A stretch of 64,000 nucleotides of DNA, from the NCBI RefSeq assembly GCF_024300645.1, contig NZ_CP101291.1:1116001-1180000 (forward strand), written 5' to 3'. Position 1 is the stretch's first letter. Every line of letters begins with the position of its first letter. Shown here piece after piece: positions 1 to 64,000 of this stretch. A program made the position numbers and the translations under genes. This stretch comes from Alteromonas sp. LMIT006. Its GTDB lineage: Bacteria > Pseudomonadota > Gammaproteobacteria > Enterobacterales > Alteromonadaceae. The notes under the pieces are model-generated. The model had not been told where the DNA came from. It ran no database searches and was given only the letters and a program-made list of their open reading frames with translations.

Positions 1-244
1 GCCAAGGGAGGAATTGTAAACACTTATTTTTGTAATATAGTTATTTTTAATCATACCGATAAAACTTTACGGAGTGATATTCACAGAAAGTTAAACCCAT
101 AGCATATGTCGAATCATTGAATCTCTTGGCCATTAAACCCACCAAGCAGCTGATGGGCGAGACGCCATCGAGCAACTCCAAACCCTTACAGTAGACTGTG
201 ATTAACCTTCATAAGCAAAAAAGCGAGCCGGATAGGCAGGATAG
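1..244. other. Window edge, no assigned gene
   Basis: No convincing gene is visible here. One plus-strand frame reads five codons (P-R-E-E-L) and then TAA at 17-19, so this may be the 3' end of a gene lying outside the window, but a fragment this short proves nothing. A small hairpin (GATGG..CCATC) lies near 152-170. It has no T-run and is not called a terminator. Confidence 0.3.
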
Positions 245-1051
245 TTAAAGCCCGAGTTGTTCTTTTGCCAAGCCGATTACATCAGGATCAAGTGGCGGAG
301 GAGTGATGTCTATTCCAACACTGAGTTGGTCTACAACGGTTTGCAAAACGGCCAAACGAGCATACCACTTGTGGTTGCCTGGAATAACATGCCAAGGAGA
401 ACGCACGGTAGAAGTATGAGTAAACATTTGATTAATCGCAGTTTGATAGTCAGCCCATTTTTCTCGGTTTCGCAAATCTTCGGTGGTCAATTTCCAACGC
501 TTCATTGGATTGTGTAAACGTTCAGCAAAGCGTCTGAGTTGTTCATCTGCACTGATGTGCATGAAAATCTTAACAATCCGCGTATCGTCAGCCAATTGCA
601 TTTCTTCAAATTGATTGATTTCACAATATGCTCTATGCCACTCAGTTGTGTTGGCAATGCCTTCTACGCGTTCGACTAGCACCCGCCCGTACCAGGAACG
701 GTCAAAAATCGCGATATTACCTTTTGCTGGCAATCGATTTTGAAAGCGAACCAGATAGTGTTGCGATAATTCCGTAGGTGTGGGCGCACTGATTGGATGT
801 ACTGAATAACTTCGCGGATCAAGCTTCTCAGTCATACGCCTGATCGCTCCACCTTTTCCGCTGGCATCAGTACCTTCAAATACAATAATGGCACGTTTAT
901 TTTGATGCCAATAAACTTGCTGGATGGCTAGTATTGATGTTTGCAAAGATATTAATGCGCTTTCATATGCCTTTTTAGAACCTTCATATTTAATAGCTGC
1001 AGAGATAGCTGATAACTGATTTGCTTGCAACGCATTTGGTGTGCTGTTCAT
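245..1051 (-). CDS. PPK2-family polyphosphate kinase
   Basis: This is a single-domain polyphosphate kinase 2 of 268 residues. The family transfers phosphate between inorganic polyphosphate and nucleoside mono- or diphosphates in the cytoplasm. Visible motifs are the Walker A loop FEGTDASGKGG (about residues 58-68), the Walker B-like FDRSWYGR (about 116-123) and the arginine/lysine-rich lid RRFAERLHNPMKRWK (about 173-187). The frame is open further upstream, but the ATG at 1051 is chosen because homology begins just after it and an AAGG lies about 11 nt upstream; the extra upstream residues look non-coding. The gene is divergent from the TonB operon. Which nucleotide it prefers (AMP, ADP or GDP) cannot be read from the sequence. 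Confidence 0.9.
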   Translation of the reverse strand: MNSTPNALQANQLSAISAAIKYEGSKKAYESALISLQTSILAIQQVYWHQNKRAIIVFEGTDASGKGGAIRRMTEKLDPRSYSVHPISAPTPTELSQHYLVRFQNRLPAKGNIAIFDRSWYGRVLVERVEGIANTTEWHRAYCEINQFEEMQLADDTRIVKIFMHISADEQLRRFAERLHNPMKRWKLTTEDLRNREKWADYQTAINQMFTHTSTVRSPWHVIPGNHKWYARLAVLQTVVDQLSVGIDITPPPLDPDVIGLAKEQLGL

Positions 1052-1142
1052 ACAATATAACCTTAAGGAGAAATGACGTATCCTAAATAAGCATAGCCGC
1101 ATAATCCTTGTTCTCCCACCCCAAATAGTTCCCGCATGACAG

Positions 1143-1183
1143 ATGTGTGAATATGACAATTTTGTAATAAAACTGTCACACAT
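1143..1183. promoter_or_regulatory. Inverted repeat before the TonB operon
   Basis: ATGTGTGA (1143-1150) and TCACACAT (1176-1183) are perfect 8-bp arms about 25 nt apart, with inner TGACA/TGTCA elements. They lie about 60 nt upstream of the first gene of the operon, between it and the divergent ppk2 gene. The arms contain TGTGA/TCACA, the half-sites of a CRP site, but the spacing is far longer than the 6 nt CRP needs. An operator role is inference only. Confidence 0.35.
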
Positions 1184-1245
1184 TGCATTTATTATTTCGC
1201 ACAGTTTTAAATTGCCTCTAAAAGGCATCAAAGAAGGTCCTAACT

Positions 1246-2010
1246 ATGAATCGCGTAATCTCTCTTGTGGCGCTTGTGTTAGCTGGAAGCATTGGCTTTT
1301 CAGTGCTAGCTCAAGAAGACCAAGCCGTTGAGAAAGTGGTAACAGAAGCTGGCAAAATCAATGAGTCCGCTGCTAAGTCACAAGTCAAAATTGACAACAT
1401 TGCCGACCAAATTGATGGTAAGTTGCAACAGTTCAAAGCGTTGAATAAAGAAATTGAAGGGTTAAATGTATACAACTCTCAATTACAAAAGCAAATCGAC
1501 AATCAAATAGACGAGATGGCTGCGTTAAACGAAGCGATTGACGAAGTCAGTGTGATTGAGCGTCAAATCACGCCACTAATGATCAATATGATTGATGGCT
1601 TAGAGCAATTTGTACAATTAGACGTTCCTTTTTTACCAGAAGAGCGCAACGCACGTATCGCCGATTTACGCAGCATGATGGACCGTGCTGATGTCGCACC
1701 TTCCGAAAAATTCCGTCGCGTAATGGAAGCGTTCCAAGTTGAAATGGATTATGGACGCACGCTTGAAGCTTACCCAGGGACACACACAGTTGCTGGTGTT
1801 GAGCGTGAAGTTGAGTTTTTACGTCTTGGTCGTACGGCTCTGATTTATCAAACACGTGATGCATCAAGTCAAGGTGTTTGGAATAAGCAAACACGTCAAT
1901 GGGAAGCATTAGATTCAAGCTATCGCACACAGATCACTAAAGGTTTACGCATGGCGAAGAAGCAACTCGCACCTGATTTATTAATGTTACCAGTCGCAAT
2001 TACTGACTAA
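1246..2010 (+). CDS. DUF3450 periplasmic protein
   Basis: This 254-residue protein has a signal peptide (residues 1-22, ending VLA) and a long predicted coiled coil (about 30-110), followed by a compact C-terminal region. It matches the DUF3450 family, which in marine gammaproteobacteria is usually the first gene of TonB2-type operons. AAGAAGG before the ATG is a good ribosome binding site, and only 10 nt separate it from the ttpC-like gene. The family has no established biochemical role. A periplasmic or inner-membrane partner of the TtpC/ExbB2/ExbD2/TonB2 complex is the likely job, inferred from gene order. Confidence 0.85.
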   Translation: MNRVISLVALVLAGSIGFSVLAQEDQAVEKVVTEAGKINESAAKSQVKIDNIADQIDGKLQQFKALNKEIEGLNVYNSQLQKQIDNQIDEMAALNEAIDEVSVIERQITPLMINMIDGLEQFVQLDVPFLPEERNARIADLRSMMDRADVAPSEKFRRVMEAFQVEMDYGRTLEAYPGTHTVAGVEREVEFLRLGRTALIYQTRDASSQGVWNKQTRQWEALDSSYRTQITKGLRMAKKQLAPDLLMLPVAITD

Positions 2011-2020
2011 GGCTAGCACG

Positions 2021-3382
2021 ATGAAATTATCAATGAAAAATATCCTAGCGGCCGTTGCTGTTTCAGTATTGAGCTTTTCAGCAACTGCTAACGACCGCGC
2101 ACTAGACTTAGATGCGTTATTGAAGCAACTTGAGCAGGGTCAATTTGCACAGACTCAAGAAAACAAAGCGCGTGAAGCCGAGTTTGTTGCCAAGCGCGCA
2201 GAACAAGATCGCATCTTACGTCAAACTCGCAACACACGTGATAATGCGTTAAAGCTTTCTGAAACGCTTGAAACTCAGTTCGAAGAAAACGAATTTAAAT
2301 TAGCAGACTTAAATGACGCGTTAAACAATCGCTTAGGTTCGTTAAAAGAATTGTTCGGTGTATTACAACAAGTATCTGGCGATACCAAAAACAAATTCTA
2401 CAACTCTATGATTTCAGCGGAAATTCCCGGTCGTGCAGAGTTTCTTGATGAAATGGCTCAGTCTATGGGCTCAAGCTCAAAACTTGCTTCTATTGAAGAA
2501 ATTGAGCGCGTATGGTTTGAAATGCAACGTGAGATGACCGAAAGCGGCAAAGTCACTAAGTTCGAAACCACAGTCATTGAAGCCGGCGGTAACAAAGTAA
2601 ACAAAGAAGTTGTTCGCGTAGGACCTTTCGCTTTGGTCTCTGACGGCAAATTCCTTGAATACAACGGAGTTACCGGCAGCGTTGCAGAATTAATTCGTCA
2701 GCCAGCAGAACGTTTTGGTAGCTCTGCAGCAAAACTACAAGCGTCTAATGGTGAATTAGTCGAGTTTGGTATCGATCCAACAGGTGGTTCAATTCTTGGC
2801 CTATTGGTTCAGGCGCCTACGTTAAAAGAACGTGTTGAACAAGGTGGCCTAGTTGGTTATATCATCTTAGCCGTCGGTGCAGTGGGTCTATTGCTTGCCT
2901 TAGAGCGTCTAGTGTCACTGACTCTGATTCGCACTAAAGTAAATTCACAGCTTAAATCGGATACCTTCAAAGACAACAACCCACTTGGTCGTGTCATGAT
3001 GGTGAAAGACAAGTACCCGGATGCGGATACAGAAGCGATGGAACTGCATTTGACCGAAGCGATTTTATCAGAGGTGCCTAAATTAGGTCGCAACCTAACC
3101 ATCATTAAGATTATCTCTGTGGTCGCACCATTGATGGGTCTACTAGGTACAGTAACCGGTATGATCAACACTTTCCAAGCCATTACTTTGTTCGGTACAG
3201 GTGACCCGAAACTGATGGCTGGTGGTATTTCACAAGCACTAGTGACCACAGTACTCGGTCTAGTGGTCGCGATTCCAATGACTTTGTTATACGCAATGCT
3301 TAACACGCGTAGCAAAAACATCGTCTTCATTCTTCAAGAACAAGCAGCTGGTGTGATTGCTGAGCGCGCAGAGCGGAGCTAA
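2021..3382 (+). CDS. ttpC: TtpC-like MotA/TolQ/ExbB proton channel protein
   Basis: This 453-residue protein combines an N-terminal signal segment (1-23), a periplasmic coiled-coil region (about 25-110), a middle domain, and a C-terminal MotA/TolQ/ExbB domain with membrane segments near 278-300, 362-385 and 400-428. The ExbB signature APLMGLLGTVTGMI is present. This architecture is that of TtpC, the fourth component of Vibrio TonB2 systems, needed for TonB2-dependent iron-siderophore uptake. It sits directly before a second, short exbB, then exbD and tonB, the order known for ttpC-exbB2-exbD2-tonB2. The substrate receptors served here are not in the window. Confidence 0.88.
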   Translation: MKLSMKNILAAVAVSVLSFSATANDRALDLDALLKQLEQGQFAQTQENKAREAEFVAKRAEQDRILRQTRNTRDNALKLSETLETQFEENEFKLADLNDALNNRLGSLKELFGVLQQVSGDTKNKFYNSMISAEIPGRAEFLDEMAQSMGSSSKLASIEEIERVWFEMQREMTESGKVTKFETTVIEAGGNKVNKEVVRVGPFALVSDGKFLEYNGVTGSVAELIRQPAERFGSSAAKLQASNGELVEFGIDPTGGSILGLLVQAPTLKERVEQGGLVGYIILAVGAVGLLLALERLVSLTLIRTKVNSQLKSDTFKDNNPLGRVMMVKDKYPDADTEAMELHLTEAILSEVPKLGRNLTIIKIISVVAPLMGLLGTVTGMINTFQAITLFGTGDPKLMAGGISQALVTTVLGLVVAIPMTLLYAMLNTRSKNIVFILQEQAAGVIAERAERS

Positions 3383-3387
3383 GTCAC

Positions 3388-3912
3388 ATGGTTGAGTTCT
3401 TAGAAGCAATCCGAGATTTTACAGAAACAGGTGGCCAAGTACTCTTGGTCATCGGGTTCTTGATCTTCGTTATGTGGTTGCTGATTTTAGAACGCGTTTT
3501 GTACATCCTAATTTGGCACAAAGAAATCAAAAACGATGTGTTGTCGCAATGGCAAGAACGCCAAGACAAAACGTCATGGAATGCAGAGCAAATCCGTCAA
3601 GCAGCCATATCACGTATGGTGATGGCACTTAACGGCAGTATTCCAATTATCCAAGCGCTTGTCGCTTTGTGTCCATTATTAGGATTGATGGGAACCGTGA
3701 CCGGTATGATTGAAGTATTTGACGTCATGGCGATTTCTGGTTCTGGTAACGCGCGTTCGATGGCATCCGGTGTCTCGAAAGCCACTATCCCAACAATGGC
3801 GGGAATGGTTGGTGCACTTTCTGGCGTATTTGCCTCGACGTGGTTAACGCGTAAGGTCAAAACAGAACGTGCGCATTTAGAAGATCAAATTCAACTAGAC
3901 CGTCATATTTGA
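3388..3912 (+). CDS. exbB: ExbB2-type biopolymer transport protein
   Basis: This 174-residue inner-membrane protein of the MotA/TolQ/ExbB family has three predicted membrane helices (about 15-36, 85-110 and 128-150) and the motif CPLLGLMGTVTGMIEVF. With ExbD it forms the proton channel that energises TonB. It is shorter than E. coli ExbB (244 residues), as expected for the ExbB2 branch. It starts 5 nt after the ttpC-like gene and is followed after 20 nt by exbD, so co-transcription is very likely. Two ExbB-domain proteins in tandem mark a TonB2-class system, not the classical ExbBD-TonB1 system. Confidence 0.92.
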   Translation: MVEFLEAIRDFTETGGQVLLVIGFLIFVMWLLILERVLYILIWHKEIKNDVLSQWQERQDKTSWNAEQIRQAAISRMVMALNGSIPIIQALVALCPLLGLMGTVTGMIEVFDVMAISGSGNARSMASGVSKATIPTMAGMVGALSGVFASTWLTRKVKTERAHLEDQIQLDRHI

Positions 3913-3932
3913 GTGGCGGTGAGGGTTAAACA

Positions 3933-4340
3933 ATGAAACAACATTTTCAAAACTTAATGGACGAAGAAGAAGCGGCGATTGATATGACGCCAATGCTTGA
4001 CGTCGTCTTTATCATGCTGATCTTCTTTATCGTCACAGCGTCATTTGTCAAAGAAGCGGGTATTGATGTTAACCGTCCTGATGCGGCGACAGCAGTCAAA
4101 AAAGACCGCGCTAATATCCTCATCGCGATCAGTGACAAGGGTGAAATTTGGATCAACAAGCGCCGTGTTGATGTGCGTGCAGTACAAGCCAACGTTGAGC
4201 GTCTAAAAGCCGAAAACCCACAAGGCTCAGTTGTCATTCAAGCGGACCGCAAATCGACAACAGAGACCCTGATAAAAGTCATGGACGCTTCTCGTGCCGC
4301 GGGTGCATTTGATATATCTATTGCAGCGCAAGAACAGTAA
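3933..4340 (+). CDS. exbD: ExbD2 biopolymer transport protein
   Basis: This 135-residue protein has a short cytoplasmic N-terminus, one membrane helix (about 22-40) and a periplasmic ExbD/TolR domain. The essential proton-carrying aspartate is visible in PMLDVVF (Asp23, equivalent to Asp25 of E. coli ExbD). It pairs with the upstream exbB to convert proton motive force into TonB movement. GAGGGT about 10 nt before the ATG serves as ribosome binding site. It is 13 nt from tonB. Confidence 0.94.
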   Translation: MKQHFQNLMDEEEAAIDMTPMLDVVFIMLIFFIVTASFVKEAGIDVNRPDAATAVKKDRANILIAISDKGEIWINKRRVDVRAVQANVERLKAENPQGSVVIQADRKSTTETLIKVMDASRAAGAFDISIAAQEQ

Positions 4341-4353
4341 ATAGGCAGTTATT

Positions 4354-4962
4354 ATGTCACGTTTTTTAATTGCCATTATTGTTTCTGCAGCGATAACATT
4401 AGGCTTATTCTTCCTAATGCAATCTTTGATTCAAAGTGGTGGTAGTGCTTTGACCGAACCGCCTAGAGGCAGTGTCCTGGATTTTGTTCGCGTCAAAAAA
4501 GAAGAAGCGGTTGAGAAAAAAGACCGCAAACCGAAAAAGCCGCCCAAGCCAGAAGAGCCACCTCCGCAAATGGAAACCCCACAAATGGATGCCCCAGCAC
4601 CTGATGGTGAAGGCACTGGAATGGATTTCGCCTCGGATGTTTCTACCGAAATGTCACTCGATGGTGGAGTTGGCCTAGAGTCAGGAGATGGTGAGTACTT
4701 ACCAATAGTCAAAGTTGCACCGGTTTATCCACGCCGTGCCTTACAGCGCGGTATCGAAGGCTTTGTGATCGTTGAATTTACAGTGAACAAGCAAGGTGCG
4801 GTGACCAATCCTATTGTGATTGAAGCCCAACCTGAAAAAATCTTTGATCAAGCCGCACTTGATGCTGCTAAGAAGTTCAAATACAAGCCTCGAGTCGTGA
4901 ATGGCGAACCCATTGCGGTGTCTGGTGTGCAAAACCGCATTACTTTTAAGATTGACGGATAA
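4354..4962 (+). CDS. tonB: TonB2-type energy transducer
   Basis: This 202-residue TonB protein has an N-terminal membrane anchor (about 5-24), a Lys/Pro-rich periplasmic spacer (about 45-75, KKPPKPEEPPPQ) and a C-terminal TonB domain (about 115-200) with YPRRALQRGIEGFVIVEF, which contacts the TonB box of outer-membrane receptors. The short spacer is typical of TonB2 and differs from the longer spacer of E. coli TonB. The gene ends the exbB-exbD-tonB block and is followed after 14 nt by a TPR gene. Confidence 0.93.
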   Translation: MSRFLIAIIVSAAITLGLFFLMQSLIQSGGSALTEPPRGSVLDFVRVKKEEAVEKKDRKPKKPPKPEEPPPQMETPQMDAPAPDGEGTGMDFASDVSTEMSLDGGVGLESGDGEYLPIVKVAPVYPRRALQRGIEGFVIVEFTVNKQGAVTNPIVIEAQPEKIFDQAALDAAKKFKYKPRVVNGEPIAVSGVQNRITFKIDG

Positions 4963-4976
4963 GGAGAGGGATAACA

Positions 4977-6281
4977 ATGAAATCTACTAAACGATTTTTG
5001 TCTAGCCTATCTGTTGTGGCATGCGTTTTGGCAACCAATGTTGCACTCGTTGAACCGGTCCATGCTGAAACCAAGGCCAGTGAAAAGAAGACGCGCAAAG
5101 TCCCTACTTTACGTGGCAAAGTGTATGAGCAACTCTCTCGTGCACAGACTTTTGCAGACCAAGACCAAAGTGATGAAGCCTTTGCCGTATTAGCGGAAGT
5201 CGAAGGCAAAAAGTCTTCCATGAACAGCTATGAAATTGCCATGCTGTATAACTTTTATGGATTCATTTACTACAATCTTGAGCAGCCAGATAAAGCGCTT
5301 GAGTATTTTAATAAAGTGGTGGAACAACAGCCAATCCCTGAAAGCTTCGAGCAATCTACGGTCTTTACTATTGCTCAGTTGTCCTTGATGCAAGGGGATT
5401 ATAAAGCAGCAATCGCAAATCTCGAGCGTTGGGAAGACTTAAATGTAGGGCCAACGCCGCCAAAGAATTTATTCATTAAAGCGCAGGCCTATTATCAGGA
5501 TAAACAATACGAACAAGCTGCAACATTCATAGACCAAGCTGTATCAGATAAAGAAGCGGCAGGTATGATTCCAGATGAAGGCTGGTTGATTTTACAACGT
5601 GCGATTTACTATGAGTTAAAGGACACGCGTAAAGTCAAAGACATCATCGTCAAGATGGTCAAGCTGTTTAACGAGCCAAAATACTGGATCCAACTTGGTG
5701 GTATGTATGGTGAGTTAGAAATGGAAAAACACCAATTAGCTATTATGGAAGCGGCGTACCAACAGGGATACTTGGTGAAAGGCGCGGACTTATTTAATAT
5801 GGCACAGCTGTATTATTACCATAAAGCTCCGATTAAATGCGCCAATGTCATGCAAGCGGCCATGGATGATGGTTTATTGGAAGAAAATCTTCGCAACCTT
5901 AAGTTTTTAGGTCAGTGCTTACAGTTAGCAAAAGAGAACGAGAAGGCCGTTCCTGTGATGCGTGCTGCTGCTGAGTTAGCGCCTGATGGTGAACTATATG
6001 CTCAATTGGCTCAGTTGTTTTTGAATATTGATAAGTATGATGATGCGATTGCCAATGCTGAACTCGCTTTGGAAAAAGGCGATTTGCGCAACCAAGGTAC
6101 CGTTCATTTGGTGCTGGGTATGGCCTATTACAACCAGCGTCAGTTTGTCAAAGCGCTCGACCAATTGGCCAAAGCCGAAGCGTTCAAAAATACGCGCAAG
6201 ATGGCAGAGCAATGGCAACAATTCGTCTCTGGTGAAAAGCGAACGTTTGACGCCCTTCAGGCTGAGATAGCATCAGAATAA
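4977..6281 (+). CDS. Periplasmic TPR-repeat protein of the TonB2 operon
   Basis: This 434-residue protein has a signal peptide (1-30, ending PVHA) and a series of tetratricopeptide-like helices over nearly its whole length, for example around 88-125, 240-270 and 335-400. TPR domains hold protein complexes together; no enzyme motif is visible. GGAGAGG lies before the ATG, and the gene starts 14 nt after tonB, so it is the last gene of the operon. A terminator follows. TPR proteins recur downstream of tonB2 in Alteromonadales operons, which suggests a scaffold for the periplasmic side of the complex (inference). Confidence 0.85.
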   Translation: MKSTKRFLSSLSVVACVLATNVALVEPVHAETKASEKKTRKVPTLRGKVYEQLSRAQTFADQDQSDEAFAVLAEVEGKKSSMNSYEIAMLYNFYGFIYYNLEQPDKALEYFNKVVEQQPIPESFEQSTVFTIAQLSLMQGDYKAAIANLERWEDLNVGPTPPKNLFIKAQAYYQDKQYEQAATFIDQAVSDKEAAGMIPDEGWLILQRAIYYELKDTRKVKDIIVKMVKLFNEPKYWIQLGGMYGELEMEKHQLAIMEAAYQQGYLVKGADLFNMAQLYYYHKAPIKCANVMQAAMDDGLLEENLRNLKFLGQCLQLAKENEKAVPVMRAAAELAPDGELYAQLAQLFLNIDKYDDAIANAELALEKGDLRNQGTVHLVLGMAYYNQRQFVKALDQLAKAEAFKNTRKMAEQWQQFVSGEKRTFDALQAEIASE

Positions 6282-6300
6282 GCTCTCAATCCATTCCTAG

Positions 6301-6336
6301 AAGCTCCTTATGGGTTCCCCAGAAGGAGCTTTTTTA
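6301..6336 (+). terminator. Rho-independent terminator of the TonB2 operon
   Basis: AAGCTCCTT (6301-6309) pairs perfectly with AAGGAGCTT (6323-6331) and is followed by a T-rich tract. It lies 20 nt after the TPR gene and closes the six-gene operon. Confidence 0.9.
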
Positions 6337-6350
6337 TTTTTGGGAATATA

Positions 6351-6379
6351 TTGCACAAACATAAAATTTTATCTATTTT
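6351..6379 (+). promoter_or_regulatory. Candidate promoter of the oligopeptidase gene
   Basis: TTGCAC (6351-6356) and TATTTT (6374-6379) are 17 nt apart, immediately after the terminator and 35 nt before the start codon. The -35 match is fair and the -10 match is weak. Confidence 0.4.
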
Positions 6380-6414
6380 ATCCAGATAATAAATTAAATA
6401 ACTTAAACTCTCCG

Positions 6415-8619
6415 ATGCTCAAACAAATCTTTATAGCTGGCTTGGCAGGTTTATTATTTTCCTGTTCCGAAGTTCCTTCGTCACCTTCATCGACAATGAA
6501 AGAAACAACCGATATGTCAAATTACTCTCATCCATATGCGCGCATCAAACAACTGACTACAAACGCACCCGTTGCAATGCGTGAAGACGCAATTGTATCC
6601 CACCATGGATTTAGCGTAAGTGATCCATATCAATGGCTTAAAGACCAAGGCTACCCCGAAGTCAATGACCAAACCGTGTTAGATTATTTACATGCAGAAA
6701 ATGCCTACTACGGTGAATTTAAAGCGCAACATCAGCCCCTCATTGATACTTTGTTTGAAGAGTTTAAAGGCAGAGTGGATGATGAATTTGTGTCAGTACC
6801 TGTTACTAATCGTGGCTATGAATATTGGTATGAGTATCAAGCAGGGAGTGATTACCGAACGTATTTGCGGCGCAACCTTGAAGACGGTGGTGAGCAAATC
6901 ATTTTAGACCTACCAACCCTTGCTGAGGGAACGGATTATTTTGTCTTGGGCAGTTACGATATTAGCCCAGATAATAATTTGATTGCTTACACTATCGATA
7001 CTACAGGCGATGAGCGCTATGAACTATTTATCAAAGATCTCAATACTGGAGAAATATCGAGTACGGTTTTGACTGATGTTAGAAGCAATATTACCTTTAC
7101 ATCCGATAGTAAGGGAATCGTCTATGACAAGTTGTCTACGCAGCGTTGGGCGACAGAATCCGTCAATTATCATCAGTTAGGGACAAAACAAGAAGTTGAT
7201 ATTGTACTATACGCTGAAACCAATGATGAATTTGGGTTAGGCCATTACGCCACTTCAGATGATGAGTATTTAGTTTTGTTGACTGGTACTCGTGACGTAT
7301 CAGAAATCTATGTTGTGCCATTGGATAACGTGCAACAGCCGTTGCAACAACTGGTCAATCGTGACCAAGGATTCAGTGCCACCGTTGATCATGCGTTTGG
7401 AACCTTTTACATAGTCGCGAATGATACACACAGCAACTATCGTGTCGCGACCCTCGCCGATAACGCCTCAGGTTATGACAATTGGGAAACATTGATGCAA
7501 GGAGACAGCAGTTTGTATATCAAAAGCCTGGCGACGTTTCGTCATGGCTTGGTCATTAAACTGGCCCGCAATGGACTTGATGCACTGCAAGTCATCCCGT
7601 TTGCAGAAGAAGAAAGCCCTTATGACATTGAGTTTCCAGAGCAGGTCTTTTCTGCTAGTTTAGGAAACAATCCGGATTTTAATGCGACCTCTATACGTAT
7701 TACTTATGAGAGTATGATTACGCCGGATACCTTGTTTGCTTATGATTTTGCAAACCGACAAAAGACAGTGCTTAAGAAGCAAAAAATTCCATCAGGTTAT
7801 GATGCTTCGCTATATCATACAGAACGCCGAATGGCTCCTTCTCGTGACGGAGTCATGATCCCAGTGTCGATAGTTTATCGCAAAGATTTTGTGAAAGATG
7901 GCACGCGACCATTACACCTTTATGCCTACGGTGCGTATGGTATCGGCATGCCGACCAGCTTTTCATCTGTACGCTTGAGCTTACTCGATCGTGGGTTTGC
8001 GTTTGCCATTGCGCATACGCGAGGCGGAGATGAGATGGGCTATCAATGGTATCTCGATGGCAAAATGGAACAGCGTCAAAATGCCTTTAACGATTTTGTT
8101 GACGTGGCTAAGTTTCTCATTGCTGAACAGTATGCCTCAGCAGGTAATATCTCAATATCTGGCGGAAGTGCTGGCGGTAAAATGATGGGTGCTGTTACCA
8201 TCTTGGAACCTAATTTGTGGCGCAGTGTATTACTTGATGTGCCATTTGTTGATGTACTTAATACTATGCTTGATGAATCTTTGCCGTTGACCCCACCTGA
8301 GTGGAGTGAGTGGGGTAATCCAATTAAGGATAAAGAAGCGTTTGAACGAATTTTGAGTTATTCACCATACGATAATATTGATGCGCGAGAGTATCCACCA
8401 ATGATGGTGACAGGCGGCCTAAATGATCCTCGAGTGACGTATTGGGAACCAGCCAAATGGACTGCCCGTATGCGAGCAGAAAAAACCGATGATAATCTGT
8501 TGATCATGCGCATGAACATGAGTGCAGGTCACTATGCTAACTCAGGGCGTTACGGTCGATTACTAGATGCGGCAGAAGAGTATGCGTTTATATTGGCATC
8601 GCATCAAATCAACGAGTGA
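6415..8619 (+). CDS. Oligopeptidase B-like S9A prolyl oligopeptidase, predicted lipoprotein
   Basis: This 734-residue serine peptidase of family S9A has an N-terminal beta-propeller and a C-terminal alpha/beta-hydrolase. The catalytic triad is visible: Ser585 in GGSAGGKMMG, Asp671 in GGLNDPRV and His706 in SAGHYANSGRYGR. The sequence around the nucleophile is closest to oligopeptidase B (protease II, after Arg/Lys), not to prolyl oligopeptidase. The ATG at 6415 gives a short lipoprotein signal with Cys17 in LLFSC, so the enzyme would be lipid-anchored in the envelope; E. coli PtrB is cytoplasmic. The frame is open to 6310, but that segment overlaps the preceding terminator. The end overlaps the convergent membrane-protein gene by 11 nt. 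Confidence 0.87.
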   Translation: MLKQIFIAGLAGLLFSCSEVPSSPSSTMKETTDMSNYSHPYARIKQLTTNAPVAMREDAIVSHHGFSVSDPYQWLKDQGYPEVNDQTVLDYLHAENAYYGEFKAQHQPLIDTLFEEFKGRVDDEFVSVPVTNRGYEYWYEYQAGSDYRTYLRRNLEDGGEQIILDLPTLAEGTDYFVLGSYDISPDNNLIAYTIDTTGDERYELFIKDLNTGEISSTVLTDVRSNITFTSDSKGIVYDKLSTQRWATESVNYHQLGTKQEVDIVLYAETNDEFGLGHYATSDDEYLVLLTGTRDVSEIYVVPLDNVQQPLQQLVNRDQGFSATVDHAFGTFYIVANDTHSNYRVATLADNASGYDNWETLMQGDSSLYIKSLATFRHGLVIKLARNGLDALQVIPFAEEESPYDIEFPEQVFSASLGNNPDFNATSIRITYESMITPDTLFAYDFANRQKTVLKKQKIPSGYDASLYHTERRMAPSRDGVMIPVSIVYRKDFVKDGTRPLHLYAYGAYGIGMPTSFSSVRLSLLDRGFAFAIAHTRGGDEMGYQWYLDGKMEQRQNAFNDFVDVAKFLIAEQYASAGNISISGGSAGGKMMGAVTILEPNLWRSVLLDVPFVDVLNTMLDESLPLTPPEWSEWGNPIKDKEAFERILSYSPYDNIDAREYPPMMVTGGLNDPRVTYWEPAKWTARMRAEKTDDNLLIMRMNMSAGHYANSGRYGRLLDAAEEYAFILASHQINE

Positions 8620-9073
8620 TGATATGGCCATATCTACTGTAGAGATAAGCGAATAGCCAGCCACCCATAATTCCTGCGTTGATTTGTAGGATAAAACCAA
8701 TGGGTGTGCGGGCTCCCGCAATTAAAGTGACGCCCAATATCGGTTGCATAGCAAATAGTACCAATGCCATCACCGTTCCACCGGCGAAGATCCTTAATAA
8801 CGTCGAACTAGTGCGCTTGAATATACAATGTTTGAGCAAAGGCACACATAAAAAAGCCAAGCATAAAGCGACAGCTATGATGACCCCATAACTTGCTAAC
8901 ATCCCCCACCAATCTGCGACAAAGTGGTAAAAAATATCGCTAATCGTCAGCTGAGCATCGATTTGTGCCAAGCCAATCAGAATCATCAAAGAATGTGAAA
9001 AACTCGCAAATGTAAACGTGGTTAACCACGCTAAGCAAAAAGCAAAAAAAGTATTGAGTTTAATTATTTTCAT
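8609..9073 (-). CDS. Small four-helix membrane protein of unknown function
   Basis: I do not recognise a family. The 154-residue protein has four hydrophobic segments (about 7-33, 54-83, 95-115 and 125-147), so it is an inner-membrane protein with few charged residues outside short loops. The ATG at 9073 is preferred; the open frame continues upstream to 9259 but would run through the divergent dehydrogenase gene. Its stop overlaps the stop of the convergent oligopeptidase gene by 11 nt, so neither gene has room for its own terminator between them. Confidence 0.6.
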   Translation of the reverse strand: MKIIKLNTFFAFCLAWLTTFTFASFSHSLMILIGLAQIDAQLTISDIFYHFVADWWGMLASYGVIIAVALCLAFLCVPLLKHCIFKRTSSTLLRIFAGGTVMALVLFAMQPILGVTLIAGARTPIGFILQINAGIMGGWLFAYLYSRYGHIITR

Positions 9074-9125
9074 GATTGCTTTAGACTTGATTTCATATTG
9101 CAAATATAGAAAAGCGAAAACTAAG

Positions 9126-10229
9126 ATGCAAGGTTTTTTGTTCAACTTGATATGCATGGCTATTCTGACGATTTTTTTATCTCCAATTAAAATTACACAG
9201 GCAGCAAATTTTGATGTGCAGTCTATTGTTTCTGATTTGAATAATCCATGGTCTATCAAGAGCGATGCTTTTGGTCGCTATTGGATCACGCTCATGTCTG
9301 GAGAGTTGGTGATTGTGGAGCAAGACTCCCGGCAAATTGTCCCTTTAAACTTAGCCGAACTGTATCAGCAGGGGCAAGGGGGGTTGTTGGACATCGTATT
9401 GGTTGAAGTTAGACACGATGCTATTCAAGCAATCGTGAGCTATGCTCAAGGTAATGCGGTTGCCAATCGCTTGGCATTAAACAAAATTGCCCTCAACAAA
9501 GTGAATCATGTTTGGAAAATTACCCATCAACAGCAACTGTTTAGCGTGAAAGATGATAAGCAAACGCCGGTTCATTATGCAGGGCGTTTATTATTATTAC
9601 CAGATGATACCTTGCTAGTGAATTCTGGCGACGGTTTTGATTACCGAGAAGATGCGCAGCGCGTAGAATCGCAATTGGGTAAAACTTTGCGTATGACATT
9701 AGAGGGTAAACCCGTTGCAGATGCACCGTTTGCTGACGACCCATATTTGTATAGTCTTGGACATCGCAACGCACAAGGTCTAGCCTTGGATGCGATAGGA
9801 CAAATTTGGCAACATGAACATGGCCCGGCAGGCGGTGACGAAGTCAATTTATTAATGGCCGGTGCCAATTATGGCTGGCCGATTATCACCGAAGGTAAAG
9901 ACTACAGTGGGGCATTAATTAGCCCTATAAAACAGGCCGCAGGAATGATGTCGCCAAAGGTGAACTGGACGCCATCAATTGCGCCATCTAGTATGGTGTA
10001 CTACCGTTCAGATGCGCTTCCTGAATTATCCGGAAGTCTTCTAATCGGGACGTTAAAAACCAAAACTATTCATCGTATTGATCTGCAAAATGACTTTCGT
10101 GAAACAGTTTTAAGTCTACCCATCAACAAACGCATTCGAGATATTACCGTGGATCACCAAGGCCGAGTATTGCTGCTAACTGACGGTGAAAACGCGCAGG
10201 TTTTTATGCTCACTCAAGGACAAAACTAA
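9126..10229 (+). CDS. PQQ-dependent aldose sugar dehydrogenase family protein (YliI-like)
   Basis: This 367-residue exported protein has a signal peptide (1-26, ending TQA) and a glucose/sorbosone dehydrogenase beta-propeller. The family signature WQHEHGPAGGDEVN lies near residue 230 and is followed by GANYGWP, as in E. coli YliI. The family oxidises aldose sugars in the periplasm with PQQ as cofactor; no PQQ synthesis genes are in this window. The ATG at 9126 is chosen because it gives a clean signal peptide; the frame is open from 9018. A DUF192 gene follows within 1 nt, so the two are probably co-transcribed. Confidence 0.82.
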   Translation: MQGFLFNLICMAILTIFLSPIKITQAANFDVQSIVSDLNNPWSIKSDAFGRYWITLMSGELVIVEQDSRQIVPLNLAELYQQGQGGLLDIVLVEVRHDAIQAIVSYAQGNAVANRLALNKIALNKVNHVWKITHQQQLFSVKDDKQTPVHYAGRLLLLPDDTLLVNSGDGFDYREDAQRVESQLGKTLRMTLEGKPVADAPFADDPYLYSLGHRNAQGLALDAIGQIWQHEHGPAGGDEVNLLMAGANYGWPIITEGKDYSGALISPIKQAAGMMSPKVNWTPSIAPSSMVYYRSDALPELSGSLLIGTLKTKTIHRIDLQNDFRETVLSLPINKRIRDITVDHQGRVLLLTDGENAQVFMLTQGQN

Positions 10230-10230
10230 A

Positions 10231-10662
10231 TTGAAAGAACTATTTGGATTATTTTTGTGTGTGATATCGGCCTGGGCTGTCGCTTCTAGTGATTTTGGCA
10301 CTGCGCGCATACAGGTATCCAATTTGAAACCGCTAACGGTTGAGTTAGCTGCCACAGACCGACAAAGGGCACGTGGCTTGATGCATCGTACTGAATTGTG
10401 TGCGGATTGCGGGATGTTGTTTGATTTTGGCGAAACTCGTTACGTTGGAATGTGGATGAAAAATACCGTTGTTCCCCTAAGTGTGGCGTATTTTAATGAA
10501 CAAGGTGTCATTGTTAATATTAGACAAATGCAACCGCAAACATTACAATCCCACCCATCTGACGCACCGGTAAGGTTTGCCTTAGAAATGCCTATGGGAT
10601 GGTTTAACAAAAATAAGATCCAGGCGGGTGATCGTATACGAATCATCTCAATGCAACCATAA
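10231..10662 (+). CDS. DUF192 family exported protein
   Basis: This is a 143-residue protein of the DUF192 family, whose function is not established. Family-typical segments are RARGLMHRTELCADCGMLF and GMWMKNTVVPLSVAYF. I choose a TTG start at 10231: AAGGA lies 10 nt upstream, the TTG falls 1 nt after the stop of the dehydrogenase gene, and translation from there gives a hydrophobic export signal. An ATG at 10186 in the same frame lies inside the preceding gene and would add a charged stretch before the signal. A second cysteine pair (CADC) is visible but has no assigned role. Confidence 0.75.
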   Translation: MKELFGLFLCVISAWAVASSDFGTARIQVSNLKPLTVELAATDRQRARGLMHRTELCADCGMLFDFGETRYVGMWMKNTVVPLSVAYFNEQGVIVNIRQMQPQTLQSHPSDAPVRFALEMPMGWFNKNKIQAGDRIRIISMQP

Positions 10663-10740
10663 CATAAGCATAACGCAATAATAAAACGCAGCAATCCTAA
10701 CGACAGAGACATTCAGAATTTATTTTAGGAATTGATGCTC

Positions 10741-12090
10741 ATGAATACAGCGCTAACAATAGCCAAATTTGGTGGTACTTCCGTAGCTGATTATGCTGCA
10801 ATGCGTGCTTGTGCCAAAATTATCCAGCAATCCGCTGACACTCGTGTCGTTGTGGTCAGTGCCTCTGCAGGCGTTACTAATCACCTAGTTTCGCTATGTC
10901 ACGATGTATTGGATGATCAACAAATTGATGAAATCTTGGCGCAGATCACCAAAATTCAACATAATATTCACGAGTGCTTACCAGAATCAGCACAACGCGA
11001 TGGCATTTTACAAGCGTTAATCGATGAGTTATCTCTACTTGCCAAACAGCCTTCTCTGCGCACCAATGATCAGCTCAAAGAGCAAGTGTTGTCGATGGGA
11101 GAGCGGATGTCGTCAGTGTTGTTTGCAGATGTTCTAAATGAACTTGGTGTGCCTGCTGAGAGCTTCGATGTCAGACAAGTCTTGCGTACAGATGACAATT
11201 TTGGTGCGGCCAACCCACAGCTTGCGGAGATCAAATCTTTAGCCGATACTCATTTAGCGCCGCGATTGGTTAATAAAGTACAAGTTACCCAAGGGTTTGT
11301 TGGCGCCGACAGTGAAGGGCGCACGACAACGTTAGGGCGCGGTGGTTCTGATTTTACCGCAGCTTTACTCGCAGAGGCGTTAGGGGCTCAATTATGTCAA
11401 ATTTGGACCGACGTCATTGGCGTATATACAACCGATCCGCGCATTACTGATGCAGCCCGTCCACTAGCAGAACTCAGTTTTGAAGAAGCCGCTGAAATGG
11501 CAACATTCGGTGCCAAAGTGCTTCATCCAGCGACGATGGAGCCAGCCCTCAGACAAGATATAAAAGTGTTTGTTGGCTCGTCCAAAGAACCAGAAAAAGG
11601 CGGTACTGTAATAGTGCGTGACTGTGTTGAAGAGCCACCATACAGAGCCATTACCCGACGTAAAGACCAAGTTATGGTGACAGTTAAAACCCCAAAGATG
11701 ATGTATGCACAGGGTTTTCTTGCAAAAGTATTTGAAATCATCGCCGAACATGAACTCAGTGTCGATTTGGTGACGACTTCTGAGATTTCAGTGTCATTTA
11801 CATTGGATAATCCACCCAATTCAGTGGCTGAACGTTTGAATAAAGAAACCATTGCGGATTTAGCTGAAATATGTGATGTGACTGTCGAAAGAGGGTTCGA
11901 TTTGATCACAGTGGTAGGTAATCACATGCAAACGGCGCCAGGGGTAAGTAGCAAAATACTCAGCGCAGTTGCTGACTATGAGTTGCGTATGATTTGTTTT
12001 GGCGCGAATCCCCATAACATGTCATTTTTGGTGCAAGCACAAAATAGCGATGAAATCGTGAAGGGACTTCACCGCACGCTTTTTGAATAA
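10741..12090 (+). CDS. lysC: Lysine-sensitive aspartokinase III
   Basis: This monofunctional aspartate kinase makes aspartyl-4-phosphate from aspartate, the first step toward lysine, threonine and methionine. The kinase motif IAKFGGTSVADYAAM opens the protein, and GRGGSDFTAALLAEALGA and WTDVIGVYTTDPR are present, followed by two ACT regulatory domains (about 300-449). From the ATG at 10741 it has 449 residues, the length of E. coli LysC; AGGA lies 10 nt upstream. TTG at 10732 and ATG at 10735 are possible but sit too close to it. No lysine riboswitch is visible in the 78 nt upstream. A second aspartokinase, ThrA, is encoded near 51.4 kb. Confidence 0.93.
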   Translation: MNTALTIAKFGGTSVADYAAMRACAKIIQQSADTRVVVVSASAGVTNHLVSLCHDVLDDQQIDEILAQITKIQHNIHECLPESAQRDGILQALIDELSLLAKQPSLRTNDQLKEQVLSMGERMSSVLFADVLNELGVPAESFDVRQVLRTDDNFGAANPQLAEIKSLADTHLAPRLVNKVQVTQGFVGADSEGRTTTLGRGGSDFTAALLAEALGAQLCQIWTDVIGVYTTDPRITDAARPLAELSFEEAAEMATFGAKVLHPATMEPALRQDIKVFVGSSKEPEKGGTVIVRDCVEEPPYRAITRRKDQVMVTVKTPKMMYAQGFLAKVFEIIAEHELSVDLVTTSEISVSFTLDNPPNSVAERLNKETIADLAEICDVTVERGFDLITVVGNHMQTAPGVSSKILSAVADYELRMICFGANPHNMSFLVQAQNSDEIVKGLHRTLFE

Positions 12091-12176
12091 ACCTTTTGTC
12101 AAATCAGTGTACTACGCAACGTTAAACGCCTTAATTAAAGAGAAATAGCCTGATTGTTTATCTGATATCTCTTAAA

Positions 12177-12980
12177 TTAGGCTTTGACGCTGTAGCGAGT
12201 GCGATTCGTCAACTCATAAGCAGTCAGTTGATTCCCCCAGACATAACCTGTATCGAGGCCAATATACTGTGTCGAATTGGTCTGCCCTTGTAGGCTGGCC
12301 CAATGCCCAAATACGACACGTTTATTTAATAGATATGGGTTGTAAAACTGAAACCAGGGGCGCAGGCTTTGAGGCGCTTGCGAAGGGTTGACTTTGCAGG
12401 CAAAATCCATCGCACCATTGTGGTCAAGGTAGCGCATACGAGTAAAGGCATTCACAATAAAACGCTGTCTATCTATTGTTTTATGAGCTGGTGCCCATAC
12501 TTTTGGCGTATTGCCGTACATATTTTGTAAAAAATGCGCAAAGTTCGGTTGTTGCAGCACGTGTTCGATTTCTTGGTTAAAGCGCATGGCGTCATCGAAT
12601 GACCAGGCGGGATAAAGACCGGCATGAGTGATTAATGTATTTTTTTTATAACAAAGCGCCAGCGGCATATACCGGATCCACTCAAATAATTTGTCTCGGC
12701 CAGAATAAGAAAGTAGTTTTTGTAATCGGTCACTGGGTTTAGCACTGCGTATTTCTGCGCTGATTGCCAGTAAATGTAAATCATGGTTACCTAAAACCGA
12801 ATGAAAATGTTCGCCAAGGTCATAACAATACTGAAGTACAGATAATGAATCCTCACCTCGAGCAACGAGATCTCCAACAGCATAGAGATGGTCTTTTTGA
12901 GGGTTAAATTTTAATTTGGTGAGAAGTTTTTTGAGGCCTTTATAACATCCTTGGATATCCCCTACGACATAATCAGCCAT
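12177..12980 (-). CDS. apaH: Bis(5'-nucleosyl)-tetraphosphatase (symmetrical)
   Basis: This 267-residue enzyme hydrolyses diadenosine tetraphosphate to two ADP. Related work in E. coli assigns it RNA decapping of Np4-capped transcripts. The calcineurin-type phosphoesterase motifs GDIQGCY (about 7-13), GDLVARG and GNHDLHL are intact. It is the last gene of the lptD operon and starts 2 nt after apaG. The intergenic stretch between it and convergent lysC holds a weak long-loop hairpin (GCCTGATT/AATTAGGC) but no strong terminator. Confidence 0.95.
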   Translation of the reverse strand: MADYVVGDIQGCYKGLKKLLTKLKFNPQKDHLYAVGDLVARGEDSLSVLQYCYDLGEHFHSVLGNHDLHLLAISAEIRSAKPSDRLQKLLSYSGRDKLFEWIRYMPLALCYKKNTLITHAGLYPAWSFDDAMRFNQEIEHVLQQPNFAHFLQNMYGNTPKVWAPAHKTIDRQRFIVNAFTRMRYLDHNGAMDFACKVNPSQAPQSLRPWFQFYNPYLLNKRVVFGHWASLQGQTNSTQYIGLDTGYVWGNQLTAYELTNRTRYSVKA

Positions 12981-12982
12981 AT

Positions 12983-13360
12983 CTAATGTACAATATTATC
13001 TTTCGAAAGTTGAAACATGGGGATTTCAGCTTTAAAACGAAGCCCCCGGGGACCGTCAAATTCGTAGTGACCTTCCATTGTGCCAAATGGAGTTGCAATC
13101 ACTGCACCGCTAGAATAAGAATATTCTTCTCCTGCCGCTAGAATGGGCTCTTCACCTACTACACCAGCGCCATATACATTCTTTGATTCACCATTGCCAT
13201 CAGTGATCATCCAATAGCGAGAGCGCAACTGAACAGTGTGCTGGCCAAGATTTCGAATGCACACGTAATAGGCGAAAGCATAGCGGTTTTCTGCAGGATC
13301 AGAGTGACTTTCAAGATATTGGCTGATTACCGATACGCGGATGTCGTCAGATAAATCCAT
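12983..13360 (-). CDS. apaG: ApaG protein
   Basis: This is a 125-residue ApaG-fold protein (fibronectin type III-like beta sandwich). The typical core YVCIRNLGQHTVQLRSRYW and GVVGEEPILAAGEEYSYSSG is present, and the length equals that of E. coli ApaG (125). It has been linked to Co2+ resistance in Salmonella (CorD), but its biochemical role is not settled. It lies between rsmA and apaH, 11 nt and 2 nt away, as in most gammaproteobacteria. Confidence 0.95.
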   Translation of the reverse strand: MDLSDDIRVSVISQYLESHSDPAENRYAFAYYVCIRNLGQHTVQLRSRYWMITDGNGESKNVYGAGVVGEEPILAAGEEYSYSSGAVIATPFGTMEGHYEFDGPRGLRFKAEIPMFQLSKDNIVH

Positions 13361-13371
13361 AGTAATTACAT

Positions 13372-14169
13372 TTAATCAGTATTATTTAAATTATTAGCAA
13401 TCAGTGCATATTGTGCAAGAGATAAATTTTCAGCTCGCAAATTTGGGTCAATGCCCAATACCTCAAGCTCCTCACTACTGATACAATTTTTGAGGCTATT
13501 GCGAATCGTTTTGCGACGCTGATTAAATGCTTCAGCAGTCACTCGCGCCAATTCCTCTACGTTATTTACCTTAACAGGAGGAGTTTTATGCGGGATGAGT
13601 CTGACAACTGCACTATCTACCTTGGGCGGCGGCACAAATGCTTGCGGTGGGACTTCCAAAACCGGCATGACCTGACAGTAATATTGCGCCATTACTGAAA
13701 GCCTTCCGTAGTTTTTGTGTCCGGGGCCTGCAGCTAAGCGCAAGACGACTTCTTTTTGCAACATAAAATGCATATCTTGGATATGCTCGGCAAAACTGAA
13801 CAGATGGAACATCAATGGAGTTGAGATGTTATAAGGAAGATTACCAAAAACTTTTAGTGGCTTATCCTTGATGACGGACGCAAAATCAAATTGCAATGCA
13901 TCAGCAAAGTGAATGACAAGTTTGTCTTGAATAAACGGATGCGTCTCTAGTCTTTTGACCAAGTCTTTATCAAGCTCAACGACCTGTAATTGCTCTACCT
14001 GTTCACACACGGGCTCAGTGAGTGCACCAAGGCCTGGACCGATTTCTAACATAGTGGCATCGTTGGTGGGCGCAATCGCTGCAACGATTTGGTCGATGAT
14101 GAATGCATCTTGCAAAAAGTTTTGGCCAAAGCGTTTCCTTGCTGTATGACCTTGATGGCTTTTACTCAT
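13372..14169 (-). CDS. rsmA: 16S rRNA dimethyladenosine transferase
   Basis: This 265-residue SAM-dependent methyltransferase (KsgA) makes N6,N6-dimethyladenosine at A1518 and A1519 in the 3' loop of 16S rRNA, a late checkpoint of 30S assembly. Motifs: RKRFGQNFL at the N-terminus, SAM motif [12 protein letters not shown] and catalytic NLPYNIS. I take the ATG at 14169; an in-frame TTG at 14187 adds only six residues with no family match. The start overlaps the pdxA stop by 8 nt, indicating translational coupling. Confidence 0.94.
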
Positions 14170-15148
14170 GGGTATGGGATAACTCAATAGCGCTTTGAAT
14201 CGCTTTTATTAAACTACCAGCATTGGCTTCACCTTTGCCAGCTAAATCAATCGCAGTGCCGTGATCAACCGAGGTGCGAATGAAAGGCAAGCCCAGCGTG
14301 ATATTGACCGCTTCACCAAAGCCTTTGTACTTGAGTACTGGAAGGCCTTGGTCATGATACATTGCAAGCACAGTATCGGCTTCGGCTAAATATTTGGGAT
14401 TAAAGATCGTATCTGCCGGCAATGGTCCAGTTAAATCAATTCCTTCAGCTCGCAGTAGGTCTAAAGTAGGGATGATCGTATCGATTTCTTCTCGGCCAAG
14501 GTGACCATCCTCTCCTGCATGTGGATTCAGTCCACACACGTATATTTTGGGTTTCTGAATACCAAATTTGAGTTTCAGATCCGTATGAATGATGTGAATG
14601 ACCTTGTGTAAACGTTCTGCAGTAATGGCTTTTGAGACATATGCTAATGGGATGTGAGTCGTTGCTAGCGTAACTCGTAAACCGTCAGTGGCTAACATCA
14701 TTACAACATCTGATGTATTGGATTGTGCAGCAAAATATTCAGTATGTCCGCTAAATGACATCCCACCTTTATTAATGATGCCTTTGTGCACCGGACCTGT
14801 CACAACCGCAGCAAAGTCGCCCTGCATATTGGCTTCGCATGCTTGGCGCAGGGTTTCGACAACATAAGGACCATTTTCAGCATTTAGCTCTCCGGCAACT
14901 ACCTTGGCTTGAACGGGTATATGTTGTACATATAGAGAACCTTGAGGAGCAGGTTCTTCTTGTCCTGTGTAAGGAATAAGCGAGACGTCATGTTGCAGTA
15001 ATTTAGCTCGCGCTTCGAGCATGGCACAATCAGCAAATGCGACTAAAACAGCTTGCCAATCTATGTAGGCAAGCTGTAATGTTAAATCGGGACCGATCCC
15101 TGCTGGCTCACCAGGAGTAACGGCTATTTTGGGTAATTTTGACATCAT
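14162..15148 (-). CDS. pdxA: 4-hydroxythreonine-4-phosphate dehydrogenase
   Basis: This 328-residue enzyme oxidises 4-phosphohydroxy-L-threonine in pyridoxal phosphate synthesis; PdxJ, encoded near 23.2 kb, uses the product. Family segments: [12 protein letters not shown] at the N-terminus, SGHTEYFA, and the metal-ligand regions [10 protein letters not shown] and [11 protein letters not shown]. It starts with ATGATG, overlapping the surA stop by 4 nt (ATGA), and its end overlaps rsmA. Confidence 0.95.
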
Positions 15149-16440
15149 GATGTTCCATCATCAAATACTTCTATGTAGGCTTTTTCACGCAATTCACGCA
15201 ACCAAGCTTCTGATTCTTCTGCGAACTTACGATTAAATAGCAATTGATAGGCTTTGTCTTGTTGGCGTTTTTCGGTGGCATCATCCACCCGACGATCCAT
15301 CAATTCAATCAAGTGCCAGCCGTGAACTGAGCGCACTGGTGCACTGATTTCACCGATTGCTAATTGAGCCAAAGCATCTCTAAATGCAGGAACATACACA
15401 CTAGGATCGGTCCAGCCCAACTCGCCACCTTTAATGGCCGAGCCCGGATCTGCTGAATGCTCTTTGGCAAGCTCGGCAAACGTCTTGTCACCGGCAATGA
15501 TCTGGGATTTAAATTCTTCAAGCATCTGCTTTGCTTTGTCTTCGCTCAAAATGATCGATGGCTTAATCAAAATATGACGTGAATTCACCTCTTCGATTGT
15601 TGCCACCTCAATACCTCGCGTTTCCAAGATCTTGAGGAGATGGAAACCTGCGCCACTGCGAATCGGGCCAATCAATGAATCTTTAGTTCGACCTTGCACA
15701 ACTTCTGCAAACAAAGTTGGCATTGCATTGATATTGAGCCAACCCAAATCACCACCTTCTAATGCTTTGGCACCAGATGATGAGGCGATAGCAATCTTAG
15801 CAAAATCAGAACCGTTGGTTAACAGCTCCAGTACTTTGTCCGCGCGTGAGCGAGCTTCTTCAATATCTGCATCAGTCGGTTCCGGAGGGAAGCCAATCAA
15901 TATATGACCTAAGCGATACTCTGCCTGTTCGTTACCTTGTTCCTTGATGATGTCAACTAATCCTGCAATTTCTTGCGGGGTGATATAAATACGACGACGC
16001 ACATTGGCACGTCTGACTTCACCAGTGATGAGTTCTTTGCGAACCTGTTCGCGGTATACGTCATAGGTTAAGCCGCTCGCTACGATAGAAGCGCGCAGCT
16101 GTTCAAGCGTAGCATTTTGTTGGCGTGCAATATTCTCAATGGTTTGTTCAAGCTGAGGGTCAGAAATACGGATCCCCATGCGATCAGCCATCTGCATCTG
16201 TAAGTTTTCCAGAATCAAACGTTCGATGGCCTGGGTACGCAGTGCGCGCTCAGAGGGTAATGATTGGTTTTGTTTGGCAGCATTCGCTTTAACGGTTTCG
16301 ACCAATGCGTCGATTTCACTTTCTAAGATGACGCCTTGGTCAACGATAACAGCTACTTTGTCTAATGATTGTTGAGCGAACAAATGGCTCGATGCAAAGA
16401 GGCTTAGTGCAACAGCAAGGATAGTGGAAATTTTACGCAT
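15145..16440 (-). CDS. surA: Periplasmic chaperone/peptidyl-prolyl isomerase SurA
   Basis: This 431-residue periplasmic protein has a signal peptide (1-22, ending LFA), an N-terminal chaperone domain and two parvulin domains (about 175-275 and 285-385), each with the GGDLGW/GGELGW core. It escorts outer-membrane proteins such as LptD to the BAM complex. It lies between lptD and pdxA, the conserved operon, so chaperone and a principal client are made together. Length is close to E. coli SurA (428). Confidence 0.95.
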
Positions 16441-16468
16441 AATGACTCGTTTATTATATTTTCAATTA

Positions 16469-18748
16469 TTATTGGGTGAAATACGGCTGTCGATAACCGA
16501 ACATACCATCTAACAACATATTAGCATTCTGTTGATTTGAAGATAAGCCTTTGAAACTAAATTGTAAGCTTACTCCAGAATCAAAATTATTGATATCTCT
16601 TTGTCCGTCTAGTTGATAGCGATTGAGCAGCTGACGTTGCGCTACCAAACGAATTGACCAGCAGCAGGATTCGTATTGCAGACCAGTATATGTCTCAATA
16701 GTTCGATTTTGTTCTTGGTCGTGATACCAACGCCCGACCCATTGCCATCTATCTGACAATGGATACGCCGCACTTAAACCAATTTGATGAATGGTCTCAT
16801 TGGACAAATTTCGTACATAACGCTGGTTGAATTGCAATAAACTATTATCATCACGGCGATATTCTAAAGTGGTGGATGAACGTTCCACTTTATCTGTTTT
16901 TGAAGCGAGTTGAATTTGGCTTTTTAGAAACCAGCGCGATGAGATTCTAAAATCAAAATCCGCAATGAGAGATGAGCGGTTTAATTCGTTGTCTCGTGTT
17001 AAAACACGACTATCTGAAAAATAAAAAATCTGTCCTAGGCTAAACGATGCTCGCTCGATACCTTGTGCATTGACAAAACGTGAGGTTAGGGCAATGGTCA
17101 GCTGATCATTATCTGTGATACGGTCAATGCCAGTAAATGATTGTCCGCGAAACAAATTATCCACGGTGTTGAACAACGGCGCTGTATCGTATATTCCTAT
17201 ATCAGATTGGTCGGCAAACTCGGTATACAAATATTGTACTTGTGGCTCGAGGGTGACAATTGAGCCAATTTCAGTCAAGGTTTGCGGTCGTTCAAAGTGC
17301 CAATGTCCGTTTACTTTGAATTGAGCAATATTGCGTTTGACATCGCGCGCAAGGGCACTGTCTTCCGCCACGTTTTGGCGGTATCGCGTAGCAAAATAGC
17401 TCATTTGCGCCGAATAATCTGACCAGGAGTTATGATAGTTAAAGGTCAGCGAAGGTGTCACATGAACCCGAGTTGCATCGTGTAAGTTCGGATTTTGATT
17501 GGTAAAATGGGTCAGCTCAGTGCGCAAATCAAAATGCCACAAACGGGATAAGGCAAAGTGACTATCACTCGAGATCCGCGGCATTGCTCGATAGTTGTCG
17601 GTCTGTTCCCCTAACACCGTAAAATCCTGTAATTCAAGATTGAATTCAGTATTTGGCATGGAGTAGCGCAGGCCAAAATAACGGTTAAGAGACGTATCAG
17701 CTCGATTATAAAAATCTGAACCAAAATCAATCACGTGATTCGCGTCATTGACATCATTAAAATCAATGCGGTATTGCAAGTGTTGTGAAAGGTTCCCAGT
17801 TTGTTGCCAACGCACAAAATATCTAGCCTCATCTTGGTTTTCATCATCCTTGTGGAGATATTCCACGTTTATCTGACCTTGATTTTGTTGTTGTAAAAAA
17901 CGCAGTTCGGAAGTCAACATTAGACCACGGTTGGTCAACAGACGAGGGGCGATAGTAGCATCAATATCTGGTGCAATATTCCAGTAATACGGCGTGGTGA
18001 TATCAAGTCCATTGTCGCTGGAACTCGATATTTTGGGAAACAATAATCCGGATTGTCTTTCGCTTGTCACCGGAAAGGCAAAATAGGGCAGGTAAAAAAC
18101 GGGTACGCCAGCAACATAAAATCGAGTATTGAACGCTTGACCAAAGCTATCCCCTTCATCGACACTGATACGACTCGCTTTGAGAAGCCAATCTTGGCTT
18201 TGCAGCGGACAGCTGGTAAAAGTCACGTCCGACAGTGTGAGCGATTGGTCCTGTACAATACTAATCTGACTAGCCTGTCCTTGCGCATTAATAGTATTGA
18301 GTCGATATTCGGTTTCTTCCATTACAAAATTGCTTTGCCGATTATCTAAAGCAATAAGATTACTTTTGACTTGAATTTGTGGATTAACAAAAGCGATATT
18401 GCCAGAAGCTGTGACTTGCTGGCCAGAGTCATTGACCGTTGCTTGGTCGGCACCGATTTGTGCTGTGGGATGAAGAATGTCGACATTTCCAGCAAAACGA
18501 GCCACCTCATCATTGACGATATCAGCGTGTTGCGCAAGTACGATGATTTGCCCTGGTCGTGTTTCAGTTTGCAGGTCGTATGTTCGAGCTGCAATCCCAT
18601 CAAACAGAGGTGGGTTCACACACTGAGCGATTGGCATAGTCTGAGGTGTGGCATTCGACTCAATTGAATCAGCATGGACGAGGCTTGAAAGCAAGGCAAG
18701 CGACGAGAGCATGCTTGTTACTATTCTCGCAAATACAGGCCTTTTCAT
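16469..18748 (-). CDS. lptD: LPS-assembly outer membrane protein LptD
   Basis: This 759-residue protein has a signal peptide (1-26, ending LVHA), an N-terminal OstA/jellyroll domain (about 50-200) that receives lipopolysaccharide from LptA, and a large C-terminal beta-barrel. Cysteines are seen near the N-terminus (QCVNPP), in TSCPLQSQDW, and as an adjacent pair (CC) near the C-terminus, matching the positions used for the inter-domain disulfides of E. coli LptD. It inserts LPS into the outer leaflet together with LptE. It is first in the operon with surA. Confidence 0.93.
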   Translation of the reverse strand: MKRPVFARIVTSMLSSLALLSSLVHADSIESNATPQTMPIAQCVNPPLFDGIAARTYDLQTETRPGQIIVLAQHADIVNDEVARFAGNVDILHPTAQIGADQATVNDSGQQVTASGNIAFVNPQIQVKSNLIALDNRQSNFVMEETEYRLNTINAQGQASQISIVQDQSLTLSDVTFTSCPLQSQDWLLKASRISVDEGDSFGQAFNTRFYVAGVPVFYLPYFAFPVTSERQSGLLFPKISSSSDNGLDITTPYYWNIAPDIDATIAPRLLTNRGLMLTSELRFLQQQNQGQINVEYLHKDDENQDEARYFVRWQQTGNLSQHLQYRIDFNDVNDANHVIDFGSDFYNRADTSLNRYFGLRYSMPNTEFNLELQDFTVLGEQTDNYRAMPRISSDSHFALSRLWHFDLRTELTHFTNQNPNLHDATRVHVTPSLTFNYHNSWSDYSAQMSYFATRYRQNVAEDSALARDVKRNIAQFKVNGHWHFERPQTLTEIGSIVTLEPQVQYLYTEFADQSDIGIYDTAPLFNTVDNLFRGQSFTGIDRITDNDQLTIALTSRFVNAQGIERASFSLGQIFYFSDSRVLTRDNELNRSSLIADFDFRISSRWFLKSQIQLASKTDKVERSSTTLEYRRDDNSLLQFNQRYVRNLSNETIHQIGLSAAYPLSDRWQWVGRWYHDQEQNRTIETYTGLQYESCCWSIRLVAQRQLLNRYQLDGQRDINNFDSGVSLQFSFKGLSSNQQNANMLLDGMFGYRQPYFTQ

Positions 18749-18792
18749 TAATGCAATCCATCCCCAAAAAACTGCGCTATTGTACGTTTTTA

Positions 18793-18809
18793 TAATGAAT
18801 AATTCATTA
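18793..18809. promoter_or_regulatory. Palindrome between lptD and djlA
   Basis: TAATGAAT and ATTCATTA form 8-bp arms around a single A. It lies in the 155-bp divergent region, 45 nt from lptD and 95 nt from djlA. The arms resemble ARG-box halves, but the spacing does not fit. A TATAAT hexamer (18791-18796) overlaps the left arm. Operator function is inference. Confidence 0.3.
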
Positions 18810-18903
18810 ATTCAGTATCAAAAAAGGGCTTTTTTCTTTCTTTATGCGCCTAATGTGTTAAAAATAGATAAATCACACTCTTCAAAGGATGAGAATCTCT
18901 TCA

Positions 18904-19842
18904 ATGCAAGGACATATAGGTAAAATTTTAGGCACTGTCTTTGGCGCTATGGTAGGTAAGATCCCCGGCGCGTTTGTCGGCTTTGTGATAGGTTGGTACT
19001 TCGATAACGCATTAAACAAAGACTTTTCTGGAGGTATGAACTTTTCTCAGTTTTTCTCTGATAAGAGTGAACTTACGTCTAGTACGATTTTCTTTCATTC
19101 TCTTTTTGGTTGCTTAGGTCACATCGCCAAAGCGGATGGTACCGTGACGCAAAGCGAAATTGCTATTGCGACTCGTCTAATGGACGATATGAAACTCTCA
19201 GGCGCGGTTCGCAAAGAAGCGCAAAATGCGTTTCGCGCGGGCAAAGATCCACATTTTCCTCTAGAAGATCAGCTTAACGACCTAATCAAAGATGTACAAA
19301 ATCGCTTCGATGTATTGAATGTATTCTTAGAAATTTTGGTTGAAGCGACGTTTGCCGATGGCGAATTATCGATCAATGAGATGAATCTACTCACCAAAAT
19401 TGCAGCACAACTCGGCTTTAGTGCTAAAGAACTCAACACTAAGATCAAACAATGCGAGGCGGAAATGCGTTTTCGTCAGCGCAAACAAGCGTTTGAGCAG
19501 GCTAAAGCCGAAGCGGAAAAGCGCGCACGACAAAAACAAGACGACTTTAGACGCTATGCAGAAGACCGTGCTAGACAAGCGTATGAGCGCTCTCATAGAC
19601 AATCACATCAAGCTCCGCAATACAATTCTCAAGAGCGTCTTGCGGATGCCTACCAAATTTTAGACGTGCCAGCTAACGCCGATGAAAAAACATTAAAGAA
19701 AGCCTATAAACGAGCAATGAATGCGCATCATCCAGATAAGTTGGCCGGAAAAGGATTGCCAGAAGCAGCGCTAGAGAAAGCCAAAGCGAAGGCGCAAGAT
19801 ATTCAAGCCGCCTATGAGCTGATAAAAAAGGAGAGAGGCTAG
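18904..19842 (+). CDS. djlA: Membrane-anchored co-chaperone DjlA
   Basis: This 312-residue protein has one N-terminal membrane segment (about 5-30, rich in glycine), a central TerB-like helical domain (about 55-170) and a C-terminal J domain (about 240-312) with the HPD motif in NAHHPDKLAGKG. DjlA stimulates DnaK and in E. coli affects capsule signalling through RcsC. The middle linker (about 180-235) is rich in Lys, Arg and Gln. An in-frame ATG at 18889 lies directly on the AAAGG and is less likely than 18904. It is divergent from lptD, as in E. coli. Confidence 0.9.
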   Translation: MQGHIGKILGTVFGAMVGKIPGAFVGFVIGWYFDNALNKDFSGGMNFSQFFSDKSELTSSTIFFHSLFGCLGHIAKADGTVTQSEIAIATRLMDDMKLSGAVRKEAQNAFRAGKDPHFPLEDQLNDLIKDVQNRFDVLNVFLEILVEATFADGELSINEMNLLTKIAAQLGFSAKELNTKIKQCEAEMRFRQRKQAFEQAKAEAEKRARQKQDDFRRYAEDRARQAYERSHRQSHQAPQYNSQERLADAYQILDVPANADEKTLKKAYKRAMNAHHPDKLAGKGLPEAALEKAKAKAQDIQAAYELIKKERG

Positions 19843-19897
19843 GATTTTTCCTTGCGAACTCTTACAATACAACAAAATATAAGGTGTAGAAAAAAGC

Positions 19898-20701
19898 ATG
19901 ACAATCAAAAAATTCAGATGGTTCGGAAGTCTAGTGTTGTTAGCGACAATGAGTTTTTCTGGCTGTTCTCAAGAGCAGTCTGCAAGTATCACTGAGCAAG
20001 CGACACCACACACCACTGAGCGCGAAACCCCAAAGTTAATCAGTGATAAGGCCTTAGCCAAATTCAATGCAGCGACCAATATTCCTGTGCAATCTGTTTC
20101 TCCCGCTCCCATAGACGGTTTTGTGCAACTGACTACACCTGCTGGGGTTTTGTATTTATCGCAAAATGGTGAGTTTTTGTTTGCGGGAAATTTATTTAAC
20201 ATCGAACAGGGGATGCGCAATGAAACGGAACAGGCCATGTACAAAGTGCGTCAATCCGTGATGGCATCACTGGGCGATTCAGCGATTGAGTTTAAGGCTG
20301 AAAATGAACAATATGTTGCAAATATTTTTACTGACATCACGTGTGGATACTGTCGCAAACTGCATCGTGAAATTCAAGACTATCTCGATCTAGGGATTAC
20401 AGTGCGTTATTTTGCCTACCCAAGAGCGGGTCTTTCAGGACAATCGTATCGCGATATGGTCTCGATCTGGTGTTCAGACACACCGCAAGAAAATATGACT
20501 TCAGCGAAAGAAGGCAATGATGTATCTGCGCGTACCTGTGACAACCCAGTGGCTAGTCATTATAGAGCAGGTGGGCAAATCGGCGTATCCGGGACACCTA
20601 ACATTGTTTTAGAAAATGGCGCATTAATTGGTGGTTATGTACCGGCACAAACTATGTTACAGCAAATTAGAGAAAAGCTTGGCTCAAGCGGAGAGCAGTA
20701 A
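19898..20701 (+). CDS. dsbC: DsbC-type disulfide isomerase, predicted lipoprotein
   Basis: This 267-residue periplasmic thiol:disulfide isomerase corrects wrong disulfides. The active site CGYC lies in DITCGYCRKLH, the structural pair is visible in IWCSDTP and ARTCDNP, and cis-Pro is in GVSGTPNIV. The N-terminal signal ends in SFSGC, a plausible lipobox, so the enzyme may be lipid-anchored; E. coli DsbC is soluble. About 30 extra residues rich in Thr, Glu and Gln separate the lipobox from the dimerisation domain. Its stop overlaps the recJ start (TAATG), as in the conserved dsbC-recJ pair. Confidence 0.9.
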   Translation: MTIKKFRWFGSLVLLATMSFSGCSQEQSASITEQATPHTTERETPKLISDKALAKFNAATNIPVQSVSPAPIDGFVQLTTPAGVLYLSQNGEFLFAGNLFNIEQGMRNETEQAMYKVRQSVMASLGDSAIEFKAENEQYVANIFTDITCGYCRKLHREIQDYLDLGITVRYFAYPRAGLSGQSYRDMVSIWCSDTPQENMTSAKEGNDVSARTCDNPVASHYRAGGQIGVSGTPNIVLENGALIGGYVPAQTMLQQIREKLGSSGEQ

Positions 20702-22449
20702 TGCTGCACTCCGCTCAGATTATTTCTCGTCAAATCACACCTGAACCCGAATGGGTGCGAACGCTTTCAGCAATATTTCCAAGCCATACTGCACTCTTTG
20801 CTCGAATTTTACAGGCGAGAAATATTCAAGATCCTCGGGCACTATCAAATAGCATGAAAGACCTGATCCACTACCGTACATTGCGTGGTTTAAACGTCGC
20901 AGTTCAAGTCCTGGCGGATGCCGTTGTGCAGGATCAGCGGATTGTCATTGTCGGTGATTTTGATGCTGATGGGGCAACTTCAACTGCCTTGTGTATGCTC
21001 GCGCTCAATGCCATGGGACATCACAATGTCCAGTATATTGTGCCAAATCGTTTTGATTTTGGTTATGGCTTATCTGTCCCCCTAGTTGATATCGCACACG
21101 AGGAATATCAAGCGGATATATTGTTGACAGTGGACAATGGGATCAGCGCCCATGAGGGCGTGGATAGAGCGAATCAACTGGGCATCAAGGTCATAGTGAC
21201 CGATCATCACCTAGCCGGTGACACACTACCTGATGCAACGGCTATTGTGAATCCGAATCAACCTGACTGCGCTTTTATTGGCAAAAACAGTGCTGGGGTG
21301 GCTGTGGCTTTTTATGTGCTCAGTGCTCTGCGAGCTGAGTTACAATCCCGACAATGGTTCAACCCGCACAGGCCGATGCCAAACCTCGCGGAATTTCTCG
21401 ACCTCGTTGCACTCGGTACGGTAGCCGATGTCGTTAAGCTAGATCACAACAATCGTATCCTAGTTTATCAAGGCGTTGCCCGAATTAAGCGGCAACTCTG
21501 TCGTCCTGGGATATTGGCCTTGTTAGATGTGGCAGGTAAAGTGGCGGACAAATTAACAGTCAGTGATTTAGGCTTTATCCTAGGCCCTCGCTTAAATGCC
21601 GCGGGTAGACTCGATGACATGAGTATTGGCATCGAATGTCTCATTACGCAAGATCCCTTTGTGGCGCGTCAGCTTGCCGAACAACTCGATCAGTTTAACC
21701 GTGAGCGCAAACAGATAGAACAAAGTATGCGAGATGATGCAGAGACTCACCTAGCCAGTATGCAACCTAGTCATAACGATTTACCAGCGGCACTCGTACT
21801 CTTCAACGACACCTTTCACGAGGGGGTCATAGGCATAGTGGCTGGTCGCATCAAAGAGCAGTGCTATCGTCCAACCGTAGTGTTTGCAGATGCCGGTGAT
21901 GGTGAGCTAAAGGGGTCTGCACGCTCTATCCAAGGGTTACATATTCGTGATGCGCTGGAACGAGTAAATACTCGTCATCCCAAACTCATAAAAAAATTCG
22001 GCGGGCATGCCATGGCCGCAGGTCTTACCATAGAGGCGAGTGGCTTAAAACAATTTGAACAAGCGTTCATCGACGTAATAGGCGAGTTGGGTTCTGAACT
22101 GCCCAAAACCCCACAAGTGGAGACAGATGGTGCCTTGCAGGCCTCCGAATTGGATTTGGGGCTAGCTAAACAGTTGGAACAATTATGTGTCTGGGGGCAG
22201 GGATGTCCTGCACCTATGTTTGATAATGTATTTACGGTGGTTAACCAGCGAATTGTTGGTGAAAAGCACCTCAAATTGGTTTTATCTCTCAACGATCAAA
22301 CTGTTGATGCGATCGCTTTTAATGTTGATGTCAGTCAATGGCCGAACCCCAGCTGTCAACACATCCATGCTGCATATAGTTTGAACGTGAATGAATTCCG
22401 TGGCAATGAATCGGTGCAGTGTCTGATTCACACCTTCCACCCGGTGTAA
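20701..22449 (+). CDS. recJ: Single-stranded-DNA-specific exonuclease RecJ
   Basis: This 582-residue 5'-3' exonuclease of the DHH superfamily acts in recombination and mismatch repair. Motifs: VIVGDFDADGATS (motif I), LLTVDNGI, VTDHHLAG (DHH) and the DHHA1 segment FGGHAMAAG. Length is close to E. coli RecJ (577). Its start overlaps the dsbC stop by 1 nt, and recO follows 1 nt after its stop, so the three genes are transcriptionally and translationally linked. Confidence 0.95.
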   Translation: MLHSAQIISRQITPEPEWVRTLSAIFPSHTALFARILQARNIQDPRALSNSMKDLIHYRTLRGLNVAVQVLADAVVQDQRIVIVGDFDADGATSTALCMLALNAMGHHNVQYIVPNRFDFGYGLSVPLVDIAHEEYQADILLTVDNGISAHEGVDRANQLGIKVIVTDHHLAGDTLPDATAIVNPNQPDCAFIGKNSAGVAVAFYVLSALRAELQSRQWFNPHRPMPNLAEFLDLVALGTVADVVKLDHNNRILVYQGVARIKRQLCRPGILALLDVAGKVADKLTVSDLGFILGPRLNAAGRLDDMSIGIECLITQDPFVARQLAEQLDQFNRERKQIEQSMRDDAETHLASMQPSHNDLPAALVLFNDTFHEGVIGIVAGRIKEQCYRPTVVFADAGDGELKGSARSIQGLHIRDALERVNTRHPKLIKKFGGHAMAAGLTIEASGLKQFEQAFIDVIGELGSELPKTPQVETDGALQASELDLGLAKQLEQLCVWGQGCPAPMFDNVFTVVNQRIVGEKHLKLVLSLNDQTVDAIAFNVDVSQWPNPSCQHIHAAYSLNVNEFRGNESVQCLIHTFHPV

Positions 22450-22450
22450 C

Positions 22451-23179
22451 ATGGCGCGGCTCGTGCTCAATACTCAGGCCTTTGTATTGCACAGTCGGCC
22501 ATATCGCGAAACCAGTTTATTAGTCGACATGCTGACTCGAGAACAGGGTAAATTACGCTGTGTGGTGCGAGGAGCAAAGAGCAAAAAATCCCCCAAAGTT
22601 GCTTTGTTACAACCTTTTTTACCATTGCAATGTGAGTTTATGGGCTCAGGAGAGCTCCGCAACTTGGGCCAGCTAGATACCATGGGGCAAAGCTTCGCGC
22701 TTGCGGGGACTAATTTATTTTGTGGTCTGTACCTCAATGAACTTTTACTGCGTATTTGTCCCAATGAATATGCCGACCCCGAGTTATTTGATGCTTATCA
22801 AACGACTTTGCGGCATTTGGCTGGTGCACAAACGCAGTGGTTAGAGGCGTTGTTACGGGAATTCGAATTGTATTTGTTGCAGCATATTGGTGTTTTAGGC
22901 CGGTTGGATTCTGAAGCAGAAGGCGGTTTGGATTTAGTCGATGAAGGGTGTTATCGCTATCAAATTGGGATAGGTGTTATCGCTTGTATGCCAAGTGTAA
23001 AGTGGCATTTTAGTGGGCGTGTTTTCATTGATGTGGCCAATCAAATTTGGCATGAACAATCTTTGTTATGCGCCAAAATCATTTGCCGCCAAGTGATCTC
23101 TGATTTACTTGGTGATAGACCTCTCAAAAGCAGAGAACTATTCAAAACCTTACGGACTAATTCACAAAGCTCTGATTGA
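22451..23179 (+). CDS. recO: DNA repair protein RecO
   Basis: This 242-residue protein has the same length as E. coli RecO. An N-terminal OB fold (about 1-80) with HSRPYRETSLLVDMLTRE precedes a helical C-terminal domain. It loads RecA on SSB-coated DNA in the RecFOR pathway. It follows recJ with a 1-nt gap, which joins two RecFOR-pathway functions in one transcript; in E. coli, recO is instead preceded by era. Confidence 0.93.
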   Translation: MARLVLNTQAFVLHSRPYRETSLLVDMLTREQGKLRCVVRGAKSKKSPKVALLQPFLPLQCEFMGSGELRNLGQLDTMGQSFALAGTNLFCGLYLNELLLRICPNEYADPELFDAYQTTLRHLAGAQTQWLEALLREFELYLLQHIGVLGRLDSEAEGGLDLVDEGCYRYQIGIGVIACMPSVKWHFSGRVFIDVANQIWHEQSLLCAKIICRQVISDLLGDRPLKSRELFKTLRTNSQSSD

Positions 23180-23205
23180 AGCTCAGACTCTCGTTAAGGT
23201 ATACT
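23176..23205 (+). promoter_or_regulatory. Candidate pdxJ promoter
   Basis: TTGAAG (23176-23181) and TATACT (23200-23205) are spaced 18 nt. The -35 hexamer overlaps the recO stop. It lies 28 nt before the pdxJ ATG and could give pdxJ-acpS independent expression. Confidence 0.5.
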
Positions 23206-23233
23206 GTCGTCAAACAAATGTAGAGTAATTGTT

Positions 23234-23995
23234 ATGAATCAGTCCACCACGTTTGAACCGATTTTGTTAGGTGTGAATATTGACCACGTTGCGACATTGC
23301 GCAATGCCCGAGGCACGCATTATCCCGACCCAGTACATGCTGCAGATGTTGCAGAGCGAGCGGGTGCGGACGGGATCACAGTGCATTTGCGCGAAGATCG
23401 CCGTCATATCAAAGACCGCGACGTAGAGATATTAGCGAAAACCATCAATACACGTTTAAATTTAGAGATGGCAGTGACAGATGAAATGCTCGAAATTGCC
23501 ATCAAAACGCAACCAACGTTTGTATGTCTTGTACCAGAAAAACGCGAAGAACTCACCACTGAAGGTGGTTTAGACGTAGTAGGCCAGTTCCAAAAAGTCA
23601 GACATGCCTGTCAAGTATTGGCTGAGGCAGGCATAATGGTCTCGTTGTTCATTGATGCAATAGAAGAACAAATCGATGCAGCAGTCGCCTGCGGTGCTCC
23701 GTACATTGAGATCCATACCGGACAATACGCAGAAGCTGCTAATCACGTAGTTGCGCAAGCAGAGCTTGCGAAACTTCAAGCGGGTATCGCTTATGCAGCA
23801 AACAAGGGGTTACGGGTCAATGCCGGTCATGGTTTGCATTATCACAACGTCAAACCGATCGCTGCCATCCCACAAATCGAAGAATTGAATATCGGTCATG
23901 CTATTATGGCTCGTGCCATGTTTGATGGGATGGAAAAAGCAGTACGAGATATGCGTATACTGATGCAAGAAGCGCGTATGCAGGCGTTGGTTTAA
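23234..23995 (+). CDS. pdxJ: Pyridoxine 5'-phosphate synthase
   Basis: This 253-residue TIM-barrel enzyme condenses 1-deoxy-D-xylulose 5-phosphate with the PdxA product to make pyridoxine 5'-phosphate. Family segments: [28 protein letters not shown] and [12 protein letters not shown]. It is followed 7 nt later by acpS, the conserved pdxJ-acpS pair. With pdxA near 14 kb the window carries two consecutive steps of the DXP-dependent B6 route. Confidence 0.96.
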
Positions 23996-24002
23996 GCAAA
24001 CA

Positions 24003-24383
24003 ATGGCTTTGCTTGGACTCGGAACGGATATTGTTGCAGTTGCTAGATTAGCCAAGCACACACCAGATTCCCCCGCGTTTGCCAAACGTGTGTTACATCC
24101 TTGTGAATTTGAGGAATATATGTCACATAAGCAGCCAACCCGATATTTGGCGAAACGTTTTGCTCTCAAAGAAGCTGCCGTGAAAGCACTTGGCACCGGT
24201 ATAGGTAATGGTGTTAACTTAGCTGATGTTTGGTGCGAATATACCAAATTGGGACAACCATGGTTGCGTTATTGTGGGGGGTTTGCCAAACAAGCAGAAG
24301 CCATGGGGGTTACGGTTGGTCATGTATCTATTTCTGACGAACAGGACTATGTTGTTGCAACGGTTATCCTGACCAATGACTAA
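24003..24383 (+). CDS. acpS: Holo-[acyl-carrier-protein] synthase
   Basis: This 126-residue phosphopantetheinyl transferase loads 4'-phosphopantetheine from CoA onto acyl carrier protein. The Mg/CoA-binding motifs GLGTDIVAVARL and RFALKEAAVKALGTGI are present, and length matches E. coli AcpS (126). It sits 7 nt after pdxJ and 6 nt before rlmD. Confidence 0.95.
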   Translation: MALLGLGTDIVAVARLAKHTPDSPAFAKRVLHPCEFEEYMSHKQPTRYLAKRFALKEAAVKALGTGIGNGVNLADVWCEYTKLGQPWLRYCGGFAKQAEAMGVTVGHVSISDEQDYVVATVILTND

Positions 24384-24389
24384 TCAGCC

Positions 24390-25841
24390 ATGGTAAAACT
24401 CTTCCAACCCAAATCAGGTAAAAATAATAAAGGCGCTCGTGGCTTCAAAGGGAGTCAGGGTAGCTCAAAATTCTCTCCAAATAAGCCATTGATGAACGTC
24501 ACAACGACGGAACTGACTCTACAAAACCAAGTGAAGTTAGAGGACCACAGCAATGTGTTCGTAAAAGGCGCCTTACCTGGGGAGCGTATCAATGCATTAA
24601 TACTGGACTCCGGAAAAAACAGTTCCACAGCGGTTGCAACCAAGATTCTAAAGGCCAGCGGATCTAGAATTGACGCACATTGTCAATATGCGCTTGGACA
24701 TCCGAAGATAACGCATACTGAACATGCATGTGGCGGTTGCCTATTGGGTTTTACATCTGACGAAGCACTGTTAACACTGAAGCAAAAAGCGCTATGTGAA
24801 GCAATGCAAAGGGTGTTTGGTGAACGTTATAACGATAAAGTTTGGGCAGAGCCAATAACCTCTCCAATCCAATACCGACGCAAAATCCGTCTCGCAATCG
24901 ATGCTCGTAATCCGAAGCAGATCAAAGTCGGCTTTCGACAGCTCAATGGCAAAAACGTGTTACCCATTAATCAATGCGAAGTATGTGAGCCTCCACTACA
25001 GAAAGTGTTAAGCGGCCTAAGCGCCTGCGTTCCCGATTGGCATTGGTTAAAATCCATTGGCCATATTAGTCTTTTACAGACACACGCAGGCGGAGCAGTT
25101 GGTTTCCATGCTACTGGGAATTTAGGGCAAGCCGCTCTCAATGCGATGCACGTCTTCGGTGACACTCATCAATGTATGGTGTTAGTAAATGATAAAGGCG
25201 CTGGGCATTTGCCTGAATGGCAATCAACACAGTCATACGGTCAGTTGAGTGAAGGAATATGGGTGACGCCAGAACTGTGCTTAGCCACGATTGATGATGA
25301 TCTGTATCCCATCACCATGGAAGACTTTATCCAGGTCAACAGGACCGTAAATGACCAAATGGTACAAGCAACCTTAGCGGCACTTGCACTGGATAAAACT
25401 GATCGCGTGTTGGATTTATTTTCTGGTGCTGGAAATTTTACTCTGCCTCTTGCTAGGCGCTGCTCTAGAGTATTGGCCGTAGAGGGGGTAGCCAAAGTCG
25501 TGGAACGTGCTGCTCACTATGCTAAGAACCAAAAGTTTGACAATATTAAGTGGTTGGCAGGTGATCTGGCGAGTTCGGATGTGCTTGGCAACATAGAAGA
25601 TTTTAATGCGAACAAAATGGTGTTAGACCCGGCTCGTGCTGGAGCAGGATTTATTCTGGAACAGTGCGACTTTTCAGCAATAAAAACTATCGTCTATGTT
25701 TCTTGTAATCCACAAAGTTGGCTGTCGGATACCAAAATTCTTCACCGCAAAGGATTTCAGCTAAACCGAGTGCAGTTGTTGGATATGTTTCGGGCGACGC
25801 ATCACACAGAACTATTGAGTGTGTGGACGCAAGATGAATAG
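24390..25841 (+). CDS. rlmD: 23S rRNA (uracil-1939-C5)-methyltransferase
   Basis: This 483-residue enzyme methylates U1939 of 23S rRNA. A basic N-terminal extension (about 1-30) precedes a TRAM domain (about 35-95). Cysteines for a 4Fe-4S cluster appear as CQYALG, CGGC and a later CEVCEPP. The SAM motif LDLFSGAGNFTLPL and the nucleophile in VYVSCNPQSW follow. Length exceeds E. coli RlmD (433), mainly through the N-terminus. The gene lies just before relA, as in E. coli. Confidence 0.92.
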   Translation: MVKLFQPKSGKNNKGARGFKGSQGSSKFSPNKPLMNVTTTELTLQNQVKLEDHSNVFVKGALPGERINALILDSGKNSSTAVATKILKASGSRIDAHCQYALGHPKITHTEHACGGCLLGFTSDEALLTLKQKALCEAMQRVFGERYNDKVWAEPITSPIQYRRKIRLAIDARNPKQIKVGFRQLNGKNVLPINQCEVCEPPLQKVLSGLSACVPDWHWLKSIGHISLLQTHAGGAVGFHATGNLGQAALNAMHVFGDTHQCMVLVNDKGAGHLPEWQSTQSYGQLSEGIWVTPELCLATIDDDLYPITMEDFIQVNRTVNDQMVQATLAALALDKTDRVLDLFSGAGNFTLPLARRCSRVLAVEGVAKVVERAAHYAKNQKFDNIKWLAGDLASSDVLGNIEDFNANKMVLDPARAGAGFILEQCDFSAIKTIVYVSCNPQSWLSDTKILHRKGFQLNRVQLLDMFRATHHTELLSVWTQDE

Positions 25842-25855
25842 AGCGTTCATCTTTC

Positions 25856-25880
25856 TCTGATTAGAGATTTTTTCTACCAC
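25856..25880 (+). terminator. Weak terminator after rlmD
   Basis: TCTCT and AGAGA form a 5-bp stem with a GATT loop, followed by six T residues. The short stem makes this a weak candidate that may let some transcription continue into relA. Confidence 0.4.
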
Positions 25881-25932
25881 CCTAACTAGTTTACTTGTAT
25901 GATAAACCCATTAGTTATACAAGGAGTTTGTC

Positions 25933-28083
25933 TTGGTTTCAGTTCGCAGTGTGCATCGAGCGCAACGTCCCCCATTTGATGAATGGCTATCTCAACTAGA
26001 TGTTGCGGTTGGGACCAAACGCAAACTACGCGAAATCGTTAATCACCCAGAAAACCTTCTTATTGGCCAAGAAATGGTTGAGATATTGGCCGAGTTGAAT
26101 ATGGATGATGTCACATTGATGGCAGCTATGGTTTTTCCTTATTGTGAAATGCACAAGTTAGACGAGGTTGCAATCAGTCAGACCTTCTCTGTTGACATTG
26201 CTAATTTAATCAGCGGTGTGCGTAAGATGGACGCAATCAAAATCTTGCAAACAAAGCATCAACGCAATGAAGCACAAGTCGATAATGTTCGCAAGATGCT
26301 TCTGGCAATGGTTGAAGATGTACGTGCAGTCGTGATCAAAATGGCAGAGCGTATTTGCACCTTGCAACGAGTTAAAAACGAGGACGAAGAAACGCGAGTG
26401 ATGGTAGCACGTGAGTGTTCCACGGTGTACGCTCCGCTTGCTAACCGTTTGGGGATCGGTCAGCTCAAATGGGAATTAGAAGATTTGGCGTTTCGTTATT
26501 TGCATCCGCAAAAATACATGCAAATAGCGTCTTGGTTAGATGAAAAGCGCTCAGAGAGAACCCAATACATCGATGATTTTGTTGCAGCTTTGGAAGATGA
26601 ATTAGCAGCGCAAAACATACAAGCTTATGTCTATGGTCGGCCAAAACACATTTTTTCAATCCACAAAAAAATGCACAAAAAGGGTCTCTCATTTGAGCAA
26701 TTATTTGATATCAGGGCGGTGCGAGTCATTGCGCAAACGCTCCCAGATTGTTACGCCGCATTAGGTACAGTTCATGCCAAATGGCATCACCTTGTTAATG
26801 AATTTGACGATTATATTGCAACGCCCAAAGCCAATGGCTATCAGTCTATTCATACCGTCATTCGAGGTCCGGAACAACGCACTATCGAAATTCAGATCCG
26901 TACTCAACAAATGCACGATGATGCAGAACTTGGGGTGGCAGCGCATTGGAAATATAAAGAAGACCACAAAGGCAAAACCACCGCTGCAGAGGCTCGCATT
27001 ACTTGGTTGCGCAAAATTCTTGCATGGCAAGAAGAGGTTGCTGAGTCCGGAGATTTGGTCGAAGAATTGCGTTCACAAGTGTTTGATGACCGAGTCTATG
27101 TGTTTACGCCCAACGGTGATGTCATTGATTTACCGGTTGGTTCTACGCCGCTTGATTTTGCCTATTATATTCACTCAAATGTCGGTCATCGTTGTATTGG
27201 TGCCAAAGTGGATGGACGCATTGTGCCCTTTACGTACAAGTTACAAAGTGGTGACCAAGTCGAAATTCTCACTGGCAAACAGCTAAACCCGTCACGCGAT
27301 TGGTTACACCCTGGATTGGGCTATGTTTTTTCGTCTCGTGCCCGTGCCAAGATCCATACGTTTTTTAAAAAGCTGGATCGCGATGATCACCTCTCTGCCG
27401 GTAAAGAATTGCTCGAACGGGAGTTAGCCAAACTCCATTTTACAATAAAAGATATTCCATCTGATTTATCGCGATTTAATGTCCATCAGCTAGAGGACTT
27501 GTTTGTTGCAGTGGGTGCCGGCGATCTGCGAGTGATGTCAGTTGTACATTACATAGAGCAGTTGCACAAACCTGAGGTTGAAATAGAGCCTGTTGCACCT
27601 AAGCCCACGCCACAAAAACCGCGTAAAACCGACGGTCATATTGAAGTGGAAGGTGTAGGAAATCTGATGAGTAGTATCGCAAACTGCTGTCAGCCATTAC
27701 CTGGGGAACCTATTTCTGGGTATATTACGCAAGGGCGAGGTGTCAGTGTGCACAAGCAAGATTGTGAGCAGTTAGCACACCTGTTAACTCAGCATCCCGA
27801 ACGCGAAATAGAAGTCAACTGGAGTGGTGGGCAAGCGCATGGTTTACAAGCGAAAATCGCCTTAAAATGTTCAGACCGTACTGGATTGATGCGAGATATA
27901 ATGACCCAGACGAGTAACGATAAAGTACCGGTTTTGGGTATCAACAGTATCAGTGACACGCAAACGGGCACATGTCAAATCGATTTGGTGGTTGAAGTGA
28001 GTCACCTCAATAGCCTCAATATTCTGCTAAAGCGGTTACGTAAAATCAAAGGTGTTATCGACGCCTTCAAATATGAGCACTAA
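25933..28083 (+). CDS. relA: GTP pyrophosphokinase (ppGpp synthetase I)
   Basis: This 716-residue ribosome-associated enzyme makes (p)ppGpp in the stringent response. The order is pseudo-hydrolase domain (about 30-190; the HD metal motif is replaced by FPYCEM, so no hydrolase activity is expected), synthetase domain (about 230-360, HKKMHKKG, FDIRAVRVI, DYIATPKANGYQSIHT), TGS (about 400-460), a zinc-finger region with NCCQPLPGEP, and an ACT domain at the C-terminus. The start is TTG at 25933: AAGGAG lies 6 nt upstream, and the resulting N-terminus MVSVRS matches MVAVRS of E. coli RelA. mazG follows after 2 nt. Confidence 0.95.
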   Translation: MVSVRSVHRAQRPPFDEWLSQLDVAVGTKRKLREIVNHPENLLIGQEMVEILAELNMDDVTLMAAMVFPYCEMHKLDEVAISQTFSVDIANLISGVRKMDAIKILQTKHQRNEAQVDNVRKMLLAMVEDVRAVVIKMAERICTLQRVKNEDEETRVMVARECSTVYAPLANRLGIGQLKWELEDLAFRYLHPQKYMQIASWLDEKRSERTQYIDDFVAALEDELAAQNIQAYVYGRPKHIFSIHKKMHKKGLSFEQLFDIRAVRVIAQTLPDCYAALGTVHAKWHHLVNEFDDYIATPKANGYQSIHTVIRGPEQRTIEIQIRTQQMHDDAELGVAAHWKYKEDHKGKTTAAEARITWLRKILAWQEEVAESGDLVEELRSQVFDDRVYVFTPNGDVIDLPVGSTPLDFAYYIHSNVGHRCIGAKVDGRIVPFTYKLQSGDQVEILTGKQLNPSRDWLHPGLGYVFSSRARAKIHTFFKKLDRDDHLSAGKELLERELAKLHFTIKDIPSDLSRFNVHQLEDLFVAVGAGDLRVMSVVHYIEQLHKPEVEIEPVAPKPTPQKPRKTDGHIEVEGVGNLMSSIANCCQPLPGEPISGYITQGRGVSVHKQDCEQLAHLLTQHPEREIEVNWSGGQAHGLQAKIALKCSDRTGLMRDIMTQTSNDKVPVLGINSISDTQTGTCQIDLVVEVSHLNSLNILLKRLRKIKGVIDAFKYEH

Positions 28084-28085
28084 GC

Positions 28086-28901
28086 ATGAAGTCATCAGAG
28101 CTTGCGCAGTATGAACATCTCGTCGCCTCTGACCCTGTAGCGGGGTTAGTGGCAATCATGCGTCAATTAAGAGATCCCGATTCGGGTTGTCCATGGGACC
28201 TCAAACAAACTTTTGCAACGATTATTCCACACACCATAGAGGAGACCTACGAAGTAGCTGAAGCTATAGCGGTTGGTGAACCTCAACACCTGTGTGAAGA
28301 ACTTGGGGATTTATTATTTCAAGTTGTATTTTACGCACAGTTAGGCGCCGAAAAAGGGTGGTTTGAATTTGCCGACATTGCACAAACGATGTGTGAAAAG
28401 CTTATTCGTCGACATCCTCATGTTTTTGGGGAACAAACCGAACTGAGCCCAGACGAAGTCAAGTCACAATGGGAGGCAATCAAAGCAAGCGAGAAAAAAT
28501 CTCGACCCCAAACAGTACTCAGTAGTATTCCAAATGGAATGACCCCACTAATGAGGGCACAAAAAATCCAAAAACAATGCGCAAAAGTCGGTTTTGATTG
28601 GGCTGATATTGCTCCGGTTTATGCCAAAATTCGAGAGGAATTAGCTGAGGTAGCTGAAGCAGCAGAGCATCAATCACACGCTGAAGTGACTGAAGAAATA
28701 GGTGACTTATTATTTGCAGTTGTGAACTTAGCTAGACACTTAGATGTGGATGCAGAAAGTGCTTTAATTGCAGCGAATCAAAAATTTACTGATCGTTTCA
28801 ACGCATTAGAAAGTCAAGTTCAACAATCAGGACAGGATATAACCGCACTCTCTCTCAAGGAACTTGATGCCATTTGGGATGAAGTAAAAAAACGTCATTA
28901 A
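28086..28901 (+). CDS. mazG: Nucleoside triphosphate pyrophosphohydrolase MazG
   Basis: This 271-residue protein has two tandem MazG domains, each with an all-alpha EExxE-type metal site (IEETYEVAEAI and the later REELAEVAEAAEH with EEIGDLLFAVV). It hydrolyses NTPs, and in E. coli it counteracts RelA-dependent ppGpp accumulation. The N-terminal signature GCPWDLKQTF is intact. It starts 2 nt after relA, so synthetase and its antagonist are co-expressed. No mazEF toxin-antitoxin genes are present here. Confidence 0.95.
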   Translation: MKSSELAQYEHLVASDPVAGLVAIMRQLRDPDSGCPWDLKQTFATIIPHTIEETYEVAEAIAVGEPQHLCEELGDLLFQVVFYAQLGAEKGWFEFADIAQTMCEKLIRRHPHVFGEQTELSPDEVKSQWEAIKASEKKSRPQTVLSSIPNGMTPLMRAQKIQKQCAKVGFDWADIAPVYAKIREELAEVAEAAEHQSHAEVTEEIGDLLFAVVNLARHLDVDAESALIAANQKFTDRFNALESQVQQSGQDITALSLKELDAIWDEVKKRH

Positions 28902-29205
28902 GTTACATTTGGCTTAAGCCTAGTCTTTTATTACTTGTTATTTGAGCAGATGTTGACAGGACTCGGTCTGGGGATAATACATTAGGTCTACTAGGGACGA
29001 CCGACAGTGCTATTACAGCACAGTTTGAAGTGGTAAAAGGCCCATGTCAACAAGCTAAATCCGTATTTGCTAGTGTCACCTCAGCAAGCTCTGTAATCAC
29101 GCCCACAAATAAATACAGTCGCAAAATTAAATATCCTATTGCTCAATGAAATGAACAAAGCCGTTGGTATGTATGAGTAACTCGCAAAATAAGCACATTA
29201 AATTG
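28902..29205. other. Intergenic stretch between mazG and the rplM promoter
   Basis: There is no complete gene here. The frame 28946-29149 (plus strand) stays open for 67 codons to TGA but has no ATG, GTG or TTG near its beginning and no ribosome binding site. Its conceptual product, including GTTDSAITAQFEVVKGP, reads like protein but may be chance or a decayed gene fragment. A short GGCTTAAGCC palindrome after mazG is too tight for a terminator. Confidence 0.4.
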
Positions 29206-29233
29206 TTGAAAAATTGAGTAATCTGCGTATAAT
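29206..29233 (+). promoter_or_regulatory. Promoter of rplM-rpsI
   Basis: TTGAAA (29206-29211), a 16-nt spacer and a perfect TATAAT (29228-29233). Transcription would start near 29240 and give an untranslated leader of about 130 nt, suited to a ribosomal protein operon. Confidence 0.8.
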
Positions 29234-29255
29234 CTTGCGCCTGCCCAGTTACAAC

Positions 29256-29333
29256 CCATCCGTGGGAGGATGGAAGAATCAGCAAACTCGAAGGGGTTAG
29301 ACGTTGATTTCACGTTGTATGCATGGTGCATAC
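29256..29333 (+). promoter_or_regulatory. Structured leader of rplM-rpsI, probable L13 autoregulation site
   Basis: Two hairpins occupy the leader: CCATCC/GGATGG with a 6-nt loop (29256-29273) and GTATGCA/TGCATAC with a 3-nt loop (29317-29333), the second about 40 nt before the rplM ATG. In E. coli, L13 represses its own operon through the rplM leader. That this leader does the same is inference from position and structure. Confidence 0.5.
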
Positions 29334-29372
29334 GACCGTAACTAATTATTCAATTTCGGGTGAAATGAAACA

Positions 29373-29801
29373 ATGAAAACTTTTGTTGCAAAACCAGAGA
29401 GCGTTGAACGCGACTGGTACGTAGTAGATGCTGCGGACAAAACTCTTGGTCGCTTAGCGGCTGAAATCGCTTTGCGTTTACGTGGTAAACACAAGCCAGA
29501 ATACACTCCTCACGTTGATACAGGCGATTACATCGTCGTTGTTAATGCCGAGAAGATTACTGTGACTGGTAACAAGTTCAAAGACAAAGTCTACTATGCT
29601 CACTCAGGTTACCCTGGTGGTCTCAAAGACATTACGTTTGATAAGTTACAAGCGAAAAAACCAGAGATGGTTCTTGAAGTAGCGGTTAAAGGCATGCTAC
29701 CAAAAGGTCCTCTTGGCCGTGCTATGTTCCGTAAGCTTAAAGTTTACGCAGGTAGCGAACATAAACACGCTGCGCAACAGCCACAAGTACTTGACATTTA
29801 A
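29373..29801 (+). CDS. rplM: 50S ribosomal protein L13
   Basis: This 142-residue early-assembling 50S protein has the same length as E. coli L13. Characteristic segments are [29 protein letters not shown] and [20 protein letters not shown]. It is first in a two-gene operon, with rpsI 11 nt downstream. Confidence 0.98.
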
Positions 29802-29812
29802 GGAGCGAGACA

Positions 29813-30205
29813 ATGGCAGATACCCAATATTACGGCACTGGTCGTCGCAAGAGCTCAACAGCTCGTGTATTCCTTCGTCCAGGTACTGGTAACATTACTG
29901 TAAACCAACGTCCTCTTGACGTGTTCTTTGGCCGTGAAACGGCTCGTATGGTTGTTCGTCAACCTTTAGAACTTGTTGAAATGACAGAGAAATTTGACCT
30001 ATACATCACTGTTAAAGGCGGTGGTATTTCTGGTCAAGCTGGCGCCATCCGTCACGGCATTACTCGTGCGTTGATGGAATTTGATGAGACTTTACGTCCA
30101 AGCCTTCGTCAGGCTGGTTTCGTTACACGTGATGCACGTCGCGTTGAGCGTAAGAAAGTGGGGCTACACAAAGCACGTAAGAAGCCACAGTTCTCAAAAC
30201 GTTAA
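29813..30205 (+). CDS. rpsI: 30S ribosomal protein S9
   Basis: This is a 130-residue small-subunit protein with the E. coli length. The basic C-terminal tail (KKPQFSKR) reaches the P-site tRNA. Core motifs [19 protein letters not shown] and [15 protein letters not shown] are intact. GGAGCGAG precedes the ATG. A strong terminator follows. Confidence 0.98.
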
Positions 30206-30223
30206 TATTTACACGTTATTTAC

Positions 30224-30252
30224 AAATACCGCTCATAGAGCGGTATTTTTTT
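30224..30252 (+). terminator. Rho-independent terminator of rplM-rpsI
   Basis: AAATACCGCTC (30224-30234) pairs perfectly with GAGCGGTATTT (30238-30248) around an ATA loop, and a T-run continues. This is an 11-bp perfect stem. Confidence 0.95.
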
Positions 30253-30486
30253 GCCTTTTCTTTGCCCTAATCTATCGAATCTTAGATATTTACCTATGTT
30301 ATGGGTTTCAAGATACCCTAAACCCAGCAGATATAAGATCAACGACCATTGTCTTAACCTGAATCTAAGATAAATAACGCGTTAGACTTGTAATTTTTGT
30401 GTGTTTTCTTTACCATTTTGCGCAGAATTTTTTTATGGTTGATGATCCGTTTAGTTAGCGGTGTATCCCAGTTTTGGAGAAAGTGG
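30253..30486. other. Intergenic stretch before petA
   Basis: This 234-bp gap must hold the bc1 operon promoter, since a strong terminator precedes it, but no near-consensus pair is obvious. ATCTTAGAT near 30278 and ATCTAAGAT near 30363 form an inverted pair of unknown meaning. Confidence 0.4.
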
Positions 30487-31107
30487 ATGAGCAATGTATC
30501 AGTAGATGCAAACAAAGCAAGCCCAGAAGCCCAGCCTGAGAATAACAACCGTCGCAAGTTTTTGACTGTTGCGACGTCGGTTATTGGTGGGGTTGGTGCA
30601 GTGGCTGCAGCAGTGCCTTTCGTCGCGTCTTGGAATCCAAGTGCAAAGGCAAAGGCTGCCGGTGCTGACGTAGAAGTTGATATCAGTGGTATCGCTCCTG
30701 GTCAGCTAATTCGTGTCATGTGGCGTTCTAAGCCAGTTTGGGTTGTGCGTCGTACTCCTGAGTTGCTAGCTAGTTTAAGCAATCATGAAGATCAACTGCG
30801 TGATCCAAACTCTGATGTCGAACAACAACCTGCATTTGCTAAGAATCAATATCGTTCTTTGAAAGAAGAGTATTTAGTTTTGGTTGGTATCTGTACGCAT
30901 TTAGGCTGTTCACCTCAGCATTTAAGTGAAGGTGCATTTGCGCAATACGCCGAAGGTGTTTCTGAAGGCTTCTTCTGTCCTTGTCATGGTTCAAAATTTG
31001 ACATGGCTGGACGCGTTTTCCAAAACGTACCTGCTCCCTCTAATTTGGTCGTTCCGCCGTATCAATTCCTTGATGATACGACGTTACTGATCGGCTCTGA
31101 AGCATAA
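30487..31107 (+). CDS. petA: Ubiquinol-cytochrome c reductase iron-sulfur (Rieske) subunit
   Basis: This 206-residue Rieske protein of the cytochrome bc1 complex has a Tat-type N-terminus (NNRRKFLT, residues 20-27), a membrane helix (about 28-48) and a periplasmic 2Fe-2S domain with ligands in CTHLGC (136-141) and CPCHGS (164-169). It transfers electrons from quinol to cytochrome c1. The ATG at 30487 has GGAG 7 nt upstream; the longer frame from 30397 adds a hydrophobic stretch with no family match. It is first in petA-petB-petC. Confidence 0.95.
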   Translation: MSNVSVDANKASPEAQPENNNRRKFLTVATSVIGGVGAVAAAVPFVASWNPSAKAKAAGADVEVDISGIAPGQLIRVMWRSKPVWVVRRTPELLASLSNHEDQLRDPNSDVEQQPAFAKNQYRSLKEEYLVLVGICTHLGCSPQHLSEGAFAQYAEGVSEGFFCPCHGSKFDMAGRVFQNVPAPSNLVVPPYQFLDDTTLLIGSEA

Positions 31108-31119
31108 GGTGGTTTGATT

Positions 31120-32385
31120 ATGAACGGTTTTATGAATTGGATTGAACAGCGCATTCCCTTGGCTCGTGTCGCAAACATGCACGCGATTCAGTACCCTGCG
31201 CCAATTAACATGAACTTCTGGTATGTATTTGGTTTCCTTTCAACGATTGTTTTGGTAAACCAAATTTTGACCGGTGTATGGTTAACTATGAATTTCGTAC
31301 CGTCAGCCGAAGGCGCTTTTGCTTCAGTTGAATACATTATGCGTGAAATCGATTACGGATGGTTAATCCGTTACATGCACTCCACGGGGGCGTCCGCATT
31401 CTTCATCGTTGTTTACTTGCACATGTTCCGCGGTATGATCTACGGTTCTTACCAAAAGCCTCGCGAGCTATTGTGGGTGTTTGGTATGCTGATTTACTTA
31501 GCGCTAATGGCGGAAGCGTTCATGGGTTATGTATTACCATGGGGGCAGATGTCATACTGGGGCGCTCAGGTAATCGTCTCATTGTTTGGTGCTATTCCAG
31601 TCATTGGTCCTGATTTAGTTGTTTGGATCCAAGGTGACTATGTTATCTCTGGAGCTACGCTTAACCGATTCTTTGCTTTGCATGTTATTGCTTTACCCTT
31701 AGTCATCGTGATTTTGGTGTTCTTACACATTATCGCGTTGCACGAAGTAGGTTCGAACAATCCTGATGGCGTTGCGATCAAGCACAAGAAAGGTTCTTTG
31801 TCAGAAGATGACAAGACGAAATTTGAGATCCATGAATACTACACTAGCAAATACGACATTGCGGATGACGTAGTACCATTCTTCCCGCACATTGTGCTTA
31901 AAGATTTGGTCGCGTTCACAGTGTTCTTAGCTGGTTTCTGTTATGTGTTGTTCTTTGCTCCAGAAATGGGTGGTAAGTTCCTAGAACATCCTAACTTTGA
32001 AATTGCAAACCCGTTGAAGACGCCTGAACATATCTTCCCAGTATGGTATTTCACACCGTTCTATGCAATCTTGAAAGCGGTACCAGACAAGTTATTCGGT
32101 GTACTCGCGATGTTTGGAGCGATTGCAGCACTCTTTGCATTACCTTGGATTGACCGTGGCAACGTTCGCTCATGGCGCTATCGCAGTGGCTTACACAAGT
32201 ACAACATCCTAGTGTTCGCAGTGGTATTTGTATTCTTGGGTTATTTAGGTGGAACGCCACAAGAGAACTGGAAGATTGTTGCGTCACAGATAGCAACCCT
32301 CATGTATTTCGGCTTCTTTGGCTTACTCTTTATCTACAGCAAAAACGAGAAGACTAAACCTGTTCCAGCGAGGATCCCTAAATGA
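31120..32385 (+). CDS. petB: Ubiquinol-cytochrome c reductase cytochrome b
   Basis: This 421-residue integral membrane subunit of the bc1 complex carries hemes bL and bH and both quinone sites. Typical segments: NFWYVFGFLSTIVLVNQI, RYMHSTGASAFFIVVYLHM and MGYVLPWGQMSYWGAQVI, and the PEW-like PVWYFTPFYAIL. Eight or so membrane helices are evident. The ATG at 31120 is chosen with AAGGTGG 7 nt upstream; a TTG two codons earlier is an unlikely alternative. Its stop overlaps the petC start by 4 nt (ATGA). Confidence 0.96.
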   Translation: MNGFMNWIEQRIPLARVANMHAIQYPAPINMNFWYVFGFLSTIVLVNQILTGVWLTMNFVPSAEGAFASVEYIMREIDYGWLIRYMHSTGASAFFIVVYLHMFRGMIYGSYQKPRELLWVFGMLIYLALMAEAFMGYVLPWGQMSYWGAQVIVSLFGAIPVIGPDLVVWIQGDYVISGATLNRFFALHVIALPLVIVILVFLHIIALHEVGSNNPDGVAIKHKKGSLSEDDKTKFEIHEYYTSKYDIADDVVPFFPHIVLKDLVAFTVFLAGFCYVLFFAPEMGGKFLEHPNFEIANPLKTPEHIFPVWYFTPFYAILKAVPDKLFGVLAMFGAIAALFALPWIDRGNVRSWRYRSGLHKYNILVFAVVFVFLGYLGGTPQENWKIVASQIATLMYFGFFGLLFIYSKNEKTKPVPARIPK

Positions 32386-33116
32386 AAAACTTAGTTTTAG
32401 CCTTGGCACTTTTAGTGCCAAGCTTAGCCTTCGCTGCAGGTTCTTCGGTACCTCTTGATAAGGCTAATTTTGACCTAACGGATAAAGCGTCATTACAACG
32501 TGGTGCACGTATCTTTATGAACTATTGCTTGGGTTGTCACCAGCAACAATATCAGCGTTACTCAAGAACATTTGAAGACCTAGATATTCCTGCGGATATT
32601 GGCCAAGAGTATTTACAATTTACGGGTGAAAAAGTCACTGACTATATCACTTCGCCAATGCCACAAGAAGCTGCTGCAACATGGTTTGGTGCTCCGCCAC
32701 CCGATCTAACGTTGGTGGCACGTGTACGCGGTGCAGATTGGTTGTATACCTATTTACGCACGTTCTATGTGGACCCTTCAAAAACCTTTGGTGTAAACAA
32801 CCTTGTCTTCCCTAACGTAGGTATGCCTCATGTATTAGAAGAGTTACAAGGTACACCTCGCATTTATCACGAGGAAGCTTTGGTCGATGGAGAAACCGTT
32901 AAGCGTTATGCCGGCATCAAAGCCGATGGCAATGGCGTAATGAATACTGAAGAGTATGACCAGGCAATATTAGATTTGGTTAATTACCTTGAGTACACTG
33001 GTGAGCCGACTCGATTAGAATCTGAAGCGATTGGTCGTGGTGCATTAATCTTTGTATTGATTTTCTTCATCTTTGCGTACTTACTCAAGAAAGAATATTG
33101 GCGCGGATTAAAATAA
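32382..33116 (+). CDS. petC: Ubiquinol-cytochrome c reductase cytochrome c1
   Basis: This 244-residue periplasmic cytochrome has a signal peptide (1-18, ending AFA), the heme-binding motif CLGCH (about 49-53) and a C-terminal membrane anchor (about 218-236), followed by KKEYWRGLK. It accepts electrons from the Rieske subunit and passes them to soluble cytochrome c. It overlaps petB by 4 nt. Confidence 0.95.
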   Translation: MKNLVLALALLVPSLAFAAGSSVPLDKANFDLTDKASLQRGARIFMNYCLGCHQQQYQRYSRTFEDLDIPADIGQEYLQFTGEKVTDYITSPMPQEAAATWFGAPPPDLTLVARVRGADWLYTYLRTFYVDPSKTFGVNNLVFPNVGMPHVLEELQGTPRIYHEEALVDGETVKRYAGIKADGNGVMNTEEYDQAILDLVNYLEYTGEPTRLESEAIGRGALIFVLIFFIFAYLLKKEYWRGLK

Positions 33117-33146
33117 CACAAACGTGTAAATTTTCTGTATAATAAC

Positions 33147-33174
33147 AAAAGGGGCAATTAGCGCCCCTTTTTTT
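33147..33174 (+). terminator. Rho-independent terminator of petABC
   Basis: AAAAGGGGC (33147-33155) and GCCCCTTTT (33163-33171) form a 9-bp stem with a 7-nt loop, followed by T residues. It lies 30 nt after petC. Confidence 0.93.
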
Positions 33175-33222
33175 AATTTAGCAGTAAATGATAGCTAATG
33201 TGAGTCAACAGGAGATAGCTAA

Positions 33223-33858
33223 ATGGCAGTAGCCGTAAACAAACGTTCTATTATGACCCTTTTTTCGGATACCATTGATATCTACAGTCATCAGGCACGA
33301 ATTGTGTTGGCTGAGAAAGGGGTAGGCGTTGAGATCATTTATGTGGATCCGCAAAACCTTCCAGAAGAAATGCTTGAGTACAATCAATATGGCACTTTAC
33401 CTACATTAGTTGACCGTGACTTGGCTTTGTATAAGTCGCACATTATCATGGAATATTTAGATGAGCGTTTCCCGCATCCGCCATTAATGCCCGTGTATCC
33501 TGTTGCACGTGCAGAGAGTCGTTTGTTGATGCACCGTATTGAACAAGACTGGTATGTACAAGCTGGACTGATTTTCCGCGGTGAAGGTGATGTTGCAGCA
33601 CTGCGTAATGAACTAAAAGAAAATCTACTAGCGCTGGCGCCTATTTTTGCGAATACCGAATATTTTATGTCTGAAGAATTCAGCTTGGTTGATTGTTACC
33701 TAGCGCCGTTGTTATGGCGTTTACCAGCATTGAATATTCAATTGACGGGCAATGGCAGCAAAGAAGTGCTGGCATACATGAAGCGCATATTTGACCGTCC
33801 ATCGTTTATCGCATCGTTAACTGACCAAGAACGCGAAATTCATAAACCACTTTCATAA
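33223..33858 (+). CDS. sspA: Stringent starvation protein A
   Basis: This 211-residue GST-fold protein binds RNA polymerase and in E. coli supports stationary-phase acid tolerance and phage P1 late gene expression. Conserved stretch: NKRSIMTLFSDTIDIYSHQA, then NQYGTLPTLVDRDLALY. It lacks a GST catalytic residue, as expected. AGGAGA lies before the ATG. sspB starts 6 nt after it, and the block lies after the petABC terminator, a common arrangement. Confidence 0.95.
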   Translation: MAVAVNKRSIMTLFSDTIDIYSHQARIVLAEKGVGVEIIYVDPQNLPEEMLEYNQYGTLPTLVDRDLALYKSHIIMEYLDERFPHPPLMPVYPVARAESRLLMHRIEQDWYVQAGLIFRGEGDVAALRNELKENLLALAPIFANTEYFMSEEFSLVDCYLAPLLWRLPALNIQLTGNGSKEVLAYMKRIFDRPSFIASLTDQEREIHKPLS

Positions 33859-33864
33859 ACCAGT

Positions 33865-34311
33865 ATGAGTGATATTTCAATGACACCGAATCAGCCCTAT
33901 ATGCTTAGGGCTTTTTTTGATTGGATCGTAGACAATGATCTGACGCCGCATCTAGTAGTAGACGCAACTCAGCCTTATGTTCAAGTGCCCCAGCAATATG
34001 TTCAAGAGGGTCAGATTGTGTTGAACGTCTCACCGAGCGCATGTGTGAATTTTCATTTATCAATAGAAGGCGTGAGCTTTCAAGCTCGCTTTGGTGGGCA
34101 ACCGCAACAAATCAGCTTTCCTTGTGAAGCTGTATTGGCCATATATGCAAGAGAAAATGGTGCGGGTACTGTTTTTACCCCCCCCGAACCAATGGACTCA
34201 GACATTCAAGCGGACCGTCATGAGAATGTAATCGATGACGATGAGTCTGATCCCCCACCAGAGCCACCGAAACCAGCTCGTGGTAAGCCAAATCTAAGTA
34301 TTGTTAAATAG
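33865..34311 (+). CDS. sspB: ClpXP adaptor protein SspB
   Basis: This 148-residue adaptor delivers ssrA-tagged stalled-ribosome products to ClpXP. The folded domain (about 8-115) contains YMLRAFFDWIVDNDLTPHLVV and AVLAIYARENGAGT. An acidic, proline-rich linker follows and ends in the ClpX-binding tail GKPNLSIVK. An alternative start five codons inside is possible. It converges with dolP 21 nt away. Confidence 0.94.
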   Translation: MSDISMTPNQPYMLRAFFDWIVDNDLTPHLVVDATQPYVQVPQQYVQEGQIVLNVSPSACVNFHLSIEGVSFQARFGGQPQQISFPCEAVLAIYARENGAGTVFTPPEPMDSDIQADRHENVIDDDESDPPPEPPKPARGKPNLSIVK

Positions 34312-34317
34312 ATAAAA

Positions 34318-34366
34318 GCGCGTTAACTAGAGTCAGTTAATTATTTCAAATACTCTATTAACGCGC
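34318..34366 (-). terminator. Long-stem terminator overlapping the dolP 3' end
   Basis: GCGCGTTAACTAGAGT (34318-34333) and ACTCTATTAACGCGC (34352-34366) pair over 15 bp with a single bulged C. On the minus strand the hairpin is followed by TTTT (34314-34317), which makes a rho-independent terminator for dolP. One arm and the loop lie inside the last codons of dolP. It may also stop sspB transcription. Confidence 0.75.
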
Positions 34367-34905
34367 ACAACGTTCTGTACATTACGTGCGATGTCTACGG
34401 CAACCGTCGCTTGGGAATTATTGACTAACCCCATCAAAAATACTTCTCCACTGTTTACAATCACCTTCACAGCAGTAAGATTGACGTCATCATGGGCTAA
34501 TAATTTGGCTCTTATGGTGTTGGCAATAACAATGTCTTTTGCTTGAGTAGAAGCGTTGGCCAGCGGTGTAACTCGTAATTGGTTATGAATTTTGGAAAGA
34601 TATGAGTTCTCTTGTGCCGTTGCAACGATTTGTTTGACAAGGCTAGCATCTGTCACTTGTCCAGTAAGAAGCAGTTGACGGTTATACACATCGATATCAA
34701 TATTTGTATTTTCCGCGTATCCTTCAATTTTGGATAAGGCGTTAGCAATACTTAGGCTGTTGGTGCGATCATCAATTTGAGTTCCGATGGTTCGAGGATC
34801 TGAAACGCTTCCAGCCGTAACCGCAGCAACACCGCCAAGCGCAATAGCAGCACAGTTAGATAATGTTAGGATTAGAGTGATGGCCAAAGCAATTCTAAGA
34901 AACAT
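34333..34905 (-). CDS. dolP: Outer-membrane BON-domain lipoprotein DolP
   Basis: This 190-residue lipoprotein has a signal ending LTLSNC (Cys about residue 18) and two BON domains (about 45-115 and 120-188). DolP (YraP) binds anionic phospholipid in the outer membrane and supports envelope integrity and BAM function. It is the last gene of the lpoA-yraN-diaA-dolP block known from E. coli. Its 3' end forms part of a terminator hairpin. Confidence 0.92.
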   Translation of the reverse strand: MFLRIALAITLILTLSNCAAIALGGVAAVTAGSVSDPRTIGTQIDDRTNSLSIANALSKIEGYAENTNIDIDVYNRQLLLTGQVTDASLVKQIVATAQENSYLSKIHNQLRVTPLANASTQAKDIVIANTIRAKLLAHDDVNLTAVKVIVNSGEVFLMGLVNNSQATVAVDIARNVQNVVRVNRVFEIIN

Positions 34906-34923
34906 CTTTGTCTACCTTTATCG

Positions 34924-35887
<964 letters not shown>

Positions 35888-35891
<4 letters not shown>

Positions 35892-37759
35892 GGTTGGGTA
35901 ACTTGACCTACCACACGAATCGAGTTCTGTGAAATTTGAGCTTGTGGTAAACGGCGATACAAAGTGTTATTTTCTAACCGTAATTCACCTGTTAAGCCTA
36001 TAAATTGTAGGTTAGGCACCTTAGATAACTTGTTGAGATTAAACAACAATTGATAGGCATCATACCCCATAGCAAAAAGGCGTTGTTCTGAAGTGCTCGC
36101 GGTTGGATTAAGGATATTATATGTCGCTTTGAGTTCTTGTGCTGTGCTATCTAATACCCACGGCATTTCAATAAAAAATACATTTTGCAGATCTCTTAGC
36201 GAATTCTGATTAAGGTCGTGGTTGTAACTGCGTGAGGAGGCATAAACCGGAGTGATTTTGTCACTGAATGTACTTAATGACGCTTCAATCATGGGATTAA
36301 TAAGTTCAGTCTGTTTGGCATTGGCAAAGACAATAAAAGCATCCACATCACGACGATTGCGCGTGACACTAAATACTTCTGAACCATGAAATTGCTCCAG
36401 TTTGCGCGCGCGTTGTTGACTAGTAGCTACCCCTAGCGCTTCGGTTATTTGTTTACGCATGTCAGCATTGTTGGTAAATGTCAGGGTTTTTAGAGGCGCG
36501 TTGGGATTAATGGTTTGCCAACGCAGAGCAAACGCTTCTGCCATACGAGTAGCGGTAGCGTCTTGCGCATGAATCATTATTGGCTGTTGATACTGATTGG
36601 TATAAACGTATTCAGCCAACTGTTGTGCCTCATCTTCTGGGGCTAAGCCAAAGAAAAATTGCTGGGAAGCAACTAAATTGTCACCATTCTCTGTATTAGT
36701 TTGTTCAAGAGTTACAGGAATACGATTGAGCGCAAGTAAAATCTGCTGTGGACGCAGTAAAGGGCGAAGGGCATTGATTTCAGTTTTTAGCAAGGGACCA
36801 ATCACAATATCCACATCTTGAATCTGTTGTACAATAGCTTCAACATTCACTTCATGAGTATTGATAAAGCGAAGTTGAAAATTGTGTTTAGAGGCAAAGT
36901 AAGCCGACAAAATACCATCTTTGATTTGCTTGCCACTATTCCCTAAGCGTCCTTCTAAAGGGAGTAATATGGCAATCTCTGTGTCGCTTGGAAATTCACT
37001 TGCACTGAGCAATAATTCAAAGGGAATGATATTCCCATTCAGTATTTCGTGATTTGGGTGAGAAAACTGCCACTGCGTTAATGCTATCGCTAGCTCACTT
37101 GGCACTAATGCGTATTGCCGAATGATTTTGGCAAGTGATAAGTATGCATCAACGTTAACCACACCCGTCAGAGATAATTCAGATAGTGACATTTGTTGGG
37201 TTAGCGCCCATGCCGTTTCTGCAGAGGCATCACTGGTTTGTAAATACGCTATCAGGGCTTCGCGATAATTTAGAGATTCAATATAAAGTTCGGTTAATAA
37301 TTTGGCTCGTTTCTGAGCAAGAGTTTGGGTCTTTGGGACAAAACCAAGCAGGTCAATACGTGTTGCAATATCATCATTTGGGTGTTGACATGCCGACCGC
37401 AAATACCTTGCTTGCTGCCATGAGGTTGAGTTCGGTTCAACGTATGCTTCAAGACCAGCCAAGATAGCATGAACCTTATTGCAGCTTCCTGCAACTAGCA
37501 GTTCTTCAGCCAGATTCAGATACATTTCCACAGACGCTAACAATTGCCCTGTATGAAACAGTTGTTCAGCTTGGTTTAAACGTTCGTCTAACGAGGTAAA
37601 AGCCACTGGGAGAACCGGTATATTCGCTGTTGGCGCAGTTCCGGTTGCTGGTTTAGGGCTACTGCCACAGGCTACTAGCCATGAACAAAAAACAAGGGTA
37701 ATGAGCCATTCTGCTCCCCTTCTTTTACACAATTGAAAATTTGTCCCTATCACACACAT
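35888..37759 (-). CDS. lpoA: Penicillin-binding protein activator LpoA
   Basis: This 623-residue outer-membrane lipoprotein activates PBP1A in peptidoglycan synthesis. An N-terminal TPR-like domain (about 60-270) precedes a periplasmic-binding-protein-like C-terminal domain that begins near IAILLPLEGRLGNSGKQIKDG. The lipobox LVACG lies about 30 residues in. Start is uncertain: ATG at 37759 has AAGGG only 1 nt upstream, while GTG at 37753 puts the same AAGGG at a better distance; either keeps the signal. The longer frame to 37891 overlaps rsmI and is not credible. Confidence 0.9.
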
Positions 37760-37771
37760 ACCCTTACACGC

Positions 37772-37789
37772 TATAATATCTACTATACT
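37772..37789. promoter_or_regulatory. AT-rich divergent promoter region lpoA/rsmI
   Basis: TATAAT (37772-37777) and TATACT (37784-37789) fall in the 52-bp gap between the two divergent starts. They are good -10 candidates for rsmI, but no well-placed -35 hexamer is visible. Confidence 0.35.
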
Positions 37790-37811
37790 GTATTTACGTC
37801 TGTTGCGCACT

Positions 37812-38672
37812 ATGTCTGATTCGTTGGCTTCATCTAACCACACTGGAACACTGTTTATTGTACCAACTCCAATTGGTAATCTTGGCGACATTACTCAGCG
37901 AGCCTTGGAAACATTGTCAAGCGTTGCCGCGATCGGTTGCGAAGACACTCGACACAGTCGCATTTTGTTGCAACACTTTGGGATCACGACCCCGACTTTT
38001 GCGATACATGATCATAATGAATCAGTGCAGGCAAATAAAGTGATCCAAAGGCTAGAAAACGGCGAGGATATTGCTCTGGTTTCTGATGCAGGGACGCCTT
38101 TAATAAGCGATCCGGGCTTTGTACTGGTGCGAGAATGTCGGACTCAAGGTTATCAAGTTACCGCACTACCAGGGCCATGCGCATTGACTACTGCTCTATC
38201 TGCGGCAGGTTTACCAACCGATCAGTTTCATTTTTTTGGTTTTTTGCCGGTCAAACAACAAGCGAAAACTGAACAATTACAACAACTCAACCAACATGCC
38301 TTTACTAGTGTGTTCTACGAATCCCCCCGTCGTGTGTTAGATACGATGAAACTTGCGCACAGTGTTCTCAGCAATGAGATAAGTGTGGTTTTGGCTAAAG
38401 AATTGAGTAAATCGTTTGAAACTTATGTGAGTGGTTCTTGCCAAACTGTTATTGACTGGCTCGAGCAAGATTCTGCGCATCAAAAAGGTGAGTTTGTTCT
38501 CATGTTTGGTCCCGCACCTCAATCAAGTGACGAGATCAGTGAACCAGCCAAGCGACTCATGCAAACTCTATTATCTGAACTTCCCGCAAAAAAAGCAGCG
38601 GCGATAGTGGCGCAGCATTATCAACTCAAAAAGAACGCCTTATACCAATGGGCGTTGGATCAGAAAAAATAA
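37812..38672 (+). CDS. rsmI: 16S rRNA (cytidine-1402-2'-O)-methyltransferase
   Basis: This 286-residue SAM-dependent methyltransferase has the E. coli RsmI length and acts on C1402 in the ribosomal P site. Motifs: FIVPTPIGNLGDIT, IGCEDTRHS, LVSDAGTPLISDPG and LPGPCALTTALSAAGLP. The ATG at 37812 is preferred over a TTG three codons upstream. It is divergent from lpoA, the conserved arrangement. Confidence 0.96.
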   Translation: MSDSLASSNHTGTLFIVPTPIGNLGDITQRALETLSSVAAIGCEDTRHSRILLQHFGITTPTFAIHDHNESVQANKVIQRLENGEDIALVSDAGTPLISDPGFVLVRECRTQGYQVTALPGPCALTTALSAAGLPTDQFHFFGFLPVKQQAKTEQLQQLNQHAFTSVFYESPRRVLDTMKLAHSVLSNEISVVLAKELSKSFETYVSGSCQTVIDWLEQDSAHQKGEFVLMFGPAPQSSDEISEPAKRLMQTLLSELPAKKAAAIVAQHYQLKKNALYQWALDQKK

Positions 38673-38734
38673 TCCAACAGCACTAGATTATCCGTATTGT
38701 ATATTGGTTATAACAATCAAGGATATTTATCAAA

Positions 38735-40264
38735 ATGAATAAATTGCTTGCTCTAGTGGGCAGTATTCTGACGTTTACTGTGATAGCTCAACCTTTGACG
38801 GTAGAATTTTCAAACTCGCCAAGTCGAGCTGTTGAGCAACATGTCTTCTTTGTGAATGACGCTCAAACGAAGCAACTTCCAGCTAAGTTGGCCGATTTAA
38901 ATGAACAAAGTAATGAACGCCTAAAAAAACTCATCAACCATCATGAATTTACGGGTAAGAAAGGGGCAACCTTACACTTGGAAATGGTTGGCGATGTGGA
39001 AGAATTACTCTTAGTTGGCATTGAATCTGAAGCCAATTTAACGCCTGTAGATTGGCACAATCTAGGTGGCAAAATTGCTGCTGCGCTGCAATCTACCACA
39101 CGTAATTTGAACGTGAGTGTTTACACTGCAAATCTACCACCAAATAGTGCAGCACACCTGGCTATGGGCTATCAGCTTCGGCATTACCATTTTGATAAAT
39201 ACAAATCAGACAAGCAAGATAGTATTTCACGCCTGACGATGGTGACCGATAACATTCCAGCGAATAAGCAATTGTTTGAAAATGACTTAACTCACGTTGC
39301 CAAAGGCACTCATTTTGCTCGAGATTTGGCTTGGGAGCCTGGCAAAGCTATATATCCGCAATCTTTTGTTGATGAAGTGAAAGCCTTGTTCAACGGTGTC
39401 GACAATGTTTCGATTGATGTATTGAGTCTGGCAGAGATGCAGCGCCTAACTATGGGGGCATTATTGGGCGTGGGTAAGGGGTCGGTTCACGAACCTAAAC
39501 TTCTGGTCGTCGAATATCGAGGAGGCATCAAAGGTGGTGCACCAATTGTATTAGCTGGTAAGGGCATCACTTTTGATACAGGCGGTACCAGTATCAAGCC
39601 AAACAATGGTATGTGGGCGATGAAATCCGACATGTCAGGCGCTGCGGCCGTCGCTGGGGCAGTATATGCCAGTGCAATGCGTGGCGAAAAAGTCAATCTG
39701 GTGGGTGTCATGCCGTTGGCTGAGAATATGCCTGGGCCAGATGCGATTCGTCCCGGAGACGTGCTTGAAACCATGAAGGGCACGACTATCGAAATCATCA
39801 GTACTGACGCTGAGGGCCGTTTGATATTGGCCGATGCGGTTTACTATGCTCAGCAACGTTTTCAGCCTAAGATGTTGCTAAATATCGCAACATTGACCGG
39901 CTCTGCTGCGCGAGCGTTATCAGATGAGTACGCTGCGTTAGTGACGCGTGATTTTGCGTTTTCAACGGAAATCATGGCCGTTGGCGAGGCCTCTGGAGAG
40001 CATGTTTGGCCACTACCATTGCATCCTAACCATTTTGATCAGCTCAAATCGGATATTGCTGATATCAAAAATAGTGGGGTAGGCAACCCGGGCGCATCCA
40101 TTGGCGCTGCAGTGGTAGGGACGTTTGTAGATGAGGACTTACCTTGGGTACACCTTGATATTGCAGGTGTTGATTGGTTAGACAGTGCTACAGATACTGC
40201 ACCAAAAGGAGCGCATGGCTGGGGCGTAAGATTCATGGATCAGCTAGTACGTCAATATAAATAG
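38735..40264 (+). CDS. Exported M17 leucyl aminopeptidase family protein
   Basis: This 509-residue metallopeptidase of family M17 has metal and catalytic segments KGITFDTGGTSIKP, MKSDMSGAAAVAGAV and STDAEGRLILADAV. Unlike cytoplasmic PepA, it begins with a signal peptide (1-18, ending VIA), so it likely acts in the periplasm or outside, trimming N-terminal residues from imported peptides. The usual NTDAEGRL reads STDAEGRL here. AAGGA lies upstream. The gene is monocistronic and converges with nspC. Confidence 0.88.
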   Translation: MNKLLALVGSILTFTVIAQPLTVEFSNSPSRAVEQHVFFVNDAQTKQLPAKLADLNEQSNERLKKLINHHEFTGKKGATLHLEMVGDVEELLLVGIESEANLTPVDWHNLGGKIAAALQSTTRNLNVSVYTANLPPNSAAHLAMGYQLRHYHFDKYKSDKQDSISRLTMVTDNIPANKQLFENDLTHVAKGTHFARDLAWEPGKAIYPQSFVDEVKALFNGVDNVSIDVLSLAEMQRLTMGALLGVGKGSVHEPKLLVVEYRGGIKGGAPIVLAGKGITFDTGGTSIKPNNGMWAMKSDMSGAAAVAGAVYASAMRGEKVNLVGVMPLAENMPGPDAIRPGDVLETMKGTTIEIISTDAEGRLILADAVYYAQQRFQPKMLLNIATLTGSAARALSDEYAALVTRDFAFSTEIMAVGEASGEHVWPLPLHPNHFDQLKSDIADIKNSGVGNPGASIGAAVVGTFVDEDLPWVHLDIAGVDWLDSATDTAPKGAHGWGVRFMDQLVRQYK

Positions 40265-40271
40265 ATCGTTG

Positions 40272-40299
40272 GGGCGGCTAGATTAAGATAGTCGCCCTA
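40272..40299. terminator. Hairpin between the M17 gene and nspC
   Basis: GGGCGGCTA and TAGTCGCCC pair over 9 bp with one G-T wobble, and the right arm lies in the last codons of nspC. Neither side has a clear T-run, so it may act as a weak terminator or an end-protecting hairpin. Confidence 0.35.
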
Positions 40300-41419
40300 A
40301 AAAATCTTCGTAAGTAAACTCGCGCACTAATTCGAATTCACCGTTTTCTCTTAAAATCCCAATTGCTGGATGTTGCACACCATTAAAGAAACTGGTTTTG
40401 ACCATAGTGTAATGCATCATATCGTTAAAAATAATGCGTTGACCGACTGCAATCGGGGCCTCGAAACTATACTCTGGAAGTACGTCGCCCGCGAGACAGG
40501 AATTTCCGCCAAAGCGATAGCTATAGGGGTATTCCCCAGCCTCGCCTGCACCCATTATATGGGGGCGATAGGGCATCTCAAGGACGTCTGGCATGTGCGC
40601 TGTAACCGAGATGTCCAAAATGCCAATTGGCCCATTGTTCTCGACAATGTCAACGACTTCTGCGATCAATGGGCCGGTATCCCAAGCAACCGCAGAACCC
40701 GGTTCCATGATGATCTGGAGATGTGGATATTTAGCCTTAAAAGATTGTAATACATCAATCAAATGGGCTAAGTCATAACCGGGTTTGGTCATAAGATGAC
40801 CACCGCCTAAATTGAGCCATTTTAGCTGCGGGAAATAGCCTGAAAACTGTTTTTCAATCGCTTTTAACAGACGTTCAGTAGCGTAGCTATCACATTCGCA
40901 TAGTGCATGCACATGGAAACCATCAATGCCTTTGAGTGGTTGCCCATCTAACTGGTCTTTGGTGATCCCCAATCGAGAACCCGGTGCACATGGGTCGTAT
41001 AAAGCCGTATCCGCCTCTTGATGCTCTGGATTAACCCGTAATCCCATACTCACACCGGCTTTTTCGCAAACACTTTGGTGCAGTAAAAATTGCGCCATTG
41101 AATTGAACGAAATATGGTCCACCTCTGCAACAATCTCGGGCATTTCACTGGTTTTAAATGCTGGTGAGAAGGCATGCACTTGGCCGCCTAAGGTCTTGGC
41201 TAATTTCGCTTCCCATAAAGCAGATGCAGTACCACCTTGTAAGTACTTACTAATCATAGGGAAGGCTGACCACATTGAAAATCCTTTTAAAGCAAGAATT
41301 ATCTCTACACCTGTTTGCTCCTGCACTTCACGCATGAGTTCAAGATTTTTGCGAAGCTTTGCTTCTTCGAGTACATAGCAAGGCGATGGTATTGCTGGAT
41401 TATTTGTCCAATGTGGCAT
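40283..41419 (-). CDS. nspC: Carboxynorspermidine decarboxylase
   Basis: This 378-residue PLP-dependent decarboxylase of the alanine-racemase fold turns carboxynorspermidine (or carboxyspermidine) into norspermidine (or spermidine). Lys45 in LALKGFSMW is the expected PLP lysine; HALCECDS, LNLGGGHLMT and EPGSAVAWDTG are family motifs. It follows the dehydrogenase gene by 32 nt on the same strand. This route replaces SpeDE in many marine bacteria. Whether norspermidine or spermidine is the product depends on the diamine supplied, which is not shown here. Confidence 0.93.
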   Translation of the reverse strand: MPHWTNNPAIPSPCYVLEEAKLRKNLELMREVQEQTGVEIILALKGFSMWSAFPMISKYLQGGTASALWEAKLAKTLGGQVHAFSPAFKTSEMPEIVAEVDHISFNSMAQFLLHQSVCEKAGVSMGLRVNPEHQEADTALYDPCAPGSRLGITKDQLDGQPLKGIDGFHVHALCECDSYATERLLKAIEKQFSGYFPQLKWLNLGGGHLMTKPGYDLAHLIDVLQSFKAKYPHLQIIMEPGSAVAWDTGPLIAEVVDIVENNGPIGILDISVTAHMPDVLEMPYRPHIMGAGEAGEYPYSYRFGGNSCLAGDVLPEYSFEAPIAVGQRIIFNDMMHYTMVKTSFFNGVQHPAIGILRENGEFELVREFTYEDFLGRLS

Positions 41420-41451
41420 AGCTATCCAATCCTTAAAACTGTCAGTATGAC

Positions 41452-42654
41452 TTAGTGGTCGCTAAACGGAGCGTCGCATTCTAGTACATGCCACGGCAAC
41501 CCGTGTTCGTTAAGCATCGCCATAAACGGGTCTGGATCCATTTCTTCCATATTGACGACACCCTCTTTACGCCATGTCCCATTCAGCATCAACGCAGCGC
41601 CAATCATAGCCGGAACACCCGTTGTATAAGAGACAGCTTGTGCACCGACTTCTTCGAAACAGGCTGCGTGGTCACAGTTGTTATAGATAAAAATGGTTTT
41701 CTTTTGTCCGTCTTTGATACCAGTAATATAGGTCCCGATACACGTCATGCCAGTGTAGCCTTCAGCAAGTGAGCCAGGGTTTGGAAGAACGGCTTTTAGG
41801 AACTCTAGAGGGACAATCTGCTGTCCTTGGAAGTCGATTGGCTCGATTGACGTCATACCAATGCCTTCTAACACACGTAAGTGGTTTAGGTAAGCGTCGC
41901 CAAACGTCATCCAAAAGCGGGCACGCTTAATGCTTGGGAAGTTTTTGACGATGGATTCAAGTTCCTCGTGATACATCAAGTAAGATGCGCGAACGCCAAT
42001 GTTTTGATAATCCAAATCTTCGCGCACGCTGAGTGGATCGGTTTCCTTCCATTCGCCATTTTCCCAAAAACGCCCACGCTGGGTGATTTCACGAATGTTG
42101 ATTTCTGGATTGAAGTTCGTTGCAAAAGCTTGACCGTGGTCACCGCCGTTACAATCGACGATATCCAAATAATGGATTTCATCAAAATAATGCTTGGCTG
42201 CGTAGGCGGTATAGACATTGGTCACACCTGGATCAAAGCCTGAGCCCAACAAAGCCATCAAACCTTTTTCTTTAAACTTATCTTGATATGCCCACTGCCA
42301 AGAGTATTCAAATTTGGCTTCGTCTTTGGGCTCGTAATTAGCCGTGTCTAAGTAATCAACGCCACACGCTAAACACGCATCCATGATCGGCAAATCTTGG
42401 TAAGGCAGGGCTAAATTAACGACCAAATCAGGTTGCGTTTGTTGAATCAGCGCAGTTACTTCATCTGCATTATCAGCGTCGACTGCAAAAACCGCTTTGA
42501 CACGGTCCGCACCCACTTCGCGTTGCAGCGCTTCGCATTTTGAAACAGTGCGAGAAGCTAAGTAGATTTCTGAAAAATACTCAGTGAGACGAGCGCATTT
42601 TTTGACGGTCACCGCGGCAACACCACCAGCACCGATGATCAATACTTTTGACAT
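41452..42654 (-). CDS. Carboxynorspermidine/carboxyspermidine dehydrogenase
   Basis: This 400-residue saccharopine-dehydrogenase-like enzyme condenses aspartate semialdehyde with 1,3-diaminopropane or putrescine, using NADPH. A Rossmann motif VLIIGAGGVAAVTVKK opens the protein; SGFDPGVTNVY is a family segment. It precedes nspC in the order known for polyamine synthesis. Aspartate semialdehyde comes from the pathway fed by LysC and ThrA, also in this window. AGGA precedes the ATG. Confidence 0.92.
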   Translation of the reverse strand: MSKVLIIGAGGVAAVTVKKCARLTEYFSEIYLASRTVSKCEALQREVGADRVKAVFAVDADNADEVTALIQQTQPDLVVNLALPYQDLPIMDACLACGVDYLDTANYEPKDEAKFEYSWQWAYQDKFKEKGLMALLGSGFDPGVTNVYTAYAAKHYFDEIHYLDIVDCNGGDHGQAFATNFNPEINIREITQRGRFWENGEWKETDPLSVREDLDYQNIGVRASYLMYHEELESIVKNFPSIKRARFWMTFGDAYLNHLRVLEGIGMTSIEPIDFQGQQIVPLEFLKAVLPNPGSLAEGYTGMTCIGTYITGIKDGQKKTIFIYNNCDHAACFEEVGAQAVSYTTGVPAMIGAALMLNGTWRKEGVVNMEEMDPDPFMAMLNEHGLPWHVLECDAPFSDH

Positions 42655-42734
42655 AGAATTTTCCTAAAAAAGGTTAGGTCATTTTGGGCGGATAATAAAC
42701 CAAAAGTCGCAATAAACCAATGATTATTGCAGAT

Positions 42735-43130
42735 CTATTCGGAGGTAAATGGCGCCCCAATTTGTGGGTTAGCACAGGCAAAGTTAACCGGATAGTAAAT
42801 CTGTTGTTGTTCGCCTTCTTGTGTGGTGACATCGCACACGACCACATCGCGTTTGTGCCCACGATCATCGACCATAAGCCCTGAATATACCAGAACTGAT
42901 AAAGATTGTTGAACTTGATGAGTACGCGCCCAGATTTCGTCCTCTAACTGTTCGATTATTTGATGTTCTCGATGTACGCCTTCCGAATGGAAGATACACT
43001 GAATATCACCATCAATCGCGACAGATGCAAAGGGATAAAACGTTTCGTTATGCTTTAAAAGCGTTCGACACAAATCAATGCTCGATTGAAGCATGCGCTC
43101 AAGTGTTGTTTGAATATCAGGTTCTGACAT
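42735..43130 (-). CDS. Unknown 131-residue protein upstream of the norspermidine genes
   Basis: I do not recognise a family. The protein is soluble, with no signal peptide or membrane helix, acidic overall, and contains a helical N-terminus (about 5-30) followed by mixed strands (AVTDGD-like VAIDGDIQCIFHSEG near 37-51, DVVVCDVTTQEGE near 96-108). It lies 80 nt before the carboxynorspermidine dehydrogenase on the same strand. No good ribosome binding site is visible. A palindromic operator-like region precedes it. A role with polyamines is inferred from position only. Confidence 0.6.
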   Translation of the reverse strand: MSEPDIQTTLERMLQSSIDLCRTLLKHNETFYPFASVAIDGDIQCIFHSEGVHREHQIIEQLEDEIWARTHQVQQSLSVLVYSGLMVDDRGHKRDVVVCDVTTQEGEQQQIYYPVNFACANPQIGAPFTSE

Positions 43131-43151
43131 AGACCACCACAGGTTGCATGA

Positions 43152-43178
43152 GTTTATAATATAAACGTTGTGTTTATA
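43152..43178. promoter_or_regulatory. GTTTATA repeat region, candidate operator
   Basis: GTTTATA (43152-43158), A, TATAAAC (43160-43166) is a perfect palindrome, and a third GTTTATA lies at 43172-43178. It sits 22-48 nt upstream of the unknown 131-residue gene and overlaps where its promoter should be. Confidence 0.45.
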
Positions 43179-43194
43179 AGATTAGTTCAGAAAT

Positions 43195-44106
43195 TCAGGC
43201 TTTTCTTGCTCCTTGTAGGCCACCGGTATGTAAGTAAATGATATGTTTGCTGTTTATTTTTTGCTGTTCGATGAGATTGTTTAATCCCCATACAGCTTTG
43301 CCAGAGTACACCGGTTCAATAGGGCAAGCTTCATGATCCCATTGATCTAAAAAATCGTTCAATTCTGGGGTCTTTTTCGCATAACCGCCTGCATGAAATT
43401 CATGATTGATGTGCCAGTTTGTGTAAGAATCACCAATAAGGGCATGCACATTATTCTCCAAATATTGCTGTCCTTTTAGCACGGCAATGCCTTGAATGAA
43501 CCAGTTTGCTGGTGCTTGTTTGACTAAACCCGCCAGTGTTGTTCCGGTTGCGACGGGCACAACAATGGTCACCGCTTCTGTGGCAAACGCTTGGTGCTGT
43601 GCCAGTAATTCTTGAATGATTACACCAACCCCTGCCAATCCAGATTGCGTAAATCCACCTTCAGGAATGACTAACACGCCGTCTTGGATTGATTGATGGG
43701 GCTGTTCTCTAACCTGTTTGAAGGCTTGCTTGTCAAGGTATTCAATCTGTGTGCCCCAGTTGCTTAAATCGGTAATCATCGGGGTTGGGTGCTTTCGGTA
43801 ATCACCACGGATCCGCGCGGTAAAATGGATATTTTCTCGGTAACAGATATAGCCTAAAGCATGCAAATGATTTGAAAAACCACCACCATAGCTAATGATG
43901 TGATGAATACCGTTGTGGTGAGTCAAAGTATGCACGAGTTTACGCCATTTGTTGCCACTGATAATGGGATGAATCAGGTCGTCTCGTTTGCACCATAATA
44001 ATTTCGTAGCACCATGATTTTCTGCAATAGGAGCGCCGATATTTTCTGAATTCAAACTTAATTGTTGTAATGGGCTGGGCAATTTGAGTCTTATTTGCTG
44101 CATCAT
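43195..44106 (-). CDS. PLP-dependent D-cysteine desulfhydrase/ACC deaminase family protein
   Basis: This 303-residue fold-type II PLP enzyme has its cofactor lysine expected at Lys53 in SGNKWRKL, with YGGGFSNHLHALG and VATGTTLAG as further family motifs. The family covers D-cysteine desulfhydrase and 1-aminocyclopropane-1-carboxylate deaminase; the sequence alone does not settle the substrate, and desulfhydrase-type activity is the more common case. It starts ATGATG. It lies upstream of the unknown 131-residue gene on the same strand, 64 nt apart. Confidence 0.8.
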   Translation of the reverse strand: MMQQIRLKLPSPLQQLSLNSENIGAPIAENHGATKLLWCKRDDLIHPIISGNKWRKLVHTLTHHNGIHHIISYGGGFSNHLHALGYICYRENIHFTARIRGDYRKHPTPMITDLSNWGTQIEYLDKQAFKQVREQPHQSIQDGVLVIPEGGFTQSGLAGVGVIIQELLAQHQAFATEAVTIVVPVATGTTLAGLVKQAPANWFIQGIAVLKGQQYLENNVHALIGDSYTNWHINHEFHAGGYAKKTPELNDFLDQWDHEACPIEPVYSGKAVWGLNNLIEQQKINSKHIIYLHTGGLQGARKA

Positions 44107-44187
44107 ACGTAAAGATTAAAAACTGAAAGTTTAACGCATATATTTTATGGTACCACAGAGGTATGAGATAAGGGTAAAGGAGCCAAT

Positions 44188-44718
44188 ATGAGAAAAACTG
44201 TTGTCGTCTTCTTATGGTTATTCACCTCGTTGTTTGGGATGGATGTGAAAGCTAATGAGCAAGTGCCCACTTACGTTTTGGATTCTGTGCCTAATGCACA
44301 GATGTTAGGTGAGGGGCGATTAAAGGTACTATTTTGGAATGTGTATGATGCAACCTTATATACACCGTCAACTGGTTATCTTGCAGATACGCCATTTGCT
44401 CTAAGTCTGACGTACTTGATGGATTTTGCTGGTCAGGACATTGCCAAACGCAGCGTTGATGAAATGCAGAATCAAGGTTGGCAGGATACAACACAGCTTG
44501 AATCTTGGAAAAATCAAATGAGCAGTCTATTCCCCAATGTAAAAGAGGGGGACACGCTTGTGGGAATTCAAACAGCAGAAGGCTCCGCGCGTTTTTATTA
44601 CAACGACACCTTTGTTGGGGAAGTCGAAGATAGCGAATTTAGTAAAGCGTTTTTTGGCATTTGGTTATCACCTAAGACCTCAGAGCCAAAATTACGCCGT
44701 AAATTATTAGGAGAATAG
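44188..44718 (+). CDS. Exported chalcone isomerase-like protein
   Basis: This 176-residue protein has a signal peptide (1-23) and a chalcone-isomerase-like fold, with GEGRLKVLFWNVYDATLYTP and the closing KAFFGIWLSPKTSEPKLRRKLL. In bacteria these exported domains are not known to isomerise chalcones, and their role is unclear; they may bind fatty acids or lipids (inference). AAAGGAG precedes the ATG. The next gene, a DUF3833 lipoprotein, starts 2 nt after its stop. Confidence 0.82.
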   Translation: MRKTVVVFLWLFTSLFGMDVKANEQVPTYVLDSVPNAQMLGEGRLKVLFWNVYDATLYTPSTGYLADTPFALSLTYLMDFAGQDIAKRSVDEMQNQGWQDTTQLESWKNQMSSLFPNVKEGDTLVGIQTAEGSARFYYNDTFVGEVEDSEFSKAFFGIWLSPKTSEPKLRRKLLGE

Positions 44719-44720
44719 CG

Positions 44721-45254
44721 ATGAAAAAAATACTGATGGCGCTCGGCACAATAGCCCTTTTATCAGGATGTACTTTATCCATAGATGGCAATGATTATTT
44801 AGGTAAGCAGCCGAACTTCGATTTGGAAGACTTTTTTGTGGGTGAAGTGACTGCATGGGGCATCGTACAGAATCGTTCCGGTGAGGTCGTGCAAAGATTC
44901 ATTGTTGATATTGATGGCTCTATGGATGGAAACACTTTGGTGTTGGATGAAACGTTTCAATATATTGTTGGCGAGGGAGCCAAAACGCGCGTATGGCGCT
45001 TAACCCCTCAGACTGACGGCACCTATATTGGAACAGCAGGCGATATCAATGGTAACGCGACGGGTAAGGCGTTTGGCAATGCGTTTAACTTTGTTTATGA
45101 AATGGATTTAACGGTGGATGGCACGACTTACTCAGTGAACTTTGATGACTGGTTTTTTGCCATGGATGACGATACTTTAATGAATCGTTCCTACATTAAA
45201 AAGTTTGGGCTTGTGGTGGCTGAGGTAACGATATTTATGCAGCGTCAAGATTAG
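44721..45254 (+). CDS. DUF3833 family lipoprotein
   Basis: This 177-residue lipoprotein has a lipobox LLSGC (Cys17) and the DUF3833 segments [22 protein letters not shown] and [16 protein letters not shown]. Function is unknown. In several gammaproteobacteria it is found with chalcone-isomerase-like genes in photolyase/cfa-type membrane stress clusters, but no such genes are nearby here. It overlaps the ppiC stop tail-to-tail by 4 nt (TTAG). Confidence 0.85.
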
Positions 45255-45529
45255 TTGCGGTAGAGCGTCTTAATGATGTGAAAACCAAATTTGGTTCGTA
45301 CCGGCCCGTGCAGTTCTAGTACGGGCTTTTTAAACACTACATCATCAAATTGCTTGACCATTTGACCACGACGAAACTCACCCAAATTTCCACCGTCTTT
45401 TTTGCCCGAGGGGCACAGTGAATGTTTGCGCGCCAGTTCGGAGAAGTTTTTGCCTTTTTTGAGCTGGCGTAACAGGTCTTGTGCCTCTTTTTCAGTTTTG
45501 ACTAGGATATGTACAGCGCAGGCTTTCAC
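45251..45529 (-). CDS. ppiC: Parvulin peptidyl-prolyl cis-trans isomerase C
   Basis: This is a 92-residue single-domain cytoplasmic parvulin of the E. coli PpiC type (93 residues). Segments [31 protein letters not shown] and [12 protein letters not shown] are intact. The start is GTG at 45529, overlapping the stop of the preceding 71-residue gene by 4 nt (GTGA), which points to coupled translation. Confidence 0.95.
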
Positions 45530-45741
45530 AATTCACTGCCTCCCATGCTTTCTGCCAAATCATCAAGTTTACTGCAGGTGTAATCAAATGCTTTGGGATC
45601 TTGCTCATAGGTGACAATAACACTACTATCGCTGTCATAAAAACGCGCTTTGACAGGGCCTTCTGTCCAAGGCGTAAGGGTGTTTAGAAACCTCGTAGCG
45701 TCTTGGGCATTGCCAAATTGGTATTTGATTTCGTTGATCAT
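45526..45741 (-). CDS. Unknown 71-residue protein between parA and ppiC
   Basis: I do not recognise a family. It is a small soluble acidic protein with no signal or membrane helix. Its translation is coupled to ppiC by a GTGA overlap, and it begins 21 nt after the ParA-like gene. The conserved-looking pieces [17 protein letters not shown] and [11 protein letters not shown] suggest a compact alpha/beta fold. The operon position supports its being a real gene. Confidence 0.65.
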
Positions 45742-45762
45742 GTGACTCTATAAATAAAAGCG

Positions 45763-46536
45763 TTATCGGTAATTTCGCATGATTTCATCATGTAGCGCAT
45801 TAATCTGCTGGCTCACCTTGTGTTTTGGATGACCCACCACGATGGGACGCTGCTCTGCATGAGATTCTTTGACTTTGATCGCGGAGTGTATTTTATTCTC
45901 GAACAAAGGTAAACCTTGCTCGGTTAATTGCGCGCTCAGTTTTTGTGGATAGTTGGCTTGTGCGTGGTATTGATTGATCATGATCCCGCCGAAAATTAAA
46001 TCGGGATTGTGGTCGGCTTTGATTTCCATGACGTTATCGAGCAAGCGGGTAACGGCCTGTACTGAAAAGTCGTCGCAGTCCACCGGAACGACGAAACCAT
46101 CCGCTGCGATAAGCGCGGCTTTGGTGTAAAAGTTAAAATTAGGCGCCGTATCAATCCATATATCATCAAAGGTGTTATCGAGCGCTTGAAGTGTTTCTCT
46201 TAACTTAAACATCTTGTAGCGTGATTCTAGCTCTCGTTCTAACTCAGCTAAGTCGGGCGCAGATGGCATCACGTTAAAATTATCAATGATACTTGGTTGG
46301 ACAAAATCCATCGGGGTCTTTTTGTCACCAAACCAGCCAACGACCTGTTTGAACATATCTGCCACGGTCAAGATCTTATCATCAATGGGCGTCCCAGCAT
46401 AAAAGGTACTGTTGCCTTGGGGATCTAAATCAACGAGTAGAGATGCGCGACCTTGCATGGCGCCAGATGCCGCTAAGTTGGTGCATAAGGTAGATTTGCC
46501 GACACCGCCTTTTTGATTAAATACGACCCATTTCAT
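45763..46536 (-). CDS. Orphan ParA-family ATPase
   Basis: This 257-residue ATPase has a deviant Walker A KGGVGKST (9-16), Walker A' DLDPQGNST and Walker B IWIDTAPN. ParA proteins position plasmids, chromosomes or large protein assemblies. No ParB gene or parS-like repeat lies nearby, so a classical partition system is not indicated. It is first in an operon with a 71-residue unknown gene and ppiC. Its cargo is unknown. Confidence 0.85.
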   Translation of the reverse strand: MKWVVFNQKGGVGKSTLCTNLAASGAMQGRASLLVDLDPQGNSTFYAGTPIDDKILTVADMFKQVVGWFGDKKTPMDFVQPSIIDNFNVMPSAPDLAELERELESRYKMFKLRETLQALDNTFDDIWIDTAPNFNFYTKAALIAADGFVVPVDCDDFSVQAVTRLLDNVMEIKADHNPDLIFGGIMINQYHAQANYPQKLSAQLTEQGLPLFENKIHSAIKVKESHAEQRPIVVGHPKHKVSQQINALHDEIMRNYR

Positions 46537-46625
46537 GTGCGATTCCTTTTATTTTATTGAGATTGTTATACAGAAAATCAAAATGTTACACTGACCCTTA
46601 ATACGTAACTATAAAGAGTTTACCT

Positions 46626-46637
46626 TACCTAAAGGTA
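46626..46637. repeat. Short palindrome before yaiI
   Basis: TACCT and AGGTA flank AA, 38 nt before the yaiI ATG in the gap shared with the divergent parA gene. It could be an operator or chance. Confidence 0.2.
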
Positions 46638-46674
46638 TACAACTCGTGAATATTGGCTATAAGTGAAGGGTGAT

Positions 46675-47118
46675 ATGAAAATTTGGGTCGATGCGGATGC
46701 TTGTCCGGTGGCAATTAAAGAGATTCTGTTTAAAGCGTCTCAGCGTACTTCAGTGCCATTGACCTTAGTGGCCAATCACTATTTAAAAACACCACCCACC
46801 CCTTGGATTACCTCTATGGTAGTAGAAAGCGGATTTGATGTGGCCGATGACGAAATCGTCAAGCGCGTCGAAGCTGGTGATTTGGTGATCACAAGTGATA
46901 TTCCGCTCGCGGATGAAGTCATTACCAAAGGCGCCCAAGCCTTGAGTCCTCGCGGTGAATTACATAGCAAAGAAAACATCAAGAGTCGGCTGAATATACG
47001 CGATTTTATGGATACGATGCGCGCGTCAGGTGTGCAATCTGGTGGACCACCACCGCTTAGTCAGCAGGATAAGCAGGCGTTTGCGAATCATTTGGATAAA
47101 ATCTTGGCAAGGCGTTAG
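46675..47118 (+). CDS. yaiI: YaiI/YqxD family protein (UPF0178)
   Basis: This 147-residue protein of UPF0178 has a PIN-like/DUF188 fold. The conserved opening [15 protein letters not shown] and the segment [15 protein letters not shown] carry the acidic residues expected of a nuclease-like site. Function is unproven. The ATG at 46675 with AAGGG close upstream is preferred to GTG at 46663. Confidence 0.9.
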
Positions 47119-47190
47119 CAAGGCATTTGCAAAATCGCCACTTTCTTTTTACATTAAACCCTGTAGATAATTATAAAAACAGGACAGTTT

Positions 47191-48555
47191 ATGTATCGCC
47201 TTGTATTTTCATTAGTTTTTGCTTTAACAGTCGCTTCTTTTAGCGCTTTTTCACATGCTACTTCTCCAGTGTTTGAACAAGGGCGTGTGATTAGCGATAT
47301 GCCAGCTGTTTTGCCGTTTAAAGAACGTATTGAACCTATCAATGCCATGCTTGAAGAGCGCTTAGATAAGTTGTTGCCAGAGCTCATGGCTGAATCCGAT
47401 ATTGATATGTGGCTAGTCATCAACCGTGAGTACGGAGAAGATAAACTTTTTTATACCCTAGTGCCACAGCCAACCTTTGCCGCGCGTCGCACGACTATCT
47501 TGGTGTTTGCTAAAACCGATGATGGTGTAGAGCGCTTTAGTGTCAGTCGCTATGCCATTGGCGATACCTACCCAACCGTATGGGAGGGCGGTTCATTGGA
47601 ACAACAATGGGCGCGTCTTGCTGAAGTAATTGCACAGCGCGACCCCAAGCGCATCGGTATTAACATCAGTCGTGATTGGCCGATGGCGGATGGCTTATCG
47701 GCAGGTCTAGAGCAGTTATTGCGTGAGGCATTACCGCCAAAATATGAAGAGCGCTTAGTCAGTGCTGAAAAGCTTGTGTTGCGTTGGCTTGAAACCAGAA
47801 GTCCCCTCGAACAACAAGTCTATCCGCAAGTCGTAAATATTGCGCGAGCCGTCATCGCGGAGGGCTTTTCAAATAAAGTCATTACGCCAGGAAAAACGAC
47901 CACCGATGATGTGGCTTGGTATCTGCGTAATCGCTTTGAAGAATTACAGCTTCGGCCATGGTTTCAGCCTTATGTGAATATTCAGCGTCGCGGCGATGCC
48001 ACCACCAAAGACGATGTGTTTATGGGCAAAGAAGGAATTGTCATTATGCGCGGAGATATACTGCATACCGATGTGGGCATTTGTTATCTCAATCAATGCA
48101 CGGATACGCAAGAAATGGCCTATGTATTAAACTTAGGCGAAACCGATGCACCACAAGGTCTCAAAGATGCCATGGCGATTGGCAATACATGGCAAGATAT
48201 TTTGACCAGCGAGTTTGTAATGGGGCGTACAGGCAATGAAATTCTTGCTGCGACCCAAGAAAAAGCCACAGCGCAGGGTATTTTGAGCTCTACTTATACG
48301 CATCCCATTGGTTTCGTCGGCCATGCCTCGGGACCAACCATTGGCATGTGGGATAACCAAGGCCCAACGCCAATCCGCGGTGATTATCCGCTGTATCCTG
48401 ACACTGCTTATGCCATTGAGGGGAACATCAAAACCCAAGTGCCCGAATGGGATAATCAATGGGTACAAATTAAACTAGAGCAAAGCGCGTTGTTTGATGG
48501 TGAGAAAGTATGGTATCTCGCAGGTCGTCAGACCCACTGGCATTTGGTGCGCTAA
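47191..48555 (+). CDS. Exported M24 family Xaa-Pro aminopeptidase
   Basis: This 454-residue protein has a signal peptide (1-23, ending SHA), an N-terminal creatinase-like domain and a C-terminal pita-bread peptidase domain. All five metal ligands can be placed: Asp in HTDVG, Asp in CTDTQ, His in VGHASG, Glu in AIEGN and Glu in KLEQS. The family releases an N-terminal residue ahead of proline. Export suggests peptide scavenging in the periplasm. A possible regulatory repeat begins 8 nt after the stop. Confidence 0.87.
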   Translation: MYRLVFSLVFALTVASFSAFSHATSPVFEQGRVISDMPAVLPFKERIEPINAMLEERLDKLLPELMAESDIDMWLVINREYGEDKLFYTLVPQPTFAARRTTILVFAKTDDGVERFSVSRYAIGDTYPTVWEGGSLEQQWARLAEVIAQRDPKRIGINISRDWPMADGLSAGLEQLLREALPPKYEERLVSAEKLVLRWLETRSPLEQQVYPQVVNIARAVIAEGFSNKVITPGKTTTDDVAWYLRNRFEELQLRPWFQPYVNIQRRGDATTKDDVFMGKEGIVIMRGDILHTDVGICYLNQCTDTQEMAYVLNLGETDAPQGLKDAMAIGNTWQDILTSEFVMGRTGNEILAATQEKATAQGILSSTYTHPIGFVGHASGPTIGMWDNQGPTPIRGDYPLYPDTAYAIEGNIKTQVPEWDNQWVQIKLEQSALFDGEKVWYLAGRQTHWHLVR

Positions 48556-48562
48556 CCACAAA

Positions 48563-48590
48563 TTACAAAAGCTTACAAAGCTTTACAAAG
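48563..48590. promoter_or_regulatory. Three tandem TTACAAA repeats with 10-bp period
   Basis: TTACA occurs at 48563, 48573 and 48583, each followed by AAA/AAG, an exact 10-bp period. On the other strand this reads GTAAA-N5-GTAA, the arrangement of a CpxR box and of OmpR-family response regulators in general. It lies about 105-130 nt before the outer-membrane barrel gene. The regulator is inference. Confidence 0.55.
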
Positions 48591-48694
48591 TACTACTGTA
48601 TTAAAGCGCTCCAATTACCCACAATAATCATGGACTAAATCAGTTAGAGCAATCTGAACTATCCATAATTCCACTTCTTAGGACATGATTTATT

Positions 48695-49279
48695 GTGAAA
48701 AAAATGACATTACTCACGGCGTTTGTATTGAGCCCGTTGTCGGTAGCTGAGCCAATGCCCCTGCCTTATAATTACCTTCAGGGTGGAGCCACACAAATCG
48801 AGTTTGCTGATATCCCGCAATTTACCGCTCAAGGATTCGAAGTCATTGCGAGCAAACGCTTGGGCAGTGATTTTTTTGTGGAAGGCACTTACTTTGATAC
48901 CAAAGACAACAAGTTTGGTGAGGAATTTACGGCTGATAAGTGGGAATTGTCTATCGGTTATATTCAATCAATTTCATCGGCAACACACATTGATTATCAG
49001 CTGGGTTATGGTGAGATCGATTTGGGTTTGAGTAATGGCATAGAGGCAATTTCAACTGGCACTGAATATCTTATGTTAGAAACCAATGCTCGACACATGT
49101 TATCTCATGACTGGGAAATTTCAGCAGGACTAGAATGGCAGTTTTGGCGGGAAGGTAGTGACCAAAAAGCCTATAATCTTGGCGTGCAAAAATACTGGGG
49201 CAGTTTAATTGGCGGTGTTAAGTATACCAAGTATTCAGACTCGGAAATATTTGGAGTCTATGGGCGTTATGTATTTTAG
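48695..49279 (+). CDS. Predicted outer-membrane beta-barrel protein
   Basis: This 194-residue protein has a signal peptide (about 1-18) and alternating amphipathic strands ending in aromatic residues (YGRYVF at the C-terminus), as in small outer-membrane barrels. No closer family is recognised. The start is GTG at 48695: TTAGGA lies 11 nt upstream and the KK after the start gives the signal peptide its charge; an ATG three codons later is too far from that site. It is monocistronic and converges with aceK. Confidence 0.75.
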   Translation: MKKMTLLTAFVLSPLSVAEPMPLPYNYLQGGATQIEFADIPQFTAQGFEVIASKRLGSDFFVEGTYFDTKDNKFGEEFTADKWELSIGYIQSISSATHIDYQLGYGEIDLGLSNGIEAISTGTEYLMLETNARHMLSHDWEISAGLEWQFWREGSDQKAYNLGVQKYWGSLIGGVKYTKYSDSEIFGVYGRYVF

Positions 49280-49347
49280 TCTACGTGATGTGAAAAGATG
49301 TATATGAAAGGCACACAAGTTACAGGGTTAGTCATCACACTCAACCC

Positions 49348-51078
49348 TTAGTGCAAATAATCGTAATGCCTGTCAGGATTATAATGGAAGCTCTTTTTCG
49401 GGTTATATGGCGTAAAGTTTAAGTACTTTCCTTCTTTACAGATCTCTTGGATTTTACGCCAGTACTCTGCGGTCATGATCTCGCCGTGGAGCTCCTTTAG
49501 GATATCTTTATGCACTTTGCGTCCAATAATAAAGTGCTCAAACTGCTGCGGAAAGACATCGTTTGGTGCCACAGATAAAGTATCAAGCACGTATGGATCG
49601 TCGGTGACCGGCAAATCACGAAAATTCCGTTCATCCATATAACATATCTCGTCATAGTCATAAAAAATCACCCGCCCATGGCCAGTAATTCCGAAGTTTT
49701 TGTGGAGCATATCGCCGGGGAAGATGTTGGTTAGGGCGATTTGCTTGATGCATAAACCCAACTCATCAATCGCATGACGGATTTTGTCTTCATCGGTTTC
49801 TTGATTGAGATACAGATTCAGCGGCGTCATTTTGCGTTCGATGTACAAATGCGTAATGGTCAGCGTATTGCCTTCAATGATCAGACTCGATGCACAGGTA
49901 TCTTTGAGATATCGCAGGAGCTCGTCATCGATGCGATCTAAGTCGAACTTATAATTCACATACTCATGGGTATCCGCCATACGCCCGACACGGTCGGACA
50001 TTTTGACCAAGCGATAACGGTTTTTGACAAAGTCTCGCGTGATTTTTTTACTCTCGGCAAATTCGTCTTTGATGACTTTAAACACAATGCCATAGCTAGG
50101 TAGGTGAAATACGGTCATTACCAGCCCTTTGATCCCTGGTGCTAACTCAAACTTATCTTGTGTTGATGCCAAATGTTCCAGGTAATTGCGATAAAATTCC
50201 GTTTTGCCATGCTTGTAAAAGCCCAAAGACATATACAGTTCGAATTGTTTTTTGTTGGGCAAAAGCTCAGCTAAGAATGCAACCAGTTCGGCAGGATACT
50301 GAGTATCCGCATTAAAATAAGAACGTGCAAAGCCAAAGATCACGGATAAATCACGACGGTCTGTTAATAAGGCATCGACAAAAATTTCGCGATCTTTGTT
50401 GATCCGCAGCGCAATGACAAATGGCAGAGTTTGCTTGGGCAAACACATGCGACCAATCAAATACGCCGCTTTACCGCGATAAAATACCGGCTTGAGCATT
50501 TCCATCGTATGCACAGAAGCCAATTCTTCAGTGGTTAATACTTCACGCAGACCGCGCTCTAGGTTGGCCAAGTCTCGTTCTTTTTCGGCGAAGGGGACAT
50601 TAAATTTGTAAATGCGAAAAAGTTCTTCGTACATTTCACTGACGGTACAATCCACATCAAAACTGTTAATGACCTTCATTCGATCAGGTCCAGGCAGATA
50701 ACAGCGAGTGGGCGAGATGAACATGTATTGATCGTCGATTTTTTGGTGTTTAAAAATACGGCCAATGACTGAATTATAATAGGTTTCTGCTAGTTCGAAT
50801 TGTGGGTGGGTGGCGAGCAGTTTGGCATAGTTTTGTTTCATCAACATCCAAAACTCATCGCCTTCTGCATGAGGTTGGAGATGCTGATAGATTTCAGTAA
50901 CAACTTCATTGAGACTTTGCTCATAGATGGTAATACGCTCTTTTATCGCTTGTTGCGAAGCCGCCCATTGGCGTTGTTCAAAGCGCTCTTGCGCTCCTTT
51001 GGTAATGCGAGAATACCAGCGATAACTTTTATCGAAACCACTTAATATTTGGTAGGCTATTTTTTGTGCGCGATCCAT
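49348..51078 (-). CDS. aceK: Isocitrate dehydrogenase kinase/phosphatase
   Basis: This 576-residue bifunctional enzyme phosphorylates and dephosphorylates isocitrate dehydrogenase to divert carbon into the glyoxylate bypass. Family segments include FISPTRCYLPGPDRMKVINS, the ATP-site stretch around HLPSYGIVFKVIKDEF and NFGITGHGRVIFYDYDEICYM. Length is near E. coli AceK (578). In E. coli it lies in aceBAK, but here no aceA or aceB is adjacent and the gene diverges from the threonine operon. Confidence 0.95.
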   Translation of the reverse strand: MDRAQKIAYQILSGFDKSYRWYSRITKGAQERFEQRQWAASQQAIKERITIYEQSLNEVVTEIYQHLQPHAEGDEFWMLMKQNYAKLLATHPQFELAETYYNSVIGRIFKHQKIDDQYMFISPTRCYLPGPDRMKVINSFDVDCTVSEMYEELFRIYKFNVPFAEKERDLANLERGLREVLTTEELASVHTMEMLKPVFYRGKAAYLIGRMCLPKQTLPFVIALRINKDREIFVDALLTDRRDLSVIFGFARSYFNADTQYPAELVAFLAELLPNKKQFELYMSLGFYKHGKTEFYRNYLEHLASTQDKFELAPGIKGLVMTVFHLPSYGIVFKVIKDEFAESKKITRDFVKNRYRLVKMSDRVGRMADTHEYVNYKFDLDRIDDELLRYLKDTCASSLIIEGNTLTITHLYIERKMTPLNLYLNQETDEDKIRHAIDELGLCIKQIALTNIFPGDMLHKNFGITGHGRVIFYDYDEICYMDERNFRDLPVTDDPYVLDTLSVAPNDVFPQQFEHFIIGRKVHKDILKELHGEIMTAEYWRKIQEICKEGKYLNFTPYNPKKSFHYNPDRHYDYLH

Positions 51079-51166
51079 GAGTTAACCTGTCAAAAAAATC
51101 TAGAGCTAGTGTGATATAAGTTATGCTTATATACATTAATACAATAGTCTCAAAAGATTGCCAAGT

Positions 51167-51178
51167 TGAGTTAACTCA
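51167..51178. promoter_or_regulatory. Palindrome between aceK and thrL
   Basis: TGAGTTAACTCA is a perfect 12-bp palindrome, 89 nt from the aceK start and 61 nt from the thr leader start. It overlaps a possible -35 region for the thr operon. It matches no operator I recognise with confidence. Confidence 0.35.
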
Positions 51179-51232
51179 GATAATCTTAAAATCGTATAAA
51201 AACATTGACTTTTAGACGTCTATACGGATAAT
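51171..51232 (+). promoter_or_regulatory. thrLp: Candidate promoters of the threonine operon
   Basis: Two options are visible. TTAACT (51171-51176) with TATAAA (51195-51200), 18 nt apart, would start transcription about 32 nt before the leader peptide. TTGACT (51205-51210) with GATAAT (51227-51232), 16 nt apart, has better hexamers but would start at the leader ATG itself. The first is the more sensible for a translated leader. Confidence 0.4.
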
Positions 51233-51238
51233 CACCTC

Positions 51239-51310
51239 ATGAAAATAATACTAACAAGCACCACCGACATGATGATTATTACCACCCCAAGTGGGGCGGA
51301 CGTTGGTTAG
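51239..51310 (+). CDS. thrL: thr operon leader peptide
   Basis: This 23-codon reading frame lies upstream of thrA. It contains five Thr codons (ACA, ACC x4) and four Ile codons (ATA x2, ATT x2), the amino acids whose supply controls the operon in E. coli. It begins MKIILTSTTDMM. A terminator hairpin follows 20 nt after its stop, the architecture of transcription attenuation. No strong ribosome binding site is seen. Composition, position and the hairpin together make the assignment firm despite the small size. Confidence 0.88.
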   Translation: MKIILTSTTDMMIITTPSGADVG

Positions 51311-51363
51311 TGCACGACACAAATCTACTGAAGCCCGCATCCACTGCGGGCTTTTTCGTTTTT
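51290..51363 (+). terminator. thr attenuator (terminator and alternative hairpin)
   Basis: AAGCCCGC (51331-51338) and GCGGGCTT (51346-51353) form an 8-bp stem followed by a T-rich tract to 51363. The left arm and loop (CCGC and CCACT, 51335-51345) can instead pair with AGTGG and GCGG near 51290-51299, inside the leader frame. That gives the antiterminator expected when the ribosome stalls at Thr/Ile codons. Confidence 0.85.
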
Positions 51364-51427
51364 AAGCGTTATGTTTTAGCGTGATGGAAGCACCAAGTTC
51401 GAGATACTGGGGAAAATAGGAGCATAC

Positions 51428-53899
51428 ATGAAAGTTTTAAAATTTGGCGGTTCGTCGCTAGCTGATGCAGAGCGTTACTTAGGCGTCGCCAAAATCGTCA
51501 CAGAATATCATAGCGACACCGGTGCTGCGGCAGTGCTATCTGCACCGAAGGGCGTGACTAATGCGCTTTCATTATTGATTGAGCAAGCCTCATCAGGACA
51601 GGATTTTTCTGAGTTATACGCCAAGCTCAATATGACCTTAAATGGCATTGCCCAAGAATTGGGTGAGCGTGAAGCAAATTTCCCACTTACTCAGTTAACA
51701 GATTTTATTCAAACTATTCTTGCGACACTGGATGAAAAACTGCGTGGTATGCAGCTGCTCGGTTGTGCCCCAGATAATACCGCCGCTGAATTACTTTCCA
51801 TGGGTGAGTATGTATCGGTAAATATTTTGCAGTCGATTTTTGCCGCGCGAGGCATTAACGCGCAAATCGTAGACCCAGCCGAAAAAGTCCTAGCTTATGG
51901 TCCTTTCCTTGATGCGTTAGCAAATGTGGCTGAGTCCAAAGCACGTTTTGCTGATGTCGATAACTCAGGTAAAACCTTGTTAATCATGCCTGGGTTTGTC
52001 GCTGTGAATGAAGACGGCGACAAAGTTACATTAGGGCGTAATGGTTCAGATTATTCTGCGGCGATCCTCGCTGCGTGTATTGATGCTGAAGTGTGTGAGA
52101 TTTGGACAGACGTGGACGGTGTGTACAACGCCGACCCACGACAAGTCGAAAATGCCGTGTTAATGGACAAACTCACCTACGAAGAAGCGATGGAGCTATC
52201 CTATTTTGGTGCCAAAGTGCTTCATCCCAAGACCATTGGCCCGATTGCTCAGCATCATATCCCATGTTTAATTAAAAACACGTTAAACCCTTCTGCTCCG
52301 GGGACTTTGATCTCGAATGAAAAGAGCGAAAAGTGGACCAATGTAAAAGGCATTTCTCATCTTGACGATATGGTGATGCTCAATATTGCCGGCCCAGGTA
52401 TGAAAGGTATGGTCGGTATGGCAACACGTATTTTTGATTCGATGGCACGAGGTAATATCTCTATCACGTTAATTACCCAGTCCTCCTCTGAATACAGTAT
52501 TAGCTTTTGTATCGCGCAAAAAGACCAAAGTAAAGCCTTGGATATTTTACACGATGAATTTGCCCTTGAACTACATAACAAGCTACTAGAGCCAATTGAT
52601 TTCAAAGAAGATTTGGCGATTGTGACTCTGGTTGGTGATGGTATGAAGCGCAGTAAAGGCATGGCAGCTCGCTTCTTCCAGGCTTTAGCGCAAGCGCGTA
52701 TTAATAACATTGCCATTGCGCAAGGCTCATCTGAACGCTCAATCTCAACGGTCATTGATGCCGATAAAGCCAAAAAAGCCATCAAAGTCGTGCATCAAAA
52801 CTTCTTTGGTCGTCAGCATTTTATCGATGTGTTCCTAGTCGGCTGTGGCACAGTGGGTGCCGAATTAGTCCGTCAGATGGCGAAGCAACAAGCGGCACTT
52901 GCCGAAAAATCGATTCGCTTGCGTGTTTACGGCATTGCCAATTCCAAGCAGATTTTATTTGATAATAACGGCATTGATATCTCGGATGAAGCGGCATGGC
53001 GTGATGCTCTCACTAGTCGTGGTGTGCACTATGGCTTAAAGGAGCTCAAGCAGTTTGTCGTGGACAACAGTTTAACCAATCCTGTTTTTGTCGATTGTAC
53101 CTCTGCGCAATCGGTAGCCGACCAATATGTGGATATACTCGAAGCGGGTTTCCACGTGGTGACTCCGAACAAAAAAGCCAACACTGGCTCTACCCAATAT
53201 TACGCTGAAATCAAAGCGGCCACGATGACGCAAAAACGTCAGTACTTATATGAAACTACCGTTGGTGCAGGCTTACCTGTCATTGATAATTTGCAAAAAT
53301 TGTTCAATGCTGGTGACGAGTTAGAAAGCTTTGAAGGGATCCTGTCAGGTTCATTGTCCTATGTGTTTGGCAAATTGGAAGAAGGGTTGAGTTTGTCAGC
53401 AGCTACAGCCGTCGCCAAAGAAAACGGCTTCACTGAACCAGACCCTCGTGATGATTTGAGTGGGATGGATGTAGCACGTAAACTCTTGATTATGGCGCGT
53501 GAGGCGGGCTTAACGCTGGAATTAAGCGATATTGATATCGAATCGGTATTGCCACCAGGATTTGATGCCAGTGGTGATATTGATACATTTATGGCTAATT
53601 TACCCAAAGCAGACGGTCACTATGCAGATTTGGTAAGCCGAGCACAGCGCGAAGACAAAGTACTGCGCTATGTGGGAAGCATTAGCAAAGACGGTAAGTG
53701 TGCAGTGAAGATCCAAGCTGTATCCCAAGACCATCCTTTGGCAGCCATTAAAGATGGCGAAAATGCCCTCGCTATTCGTTCCGCATACTACAGCCCAATT
53801 CCTTATGTCATTCGTGGGTATGGTGCGGGTGCTACTGTAACCGCTGCTGGTGTCTTTGCTGATATCTTACGTACCCAAGCGTGGAAACAAGAACTATGA
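51428..53899 (+). CDS. thrA: Bifunctional aspartokinase I/homoserine dehydrogenase I
   Basis: This 823-residue enzyme catalyses the first and third steps from aspartate to threonine. The aspartokinase domain (about 1-300, [32 protein letters not shown]) is followed by two ACT domains (about 320-460) for threonine feedback, and by homoserine dehydrogenase (about 465-823, [24 protein letters not shown]). AGGAG precedes the ATG. The gene lies after the attenuator, and thrB starts 10 nt after its stop. Length is near E. coli ThrA (820). Confidence 0.97.
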
Positions 53900-53909
53900 G
53901 TTCACTATC

Positions 53910-54851
53910 ATGAAAATAACTGCTTACGCGCCTGCGTCGATAGGTAATGTCAGTGTTGGTTTTGATGTCCTAGGTGCAGCTTTAGCACCCATTGACGGCA
54001 CGTTATTGGGCGATAAAGTCTCCGTTGAGCCAGCGCCAGAATATGCTTTGACGGTGTCTGGACGCTTTGCCGAACGTTTACCGTCGGGTACTGAAAACAA
54101 CATTGTGACTCAGTGTTATCACTTTTTTCACGAGCAAATGCAACAACGTGACTTAGCGACGCAACCGTTATCTTTGCACCTTGATAAGACATTGCCGATA
54201 GGCAGTGGATTAGGTTCTTCAGCGAGCTCAATCGTCGCTGCGTTTTATGCCTTAAATGCGTTTTATGATAAGCCTTTTGATGACAATGAGTTATTGTTTA
54301 TGATGGGAGAATGCGAAGGGCAAATCAGTGGTGCGGTGCATTACGATAATGTTGCCCCTGCTTTGTTTGGTGGTATGACGCTTATGACGGGGCTAGGTAA
54401 TCCGATCTGTGAACTCGTTCCAACGTTCAAGGATTGGTATTGGGTGTCGTGTTATAGCGGCATCAGTGTCTCGACTTCTGCTGCTCGAAAACTGCTGCCA
54501 ACACGGTGGGATACGGCAACCACTTTGACCTTTGGCCGTCAACTTGCGGTGTTTATTCATGCCTCGCATACACAGAATGCGCAATTAGCAGCAAGTGTTT
54601 TCCATGACGTTTTGGCCGAACCCTATCGCAAGTCACTGTTGCCCCATTTCGATGAAAGTCGTGCCTATGCCATGGCACAAGGAGCCTTGGGTTTTGGTAT
54701 ATCAGGCTCAGGTCCAACTGTATTCGCAGCTTGTGATAATTTGCAAAGTGCTCAGGCCATTGCAACCTATCTACAAGACAACTATATTCAAAATGACGAT
54801 GGTTTTTGTCATATTTGCCGCATCGACGATGCCGGCACACGCACACTATAA
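53910..54851 (+). CDS. thrB: Homoserine kinase
   Basis: This 313-residue GHMP kinase phosphorylates homoserine. The ATP loop LPIGSGLGSSASSIVAA lies near residue 95; the opening MKITAYAPASIGNVSVGFD matches E. coli ThrB. The frame is open back to 53850 inside thrA, but the ATG at 53910 is the family start. It is 14 nt from thrC. Confidence 0.96.
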   Translation: MKITAYAPASIGNVSVGFDVLGAALAPIDGTLLGDKVSVEPAPEYALTVSGRFAERLPSGTENNIVTQCYHFFHEQMQQRDLATQPLSLHLDKTLPIGSGLGSSASSIVAAFYALNAFYDKPFDDNELLFMMGECEGQISGAVHYDNVAPALFGGMTLMTGLGNPICELVPTFKDWYWVSCYSGISVSTSAARKLLPTRWDTATTLTFGRQLAVFIHASHTQNAQLAASVFHDVLAEPYRKSLLPHFDESRAYAMAQGALGFGISGSGPTVFAACDNLQSAQAIATYLQDNYIQNDDGFCHICRIDDAGTRTL

Positions 54852-54865
54852 GTAAGGTACCTTCG

Positions 54866-56149
54866 ATGCATTTAGTCAATTTAAAAGACGCGACTCAACA
54901 AGTTAATTTTCAGCAAGCCGTGATGACTGGATTAGGCCGGAATCAAGGTTTGTTTTTTGTCGAACACATTTCACCGCTCGATGATATAGACGCCTTGCTA
55001 TCCTTATCTTTACAAGAACGCTCTAAGGTGATTTTGCAGCATTTGTTGGGGGATGAGTTTACCAGCTCTGAAGTTTCAGAATTGGTCGATAACGCGTTTA
55101 ACTTTCCAGCACCTGTGGCTAAAGTTGATGATACCACCTATTGCTTAGAATTATTTCACGGACCAACGTTAGCGTTTAAAGATTTTGGTGGCCGTTTTAT
55201 GGCGCAGTGTTTGGCCAAAATAGCCCAAGGTGCTCCAGTGACCATTCTTACCGCCACATCAGGCGATACTGGTGCGGCTGTGGCGCATGCCTTCCATGGT
55301 CTAGATAATGTCAATGTGGTTATCTTGTTCCCTAAGGGCAAAATCAGTCCGTTACAAGAAAAGCTATTCACCACATTAGGTGGCAACATTCACACGGTGG
55401 CCATTGATGGTGACTTTGATGCGTGCCAGGCCATCGTTAAGCAAGCATTTGAAGATCAACAAATGCGCGATGAGTTGCATTTGAACTCAGCAAACTCTAT
55501 CAATATTTCTCGCCTTCTGGCCCAGGTTTGTTATTACTTTGAGGCGTTTGCTCAACTACCTGCTGAAAAGCGTGATGAGCTGGTTGTGGCAGTTCCCAGT
55601 GGTAACTTTGGCAACTTGACCGCTGGCATGATTGCTAAAGCATTGGGTTTACCAATCAAACGTTTTGTCGCGGCAACGAATTTGAATGACACGGTACCGC
55701 GTTATTTACAAAATGGTGAGTGGGCGCCGAAGCAAACGGTTGCCACGATTTCGAACGCGATGGACGTGTCTCAACCTAACAACTGGCCGCGTATTGAAGC
55801 GATGTTCGAAAAAGGAATTTTGGCAAAAGATTGCCTAACGGGTGTCGCCGTTGACGAAGATTACACTCAATTGGCCATGAAACAATTACAAAGCTTAGGC
55901 TACACCAGTGAGCCACATGCAGCGGTAGCCTATCGTGCACTGCATAATACCCTGGCAGAGAGTGAAATTGGTTTATTCTTAGGAACCGCACATCCGGCAA
56001 AGTTCAAAGAATCAGTCGAAAACATTTTGGGTGCGCCTTTAGCGTTGCCAAAGGCTTTGATGGATGTAGCAGATAAGCCCTCATTAGCAGTGGATAAACC
56101 GGCAGATTATGCTTTAATTAAACAACACATGTTTGATTTATTAGCTTAA
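54866..56149 (+). CDS. thrC: Threonine synthase
   Basis: This 427-residue PLP enzyme turns O-phosphohomoserine into threonine. The PLP lysine lies in PTLAFKDFGGRF (about residue 105), and TATSGDTGAAVAHAF is the phosphate-binding segment. The N-terminus MHLVNLKDATQQVNF aligns with E. coli ThrC; the open frame back to 54806 lies in thrB. It ends the thr operon, and ung begins 13 nt later, so read-through is likely. Confidence 0.97.
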   Translation: MHLVNLKDATQQVNFQQAVMTGLGRNQGLFFVEHISPLDDIDALLSLSLQERSKVILQHLLGDEFTSSEVSELVDNAFNFPAPVAKVDDTTYCLELFHGPTLAFKDFGGRFMAQCLAKIAQGAPVTILTATSGDTGAAVAHAFHGLDNVNVVILFPKGKISPLQEKLFTTLGGNIHTVAIDGDFDACQAIVKQAFEDQQMRDELHLNSANSINISRLLAQVCYYFEAFAQLPAEKRDELVVAVPSGNFGNLTAGMIAKALGLPIKRFVAATNLNDTVPRYLQNGEWAPKQTVATISNAMDVSQPNNWPRIEAMFEKGILAKDCLTGVAVDEDYTQLAMKQLQSLGYTSEPHAAVAYRALHNTLAESEIGLFLGTAHPAKFKESVENILGAPLALPKALMDVADKPSLAVDKPADYALIKQHMFDLLA

Positions 56150-56162
56150 CAAAGAAGGTCTT

Positions 56163-56819
56163 ATGACACCCAGCTGGTCGGCTTTTTTAGATACCCAGCA
56201 AGGATTGCCATATTACAAGGAGTTACAACAGGCATTGGCTCAGCGTCGCGCCTCCGGTGAAATAGTGTATCCACCGGAGAGTGACGTGTTGAAAGCGTTC
56301 AAGATGTCCGAGCTTTCCGACACTAAAGTGGTTATCCTTGGCCAAGACCCTTATCATGGGCCGCATCAAGCACATGGCTTGGCGTTTTCGGTTGCCAGAG
56401 ATATCAATATTCCTCCCTCGTTACGCAATATTTTCAAAGAACTCGAACACGAATTTTCCGATTATCAAATACCCATGCATGGCGACTTGACGCGTTGGGC
56501 AGAGCAAGGAGTCTTATTACTTAATACGGTATTGACGGTCGCTGAAGGTGAACCAAATTCACATAGTGGGTTAGGGTGGCAGAATTTTACGCATGCTGCA
56601 GTGAGGTATGTGAGTGATTATGTCGATAATGTTGTATTCATGCTATGGGGAGCCCATGCACAAAAACTGTCCATACTGATTGACAACCGCAAACACTGTG
56701 TGTTGAAAGCACCGCATCCTAGTCCATTGTCGGCACATCGCGGGTTTTTTGGGTGCCGCCATTTTATCATGGCGAACCAATGGCTCACCAAAAAGGGTAA
56801 GCCCGTAATCGAGTGGTGA
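56163..56819 (+). CDS. ung: Uracil-DNA glycosylase
   Basis: This 218-residue family 1 enzyme removes uracil from DNA. Catalytic Asp lies in GQDPYHGPHQAHGLAFSV (about residue 62), the DNA-intercalating loop is HPSPLSAHRGFFG, and LLLNTVLTV is intact. The close spacing to thrC and AAGAAGG before the ATG suggest it is co-transcribed with the thr operon. Confidence 0.96.
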   Translation: MTPSWSAFLDTQQGLPYYKELQQALAQRRASGEIVYPPESDVLKAFKMSELSDTKVVILGQDPYHGPHQAHGLAFSVARDINIPPSLRNIFKELEHEFSDYQIPMHGDLTRWAEQGVLLLNTVLTVAEGEPNSHSGLGWQNFTHAAVRYVSDYVDNVVFMLWGAHAQKLSILIDNRKHCVLKAPHPSPLSAHRGFFGCRHFIMANQWLTKKGKPVIEW

Positions 56820-56837
56820 GATCACTACTTACTGTGA

Positions 56838-57056
56838 TTATTCTTCTTCGTCTAAATCAAAGTTAAAATCATACTTATCAAGCTCTCTTTCAAGTTCGAG
56901 TTTAGCTTTTAAGGCTTCAATTTCTCGCCATTTGCGTTTGGTGCGTTTACTGCGACGACGAGAGGGAGGGGAATCGCTATCGATGGTGTATTGTTCTTCC
57001 AGTACACTGGTATCCATGTGTAATGCTTCCCTATCAAAATAATGCTGTCTATCCAT
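56838..57056 (-). CDS. DUF3545 family small basic-acidic protein
   Basis: This 72-residue protein of DUF3545 is found mainly in Vibrio and Alteromonas relatives. The core is a basic helix (RRRSKRTKRKWREIEALKAK) followed by an acidic end (DLDEEE). Function is unknown; the charge pattern suggests nucleic-acid or protein binding (inference). GGAG lies 9 nt before the ATG at 57056; the frame is open to 57095 but has no better site. Confidence 0.82.
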   Translation of the reverse strand: MDRQHYFDREALHMDTSVLEEQYTIDSDSPPSRRRSKRTKRKWREIEALKAKLELERELDKYDFNFDLDEEE

Positions 57057-57244
57057 TTGTATCTGCTCCAAAGAAGAAACCATAAGGCATATCAATTACC
57101 TGTAGGTTAAATTAATCCCTGTATGTGACAGATTCATTACGCGCGTGTGAAATTACTTACATAATTTGATTATATAGTGAACAAGCATGAATGGTAGGAA
57201 AATAATTTAGAATATTTTGTACTATTGATTACTATCAATAGAAT

Positions 57245-57285
57245 TAAAAAAACCGTGTGAGATAAGTGCACACGGTCTTTTATTT
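57245..57285. terminator. Bidirectional terminator after pgi
   Basis: ACCGTGTG (57252-57259) and CACACGGT (57269-57276) form an 8-bp stem. An A-run on the left (57246-57252) gives the U-tract for pgi on the minus strand, and CTTTTATTT on the right could serve the plus strand. Confidence 0.85.
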
Positions 57286-57306
57286 GGCCTCAATCAAGGT
57301 TTTGCA

Positions 57307-58920
57307 TTAGGATTGTGCATTGCGATAGCGATTGACTAAGTCTTGTGTAGAGCTATCAAGCTGAGCATTTGAGGCACCTTGCAGTGCGTCCAACACTTGA
57401 TTACCTAATACTTTGCCCAGTTCAACACCCCATTGGTCGAAGCTGTTTAAGCCCCATATAGCACCTTGTACAAACACTTTATGTTCATATAAAGCGACCA
57501 GCGAGCCAAGATTAAAGGGTGATAATTCATCACACAATAAGGTGTTGGACGGTTTGTTGCCAGGCATGACTTTGTGAGCCGCAATGACTTCGCGATCGGG
57601 CATGTCCCCAGGTAAATCAGCGTAACATTCATCGAATGTTTTCCCCTGCATCAACGCTTGCGCCTGACCAAAACAATTAGCAGCCAGCATAGCGTGATGG
57701 GTTGCGTCTTGATCCGGAACTCTTAATGGGAAAATAAAATCGACCGGCAACAGAGTTTCACTTTGATGGATGAGTTGATGAAATGAGTGTTGCCCGTTGG
57801 TTCCCTCAGAACCAAAAATGATTGGACCTGTTGCGTAACCAAGTTCTGATCCATCAAGCGCATTACGCTTACCGTTACTTTCCATATCCAACTGCTGAAC
57901 ATAAGCTGGGAAGCCACGTAAATAATGATAGTAAGGCAGTAACACATGGCTTTGCGCATCATTAAAATTGCGATACCAAATCCCCAAAAGAGCAAGTAAT
58001 ACAGGCATATTTTGTTCAAGAGGCGCAGTCTTGAAGTGTGTATCCATCGCAAAGGCACCCTCAAGTAACTGCTTAAAATGAGTAAAACCAATTGCCAGCG
58101 CAATTGGTAAACCTATCGCAGACCATAGCGAATAGCGCCCACCAACCCAGTCATTCATTGGAAACACCATATCTGGCGACATTCCAAATTCTACTGCTGC
58201 AGGCACGTTAGAAGACACCGCAGCGAAGTGCTTGGCAATGGCTTGTTGAGGTGCGCCAGACCCTAGAAACCACGATTTTGCGGTTAAAGTATTTTGCAGG
58301 GTTTCTTGAGTGCTAAATGATTTTGACGACATTAATACAAACGTCGTTTCGGGATTGCACTGTGCTAAGACGTCTTGTATGTGACAGCCATCAACATTTG
58401 CCACAAAATGCACCTTAAAGACGTCGTGCTGATAAGGCTTGAGTGCTTCAGTCATGATTTTGGGACCTAAAAAAGAACCGCCAATCCCGATGCTAACCAC
58501 ATCAGTGATGGGCTTATCCGTGTACCCAAGGTGTGTTCGATCAATCATCGTGTCGCAAAACGCTTCCATTTTGCTTAAAGTTGCCATGACCTCTGGTATC
58601 ACATCGTGACCGTCTACCAATACAGGTTCACCAGAAAAATTACGCAAAGCAGTGTGCAAAACCGCGCGGCCTTCAGTACTATTGATGGTCTCGCCGCCGA
58701 ACATGGCGTCGCGTTTGGCTTCTACTTGTGACTCTTGTGCGAGCTTCACAAGGGCTGTGAAAACCTCTTGATTAATTCGGTTTTTGGCAAAATCCAAGTG
58801 CCAACCTGCCGCATCTAACTGATAGGTTTGAGTGCGTAGAGGATCGTTGGCAAACATTTCTCGCATATGCGGCAATGATTGACTCGCTAACTCCTTTAGT
58901 TTATCCCAAGCTGACAACAT
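57307..58920 (-). CDS. pgi: Glucose-6-phosphate isomerase
   Basis: This 537-residue enzyme interconverts glucose 6-phosphate and fructose 6-phosphate. Signatures: VSIGIGGSFLGPKIM, FPMNDWVGGRYSLWSAIGLP, SELGYATGPIIFG and SLVALYEHKVFVQGAIWGLNSFDQWGVELGK in order. Family length is about 549. It follows talB by 2 nt, so glycolysis and the pentose phosphate pathway are joined in one transcript. Confidence 0.96.
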   Translation of the reverse strand: MLSAWDKLKELASQSLPHMREMFANDPLRTQTYQLDAAGWHLDFAKNRINQEVFTALVKLAQESQVEAKRDAMFGGETINSTEGRAVLHTALRNFSGEPVLVDGHDVIPEVMATLSKMEAFCDTMIDRTHLGYTDKPITDVVSIGIGGSFLGPKIMTEALKPYQHDVFKVHFVANVDGCHIQDVLAQCNPETTFVLMSSKSFSTQETLQNTLTAKSWFLGSGAPQQAIAKHFAAVSSNVPAAVEFGMSPDMVFPMNDWVGGRYSLWSAIGLPIALAIGFTHFKQLLEGAFAMDTHFKTAPLEQNMPVLLALLGIWYRNFNDAQSHVLLPYYHYLRGFPAYVQQLDMESNGKRNALDGSELGYATGPIIFGSEGTNGQHSFHQLIHQSETLLPVDFIFPLRVPDQDATHHAMLAANCFGQAQALMQGKTFDECYADLPGDMPDREVIAAHKVMPGNKPSNTLLCDELSPFNLGSLVALYEHKVFVQGAIWGLNSFDQWGVELGKVLGNQVLDALQGASNAQLDSSTQDLVNRYRNAQS

Positions 58921-58922
58921 AG

Positions 58923-59873
58923 TTAAAGTTTCTCCGCCAACAGTTGCTCAAGTTTGATTTGGTCTTTGGTAAAGTTGCGAATGCCTTCGGCGAGTTTTTC
59001 GGTGGCCATCGCATCTTGATTCATATCCCAACGGAACTCGGCTTCTGTTAGTGCATTGGGCGCTGCTTGCGTTGCGCCGTTATCAACAAGTTTGACGTCC
59101 AACTCAGAGTCGGTATTGGCAAGTTCTTCTAATAATGCTGGCGCGATAGTCAAACGGTCACAACCTGCCAATTCAAGTATTTCACTGGTATTACGGAAAC
59201 TGGCACCCATGACAACAGTTGGGTAGCCGTGGTCTTTGTAATAGTTGTAGATATTGGTTACTGAGATGACGCCTGGATCATTGGCACCGGTAAAATCTCC
59301 TTCGCTGTTGGCTTTGTACCAATCCAAAATGCGACCGACAAAGGGAGAGATCAAAAAGACACCCGCTTCCGCACAAGCTCTTGCTTGAGCAAATGAGAAA
59401 AGGAGTGTCAGATTACAGTTGATACCTTCTTTTTCCAATTGCTCAGCCGCTTTGATACCTTCCCAAGTGGACGCAATCTTAATTAAGATGCGGTCCTTGC
59501 TTATCCCTTCTTCTTCATACAAAGCGATCAATTTATGCGCTTTTGCGACGGTTGCTTCCGTGCTAAAAGACAGACGCGCATCCACTTCCGTGGAGATGCG
59601 TCCGGGGATGACGCCGACAATTTCTTTGCCGATCAATACTGCAAGTTTGTCTGCAGCATCAATAACTTGTTGGTCAGCATCGTTTGATTGTGCTTTTGCC
59701 CATGCAATCGAGGACTCTATCATTGAGGCATATTCAGGAATACCTGCTGCTTTCAATAACAATGATGGATTGGTGGTCGCATCGACTGGAGAATATTTTT
59801 TGATTGCTTCAATGTCACCGGTATCAGCAACAACAGTGGTAACGTTTTTCAATGCGGAGAGTAAATCAGCCAT
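58923..59873 (-). CDS. talB: Transaldolase
   Basis: This 316-residue transaldolase of the non-oxidative pentose phosphate pathway moves a dihydroxyacetone unit between sugar phosphates. The Schiff-base lysine lies in [19 protein letters not shown], and [13 protein letters not shown] is typical. Length matches E. coli TalB (317). It precedes pgi by 2 nt. A HexR-like box lies upstream. Confidence 0.96.
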
Positions 59874-59940
59874 GGTAATCCTTAAAATCGATTAGCTTGA
59901 TAGAATTTATCCTTTAGAATAAATCAATATGATGTTCCAT

Positions 59941-59957
59941 AATCGAAAACGTCGATT
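59941..59957. repeat. Inverted repeat upstream of talB
   Basis: AATCGA (59941-59946) and TCGATT (59952-59957) are perfect 6-bp arms 5 nt apart, and AATCGATT also occurs near 59886. It lies in the divergent talB/yaaA region. Confidence 0.3.
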
Positions 59958-59961
59958 AAGA

Positions 59962-59976
59962 CGTAATACGATTATA
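59962..59976. promoter_or_regulatory. HexR-like box
   Basis: The 15-bp sequence CGTAATACGATTATA agrees at 10 of 12 specified positions with the published HexR consensus TGTARTNNNAYTACA. HexR controls central carbon genes including transaldolase in several gammaproteobacteria. It lies 89 nt before talB and 13 nt before the small divergent gene. Confidence 0.4.
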
Positions 59977-59988
59977 GAGGAATTCAAT

Positions 59989-60102
59989 ATGCACAAGATT
60001 ATCAATTTTTTTATCAAAAAACCATCTAAGCCAAAGCAAGTTTGTAAGTATTCAGATGACTGCTACTTGTATGGTAAACTAGCTCCGACCAATAAGGAGT
60101 GA
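59989..60102 (+). CDS. Possible 37-residue protein upstream of yaaA
   Basis: This short frame has ATG at 59989, with AGAGGA 8 nt upstream, a better site than many real genes have. It ends in TGA at 60100-60102, which overlaps the AAGGAG ribosome binding site of yaaA, so the two could be translationally coupled. The product is basic (many Lys, especially in the first half) with hydrophobic residues near the start and a CKYSDDC cysteine pair. I do not recognise it. Confidence 0.55.
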
Positions 60103-60104
60103 AT

Positions 60105-60875
60105 ATGTTAGTTCTGTTATCCCCAGCTAAAAATTTAGATTATAAAACACCGGTTCCCGTAGCAGAGTACTCGCAGTTATCTTTGCGTGATGACACACAA
60201 GCTTTGGCGCAAGTCTGTAAAACCCTGACTCCGGCTGATTTATCTAAGTTGATGGGGATAAGCGATAAGCTCGCGATTCTCAATGCCGAGCGCTTTAATG
60301 ATTTTGCCATGCCATTTGCTCCCGAAAATGCGCGTCAAGCTATGTATGCGTTTAACGGTGATGTGTACACAGGACTCGATGCGTATTCGTTGAGTGAGGA
60401 AGATGTTGCTTTTGCTCAGTCTCATTTGCGGATCCTATCGGGTTTGTACGGTGTGTTGAGACCACTTGATTTGATGCAACCGTATCGCCTGGAGATGGGC
60501 ACATCTTTGGCTACCGAGCGCGGTAAAAACCTCTACGAATTCTGGGGCAACAAAATTACCGATGAGCTAAATGCAATGGGTTCAGAGGTTGTGGTCAATT
60601 TGGCTTCTAACGAGTATTTTAGCGCGGTCAAAACTAAAGAATTAGCGGGTCGTTTGATCACCCCAGTGTTCAAAGATGAAAAAAATGACAAAGTCAAAAT
60701 CATCAGTTTCTACGCCAAAAAAGCACGTGGTCTGATGGCGCGTTGGATCATTGAACATCGCATCACAGACGTTGAATCATTATCGGGTTTTGATGTGGCG
60801 GGCTATCGTTTTGCACCAGAGCAAAGTGACGACACAACGTTAACATTTATCCGTTTGGAAAAGGACCGAGCGTAG
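60105..60875 (+). CDS. yaaA: Peroxide stress protein YaaA (UPF0246)
   Basis: This 256-residue protein of the YaaA/DUF328 family lowers intracellular free iron during H2O2 stress in E. coli. The opening [13 protein letters not shown], then [29 protein letters not shown] and [18 protein letters not shown], match closely. The ATG at 60105 has AAGGAG 5 nt upstream; a GTG at 60099 overlaps that site. In E. coli yaaA lies near thrLABC and talB, and the neighbourhood is similar here. Confidence 0.95.
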
Positions 60876-60941
60876 TTTGGCGCTATGAGAGCATTTCCAG
60901 TAATGTGTTGTGTCAATGCACAAATAAAAAGGTACTATATT

Positions 60942-61109
60942 TTATCCTCTGTCAGCCTTTTTCGTTTTGATATAAAAATGATTAAGAACAACGATGAGTA
61001 TTCCCACACTAACAACCAATATGACTTCTTCAAAGGTATTGAGTTTTAGTAGGTGAGAAATGAGCAGACTTGCTAATAAGCCCAAAAAAAATACCATCCA
61101 TTTATTCAT
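60942..61109 (-). CDS. Small 55-residue two-helix membrane protein
   Basis: This short frame begins at ATG 61109 with AGGA about 12 nt upstream and ends in TAA at 60942. It encodes two hydrophobic helices (about 5-22 and 28-44) joined by a short loop and followed by a basic tail (KTKKADRG), the pattern of a small inner-membrane protein. It lies 65 nt downstream of the double-glycine-leader peptide gene on the same strand. Size, topology and position resemble small bacteriocin immunity proteins, but I recognise no family. Confidence 0.6.
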   Translation of the reverse strand: MNKWMVFFLGLLASLLISHLLKLNTFEEVILVVSVGILIVVLNHFYIKTKKADRG

Positions 61110-61174
61110 TTTAATTTCTTTTCCTGTTTAAAAATATATGGCCAGAAAGTTATCTACCATAAATGAGATAATAC

Positions 61175-61381
61175 TTAATATAATAGGTTAAACTGTTCTC
61201 GATTGTTCAAAAAATATTGGTTGCTTGCAGAATGGTCTTGTTCCGAGAACGCAATGACATGGTTTTTAAAGCTATCAATTGAAACATCCAAAACTTTACC
61301 TGCCCCATAGCCTACTAAAAAACTGAGTAAAGCATTGCCGCCCGCGACAGTCTGAGTTTCTGTATTTGACAAAATTTTCAT
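61175..61381 (-). CDS. Double-glycine-leader peptide precursor (bacteriocin-like)
   Basis: This 68-residue peptide opens with MKILSNTETQTVAGG. That is the form of a double-glycine leader (conserved Leu, Glu and hydrophobic positions before GG) cleaved by C39 peptidase ABC exporters. Cleavage after Gly15 would release a 53-residue peptide with a glycine-rich hydrophobic part (FLVGYGAGKVLDV, residues 21-33, containing a GxxxG motif) and a polar C-terminal half. No C39 transporter gene is in the window. No strong ribosome binding site is seen. A -10-like TATGAT lies at 61415-61420. Bacteriocin function is inference. Confidence 0.65.
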   Translation of the reverse strand: MKILSNTETQTVAGGNALLSFLVGYGAGKVLDVSIDSFKNHVIAFSEQDHSASNQYFLNNREQFNLLY

Positions 61382-61414
61382 TGTTTTAACTATTGGTTCG
61401 TTTAAGGGAAAACA

Positions 61415-61442
61415 ATCATATCTAAAGTTGAAATAAAAAGAA
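61415..61442 (-). promoter_or_regulatory. Candidate promoter of the double-glycine peptide gene
   Basis: On the minus strand TTCTTT (61437-61442) and TATGAT (61415-61420) are 16 nt apart. The implied leader is about 27 nt. The -35 match is weak. Confidence 0.3.
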
Positions 61443-61461
61443 CCTGTGAGAAAGTTCAGTT

Positions 61462-61881
61462 TTAATCAACATACATCTGTTGTTGAAACTCTAGCACTTC
61501 TGTTTGGCCACGGTCATTAATAGTAACCTTGAACCGATATGTTTCGCGGTCGCGGTAGGCGAGGGGAGCAAGGTAATAGACCGCATCGCCATCGACGACG
61601 CGTTTAAATTTGAGTTCCTTGCTGGTACCTATAAGGTTTCGAGCAGTGCCTTCAACATCTGGCATCTGCGCTTCTTTGGTGTCTTTATCTAAGACTGAGA
61701 TATTCACCACGGCATTGAACTTAGAACGGACCAAACCATTGGCTTTGGCAATTTCGGGTGTCAAAAACGTAGAAGGGAACACAATGTAGTGAACATCCCA
61801 AGGGCCCAAAGTTTGTTTGATTTCAGCGTGTGCCGACAAACAAAATAACCCAATCAGTAAGAAGCTAAACAGTTTACGCAT
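61462..61881 (-). CDS. DUF4426 family periplasmic protein
   Basis: This 139-residue protein has a signal peptide (1-19, ending AHA) and the DUF4426 core: GPWDVHYIVFPSTFLTPEIA and ETYRFKVTINDRGQ. Function is unknown. It lies downstream of yggT on the same strand, as in Vibrio and Alteromonas, where the cluster yggS-proC-yggT-DUF4426 is conserved. Confidence 0.9.
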   Translation of the reverse strand: MRKLFSFLLIGLFCLSAHAEIKQTLGPWDVHYIVFPSTFLTPEIAKANGLVRSKFNAVVNISVLDKDTKEAQMPDVEGTARNLIGTSKELKFKRVVDGDAVYYLAPLAYRDRETYRFKVTINDRGQTEVLEFQQQMYVD

Positions 61882-61919
61882 ATCAACACCCCAGTAATTT
61901 TTAACAATGCACCGAATCT

Positions 61920-62462
61920 TTAAAATGCACCAATGTATTGTGATAGTAACAACTTCACAAATTGTAATGCGATAATAGCAACCAAAACGGACAAATCTAA
62001 TCCGCCAATCGGTGGTATTATTTTACGAATAGGGCGTAAAAACGGTTCAGTGAGTTGCGCGATGACCAGTTCAATCGGGTTCTGTCCTTGTGATACCCAA
62101 CTCAATAATGCACGAATAATTAACATCCAAAACATCAAGTTGAATACTTCCTTAACCACTTCAATGAAGCCAACAATGACTAAGCTTACAGGGTCAATAG
62201 ACAATCCTCGCACCAACGCGACTATCACAAATATTTTCAAGCAGGCGATGAGTAACGCAAAAACAAACGTCGCTGTATCGAATTTACCTATTGCAGGGAT
62301 AAAACGGCGTAGCGGTCCGACAACGGGTTGAGTCATCTTAACCACAAATTGAGAAAATGGATTATAAAAATCCGCACGCACCAGCTGTAACCATAAACGT
62401 AAAATCACGACCATCAAATACAGGCCAAATAGGGTTTCAACTAAAAAATGAGAAGCAGTCAT
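61920..62462 (-). CDS. yggT: YggT family integral membrane protein
   Basis: This 180-residue inner-membrane protein has two YggT repeats, each with two helices around the motif P-[FL]-x-x-P-[LI]-R (QPVVGPLRRFIPAIG and TEPFLRPIRKIIPPIGG). The family has been linked to osmotic and cation homeostasis and cell division, without a firm mechanism. It starts 8 nt after proC on the same strand. Confidence 0.92.
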   Translation of the reverse strand: MTASHFLVETLFGLYLMVVILRLWLQLVRADFYNPFSQFVVKMTQPVVGPLRRFIPAIGKFDTATFVFALLIACLKIFVIVALVRGLSIDPVSLVIVGFIEVVKEVFNLMFWMLIIRALLSWVSQGQNPIELVIAQLTEPFLRPIRKIIPPIGGLDLSVLVAIIALQFVKLLLSQYIGAF

Positions 62463-62470
62463 GAGGTTCC

Positions 62471-63292
62471 TTAAATCAATGTTTGCATTTCTTCAGCGCG
62501 GTCAACTGCCGCTTGCATTGCATTACCTACGATAGCAGTTAGCCCAGCATTTTGAAAGGACTCGATCGCCTTGGCCGTTGTGCCACCTTTGGACGTGACG
62601 TTCGCTCGCAGTTCACTAAAAGGCGTATCGGCATGTTGCAGTAACATTTGACCCGCACCGGCCAGTGTTTGTGCCACGAGTAATTTGGCATCGTCTTTGG
62701 AGAAACCTAAGCTCTCAGCTTTTGCCTGCATGGCTTCTGCAAACAAGAAAAGATAGGCTGGTGCAGACCCCGCAGCAGCGATAACCGAATTGATCATTGC
62801 TTCGTCTCGTACCCACAAAGTTTCGCCGACTTGATTGAGACAGTATTCGGCCAAATCACACAACACCTTATCTGTATTCACATTGGCATACAATCCGGTC
62901 ATCCCCATGCCCACACTCGATGGCGTATTCGGCATGGTTCTCACAATATCACACGATGTCCCGAGCATTTCTTGAATACGCGCAACAGTAACGCCAGCGG
63001 CGATGGAAATATACTTTTTGGACTGTCTAGATGACACAGGTAAAGCGTTTATGACGTCACTTAACATCTGCGGCTTGACCGCCAAGACGATGTAATCGGC
63101 AAATGTCATTGCGTCATGATTATCGGTACTGACGTTAATCCCCAACTGGTCTTTTAGCCTGATTAATTTTGCCTCAGAGCGATTGGTGAGTAATATTTTA
63201 TCAGGACTGTAACCTGCTTTAACCATACCAGTGACGATGGCACTGGTCATATTGCCTGCGCCAATAAAGGCAATGTTGGCATGAATTGTCAT
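62471..63292 (-). CDS. proC: Pyrroline-5-carboxylate reductase
   Basis: This 273-residue NADPH-dependent reductase makes proline from pyrroline-5-carboxylate. The Rossmann motif IAFIGAGNMTSAIVTG opens the protein, and the C-terminal signature QTLAGAGQMLL with RANVTSKGGTTAKAIE is intact. It lies between yggS and yggT, 13 nt and 8 nt away. Confidence 0.96.
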   Translation of the reverse strand: MTIHANIAFIGAGNMTSAIVTGMVKAGYSPDKILLTNRSEAKLIRLKDQLGINVSTDNHDAMTFADYIVLAVKPQMLSDVINALPVSSRQSKKYISIAAGVTVARIQEMLGTSCDIVRTMPNTPSSVGMGMTGLYANVNTDKVLCDLAEYCLNQVGETLWVRDEAMINSVIAAAGSAPAYLFLFAEAMQAKAESLGFSKDDAKLLVAQTLAGAGQMLLQHADTPFSELRANVTSKGGTTAKAIESFQNAGLTAIVGNAMQAAVDRAEEMQTLI

Positions 63293-63305
63293 TGAGGTTC
63301 CTTAA

Positions 63306-64000
63306 TTATTTTGTTTTAGGGGTGCGTGCACCAAAAATATCAGTACCGACTCTTACCATGGTCGAACCATGTGCTATAGCAGGTGCTAAATCAGCGCTCA
63401 TTCCAACCGATAAGGTATCCATACTAGGGTACTTTTGTTTCAGTTGGTCAAACAGAGAATGTAAGTTTGACAATGTTTGCGCCTGCTCAATTGGGTCAGG
63501 TTGTGCTTTTGGTATGGCCATCAAGCCACGCAATAATAAGCGAGGTTGGGTCTGGATGAAATCCGCTAAAGGTGCAATGTCATCAGACAAAACACCTGAC
63601 TTGGTTGGCTCGTTATCAATATTGACTTGGATGCAGACGTTTAACGGTGGCAAATTCTCGGGCCGTTGTTCATTGAGTCTGCGAGCGATTTTTTGACGAT
63701 CAATAGTGTGACACCATGCAAATTCTTTACTTATTAATGCACTCTTATTTGACTGAATTGGACCGATAAAATGCCACGTTAGGTCAGATAAATGTTGCAA
63801 GGATTGCACTTTATCAACGCCCTCTTGTACATAGTTTTCCCCAAAATGGCGCTGACCTGCTTCATACGCAAGTTCGATATCAGATACCGGTTTGGTTTTG
63901 CTGACGGCTAATAATTGAATAGTGGCAGGGTCGCGTTGTGCTGCCTCTGCGGCCTCAATAATGCGCTGCTGAATCTGGTCTAACTTTGCTGCAATGTGGT
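63306..64000 (-). CDS. yggS: PLP homeostasis protein YggS, 5' end outside the window
   Basis: This PLP-binding, alanine-racemase-fold protein (PLPBP family) has about 231 residues visible. The PLP lysine is in LLAVSKTKP, and HFGENYVQEGVDK, WHFIGPIQSNKS and LSVGMSADLAPAIAHGSTMVRVGTDIFG are family segments. The reading frame runs to the window edge at His-Ile-Ala-Ala, which aligns with the first few residues of the family, so only a few codons and the start are missing. It is first in yggS-proC-yggT. Confidence 0.95.
   Translation of the reverse strand, partial: HIAAKLDQIQQRIIEAAEAAQRDPATIQLLAVSKTKPVSDIELAYEAGQRHFGENYVQEGVDKVQSLQHLSDLTWHFIGPIQSNKSALISKEFAWCHTIDRQKIARRLNEQRPENLPPLNVCIQVNIDNEPTKSGVLSDDIAPLADFIQTQPRLLLRGLMAIPKAQPDPIEQAQTLSNLHSLFDQLKQKYPSMDTLSVGMSADLAPAIAHGSTMVRVGTDIFGARTPKTK

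Follow-up and report, generated by a model that had tools for sequence, protein, structure and literature searches.

The minus strand from position 61381 to 60942 of a 64,000-nucleotide stretch of the Alteromonas sp. LMIT006 chromosome (hereafter the window) probably carries a class II microcin-like bacteriocin and immunity cassette that is exported in trans, where killing, export and immunity are the roles we infer for its parts. Computation reveals a double-glycine (GG) leader on the precursor, P0001, homologues of the peptide, a linked gene for a small membrane protein, a single C39 exporter and four such cassettes in the one genome. In the mechanism that we propose, the precursor would be recognised by the C39 peptidase domain of the sole such ABC transporter detected, encoded some 163 kb away, and cut after Gly15, and the resulting 53-aa peptide would be exported through a TolC-like channel with the help of a HlyD-type adaptor. 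The hydrophobic, GxxxG-containing N-terminal segment would then insert into the inner membrane of close relatives, with specificity given by the C-terminal half, while the 55-aa inner-membrane protein would protect the producer. The P0001 cassette would be one of four in the genome, three of which stand apart from the exporter and would share it. The features of the locus are collected in Table 1.

Table 1. Features of the P0001 locus, numbered from the first letter of the window.
Feature	Position	Strand	Basis
GG-leader precursor peptide gene P0001, 68 aa	61175..61381	minus	ORF, leader, homologues, chance control
Leader, residues 1-15 MKILSNTETQTVAGG, predicted cleavage after Gly15	61337..61381	minus	sequence and alignments
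Predicted mature peptide, 53 aa, hydrophobic GYGAGKVLD segment, C-terminus YFLNNREQFNLLY	61178..61336	minus	homology, composition
Shine-Dalgarno-like AGGAAAAG, 8 nt upstream of the 55-aa ORF's ATG	61118..61125	minus	read from sequence
55-aa protein with two TM helices, candidate immunity protein	60942..61109	minus	ORF list, hydrophobic segments, homologues, AlphaFold
586-bp stretch bearing the peptide/partner pair, between convergent yaaA and DUF4426 gene	60876..61461		locus comparison

P0001 (1,177,175-1,177,381 on the genome) opens with an ATG and runs for 68 codons, its translation dividing into the leader MKILSNTETQTVAGG and the core NALLSFLVGYGAGKVLDVSIDSFKNHVIAFSEQDHSASNQYFLNNREQFNLLY; the plus-strand reading of 61175-61381 holds six stops and was rejected. 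Double-glycine leaders in their standard form have Leu at -12, Glu at -8 and Val at -4, followed by Gly-Gly, and the Leu4, Glu8, Val12 and Gly14-Gly15 that the preliminary description had assigned to the 68-residue product are exact, on the minus strand. M1, E8, V12, G14 and G15 show no variation across the 4 rows of alignment A1 or the 11 of A2. Among the 1102 start-to-stop readings of 40-120 aa in the whole window, P0001 alone carries the exact leader L-x3-E-x3-[VI]-x-GG near its start, and the loose form is matched twice, by P0001 and by a second reading that starts MFGTGDPKLMAGG; 60 order-1 random windows of the same size gave means of 0.0 exact and 0.1 loose leaders. This chance control, together with homology, rules out a random ORF.

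The core, which had been described as glycine-rich and hydrophobic, proves not to be the former, with three glycines in 53 residues (GRAVY -0.08, net charge about -2), and is the latter only in its first ~16 residues, which hold GYGAG; as read from the sequence, the remainder is a polar acidic tail. This acidic, partly hydrophobic composition counts against the bacteriocin reading, as does the region before the P0001 ATG, where no clear Shine-Dalgarno sequence is visible by eye; a promoter scan found one site where shuffled sequence would give 2.5. AlphaFold models the precursor poorly (pLDDT 61.4). P0001 reaches the cut-off of no family in Pfam or NCBIfam and has no match to Bacteriocin_IIc (PF10439), a PHROG search with 11 members of the peptide family gave no match below E 0.06, and a PDB search gave no meaningful match.

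Nor is the peptide the orphan it had been taken for: an ORF of 55 aa with two hydrophobic segments, overlooked earlier, starts 65 bp downstream on the same strand as a candidate immunity gene, and the genome holds four pairs of GG peptide and membrane protein. AlphaFold models the 55-aa protein as two helices (mean pLDDT 77.7); it exceeds no Pfam cut-off and matches nothing in NCBIfam. Homologues occur in G007 (57%, broken by one in-frame stop) and G027 (35%), and relatives adjoin related peptides in G251 and G024. For the intact partners (window, G251, G024 and G027), 0-3 of 1000 pattern-preserving shuffles reach the score in all six pairs, tests that linked the window and G024 partners where BLASTP alone had left them unaligned. 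Known immunity proteins, in the portion of PMC9746304 available to us, span 51-216 aa, are encoded near the microcin and tend to reside in the inner membrane, and the 55-aa ORF looks, from its sequence, as an immunity gene would be expected to look. The G027 homologue (L100 1489-1644, 51 aa), upstream of which no GG peptide was seen, is possibly an immunity gene retained alone.

The linkage recurs elsewhere. A downstream ORF with at least two hydrophobic segments is present at 13 of 13 hand-picked loci, that of P0001 included, a set that excludes the transporter-linked loci and those of G029, G288, G426 and G464, where ORFs are present downstream. Across the GG loci of six genomes the count is 10 of 18, which we set against the linkage; the eight without a two-segment ORF include tandem GG peptides, one single-segment case, one unparsed case and the G009 relative of the 627-kb peptide discussed below. 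As controls, such an ORF follows 9 of 307 ordinary genes of at least 150 aa in 31 stretches, some of them overlapping (2 of 52 within the window).

The type of partner, moreover, tends to vary together with the peptide's C-terminal type, as the sequences of cognate pairs would be predicted to do. Peptides of the YFLNNRE type, in two genomes, are followed by two-helix partners of 53-55 aa, those of the LPYNRL type by partners of 112-128 aa with three hydrophobic segments (the one in G051 is VanZ-like, and that in G221 is divided between two ORFs, of 62 and 45 aa), those of the W[RK]EDYNG type in G243 and G173 by partners of 74 and 91 aa, and those of the GGQMN type in G017 and G264 by partners of 129 and 142 aa; a shortened relative in G367 has a partner of 69 aa, and the transporter-linked type has a CAAX/CPBP protease of 227 aa. 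The exception to the rule is G024, where another C-terminus is found with a two-helix partner, the latter requiring a start inside a longer ORF.

The closest relative of P0001 is that of G251, Glaciecola sp. XM2, Glaciecola being a member of the Alteromonadaceae. It shares 29 of 50 aligned core residues, its C-terminus is almost identical (NDYFLNNREKFNLLY in XM2, NQYFLNNREQFNLLY in P0001), and a 53-aa two-helix ORF follows it at 55 bp; conservation of leader and core in relatives, a question raised by the preliminary description, is thus present. Between the two cores dN is 0.33 and dS is saturated, a ratio that has the pattern of a coding sequence over only 50 codons, and closer pairs of related peptides give milder ratios (G184/G134, dN 0.039 and dS 0.092). 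Because the XM2 leader holds one in-frame stop, this copy may be inactive, or the assembly wrong. Beyond XM2, the exact type of P0001 was seen nowhere else, including the 98 relatives searched. In G251's genus, alignment A3 matched 2 of 13 genomes, G251 itself and, weakly, G221, whose peptide is of another type; on contigs, P0001 alone retrieved no related locus and a two-row alignment retrieved one, that of Glaciecola sp. XM2.

Further relatives are more distant. The G024 peptide matches at 41% over residues 1-56 (E 1.7e-5), and a more weakly related group ending LPYNRL is found in four genomes of G251's genus and in G051. When cores alone were shuffled, none of 2000 shuffles reached the scores of G251, G024, G221 and G243, and 1, 14 and 19 of 2000 did so for G011, G184 and G051, respectively; within the genome itself, the transporter-linked peptide is weakly related by the same measure (4 of 2000), and the two other GG peptides give no signal (1255 and 1186 of 2000). 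A single-protein search returned 24 of 98 genomes at E <= 1, mostly above E 0.03, of which only G024 is convincing and G011 (0.057) was retained for its leader and following ORF. Rows in frames of ~205-250 aa (G002, G007, G009, G028, G052 and G077) were set aside as unrelated, as were a row of the genome itself near 1,042,509, in such a frame, and the remaining rows. A family profile reached 67 of 395 genomes at E <= 0.01, with most rows covering the leader part alone, and a search of the order with a cut-off of E <= 1e-4 reached 8 of 394 genomes; G011, G134, G184, G221 and G251 each have one family-profile match. Five consecutive leader matches at G352:C1:177672-179400, the first four of them 293 bp apart, form a possible tandem array of GG peptides. 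No relative was found at E <= 1 in 72,556 plasmid and 50,697 phage records, nor any relative of P0001 in viral contigs, so that an origin as a phage or plasmid cassette is unsupported.

The genome (2,533,120 bases in one contig, 99.39% complete) has one C39 peptidase match at E <= 0.001, and it lies outside the window. The earlier statement that no transporter is nearby therefore holds for C39 transporters, and the suggestion of an exporter encoded elsewhere now has a possible candidate, about 163 kb from P0001. The match is a full PCAT of 686 aa with C39, ABC membrane and ATPase domains, at about 1,341,054-1,343,114, in a cluster with a HlyD protein (418 aa), a GG peptide (57 aa) and a CPBP protease (227 aa) whose flanking genes are presumably folD and tig. 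Residues 4-679 of the exporter align with PCAT1 (4ry2, E 1.5e-99), and its peptidase aligns with PCAT1 and with LahT (6mpz, E 4.9e-25), whose structure record names an AMS/PCAT transporter's double glycine motif protease domain. It preserves the Cys, His and Asp positions, these being the catalytic residues of such peptidases in the part of PMC9746304 that we could consult. As for the outer-membrane component, six OEP repeats exceed the cut-off in three TolC-type open frames, two in each.

Among the relatives, peptide and C39 gene lie on one contig, ~58-79 kb apart, in G011, G184, G134 and G221, and on different contigs in G024, G051, G243, G367, G251 and G264, drafts that give no distance; the G051 peptide is within 1 kb of a contig end. 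Around the relatives' C39 regions the strict leader pattern found a GG ORF in 2 of 13 (G251 and G264), and by eye there are small ORFs with degenerate GG-like leaders near C39 in G024, G243 and G367, so these three exporters are not clearly without local peptides. An ORF of 1,109-1,147 aa recurs beside relatives' C39/HlyD genes (L111-L113, L115, L116, L118, L119 and L121), starting WDVLNPP in L112, L115, L116 and L118 and WNVLKPP in L121. In G002 (L070 2007-16001) the exporter module is near an ORF that looks integrase-like by eye and is accompanied by several different GG peptides in succession; this module may be mobile and expanding.

The leader-profile search that had been suggested was run with 17 leaders and returned four places in the genome at E <= 10 and nothing else; all four were among the 17 rows of the profile, and leaders unlike them may escape it. 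They are P0001, the transporter-linked peptide and two stray peptides near 627 and 863 kb, and only one adjoins the exporter. An ORF of 55-227 aa with 2-5 hydrophobic segments comes after each of them, at a distance of -14 to 67 bp. The 627-kb peptide (L035/L133) has 59 aa and its end is overlapped by a 94-aa membrane ORF; its G009 version has 89 aa, the copy in the present genome being shorter by 30 residues internally. The 863-kb peptide (L036/L136) has two Cys, a 100-aa membrane ORF comes 6 bp after it, and its neighbours are presumably rplI-like and dnaB-like genes.

Comparison of the site itself bears on the history of the pair. The DUF4426 gene is present in 12 of 12 genomes searched, and it is adjacent to and convergent with yaaA, with both flanks readable, in G002, G004, G006, G007, G008 and G009; in G001, G003 and G005 the neighbour is different or yaaA is out of view. 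No GG ORF lies between the flanks at any of those six same-genus loci, the pair being absent in five and broken in G007. The neighbourhood earlier described as conserved is hence conserved in its flanking genes and not in the pair. G007 is the closest relative: its DUF4426 protein is 96% identical, and 94 of 107 nt ahead of the peptide are retained. Its site lacks the peptide but still carries a copy of the 55-aa ORF, interrupted by one in-frame stop. Since the broken partner and the pre-peptide region persist there, the pair probably predates the split from G007, in which the peptide was then lost, perhaps, we infer, via similar stretches in front of both genes.

The kind of system to which we assign the locus is already known. 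Class II microcins (V, L, N, PDI and S; H47, I47, M, E492 and G492) are described in the accessible portion of PMC9746304 as systems of a PCAT, a HlyD-type adaptor, TolC and a small inner-membrane immunity protein, and it is because a precursor with an adjacent small membrane protein and a PCAT/HlyD/TolC set amount to these components that we favour a microcin system. P0001 resembles them in its GG leader, short precursor and small membrane protein directly downstream, as does its genome in having one PCAT with HlyD and TolC-type proteins; it differs in having no sequence-family match and in lying about 163 kb from the exporter, as the genome does in holding four precursors, three of them off-exporter, in a host of the Alteromonadaceae, not Enterobacterales. 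The leader type is also that of Bacteriocin_IIc (PF10439) bacteriocins, whose model the three other GG peptides match below threshold (22.3 bits for the 863-kb peptide, 15.2 and 10.8, against a cut-off of 27.1) and P0001 itself does not match. The exporter and its peptidase are like PCAT1 and LahT-type transporters in aligning with 4ry2 and 6mpz, but would, judging by gene positions, process precursors encoded far away.

Other readings of the same genes have to be weighed against this one. That P0001 is a secreted signalling peptide, a pheromone sensed by two exporter-side kinases with the small membrane protein modulating sensing or export, we consider unlikely, and we keep it in view as the main rival because two histidine kinases (HATPase; one also HisKA_3) adjoin the C39 transporter at L030 9147-12540 and are kept in G009 and G007; CAAX-type proteases, the kind found in the exporter cluster, can, according to the part of PMC9298176 available, disturb quorum sensing and histidine kinases. 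In G002, however, kinases are lacking from the 16-kb stretch with peptide, CPBP protein and exporter, the ORFs beside P0001 include no evident kinase or regulator, and the existence of four peptides, of which the other three have cores weakly or undetectably similar to that of P0001, with four different partners is better explained by toxin and immunity. It is quite unlikely that the cassette is instead a decaying or inactive remnant, on its way to being lost and with its peptide not made or not exported: the loss of the peptide and the in-frame stop of its partner in G007, the stop in the XM2 leader and the lack of a clear ribosome-binding site before P0001 would all agree with decay, but both frames in the window are intact, the leader has exactly the standard residues, and the protein sequence of the core is conserved even though its synonymous sites are saturated. 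Gain and loss are in any case usual for bacteriocin cassettes, which also speaks against decay. The breaks in both nearest counterparts, in the G007 partner and the XM2 leader, count nonetheless against the cassette reading.

Very improbable, finally, is that P0001 is one half of a two-peptide bacteriocin and acts jointly with the transporter-linked 57-aa peptide. GxxxG motifs are meaningful in two-peptide bacteriocins, the alignment places GxxxG/GxxxS motifs in both peptides, and their cores are related above chance, as the 4 of 2000 shuffles indicate. Yet the transporter-linked peptide is kept without P0001 in G007, G009 and G002, five genomes (G011, G134, G184, G221 and G251) have one family-profile match each, and either peptide has a partner protein of its own.

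Predicted bacteriocins in Alteromonadaceae are not new as such, since, according to the part of PMC6361997 that was available, antiSMASH indicated bacteriocin clusters in two strains of Alteromonas stellipolaris (the data themselves are not given there), and the part of PMC9723598 at hand predicts a RiPP-like bacteriocin in one of two isolates. Among the papers listed, in their titles and the beginnings of their abstracts, we found no description of the P0001 peptide family or of its scattered arrangement, and the one paper that came up for double-glycine peptides in Alteromonas or Alteromonadales, or with marine C39 proteins, concerns no such peptide. As most genomes contain one or two microcins, in the excerpt of PMC11494933 at our disposal, four in one genome would be unusual. 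According to the portion of PMC9746304 cited above, a 79-genome screen, finished in 2003, examined only the exporter's vicinity, and the same excerpt of PMC11494933 suggests a similar restriction for future searches; being limited to exporter surroundings, such screens would miss stray cassettes like that of P0001.

It is close to an even chance that the microcin-like arrangement proposed here extends beyond this genome, such that some Alteromonadaceae combine one central C39 exporter with many stray cassettes of GG peptide and immunity protein, lodged singly between housekeeping genes and gained or lost by small indels, in which the leaders stay alike and the C-termini and partners co-diverge. 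Should the microcin-like reading be true, a single genome would contain four candidate bacteriocins, and a peptide family without a match in the profile libraries tried would become testable, peptide type against immunity type, around one exporter.
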